Source: Methanospirillum hungatei
GTDB taxonomy: Archaea > Halobacteriota > Methanomicrobia > Methanomicrobiales > Methanospirillaceae
DNA length: 12,630 nucleotides
Assembly: GCF_020216685.1 (NCBI RefSeq)
Contig: NZ_JAIWNS010000150.1
Location: forward strand, 1 to 12,630
Reading direction: 5' to 3'
Shown here: positions 1 to 12,630 of the stretch, piece after piece
Layout: every line of letters starts with the position of its first letter
Numbering within the stretch: position 1 is the stretch's first letter
The notes under the pieces: generated by a model
Databases searched by the model: none
Seen by the model: only the letters and a program-made list of their open reading frames with translations
What the model was told of the DNA's origin: nothing
Position numbers and translations under genes: made by a program

Positions 1-54
1 GGGTACAGAGTTTGAACAGTACTAAAGGAATTTAAGGTTGTAACGATCTCCATT

Positions 55-68
55 ATAATATATATTAT
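55..68. repeat. AT-rich perfect palindrome in the upstream region of tupA
   Basis: ATAATATATATTAT is a perfect 14-bp palindrome inside a very AT-rich stretch (about 52-85). The rest of positions 1-263 holds no coding sequence that I can recognise in any frame. The stretch could supply a distal TATA box (TATATAATATT near 71-81) or simply be low-complexity DNA. Its role is not established. Confidence 0.4.
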
Positions 69-166
69 TTTATATAATATTAAATCTTTCTCTATGAAAT
101 TCTCATTGAAGGATTTCCCATATCACTAGAAATTCAGACAGAGCCGTTTTCAAATACTCCCTAAAC

Positions 167-206
167 CAACTGATAAACAGTACGTATAACTGTTGATTAT
201 CAGTTG
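167..206. promoter_or_regulatory. Nested dyad, candidate operator or leader hairpin upstream of tupA
   Basis: Two nested inverted repeats share one centre region. The outer arms are CAACTGATAA (167-176) and TTATCAGTTG (197-206). The inner arms are AACAGT (176-181) and ACTGTT (189-194), around ACGTATA. The left half reads CAACTGATAA-ACAGT and the complement of the right half reads CAACTGATAA-TCA-ACAGT, so the halves match apart from 3 extra bases. It sits just upstream of an A/T-rich TATA-like element (about 220-231) and ends 57 bp before the tupA start, a good position for an oxyanion-responsive regulator. The regulator is unknown. If transcription starts further upstream, the same dyad would be an RNA hairpin. 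Confidence 0.5.
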
Positions 207-219
207 TTAATTAGGAAGT

Positions 220-231
220 GAAATTAAATAA
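220..231 (+). promoter_or_regulatory. Probable TATA box for tupA
   Basis: GAAATTAAATAAA, preceded by a purine-rich AGGAAGT segment that could serve as BRE, lies about 35-40 bp before the tupA ATG. An archaeal start site about 25 bp downstream would give a very short leader, which fits the lack of a well-spaced Shine-Dalgarno sequence before the ATG at 264. The assignment rests only on sequence pattern and spacing. Confidence 0.4.
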
Positions 232-263
232 AAATAAATAACAGGAAGTCAATTTGTTATTGC

Positions 264-1184
264 ATGATCGGTAAATTTTCAATGGGGATCATTACTCTTG
301 TGCTGGGAGCAATGCTTCTCTGTGGGACAGTATCAGCTGCTGATGTAACACTTCCTGAGCACAGTGCAGATCGTCTATTAATTGGGACCACAACCAGTCT
401 TGATGCAACCAAACTTCTTGATGTACTTGCAGAGAAATTTGAAGCTGCAAACAATGTCGATGTACAGTGGGTTGCAGTAGGAACTGGTCAGGCTCTTGAA
501 TATGGTAAGAACTGTGATGTGGACATTGTCATGGTCCATGACCGTGTTGCCGAAGATAAGTTCATCGATGAAGGTTTTGGAGTTGATCGTCGTGTCTTTG
601 GATATAACTACTTCCTCCTTGTCGGACCTGAAAACGACCCGGCAAAGGTTTTTGGACTGAATGGAACTGAAGCATTCATGGCAATAGAAAAGGCTGCAGG
701 ACAGGATCCATCAATTGTCTTTGTATCCCGTGGAGACAACTCCGGAACCCATTCACGTGAAAAACTTCTCTGGAAATTAGGTGGATATGACTATGCAGAG
801 ATCAACACATCACCCTGGTATCGTGAAGCCGGCGCTGGAATGGGTCAGACCCTTTCCATGACAAATGAACTTCAGGGATACACCTTAAGTGATTCTGCAT
901 CTTGGGGAACATATCAGAGCAATCTTACTCTTGTTCCGCTCGTTGAGAATGATCCAGCTTTCTTGAATGTCTATGCAGTCATGCGGGTTGATGACAAAGT
1001 CTGTCCTGATGTCAATACAGAGATGGCCAAGAAGTGGATCAATTTCATGATAAGTGATGAAGTTCAGGACTTGCTCTCTGTATATGGCGTAGAAAAGAAC
1101 GGTGTTCCATACTTTAACCCAGGTCGTGGCAATGCAGCGATCATGGGAGTCACCAACGAAGAGACCAAAGATCCGGTTGTATAA
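264..1184 (+). CDS. tupA: Tungstate ABC transporter, substrate-binding protein TupA
   Basis: This is an extracytoplasmic binding protein that captures tungstate (possibly also molybdate) and delivers it to the TupB-TupC transporter. The 306-aa product begins with a hydrophobic signal peptide (residues about 5-25, ending GTVSAA). The mature part has the TupA hallmarks: GTTTS at 41-45 for the oxyanion pocket, AVGTGQAL at 71-78, FVSRGDNSGTH at 153-163, and YTLSDSASW in the C-terminal lobe at 206-214. The TTTS and SRGD-SGTH signatures separate the TupA family from ModA and WtpA. It heads a + strand cluster with tupB 36 bp downstream. I kept the ATG at 264; the in-frame ATG at 282 (M7) would still leave a workable signal peptide. 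No strong ribosome-binding site is seen, so leaderless or short-leader translation is likely. The ligand is inferred from the family. Confidence 0.93.
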   Translation: MIGKFSMGIITLVLGAMLLCGTVSAADVTLPEHSADRLLIGTTTSLDATKLLDVLAEKFEAANNVDVQWVAVGTGQALEYGKNCDVDIVMVHDRVAEDKFIDEGFGVDRRVFGYNYFLLVGPENDPAKVFGLNGTEAFMAIEKAAGQDPSIVFVSRGDNSGTHSREKLLWKLGGYDYAEINTSPWYREAGAGMGQTLSMTNELQGYTLSDSASWGTYQSNLTLVPLVENDPAFLNVYAVMRVDDKVCPDVNTEMAKKWINFMISDEVQDLLSVYGVEKNGVPYFNPGRGNAAIMGVTNEETKDPVV

Positions 1185-1189
1185 CCCAA

Positions 1190-1206
1190 TCTTCTTTTCT
1201 TTTTCT
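1190..1206 (+). terminator. Pyrimidine/T-rich tract after tupA, possible partial terminator
   Basis: The 36-bp gap between tupA and tupB begins with TCTTCTTTTCTTTTTC right after the tupA stop. Archaeal RNA polymerase stops at T-rich tracts without a hairpin, so partial termination here could make binding-protein mRNA more abundant than permease and ATPase mRNA. Only the tract itself is seen; the function is inferred. Confidence 0.4.
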
Positions 1207-1220
1207 AACCAACACAAATT

Positions 1221-1907
1221 ATGAATGATCTGCTTACCGGTATCCAAACAGCATTTCTGCTGATACTAACAGCAGATTCAGAAGTGCTGGATATTACCTT
1301 CAGAACTCTTCAGATTACCTTTTCATCGGTTCTTATCAGCACAATAATTGCAATCCCCCTTGGAGCGATTATTACTTTCAATGAATTTTGGGGAAAAAAG
1401 AGTCTTATCAGCGTAATACAAACATTGTACGCCTTACCTACCGTCATTGTCGGACTATTATGTTTCATGATACTCTCACGGTCCGGACCACTCGGTACAT
1501 TAGGGTGGATGTTTACTCCGAACGGTATGGTATTTGGTCAGACCATTCTGATTATTCCGATTATGACCGGGCTTACAATTGCAGCACTCCAGGCAATCGA
1601 TCCGATTATTACCGATACTATCAGATCTCTTGGGGCTACCCGGTTTCAGTTTCTGAAAAGTCATCTTCGGGAGGCACGATTCACGATCATGGCGGCAGTA
1701 ATTATTGGATTTTCACGAGCCATCTCTGAAGTCGGTACGGCCATCATGATTGGTGGAAATATCAAAGGCCATACCCGGGTTTTGACGACCGCGATATCTC
1801 TCCAGACGTCCATGGGTAATTTTAATCTCTCACTGGCTCTTGGTATTATCCTTCTTGTGATTGCACTCATTATCAATCTCTTCATGGGAATTGTCCAGAA
1901 CAGGTAG
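1221..1907 (+). CDS. tupB: Tungstate ABC transporter, permease TupB
   Basis: This is the integral-membrane half of the tungstate importer. The 228-aa protein has about five hydrophobic segments (roughly 33-53, 63-86, 105-125, 156-176, 203-225). The cytoplasmic EAA-type coupling loop, which docks on the ATPase, is DTIRSLGATRFQFLKSHL at 132-149. The segment RAISEVGTAIMIGGNIKG (166-183) is typical of TupB/WtpB-type permeases. The length is normal for TupB. The neighbours tupA upstream and tupC, starting 6 nt after the stop, fix the assignment. No Shine-Dalgarno-like sequence precedes the ATG (the bases are AACCAACACAAATT), so initiation may be weak or depend on translation from tupA. Confidence 0.92.
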   Translation: MNDLLTGIQTAFLLILTADSEVLDITFRTLQITFSSVLISTIIAIPLGAIITFNEFWGKKSLISVIQTLYALPTVIVGLLCFMILSRSGPLGTLGWMFTPNGMVFGQTILIIPIMTGLTIAALQAIDPIITDTIRSLGATRFQFLKSHLREARFTIMAAVIIGFSRAISEVGTAIMIGGNIKGHTRVLTTAISLQTSMGNFNLSLALGIILLVIALIINLFMGIVQNR

Positions 1908-1913
1908 GAATGG

Positions 1914-3008
1914 ATGATTGACATAGCAGATATTACAAAAACATTTGACAAGAATACCGTCCTTACCGGTGTGTCTGAAACTATCAGAAAGGGAGAGATC
2001 TTTGCAATCATTGGCCCATCAGGACAGGGAAAGACCACGTTACTTCGGATTCTGGGTCTCCTTGAAAAACCAACAACAGGAGATGTACTTCTGGAAGGCA
2101 AATCCATTGTCAAGCTTTCAGATAATGATCCGGTTCGAAGACGTATCGGAATGGTCTTTCAAAACCCGGTTGCGTTCAAAGACTCAGTCTATCATAACAT
2201 TGCTCTCGGCCTTCATTATCGGGGATTTGGTAAAGAGGAGATTCGAGAGAGAGTTCTTCAGAAACTTGATGAGATCGGACTTTCGGGATATGAGGAGAGA
2301 AAGGCGACAACCCTTTCAGGTGGAGAAAAACAAAGGGTATCTTTAGCCAGGATAATGGTGACTGGACCTGATATCCTGATTCTAGATGAACCTACTGCCA
2401 ACCTTGATCCTGTTTCAACCGAAGTTATCGAAGATCTCATCCGCCATTATAATAAGAAACTTGGCACAACCGTCATCTTGTCCACACACGATCTCATACA
2501 GGGGCAGCGACTTGCTGATCGGGTTGCGGTTATGATGAACGGACATTTTATCCAGTCAGGAACAATTTTTGATGTATTTACCCGACCCTGTTCTGTTGAT
2601 GTAGCGAAATTTATCGGGATTGGAAATATTCTGGTTGGAAAAGTCATCCGAAAAGAAGATGGATTATCTGTCATTCTGGTCCATGACGTCGAGATCCATG
2701 CAATCAGTAATGCCCCGGCAGGAACCAACGTTAGAATCGCAATACGGCCAGAAGAGATAACCCTGCATACTGGTCCAGACCGATGGTCAAGTGCCAGGAA
2801 TGTTATCTTCGGAACCATTGAAGCGGTGAAACCATTTGGTATCATCAGTCATGTGAATGTCAAATCAGGAGAACTGACATTATCGGTTCAGGTAACGTGG
2901 CAGTCTATTCGTGAGCTGGATCTTAAACCGGGTGTTGAAGCAGTCTTATCATTTAAGGCCCCTTCAGTCCATATAATGCCGGAAGAGAATGGAAATGAGT
3001 GCATCTGA
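1914..3008 (+). CDS. tupC: Tungstate ABC transporter, ATP-binding protein TupC
   Basis: This is the ATPase that powers tungstate import at the cytoplasmic face of TupB. The 364-aa product has a complete ABC domain: Walker A GPSGQGKTT (34-42), Q-loop around Q83, signature LSGGEKQR (134-141), Walker B ILILDEP (154-160), D-loop after TANLD (161-165) and the switch histidine H192. From about residue 235 a TOBE-like extension follows, with IRPEEI at about 277 and an SFKA segment near the end. In related importers this domain senses oxyanion and tunes activity, which is a family inference. The ATG at 1914 follows an AGGTAGGA ribosome-binding sequence that overlaps the end of tupB. The 3' end overlaps the next gene by 20 nt, so translation of the two is probably coupled. 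Confidence 0.92.
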   Translation: MIDIADITKTFDKNTVLTGVSETIRKGEIFAIIGPSGQGKTTLLRILGLLEKPTTGDVLLEGKSIVKLSDNDPVRRRIGMVFQNPVAFKDSVYHNIALGLHYRGFGKEEIRERVLQKLDEIGLSGYEERKATTLSGGEKQRVSLARIMVTGPDILILDEPTANLDPVSTEVIEDLIRHYNKKLGTTVILSTHDLIQGQRLADRVAVMMNGHFIQSGTIFDVFTRPCSVDVAKFIGIGNILVGKVIRKEDGLSVILVHDVEIHAISNAPAGTNVRIAIRPEEITLHTGPDRWSSARNVIFGTIEAVKPFGIISHVNVKSGELTLSVQVTWQSIRELDLKPGVEAVLSFKAPSVHIMPEENGNECI

Positions 3009-4116
3009 GAGGCCATTTCTCCACCATTCATACATCCTTTCAGAACTTGCCGGCTCAGCAGGAAATTTTGGGACGGTTCTTCCCCTTCTTTTCGCCGTTT
3101 CAGTATCATGCGGAATGAATATCTCGATTATGCTTCTTTGGGCCGCTGCATGGTATATCATAACAGGTCTCTATTACCGGATTCCCATCCCGGTTGAACC
3201 GCTAAAAGCTGTTGGTGCCATTGCTATTGCTGAGTCAGTCACTCCTCACCTGATTGCTGCTTCAGGTATTGTTATGGGGATCATCTGTTTGTGCATCGGA
3301 TTTTTTGGATGGATGGATCGTGTCAGACAGGTCATTCCTGAACCGGTTATCAGGGGGGTACAGCTTGGCCTTGCACTCATTTTTATTAAAAGTGCAATTC
3401 CCGGTTTTATTCTGCCCGATATTTCCTTTGCATTATTATCTGTGAGTATTGTGGGAGCATTTTTCCTTACACGGAGAGTTGTGAAAATTCCGGATCTCTC
3501 TGCCCTGACCATAATTGTATCAGGATTTTTCGTTGCTATTTTTAGTGCAGGATTTCCATCTTTCATCTCAATTCCTGTTCCTCTTCTTGAAATTCCATCA
3601 CCAAATGATTTTTTTTATGCAACTATCCATTTTGTGCCCCCTCAGCTCCCCCTGACCCTGACAAATGCGATCCTGGCAACATCTCTCCTGGCACATGATT
3701 TATTTAAAAGAGAAGAGAACCCAGATACAATTTGCAAAACGGTCGGTATGATGAGTCTCTCTGCGTCGCTCTGTGGAGGATTTCCGATGTGTCATGGTGC
3801 CGGGGGGCTTGCTGCTCATTACCGGTTTGGTGCAAGGGGCGGGCTTTCATTACTATTTGGGGGAGTGCTCCTATTTATGATAGGAATTCTCTGTTCGGAC
3901 CTGGAGATTTCAGGTGCCCTTCCTGTTGGTATGTTCGGGGTTCTTCTTATTGTGGTAGCCGTTGAACTTGCAAAACATGGACTAAAAACAGATAATATTA
4001 TTGTTTCAGGCTTGATTGCCGTGCTTGCGGTTCCATTTGGTCTTGCTATCGGGTTTTGTGCAGGCCTGATTCTTGCGTGGGTACTTATACACCGAAAGAA
4101 CCATCTCACACCATGA
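2989..4116 (+). CDS. MOT1-family molybdate (sulfate-transporter-like) permease
   Basis: This is a polytopic membrane transporter of the MOT1/SulP-like family (MFS_MOT1), predicted to carry molybdate and possibly tungstate or sulfate. The 375-aa protein is hydrophobic throughout, with about ten membrane segments. It shows the family signatures PVEPLKAVGAIAI (68-80), PEPVIRGVQLGLAL (117-130), a NAILATSLLAHDLF segment (226-239) and GGFPMCHGAGGLAAHYRFGA (263-282); the P-MCHGAGG-A--YRFGAR pattern is also found in plant MOT1. It overlaps the end of tupC by 20 nt, placing a secondary transporter in the same transcription unit as an ABC importer for a related oxyanion. An alternative start is the ATG at 2995 (M3), which has the purine-rich GGAAGAGAATGGAA before it. 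The family call is firm; the substrate is inferred from family and context. Confidence 0.85.
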   Translation: MEMSASERPFLHHSYILSELAGSAGNFGTVLPLLFAVSVSCGMNISIMLLWAAAWYIITGLYYRIPIPVEPLKAVGAIAIAESVTPHLIAASGIVMGIICLCIGFFGWMDRVRQVIPEPVIRGVQLGLALIFIKSAIPGFILPDISFALLSVSIVGAFFLTRRVVKIPDLSALTIIVSGFFVAIFSAGFPSFISIPVPLLEIPSPNDFFYATIHFVPPQLPLTLTNAILATSLLAHDLFKREENPDTICKTVGMMSLSASLCGGFPMCHGAGGLAAHYRFGARGGLSLLFGGVLLFMIGILCSDLEISGALPVGMFGVLLIVVAVELAKHGLKTDNIIVSGLIAVLAVPFGLAIGFCAGLILAWVLIHRKNHLTP

Positions 4117-4122
4117 TTGGAG

Positions 4123-4407
4123 TTAATATTGCTCAGTTTTCGCAACCAACCAATAATCAAACCACCATTTCATGCCCACTAATGAGACGATGAATAAACT
4201 GGTTACTCCATTCGCAAGCATGACAGGAATATCGCCGCTTACTACTCCGTAAATCATCCAGAGAAAAACGCCAACAAGAAGCAGAAATAAAAGACCCCAG
4301 GAGAGATCATGTGCAGACCTGCTTTTCCATGTTTTAACAACCTGGGGAAGAAATGCTATCGTGGTGCATATACCTCCGATATACCCGGTATAAAGCAGCA
4401 TATCCAT
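4123..4407 (-). CDS. SemiSWEET-type transporter (PQ-loop family)
   Basis: This is a small three-helix membrane protein of the SemiSWEET/MtN3 family, which dimerise to form a passive sugar transporter. The 94-aa protein has the expected order: helix 1 ending in the PQ motif AFLPQVVKTWKSRSAHDLS (18-36), helix 2 with the LWMIYGV segment (49-55), and helix 3 with the conserved asparagine N66 and a following hydrophobic run. A W/F/Y-rich tail closes it. It is the last gene of the - strand set (storage protein, trmO, this gene), 39 bp after trmO. Its stop lies 6 bp from the end of the converging MOT1 gene, so there is no room for separate terminators. The family is clear. The solute is not: a sugar is usual, but the neighbours here handle metal oxyanions. 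Confidence 0.85.
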   Translation of the reverse strand: MDMLLYTGYIGGICTTIAFLPQVVKTWKSRSAHDLSWGLLFLLLVGVFLWMIYGVVSGDIPVMLANGVTSLFIVSLVGMKWWFDYWLVAKTEQY

Positions 4408-4446
4408 ACCAGATATCTGTTCAGTACCATATAGGGGTATTGAGAA

Positions 4447-4932
4447 TCAGGAATGAAATCTTTCGTCCGCACTAATTTCAGGAACATTTTGTTGTTTATC
4501 TTCAAGCCACCCTGCTTTTGAATCCGGATATGCATCAAATTTCGGAACATATGGTTTCATATCGAGTAGCGGAGGCCCGTCCAGAATATCCACATCCCGG
4601 ATGAAAAGTCGAGTTTCTTTCACATCTATTAACCGAATCACTGAAAACCCGATCCAATTTGGTCTTCGGGGAGCCCTGGTTGCAAAAAGACCTCTTTTTG
4701 TGGTATCAAAATATGGTGTCACCTGAAGTGAAAATCCATCACACCGATGAAAAAAATACAGAAGTATAATCCTCTCAAACCCGGTGATATCCGATAGTCC
4801 TTCCAGGTATTGTGGAAGTATATCAATATACCCTACAATGTCAGAAGCGCCTGATGGTTGAACCGGCATACCGGTTGGTTCAGAAAAAGGACTGTGTATT
4901 ATCCCGATTGGGGTGACACAGCAGGTTTCCAT
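4447..4932 (-). CDS. trmO: tRNA (N6-threonylcarbamoyladenosine37-N6)-methyltransferase TrmO
   Basis: It is predicted to use S-adenosylmethionine to methylate t6A at position 37 of ACN-decoding threonine tRNA, making m6t6A (formerly TsaA/YaeB/VirR family). The 161-aa protein carries the family marks: IGIIHSPF near the N-terminus (9-16), FATRAPRRPNWIGFS (83-97) and LDGPPLLDMKPYVPKFD (117-133). It is the short archaeal form without the C-terminal extension of the E. coli enzyme. The motif usually reads RPNPIG; here it is RPNWIG. Its start codon shares one base with the stop of the upstream storage-protein gene (TAATG), which indicates translational coupling. A direct link between this tRNA modification and metal storage is not known to me. 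Confidence 0.88.
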   Translation of the reverse strand: METCCVTPIGIIHSPFSEPTGMPVQPSGASDIVGYIDILPQYLEGLSDITGFERIILLYFFHRCDGFSLQVTPYFDTTKRGLFATRAPRRPNWIGFSVIRLIDVKETRLFIRDVDILDGPPLLDMKPYVPKFDAYPDSKAGWLEDKQQNVPEISADERFHS

Positions 4933-5747
4933 TACTCGGCCCGGATTATGGTACCAACCTTTTCGCCTTTTATAGCCTGGGTAATCATTCCAGGTTTATG
5001 CCCATTCACTATCTGAACCTTTTTGATGTTTCTACACTCAAGCATCAGCTCAACGAGTTTTCGCTCAAGGACAAGATCTTCCATGTCCATTGCTATCAGT
5101 TCACTTGCAGTAATTTCTGGAATAAGCTCTGCATCCGGGTACTTTAGGGGGTGTTTGTCATAGAGCCCGTCTACATTCTTCGCTAATATACAGCTCCTGG
5201 CTCCAAGTACCTCTGCTGCCAGAAAGGCACCGGTGTCAGTCCGGTGAGGAGGAATACCGCCATTTGTCCGTTCAGACGGATGTTCATACAGCCCGTACGG
5301 TGGTGTGCCGTGGGTAACCGGGAGCGCCCCCATTCCAAGGAGGGTCGGCAGCTCAAGGAGATCGCTGGTATGAATTCGTTTTGCCTTATAGGGTGCGAGC
5401 AGGGTGGCCATCATCATCGCATTCTGCTCAGAAATCTTACTGGTCAGTTCCGCAAGAACCCCGGTTGGCATCCCCAGATCAAGGCCGATATCCATGATAT
5501 GCCTGACCCTGACTCCTCCTCCGGTAATAATCATCAACTGGTGTTCTTTTGATAAAGCACCAATCTCATCAACCAGAGGAAGGACAACATCCCGGCCATA
5601 ATCAATGATCCCATGTCCACCGATTTTTATTACATTCAGTTCAGGGAGGATTCGCAGGAGCGGGCGTTCGTTATACCGATCAAATAATCCTTTCCGTACC
5701 AGGGTTTCGCCCTGGAGTTTGTTAAAAATCTCATGTCGCTCGTGCAT
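4932..5747 (-). CDS. Molybdenum storage protein (MoSto)-like subunit, amino-acid-kinase fold
   Basis: This is a homologue of the subunits (MosA/MosB) of the molybdenum/tungsten storage protein, a hexameric cage that uses ATP to build polyoxomolybdate or polyoxotungstate clusters. The 271-aa product has the UMP-kinase-like fold signs and MoSto-like stretches: LNVIKIGGHGIIDYGRD (37-53), IITGGGVRVRH (73-83), LGMPTGVLAEL (91-101), the PPYGLYEHP loop (149-157), IPPHRTDTGAFLAAEVLGAR (165-184), NVDGLYDKHP (191-200) and VQIVNGHKPG (244-253). General databases often label such proteins 'uridylate kinase'. The ATG follows a full GGTGATCC ribosome-binding sequence (- strand, 5755-5748), and a TATA-like AATATATC lies at 5795-5788. 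Only one subunit gene is present here, whereas Azotobacter has two. Location beside tungstate and molybdate transporters supports the storage role, but true UMP kinase activity is not excluded. Confidence 0.82.
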   Translation of the reverse strand: MHERHEIFNKLQGETLVRKGLFDRYNERPLLRILPELNVIKIGGHGIIDYGRDVVLPLVDEIGALSKEHQLMIITGGGVRVRHIMDIGLDLGMPTGVLAELTSKISEQNAMMMATLLAPYKAKRIHTSDLLELPTLLGMGALPVTHGTPPYGLYEHPSERTNGGIPPHRTDTGAFLAAEVLGARSCILAKNVDGLYDKHPLKYPDAELIPEITASELIAMDMEDLVLERKLVELMLECRNIKKVQIVNGHKPGMITQAIKGEKVGTIIRAE

Positions 5748-5761
5748 GGATCACCATAATA

Positions 5762-5851
5762 ATTTATAAATAAGATGAGATACTATAGATATATTGTTGA
5801 TAACCAACTGGTATACCACGTGTGTATACTTCTGTTGGTCTTTAGAGGTGA
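5762..5851. promoter_or_regulatory. Divergent promoter with stepped dyad between the MoSto-like gene and the 67-aa gene
   Basis: The 111-bp gap between the two divergent genes holds TATA-like elements TTTATAAAT (5763-5771) and GATATATT (5788-5795; AATATATC on the - strand). The latter is well placed to start - strand transcription about 19 bp before the MoSto-like ATG. To its right is a symmetrical element with arms ACCAAC (5803-5808) and GTTGGT (5834-5839) outside, and GTATAC (5811-5816) and GTATAC (5824-5829) inside. GAGGTGA (5845-5851) is the ribosome-binding site of the + strand gene, 7 nt before its ATG. The dyad could bind a regulator for both directions or fold in the + strand leader. 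Confidence 0.45.
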
Positions 5852-5858
5852 AAAAATT

Positions 5859-6062
5859 ATGAAAATCTTTGTTCGTGAAAGACAAAAAGTCGGTGCGGGA
5901 GTCAAGAGCCCCAAATACCGTATCGTAGCCGTTACCGGAGGACAGATCCAGGTCGTTGCAACTCATTTCAGAAAAATTGAACTTGAGATGATCGCAAAGG
6001 AAGTCGGTGCTGAGATCGTCTGGCTTGAACCTGTTCCCGATGACCAGAAGAAAAAACACTAA
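5859..6062 (+). CDS. Small basic protein of unknown function, 67 aa
   Basis: I do not recognise this family by name. The product begins MKIFVRERQKVGAG and is rich in beta-forming residues, with a GGQIQVVATHF stretch and then an amphipathic helix (KIELEMIAKEVGAEIVWLE). It ends in a lysine/histidine-rich tail. I chose the ATG at 5859 because GAGGTGA sits 7 nt before it; the longer reading from 5775 would add 28 hydrophobic residues through the promoter region and is unlikely. It is transcribed away from the MoSto-like gene and lies 47 bp before the next + strand gene, so those two may form an operon. The good ribosome-binding site and protein-like sequence make it a convincing gene without a predicted role. 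Confidence 0.72.
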   Translation: MKIFVRERQKVGAGVKSPKYRIVAVTGGQIQVVATHFRKIELEMIAKEVGAEIVWLEPVPDDQKKKH

Positions 6063-6109
6063 TTTCTTTTCCTGCATCCTTAAGAGTGTAAAACTCCTAT
6101 TCTGTTCAC

Positions 6110-6469
6110 ATGCCATCGCTCTCAATCGAAGGCCTCTTTGAATCCGCGGTAAAAATTTTCCTTTTCGAAGATAACGCGGTAACTATAACGTTTTCCAGAG
6201 AAGGAATTCATATTAGATTCCCAACAACCCGGCGCCTTGCCGAGTACCTGGATGTACCACATTACTATATCCTCCCGTACTTTGCCATGATGGAAGAGCA
6301 GAATCTGGTAACACGGGCTGAACGGGTGGGTATACTCACAACAAGCAAAGGAACACAAAAAATCGTTTCATTCATGGCGCATCTTCATCCTGAAGAGAGT
6401 ACTGCTATGCTTGGTGTAGCAGTTTTTAATGAGATAGTAAAAATGACAAAACATGATAATGAGGAGTGA
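6110..6469 (+). CDS. Winged-helix-like protein, 119 aa, function unknown
   Basis: A small cytoplasmic protein with the look of a winged-helix DNA-binding domain. The segment TRRLAEYLDVPHYYILPYFAMMEEQNLVTRAERVGILTTSKG (about 39-80) fits a helix-turn-helix (LAEYLDVPHYYILPYF) followed by a short wing in which TTSKG closes the hairpin, a pattern common in archaeal regulators. The C-terminal part (VFNEIVKMTKHD) is helical and may dimerise. It follows the 67-aa gene by 47 bp without a clear ribosome-binding site, and its last codons overlap the start of a 41-aa reading frame. A regulator of neighbouring genes is possible but nothing in the sequence names a target. The fold call is by pattern only. 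Confidence 0.65.
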   Translation: MPSLSIEGLFESAVKIFLFEDNAVTITFSREGIHIRFPTTRRLAEYLDVPHYYILPYFAMMEEQNLVTRAERVGILTTSKGTQKIVSFMAHLHPEESTAMLGVAVFNEIVKMTKHDNEE

Positions 6470-6584
6470 GAAGATACCTCTCATACCGGAATGTGGATCG
6501 GATTGTAATATTCCGGTTCCCGATGGTGTACAGGATTTGTATAACCGACTTCTCATCTCTTCCATATATGAGCGGGGAACGTAA
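6459..6584 (+). CDS. Candidate 41-aa protein overlapping the wHTH-like gene
   Basis: This short frame begins MRSEKIPLIPECGSDCN and ends in a helix-like segment LYNRLLISSIYERGT. Its ATG (6459) lies inside the end of the 119-aa gene, overlapping its stop by 11 nt in another frame, an arrangement typical of translational coupling. The residue mix is protein-like, with C12 and C16 (counting M as 1) spaced CxxxC. It contains an 8-bp inverted repeat ACCGGAAT (6485-6492) / ATTCCGGT (6510-6517), which could instead mark an RNA hairpin after the upstream gene. I know no family for it. It is too short to be sure without comparison to related genomes. Confidence 0.42.
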   Translation: MRSEKIPLIPECGSDCNIPVPDGVQDLYNRLLISSIYERGT

Positions 6585-6627
6585 AAAATATTTATCTTTT
6601 GATGAATTGTAAGCTAAAATATGTACC

Positions 6628-6660
6628 AACTGATTTTCAACTGTTTTTCAACTGTTATAT
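6628..6660 (+). promoter_or_regulatory. Three helically phased CAACTG repeats upstream of the TiaS-like gene
   Basis: CAACTGATTTT, CAACTGTTTTT and CAACTGTTATA follow one another directly, with AACTG at 6629, 6639 and 6650. The steps of 10 and 11 bp put the three motifs on the same face of the helix. The 208-bp gap 6585-6792 otherwise shows only AT-rich sequence (AAAAAATATTTAT near 6584-6596) and no gene that I can support. The array is a candidate regulator-binding site. Confidence 0.42.
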
Positions 6661-6792
6661 CAGAATGATTATCGTGCCTCTTCTAAAAAATTAGACCCAG
6701 TTTAATCGATTCATATCAGAAGTATGATACCTTCTGCCGTGTACCTGTATGAAGAATTATCACTCATTTGCCTTGGGTGGCAGGATTTTTAT

Positions 6793-7491
6793 ATGACTGT
6801 ATATGTTTCACTTGATGATACCGATATGCCTGATAGTCCGGGAACCGGCAGACTTGCCAGGGATCTGTTCAGTCTGCTTGAACAACGATACCAGCTTCTT
6901 GGTATTACCAGACATCAGCTCTATGTTCACCCAGATATTCCTTACACATCCCACAATAGTGCAGCAGTCATACATATCCACACCGTCCTTCATGAAGAAC
7001 AAGATGCACTATTTGATGAGATAGCGCGATTTGTTCGATCACGTGCCGCCAGAGGAAGTGATCCTGGAATCTGCATGGCCATCCATGAATCTGTTACTCC
7101 GGCTCTTATTCTCTTTGGAAAAGAGGCAAAATCAACCATTCTTACCCAGGACCAGGCAATGACCCTGGCTCTCCATACCAAAGTGCGTCTTGCAGGACTT
7201 AATGGAACCAAAGGAGGTATTATCGGAGCTCTTGCAGCCGTGGGCCTTGCAGCTAGTGGATCAGACGGAAGATACATACAGGTTGGAAAAATCAGAACAC
7301 TGCGGGGTAAGGCAGTAATATCTGTAATTCATGATGCAGGAATCCCCGCCGTATATTCAATTGATGGAAAAGCAATTGATTCAGGAGAAGTCAGGTTTCG
7401 AAAGTTCCCCCAGCCAATGAGGATCAATCACTGTCCGGTACTGTTTGTCAGGGAAGATCAGGGTTCCTTAATAGTGGAACGGCGGGATTGA
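6793..7491 (+). CDS. TiaS-like protein (catalytic-domain paralogue of tRNA-Ile2 agmatinylcytidine synthetase)
   Basis: The 232-aa product resembles the N-terminal catalytic part of archaeal TiaS, which attaches agmatine to C34 of tRNA-Ile2. Matching features are the early acidic motif VSLDDTDMPDSPGTGR (5-20; TiaS has IDDTD followed by a Gly/Thr stretch), HPDIPYTSHNSAAV (46-59; TiaS NPxIPYKTRGNGAV) and TKGGIIGALAAVGL (139-152; TiaS KGxGxIGALAAVG). Missing are the C-terminal OB-fold and zinc ribbon that hold tRNA in full-length TiaS (usually above 400 aa), so this is probably a paralogue with its own substrate. I chose the ATG at 6793, after GGTGG (6776-6780), because family homology starts at once; the ATG at 6724 would add 23 unrelated residues. 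The gene seems to stand alone and ends at T-rich DNA. The similarity is judged from memory. Confidence 0.6.
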   Translation: MTVYVSLDDTDMPDSPGTGRLARDLFSLLEQRYQLLGITRHQLYVHPDIPYTSHNSAAVIHIHTVLHEEQDALFDEIARFVRSRAARGSDPGICMAIHESVTPALILFGKEAKSTILTQDQAMTLALHTKVRLAGLNGTKGGIIGALAAVGLAASGSDGRYIQVGKIRTLRGKAVISVIHDAGIPAVYSIDGKAIDSGEVRFRKFPQPMRINHCPVLFVREDQGSLIVERRD

Positions 7492-7496
7492 ACGGC

Positions 7497-7517
7497 TTTT
7501 TTCAGACTCTCCTTTTT
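7497..7517 (+). terminator. Double oligo-T terminator after the TiaS-like gene
   Basis: TTTTTT (7497-7502) and CCTTTTT (7511-7517) follow the stop codon within 26 bp. Two oligo-T runs are the usual archaeal intrinsic stop, and they lie between two converging genes. Confidence 0.5.
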
Positions 7518-7547
7518 AAGCATTTAGTCATTGGTTATACCATCTGA

Positions 7548-7793
7548 TCACAGGCCGGCGCGATCCAGTATAAGGTTTGCAAGGGCCTCTGCGGATTCGA
7601 TTGGGAAATCGGTGGGTTTTATGAACCGTCCAAACAGGTCTCCGGTGTTACAGACGACAAGTCCGCCGACAGAAATATTGCTTTCTGCACCCTTCGGTAA
7701 TCCGGCATAGACTTCATCCACGGATGATACCGGAAATTTGACTCCTTTCATCGCTTCGATCCACTTTGAGAACAATTCATCACGCATACCCAT
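7548..7793 (-). CDS. MTH865-family protein
   Basis: This 81-aa protein belongs to the MTH865-like family, small helical proteins found mainly in methanogens and known structurally from Methanothermobacter; no biochemical role is established. The match is clearest at the C-terminus, KPTDFPIESAEALANLILDR followed by AGL (59-81), which parallels the DDFPFKSAEEVADTIVNKAGL end of MTH865. The N-terminal FPVSSVDEVYAGLPKG (20-35) parallels FPINSPEELMAALPNG. Transcription runs against the TiaS-like gene. A TATA-like GTAAATTATT (- strand, 7830-7821) would place the transcript start within about 10 nt of the ATG, and no Shine-Dalgarno sequence precedes it, so leaderless translation is likely. An in-frame ATG at 7787 (M3) is the alternative start. 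Confidence 0.82.
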   Translation of the reverse strand: MGMRDELFSKWIEAMKGVKFPVSSVDEVYAGLPKGAESNISVGGLVVCNTGDLFGRFIKPTDFPIESAEALANLILDRAGL

Positions 7794-7956
7794 AGGAGGT
7801 ATCTATAATACCCAGACACTAATAATTTACGAAATGTGTCCGATGATTACCTATAGATGCAATAATTTTCCGAGGGTATGATATCCGGTTCATCCACCAT
7901 TATCGATACTGGGAAAAAAACCAGAGTACTTCACACTCAAAACAGATTCTGATACC

Positions 7957-8913
7957 ATGCACGTTCCTCATCATAATGAACCTTCAGAAGATGAAAGTCG
8001 TTCAAATGAAACTATTCTTTCAGATTACTATACATCGCAGCGTATTTTAAAAGGGATCCATAAAGGACACGGCTGTCCGATATGCGGAAATACTGATGTA
8101 AAATCGAAATTATCACGACATACCTCTATCTGTGAATCGTGTCTTCAGAAGATGGAATCAGATAAATGCCTCATTGAGGAATATCTTTTTAAAAAAGCAG
8201 TCCGGTTGGAGAAGATAAGTTCTAATGAAATCCCTTTTTTAATATCGCTGACAGACCAGGAAAAATATAATCTCCTCTTCAGATTCTTTCAAGTACAAAC
8301 CGACATCGGTCAAAAAGAAACACTTGGACTGGTCAGATATTTTGTAGATCTTCTTCAGATTCCAACAGACACTGATTACTTTTTCGAAACTTTCTATCCC
8401 CGGTATTTAAAAGAATTTACTACCAAACCCGGATTATTACCTCGATGGTGTACTGAAATACCAGTCGGCCTTCGGGAGATCAGAAAACCAGGAGAGATGA
8501 TCCATTACATTGACACTATGGTGATATATGATCTGAAAGAAGTGTTCAAAAAGAAAAAAACAGGGAAACTTTTTACTCTGACCTGGGGGAGAGATCGGAT
8601 TTACTCTCATGCCAAGGCTGGTGAAGAGACCGAATGGGAGTATTATGAGATCTATCAGGGGACCGTAGTTATCTCATCAGAACGGATAATTCCACTTCAA
8701 TCAGACGGGACATACCCATTTATCTTCCTCATTGCTCGGATAACAAAACTTGCGATGAAACAGGATGGGATTGAGATTGTCATTGACGGCCGTGATCATC
8801 CATATTTTATTGCAGGACTGAATCAGAACCGTGGGTGGAATATCAGGTTCTGCCTTGAAAATCTGGTGAAAAAGGGGACCTTGATAGAGAAGAAATCAGA
8901 TGAAGAACTGTAG
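7957..8913 (+). CDS. Uncharacterised protein with N-terminal zinc-ribbon motif and C-terminal PH/GRAM-like segment
   Basis: The 318-aa protein has no name that I recognise. Two regions are readable. Near the N-terminus CPIC (40-43) and CESC (59-62) form a C-x2-C-x15-C-x2-C set that should bind one zinc. From about residue 165 the order 'KPGEMIHYI ... WEYYEIYQGTVVISSERII ... ITKLAMKQDGIEIVIDGR ... PYFIAG' follows a pattern I associate with a widespread prokaryotic PH/GRAM-like domain (G-T-x-x-I-T-x-x-R-I-I, then K-I/L, then D-G-I-E-I). The middle (70-160) is helical and charged. No signal peptide or membrane segment is seen. The ATG at 7957 has no ribosome-binding site, and the frame is closed by a stop 78 bp upstream. 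It is a single gene ended by a T9 tract. A binding or scaffold role is only a guess. Confidence 0.75.
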   Translation: MHVPHHNEPSEDESRSNETILSDYYTSQRILKGIHKGHGCPICGNTDVKSKLSRHTSICESCLQKMESDKCLIEEYLFKKAVRLEKISSNEIPFLISLTDQEKYNLLFRFFQVQTDIGQKETLGLVRYFVDLLQIPTDTDYFFETFYPRYLKEFTTKPGLLPRWCTEIPVGLREIRKPGEMIHYIDTMVIYDLKEVFKKKKTGKLFTLTWGRDRIYSHAKAGEETEWEYYEIYQGTVVISSERIIPLQSDGTYPFIFLIARITKLAMKQDGIEIVIDGRDHPYFIAGLNQNRGWNIRFCLENLVKKGTLIEKKSDEEL

Positions 8914-8931
8914 CACCGGCCCTTTGGTAAA

Positions 8932-8940
8932 TTTTTTTTT
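8932..8940 (+). terminator. Oligo-T terminator
   Basis: An uninterrupted run of nine T begins 18 bp after the stop of the 318-aa gene, as expected for archaeal transcription termination. Confidence 0.6.
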
Positions 8941-8959
8941 ATCCCACATAATCTAAATT

Positions 8960-9157
8960 TTATAAAACTTTAGAAATGTTTGCGATAAGAGCTGCCTCTT
9001 TTCCGACATATGGAGATCCCGCCAGGCTTTCCATCATTTCTTTCCCAATGATAAGTTCTTTTTCTGCCTGGGGAGTGGTGATATTATCTGCTTCCAGAAG
9101 CATCTCAGACCTACAGAGATGCATGTATGCAGAACAAATCTCTTTATTATCTGACAT
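8960..9157 (-). CDS. Small helical protein or gene remnant, 65 aa
   Basis: The frame reads MSDNKEICSAYMHLCRSEML at the N-terminus and ends in a helix-prone segment (AEKELIIGKEMMESLAG, then VGKEAALIANISKVL). It is rich in E, K, A and L and looks more protein-like than any frame on the other strand. AGGGGA lies 5 nt before the ATG. However, its first six or so codons lie antisense to the first recognisable part of the response-regulator pseudogene. The start may therefore have been created when two broken genes were joined, with M12 or M19 closer to the original coding part. I know no family for it. Confidence 0.38.
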   Translation of the reverse strand: MSDNKEICSAYMHLCRSEMLLEADNITTPQAEKELIIGKEMMESLAGSPYVGKEAALIANISKVL

Positions 9158-10211
9158 TCTTTCCCCTGATTACACTATCCGGCCTGCTTCAAGTGGATCT
9201 CTGGCTCTGCAATCCCTTGAATATGCAATTCCTGATATCATCCTCCTGGATTTCAGGATGCCAGATATGGATGGATATGAAGGAATATCAAAATTCAAGC
9301 CGATGAGAATACCTGCGACATCCCAGTCATATTTATTAGTGCTCTGGACGACGTTTCCGATAAAGTGAAGGGTTTACCCTTGGGGCTGTGGATTATATCA
9401 CCAAACCATTTCAATCTGAAGAAGTACTTGCGAGGATCGAGACACATCTGACTATTCACCGTCTGAAAAAGCAACTTGAACAGAGAAACAGTGACCTTAA
9501 TAAAGAAATATTCATCAGAAAATAGGCTGAAGAGGAGTTACGGCGGTATCAGATTCATCTTGAGGAACTTGTAGAGGAAAGAACAGGCGAACTGAAAAAT
9601 AGTGAGGAACAGTATCGTTCTCTTGTGAATAATCTGAATGCAGGTGTTTTTAGATTTGTCCCGACATCATCCGGACAATGGAAATGGGTAAATCCAGCCT
9701 TTTTAGCAATTTTCGGATACCCTTCTATTGATGAAATGGGGAGTATAAGGGTCATTGATTTATTTCAATCAGAAGATGACTATCATGACCTGGAAAAAAT
9801 CTTCAGGAGACAAAAGTTATCAGAAATATTGAATTGAGGGCGAAAAAGAGGGATGGAACACCGATATGGATAACGGTCACTGCTCAGGTCAGATATCATT
9901 CTGCTGGAGGTGTAGCCTGGATTGACGGGATATGCGATGACATCACGGTTGAGAAGGAGCAGGAGCACAGGATAAAGACTGCTGTGGCACAGATCAATAA
10001 AAATATGGAGATGCTCGCGATACTCAATGATCAGATCAGAAATCCACTGACGGTCATCGCCTGTTATACTGCCGACCTTGGTGATGAGCTTGCAGACAAT
10101 ATCATGAAGCAGATCGCGGTAATTAACCAGATTGTTGATAAACTTTACAAAGGATGGATTGAATCAGATAAGATCCGCAACTTTCTTATGAAACATTATG
10201 GTATTGGATAA
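9138..10211 (+). pseudogene. Decayed REC-PAS signalling protein (5'-truncated, three frameshifts, one nonsense)
   Basis: Joined across frames, the segment encodes a receiver domain, a coiled linker, a PAS domain and a degenerate H-box. The receiver starts abruptly at ISLLSDILSPDYTIRPASSG, so its N-terminal strand and acidic pair are lost. It keeps the phospho-acceptor region ILLDFRMPDMDGYE and the ITKPF lysine. Single-base losses shift the frame near 9298-9301 (KFK|ADENTCDIP), near 9374-9378 ([10 protein letters not shown]) and in CAAAAG at 9811-9816. A TAG at 9523-9525 replaces what should be CAG in an RK-Q-AEEEL linker. The PAS part holds FRFVPTSSGQWKWVNPAFLA. The end has LNDQIRNPLTVI, an H-box with Asp in place of the phosphorylated His, and WIESDKIRNF before the stop, without an ATPase domain. 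It presumably once took part in chemo- or redox-sensing. With four lesions it is not functional as a whole. Confidence 0.88.
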
Positions 10212-10238
10212 TAATGTTTTTCTAGCATAGATCTGGTG

Positions 10239-10310
10239 ATGAATATGGCATTCAAAGATATTTCATTTGATTTACACCCAAAAAGGAAGAAATGGATCCA
10301 AGACTGGTAA
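10239..10310 (+). CDS. Possible mini-ORF with strong ribosome-binding site, 21-23 aa
   Basis: GGTGAT (10235-10240) stands 4 nt before an ATG at 10245 that opens the 21-residue frame MAFKDISFDLHPKRKKWIQD-W before TAA at 10308. An ATG at 10239 in the same frame adds two residues. The peptide has an acidic/hydrophobic front and a basic back (HPKRKKW). It may be a real microprotein, the surviving 5' end of a lost gene, or chance. No homology is claimed. Confidence 0.25.
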   Translation: MNMAFKDISFDLHPKRKKWIQDW

Positions 10311-10825
10311 TATAATGATGTAACAGTTTTTCTTCGGCACATTCGCGAATCACAATATATTTTATAGATGAGGCATTTACCTTCCCTTTTATCAGACCAT
10401 TTCCTGACCCCAGGTTTAAGGATTCTTCTTCCCTGATGCACCCCGCCCCAATCATCAACGTCGGCGGACAGATATCATCATTTTATTTGAAAACCTTCCA
10501 AAAACCAGTTGCAACCGGTTGCAACTATTCATTTCACTTATTTCGCCTAGAGAGAATAAAAGGAGACGGATAGTCTGTGATAAACTTTCTTCTGTCCGGA
10601 CCAGTAACAACAGACATAAACGGTAGGTTTCCCCCGGCATCATTCGCTGGGTTCACGATTCTCCATTAATCAGCATAATTTCATAAGAAATTAATTTCAG
10701 ACTATTTTTAAACGGTTTTATCTACAGACCTTATACACTGTTTCATTCAATACTGGTATGTCACGGGGAGACCGAGCAGGCATAGAACATATCCGGGCAC
10801 ACAGGTCTGGATCATCTGTGCTTCA
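10311..10825. other. Gene-free stretch in the decaying region
   Basis: About 515 bp without a coding frame I would defend. The open frames on the - strand (for example one reading GKVNASSIKYIVIRECAEEK around 10330-10390) have no recognisable domain and no ribosome-binding site. The only clear structure is the 20-bp palindrome at 10507-10526. A TATA-like TTTTTAAACGGTTTTAT (about 10704-10720) could serve the leader of the wHTH gene downstream. Confidence 0.5.
10507..10526. repeat. Perfect 20-bp palindrome
   Basis: AGTTGCAACCGGTTGCAACT equals its own complement. It is also made of two copies of the self-complementary octamer GTTGCAAC (10508-10515 and 10518-10525) spaced 10 bp apart, one helical turn. 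This geometry suits two dimers of a DNA-binding protein, or a hairpin. No gene start within about 100 bp on either side is convincing, so the regulated gene, if any, is unclear. Confidence 0.6.
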
Positions 10826-10995
10826 CTCTCCGGATGAGAAGATGTACCTGCGTTCTGCATGTCCTCCTACATTGCAATAATCAGAACCCTTCTCATTATC
10901 CGAAGAGACAACCCGGGTATCTGCCCGTTACCACTCCCATAAAATTCCCACAGGAACAGACAGAACACCCCCATGGCCTGGCAGGATGTCAGGCC
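10826..10995 (+). promoter_or_regulatory. C-rich, foldable leader before the small wHTH gene
   Basis: The 230 bp before the ATG at 11056 is visibly richer in C than its surroundings and can pair with itself. TGAGAAG (10835-10841) pairs with CTTCTCA (10889-10895), extended below by CGGA (10831-10834) with TCCG (10899-10902) and CTCT (10826-10829) with AGAG (10904-10907). A second hairpin has GGCCTG (10975-10980) with CAGGCC (10990-10995) and a 9-base loop. This may be a structured 5' leader or a small RNA. An open frame from 10834 crosses it but the predicted peptide does not look like a protein. Confidence 0.33.
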
Positions 10996-11055
10996 TTCCT
11001 CCTACACACAGGGCATTCTGAACGCTCCACCCCTAATCAGACCAGAGGTAAAAAA

Positions 11056-11349
11056 ATGTTAACAAAAAGCAGATTCAGCACAAAGTACAATGAAAACCAG
11101 ATAACCCTTATCAATTATCTGAAAACCCAGCTCCACAACGGAAGATGTTTTCTGAAGTCCAAATATATAGCAAAAGAGCTTGGCTTGTCTTCCAAGGAAG
11201 TCGGAACCAACATGGCAATACTCTCAGAAATCTGTCCTGAGTTCACCATTGAGCGATACAGTTACTCAAACAGTACAACCTGGCTTGTAACACCAGGAAA
11301 ATCTCAGGGCTTTCAGAGAAGAATGGAATTTCCGGTCGCAACAGTCTGA
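11056..11349 (+). CDS. Small winged-helix protein, DUF7123-like
   Basis: A 97-aa protein whose core, LKSKYIAKELGLSSKEVGTN (33-52), is the recognition region of a small archaeal winged-helix family (DUF7123-like, common in haloarchaea). It continues to a wing with IERYSYSNSTTWLVTP (65-80), matching the family's 'W/YSxSTTWRV' ending. It probably binds DNA, and no target is known. The start at 11056 is fixed by GAGGT (11045-11049), 6 nt upstream; the same frame is open back to 10834 but that part (MRRCTCVLHV...) is Cys/His/Pro-rich leader sequence and not protein-like. A TTTTT run at 11382-11386 may end the transcript. Its direct neighbours are pseudogenes, so context gives no hint about function. 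Confidence 0.78.
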   Translation: MLTKSRFSTKYNENQITLINYLKTQLHNGRCFLKSKYIAKELGLSSKEVGTNMAILSEICPEFTIERYSYSNSTTWLVTPGKSQGFQRRMEFPVATV

Positions 11350-11416
11350 TGTGCAAATCACTGCTTATATCCCCCAATCTCTTTTTCATCTGATCGTATT
11401 CTCCTAAAAAATTGGG

Positions 11417-11772
11417 TCATTCCAGATTAACTGGCTCTAATATCCCAACCCGGTTCTCTTCCGTATCAATAATCGTTACGTACATCCCAATGCCAGATAG
11501 TAAGACCGGTTCACCTAAAATGCTTCCCTCGGCATCAGGTATTTTCCATTGCCTGACTGATATCACCAACAGCAATGACAATAGGGGCACAGGGGCATGT
11601 CAGGCTTTTTGGAAACCTACCATTAATTCCTCCTGACCGAAGAGGCAGATGCTCATCAGTCTTTAGTGTTGCAGCCAGTATGTAACTCACCCATCTCTTT
11701 TCCAGGGTGTTGCATCTGCCAGCCAAAATCTCTGAATTTAATGAAACAACTCGGATGCTGTCCTGAAATTTC
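11417..11772 (-). pseudogene. Decayed glyoxalase/VOC-family protein
   Basis: Read on the - strand across frames, the pieces follow the order of a single-domain VOC (glyoxalase/bleomycin-resistance-like) protein. First comes EISGQHPSCFIKF-RD-FGWQMQHPGKEM (start of the fold, with the FGW motif), then in a second frame YILAATLKTDEHLPLRSGGINGRF... up to APIVIAVGDISQAMEN. A third frame has IPDAEGSILGEPVLLSGIGM, then YVTIIDTEENRVGILEPVNLE and the stop at 11417-11419. At least two frameshifts are needed: one near 11690 after PGKEMG, and one in the A-run of ATGGAAAATACC near 11536-11540, where one A seems lost. Residues also appear to be missing around KF-RD-FGW, and no start codon is found. The family is firm from motif order; the substrate of such proteins is usually unknown. 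Confidence 0.78.
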
Positions 11773-11803
11773 AGAAAAATTATTATATGCTATTTTTATA
11801 ATT

Positions 11804-11854
11804 ATAACCATTAGTTATTAAATAACCATAAGTTATAATATAACTAATAGTGTA
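11804..11854. promoter_or_regulatory. Three 15-bp operator-like repeats at 18-bp period overlapping the nudC promoter
   Basis: ATAACCATTAGTTAT (11804-11818), ATAACCATAAGTTAT (11822-11836) and the weaker ATAACTAATAGTGTA (11840-11854) start exactly 18 bp apart. The first two differ at one base and each is an inverted repeat ATAAC-N5-GTTAT. The probable TATA box TTATAATAT (11833-11841) overlaps units two and three, and the transcript start predicted about 25 bp downstream falls at the nudC ATG (11861). This suggests a repressor array with leaderless transcription. The repressor is not identified. Confidence 0.55.
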
Positions 11855-11860
11855 TATATT

Positions 11861-12630
11861 ATGAAGACATGTCAGGGAATGAACGAACAGGATTCGCAGA
11901 GTTCACCCATAATGTCAAGAGAGAAAAAATCAGATTGCGAGAAAAAGCAGATAATTATGAGACATAAAGCACGGTTTGCAGCCCATTCATTACATATGCA
12001 ATACCCTGTACCGGATATGCCCCAGGATGATGCCCACCTCGTGTATATCCATGACAAACAGATCTTCGTACGAACAGGTGATAAACCGACCATATTATCA
12101 GACCTACCTTCAGATTTCCCAGAGGATTTTCATAAGAACATGGTGTATCTTGGTCACCTTGGTACAGCACCGTGTTATGCATTAAGTGTTCCAGATGGCA
12201 TACCCCTTCCTCAAGGAGGATTGTTTTATCAAGTCCGGGAACTGGCAGGGCGTATATCGGATGATGAACTTGCGATTGCAGGACTGGGAGTTCAGCTCAT
12301 CCATTATGACCTGACCACCCGCTTTTGTGGGAGATGCGGGTCTGCAACATCCCATTCACAGACCGAACGGGCAAAAATCTGTCCAAGATGTCATCAGGTC
12401 ACGTATCCCCGGTTATCACCTGCAATCATTGTCCTTGTTCAAAACAAGAACTCCATCCTTATGGTCAGGGGAAGAGATGGCGCACCTGGACGATATGGTC
12501 TCATCGCCGGTTTCGTTGAACCTTGTGAGACAATTGAACAGGCGGTACATCGGGAAGTCTATGAGGAGACTGGCATTTCGATACAGAATATCAGGTATTG
12601 TGCCAGTGAACCATGGCCCTTCCCTGATTC
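11861..12630 (+). CDS. nudC: NudC-type NAD(H) diphosphatase, 5' part (cut by window end)
   Basis: This Nudix hydrolase cleaves NAD(H) to NMN(H) and AMP; in bacteria NudC also removes NAD caps from RNA. The visible 256 residues contain a zinc ribbon with FCGRCG and CPRC (cysteines 156, 159, 174, 177), the YPRLSPAIIVLV strand leading into the catalytic domain, and a complete Nudix box GX5EX7REUXEEXGU from G217 to I239 (E223, R231-E232, E235-E236). The NAD-specific motif follows, here ASEPWPFPDS rather than the usual SQPWPFPxS, interrupted by the window edge. The first 40 or so residues are a charged, lysine-rich extension before the usual N-terminal domain; ATGs at 11879, 11912 and 11957 are alternative starts. 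The first ATG is favoured by its position about 25 bp from the TATA box. About 30-50 residues are probably missing at the C-terminus. Confidence 0.88.
   Translation, partial: MKTCQGMNEQDSQSSPIMSREKKSDCEKKQIIMRHKARFAAHSLHMQYPVPDMPQDDAHLVYIHDKQIFVRTGDKPTILSDLPSDFPEDFHKNMVYLGHLGTAPCYALSVPDGIPLPQGGLFYQVRELAGRISDDELAIAGLGVQLIHYDLTTRFCGRCGSATSHSQTERAKICPRCHQVTYPRLSPAIIVLVQNKNSILMVRGRDGAPGRYGLIAGFVEPCETIEQAVHREVYEETGISIQNIRYCASEPWPFPD

Follow-up and report, generated by a model that had tools for sequence, protein, structure and literature searches.

A 12,630-nucleotide stretch of the Methanospirillum hungatei genome (hereafter the window) appears to carry a tungstate/molybdate uptake-and-storage island, a reading to which we assign a probability of roughly 60%. 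Under this proposal, Tup-like and MOT1-family proteins would import the oxyanion, and a single-gene homologue of the molybdenum storage protein (MoSto), probably a homo-oligomeric ATP-using cage, would store it together with a small basic protein, here called sm1, acting as a cap, loading factor or oxyanion carrier. The divergent MoSto and sm1 genes would share a promoter carrying a palindromic operator of their own, and the protein that binds it would most likely be a neighboring winged-helix (wHTH) protein with a predicted DtxR-like fold. Methanogens rely on tungsten and molybdenum enzymes. Related methanogens share much of this gene set, and bacteria part of it, so that it probably serves as a dedicated system for metal storage. 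Metal storage by the MoSto homologue is likely, and we infer the preference for tungsten, the oligomeric form, the role of sm1 and the identity of the regulator.

The window belongs to a 3.0-Mb draft genome that is 90% complete. Open reading frames and profile searches located the Tup importer, MOT1 and MoSto genes of an initial annotation where it had placed them, within positions 264 to 5747, and its description of two converging units was borne out, with TupA to MOT1 on the plus strand and MoSto, TrmO and SemiSWEET on the minus strand. The last two genes, which that annotation had passed over, lie inside the same interval between the converging units. SemiSWEET (4123..4407, minus strand; NF037968, 88.5 bits, cut-off 80) is probably a passenger gene. 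The TrmO tRNA methyltransferase gene (4447..4932, minus strand; TIGR00104, 117 bits, cut-off 93) has base 4932 in common with the MoSto stop codon. Also omitted were the genes for sm1 and the wHTH protein, which begin just past this interval and proved to be the most tightly linked of all.

The tupA-tupB-tupC gene set is complete (264 to 3008, plus strand). The TupA-like tungstate-binding protein (264..1184) scored 192.4 bits (E 9.5e-57) with the NCBIfam TupA model NF041772, short of its equivalog cut-off of 400, and the tungstate-binding protein of PDB entry 3lr1 was among its closest solved relatives (E 9.6e-50), two better ones being unspecifically named. The TupB-like permease (1221..1907) scored above the cut-off of the subfamily model NF038017 and under that of NF041773 (165 bits, cut-off 320), and the TupC-like ATP-binding protein (1914..3008), with a C-terminal TOBE domain, matched PF00005 and PF03459 above cut-off. 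The A-B-C gene order, the sequence relatives of TupA and the TOBE domain on the ATPase are features shared with TupABC importers, whereas the NCBIfam equivalog cut-offs are not reached by TupA and TupB. The tup identity is thus well supported at the family level, without equivalog-level support, and because archaeal members may fall outside these models we have named the genes Tup-like.

The next gene (2989..4116, plus strand) encodes a candidate MOT1-family molybdate/tungstate transporter, which shares with that family two stretches of PF16983 (163 bits, cut-off 30) and differs in that no solved relative was found by sequence. A 2018 survey, as excerpted, has no archaeal MOT1 among its entries (PMC6147048). 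In our searches PF16983 was above cut-off in 156 of the 232 genomes of the order Methanomicrobiales, and these proteins are candidate molybdenum or tungsten transporters. The initial annotation had proposed a cage fed by two transporters; Tup and MOT1 are indeed both present, but the count was incomplete, as three more Mod/Wtp-type permease operons (C209, C138 and C175) exist in the same genome. This brings the candidate molybdenum/tungsten uptake systems to at least five.

The MoSto homologue (4932..5747, minus strand), our candidate tungsten/molybdenum storage protein, was identified by PDB matches to MoSto, by its position in a tree and by conserved residues. Its best PDB matches were MoSto beta (E 4.2e-58) and alpha (E 1.4e-52), compared with 1.1e-10 for the best UMP kinase, and it is 97% identical to a protein named Methanospirillum sp., in keeping with the assignment to a methanogen. 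A single MoSto-type gene was found in this 90% complete draft, versus the alpha and beta pair of MosAB. An alignment of 54 hand-chosen rows from fetched proteins and loci was used to produce a maximum-likelihood tree, in which the single-gene archaeal and bacterial proteins formed one group (support 98/99) outside alpha and beta, and the tandem MoSto copies of one archaeal locus (L056) grouped together, not one each with alpha and beta. On this phylogeny the MoSto of the window is a third, single-gene clade, neither MosA nor MosB. One row labeled archaeal, P0112, fell among the bacteria in the same tree.

Lys41 of the ATP site and Pro149 and Pro150 of the PPY loop were present in all 41 single-gene rows, and Tyr151 in 39 of them; the lysine and both prolines were also kept across 10 beta and two alpha rows. 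In Azotobacter vinelandii MoSto alpha, according to an excerpted report, Glu129 and His156 hold octamolybdate covalently (PMC4504029). At these columns, counted on 2ogx_A, the window protein has His126 and Gly152. Since these Mo8 ligands are not conserved, the A. vinelandii cluster chemistry is not simply transferable to the window protein. The single-gene group has constants of its own, namely His45 and Glu155 in 41 of 41 rows (a Glu also found in alpha) and His146 in 38 of 41. Compared with A. vinelandii MoSto (MosA/MosB; PDB 2ogx and 4f6t), the window protein is thus a relative with the amino-acid-kinase fold, the ATP-site lysine and the PPY loop, but it is encoded by one gene rather than two, lies in a third clade with the Mo8 ligands replaced, and is accompanied by the sm1 partner and by operator and regulator candidates. 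MosAB is a hexameric cage that stores molybdenum or tungsten as polyoxo clusters, a property that the window protein may share. A proposed role in tungsten storage alongside Tup uptake is shared with the Tub/Mop TOBE storage proteins; Tub of Eubacterium limosum is described in the excerpted source as a single TOBE domain, a different protein from MoSto (PMC11980592).

A MoSto homologue was found in 152 of the 232 genomes of the order (E 1e-30 or better). A lack of co-location in related genomes had been set beforehand as grounds for refuting the proposed cluster; the survey did not refute it, as the neighborhood recurs across the order with varying gene order. We examined 40 loci hand-chosen across the genera, using fixed bit thresholds and a distance of up to 8 kb from MoSto, a span that seven of the loci did not contain in full on each side. 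Within this distance sm1 was present at 37 loci, Tup or MOT1 at 36 (MOT1 at 28, TupA at 24) and wHTH at 33. At the three loci without sm1 in this range (L053, L055 and L068) it lay 9-15 kb off on the same contig. Among 61 archaeal loci from a collection of named genomes, many on short contigs, 59 had sm1, 51 wHTH and 44 Tup or MOT1, and eight loci from other families of the phylum gave 8, 6 and 4, respectively; the 40-, 8- and 80-locus sets share organisms, and related genomes within them are not independent. Since the order and strands of the neighbors vary between loci, their proximity outlasts rearrangement.

The sm1 gene (5859..6062, plus strand) is divergent from MoSto in the window and encodes a conserved partner protein of 67 residues, recognized by co-occurrence, alignment and an AF2 model, for which we found no Pfam match. 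A genome search detected sm1 in 155 of the 232 genomes; MoSto and sm1 occurred together in 151, MoSto alone in one, sm1 alone in four and neither in 76. The four genomes with sm1 only are drafts that are 62-84% complete, and in the genome with MoSto only (G216) visual inspection of the 696 upstream bases revealed no sm1-like frame. Nine genera contain both MoSto-positive and MoSto-negative genomes, and the 33 MoSto-less genomes of at least 90% completeness picked by hand from these genera are also without sm1. At the tandem MoSto loci (L056, L057, L074 and L095) sm1 is doubled too. An alignment of 38 of the sm1 rows found, both archaeal and bacterial, showed conservation of Lys2, Arg6, Arg8, Pro18, Ala24, His36, Arg38, Glu41 and Ala51, mostly basic residues that would be suited to binding an oxyanion or ATP. 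The AF2 model (pLDDT 81) has a strand-strand-helix-strand arrangement, and a structural search with it gave no confident match.

The divergent region between MoSto and sm1 comprises 111 bases (5748-5858) and contains a palindromic operator candidate (5797..5818, minus strand), which scored 25.1 bits with a motif whose training set included the window sequence. Training used 92 distinct regions out of 106 and produced a 22-column motif of 27 bits, consensus TGATATACCAACTGGTTTACAA, that was present in 86 of the 92 and forms an almost perfect dyad around ATACCA-N2-TGGTAT; outside the motif the region varies widely among genera. The threshold of 3.5 bits was set at the 99% point of letter-shuffled regions; the real regions, on which the motif had been trained, had a median of 27.8. 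Of 70 places upstream of TupA, 25 had a site over threshold, versus 0 of 69 inside the gene, and for a TiaS-like gene the figures were 7 of 40 upstream versus 0 of 40 inside. The corresponding values were 6/77 versus 1/77 for TupB, 0/76 versus 2/76 for TupC, 1/67 versus 0/67 for MOT1, 0/99 versus 0/99 for wHTH, 0/31 versus 0/31 for TrmO and 0/18 versus 0/18 for SemiSWEET.

Within the window the three best-placed sites were those at MoSto/sm1 (25.1 bits), the TiaS-like gene (12.5 bits) and tupA (8.8 bits), compared with at most 7.4 bits in 20 shuffled windows. The operator-like site upstream of tupA (159..206, no strand assigned) has perfect 10-bp inverted repeat arms (167-176 and 197-206). Upstream of the TiaS-like gene (6619..6662, no strand assigned) there is, besides the 12.5-bit site, one of 7.0 bits, which falls within the shuffled range. 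These weaker copies suggest that metal status probably controls uptake and storage together. A strict 18-bp pattern matched 31 distinct sites in 30 of 231 genomes, and the reversed pattern none. Thirty of the 31 adjoin a MoSto start (30 loci, one per genome), 29 of them with sm1 opposite; the last one (G179:C322) is 71 bases away from an sm1, on a contig for which no MoSto match was listed. The genome of the window had no match to the strict pattern, and allowing two mismatches within the genus gave results hardly above control.

The wHTH protein (6110..6469, plus strand; 119 amino acids) was singled out as a candidate regulator by its AF2 model, structural matches and co-occurrence. MoSto and wHTH occurred together in 144 of the 232 genomes, MoSto without wHTH in eight, wHTH without MoSto in six and neither in 74; the wHTH alignment took 29 of 48 rows. 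The best structural matches of the predicted winged-helix fold (model pLDDT 92) were to the DtxR, MntR and IdeR family. These are metal-responsive repressors, to which the protein may be related by this predicted fold; it has no Pfam or NCBIfam match. The wHTH protein would be the natural candidate to bind the MoSto/sm1 palindrome.

The same type of MoSto, 62-67% identical, was found in records named Geobacter, Geomonas, Citrifermentans, Pelobacter, Anaeromyxobacter, Desulfuromonadales and Acidobacteriaceae. As drawn, the tree nests the bacterial rows in the archaeal group beside the L056 tandem copies (95/92), which suggests that archaea and bacteria share this MoSto type through gene transfer, in either direction. 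In 17 of 19 bacterial loci sm1 was near MoSto, always downstream of it and in 16 cases on the same strand. Of the other two, L112 is on a contig that stops 240 bases past MoSto and L119 has a shortened sm1-like frame. One Geobacter-type locus (L114) has two TupA genes, TupB and TupC followed by genes for MoeA, MoaC and a MoCF_biosynth protein and then MoSto, and another (L155) has an aldehyde ferredoxin oxidoreductase (AOR) gene about 2.5 kb beyond MoSto. These two loci place molybdenum/tungsten genes near MoSto in a second domain of life, but at the thresholds used Tup was present in just three of the 19 loci, and the MoSto neighbors tested at L123, L110 and L106 were not molybdenum/tungsten genes or were without a family. 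The sm1 profile found no match in the 18.7-18.8 kb around MosAB on two Azospirillum plasmids.

A more specific form of the storage proposal, which we advance tentatively, is that the single-gene MoSto cage has in sm1 an undescribed second component, which would cap it, help to load it or carry the oxyanion, and that the two make up a tungsten store of archaea. Geobacter-type bacteria would have this store in common with them through gene transfer, and in methanogens it would be under a dedicated DtxR-fold regulator on its own operator. The same island could instead hold molybdenum, or both metals alike, for nitrogenase and molybdo-enzymes. The genome has nitrogenase-type genes (PF00148) at four places and molybdopterin domains at seven, MOT1 and MoSto are both named for molybdenum, and A. 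vinelandii MoSto accepts both metals according to an excerpted source (PMC6448029). Yet the adjoining ABC importer is Tup-like, one of the separate Mod/Wtp-type operons, with a ModB-type permease, shares its contig with a PF00148 gene about 3 kb away, and the AOR gene near MoSto at L155 belongs to a family counted as tungsten-dependent in the excerpted survey (PMC6147048). On balance we regard a store for molybdenum or for both metals as somewhat unlikely.

Two further explanations dispense with storage. The lack of conservation of the covalent cluster ligands, together with an sm1 linkage as strict as that of a co-subunit, would also fit a protein that senses or processes oxyanions in an ATP-dependent manner, with sm1 regulating it or carrying its substrate, and proteins of the amino-acid-kinase fold do include regulators. 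We judge this improbable, because MoSto subunits are by far the closest solved relatives, MoSto beta itself lacks the Mo8 ligands, and the PPY loop is kept where the aligned UMP kinase of the same genome has a gap. We consider it very unlikely that the protein arose by divergence from a UMP kinase or some other nucleotide kinase and is present by chance in inherited synteny; in favor of this are some UMP kinase similarity and the several public records that call it uridylate kinase. The pyrH_arch model gave 80 bits against a cut-off of 158, a separate true UMP kinase (L004, 257 bits) exists elsewhere in the genome, the neighbors stay close despite changes of order and strand, genomes of the nine mixed genera have both MoSto and sm1 or neither, and a dedicated candidate operator lies between the two genes.

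There is nothing new in the MoSto label as such, since public annotation already uses the names molybdenum storage protein or uridylate kinase for many archaeal members. A. vinelandii MoSto is said, in an excerpted source, to have no known homologues in protein databases (PMC6448029), and the open-access literature searched, mostly without full text, yielded no MoSto-type protein in archaea and no account of how methanogens buffer tungsten or molybdenum. Within the scope of these searches, the single-gene clade and its constant residues, sm1, the operator, the neighbor with a predicted DtxR-like fold and the archaeal-bacterial sharing are new. A storage-type module with a small partner and a recognizable operator would exist in about two of every three genomes sampled from the order. 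If this is true, the MoSto family, known from Azotobacter structures, has members in archaea and in Geobacter-type bacteria, and the unnamed sm1 protein family gains its first functional hypothesis.

The TiaS/marker-11-like gene (6724..7491, plus strand) scored 53 bits with TIGR03280, for which the cut-off is 256, and TiaS_TCKD was also below cut-off; its homology begins only around residue 23, so that the gene may in fact start further downstream. Removal of three genomes whose sole match was at the TiaS level reduced the genome set for this gene from 116 to 113. It lay no more than 8 kb from MoSto in 15 of the 40 loci of the order, 23 of the 61 archaeal loci from named genomes and 10 of the 19 bacterial loci.

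A gene for a TiaS/marker-11-like protein lies at 6724-7491 of the window, and a motif scan placed operator-like sites, which resemble the palindromic motif found between the storage protein homologue MoSto and its 67-amino-acid partner sm1, 5' of this gene. Among the MoSto loci compared, a TiaS/marker-11-like gene was present within 8 kb of MoSto in 23 of the 61 named archaeal loci and in 10 of the 19 bacterial loci, and it was located upstream of MoSto in L123, L128, L132, L137, L144, L155 and L177. It is possible that the TiaS/marker-11-like protein acts as an ATP-dependent helper.

MoSto itself occurred in tandem at four loci of a single genus (L056, L057, L074 and L095), where every copy was paired with its own divergent sm1. 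A single MoSto adjoined by two consecutive sm1 copies was seen at L065 and L090. A shortened sm1-like frame was also observed 3' of the bacterial MoSto at L119.

Elsewhere in the draft genome, contig C138 carried a ModB-type permease operon (G000:C138:14001-18594) together with a nitrogenase-type (PF00148) gene; this operon is perhaps a nitrogenase-linked molybdenum importer, separate from the Tup/MoSto island.

The window also encoded an MTH865-family protein (7548-7793; PF07747 match). Fragmented response-regulator-like and PAS-like open frames, judged by eye, occupied 8976-10211 and perhaps represent a decayed sensor kinase. A NudC/NUDIX-like frame, likewise judged by eye, covered 11861-12628 and extended past the contig end.
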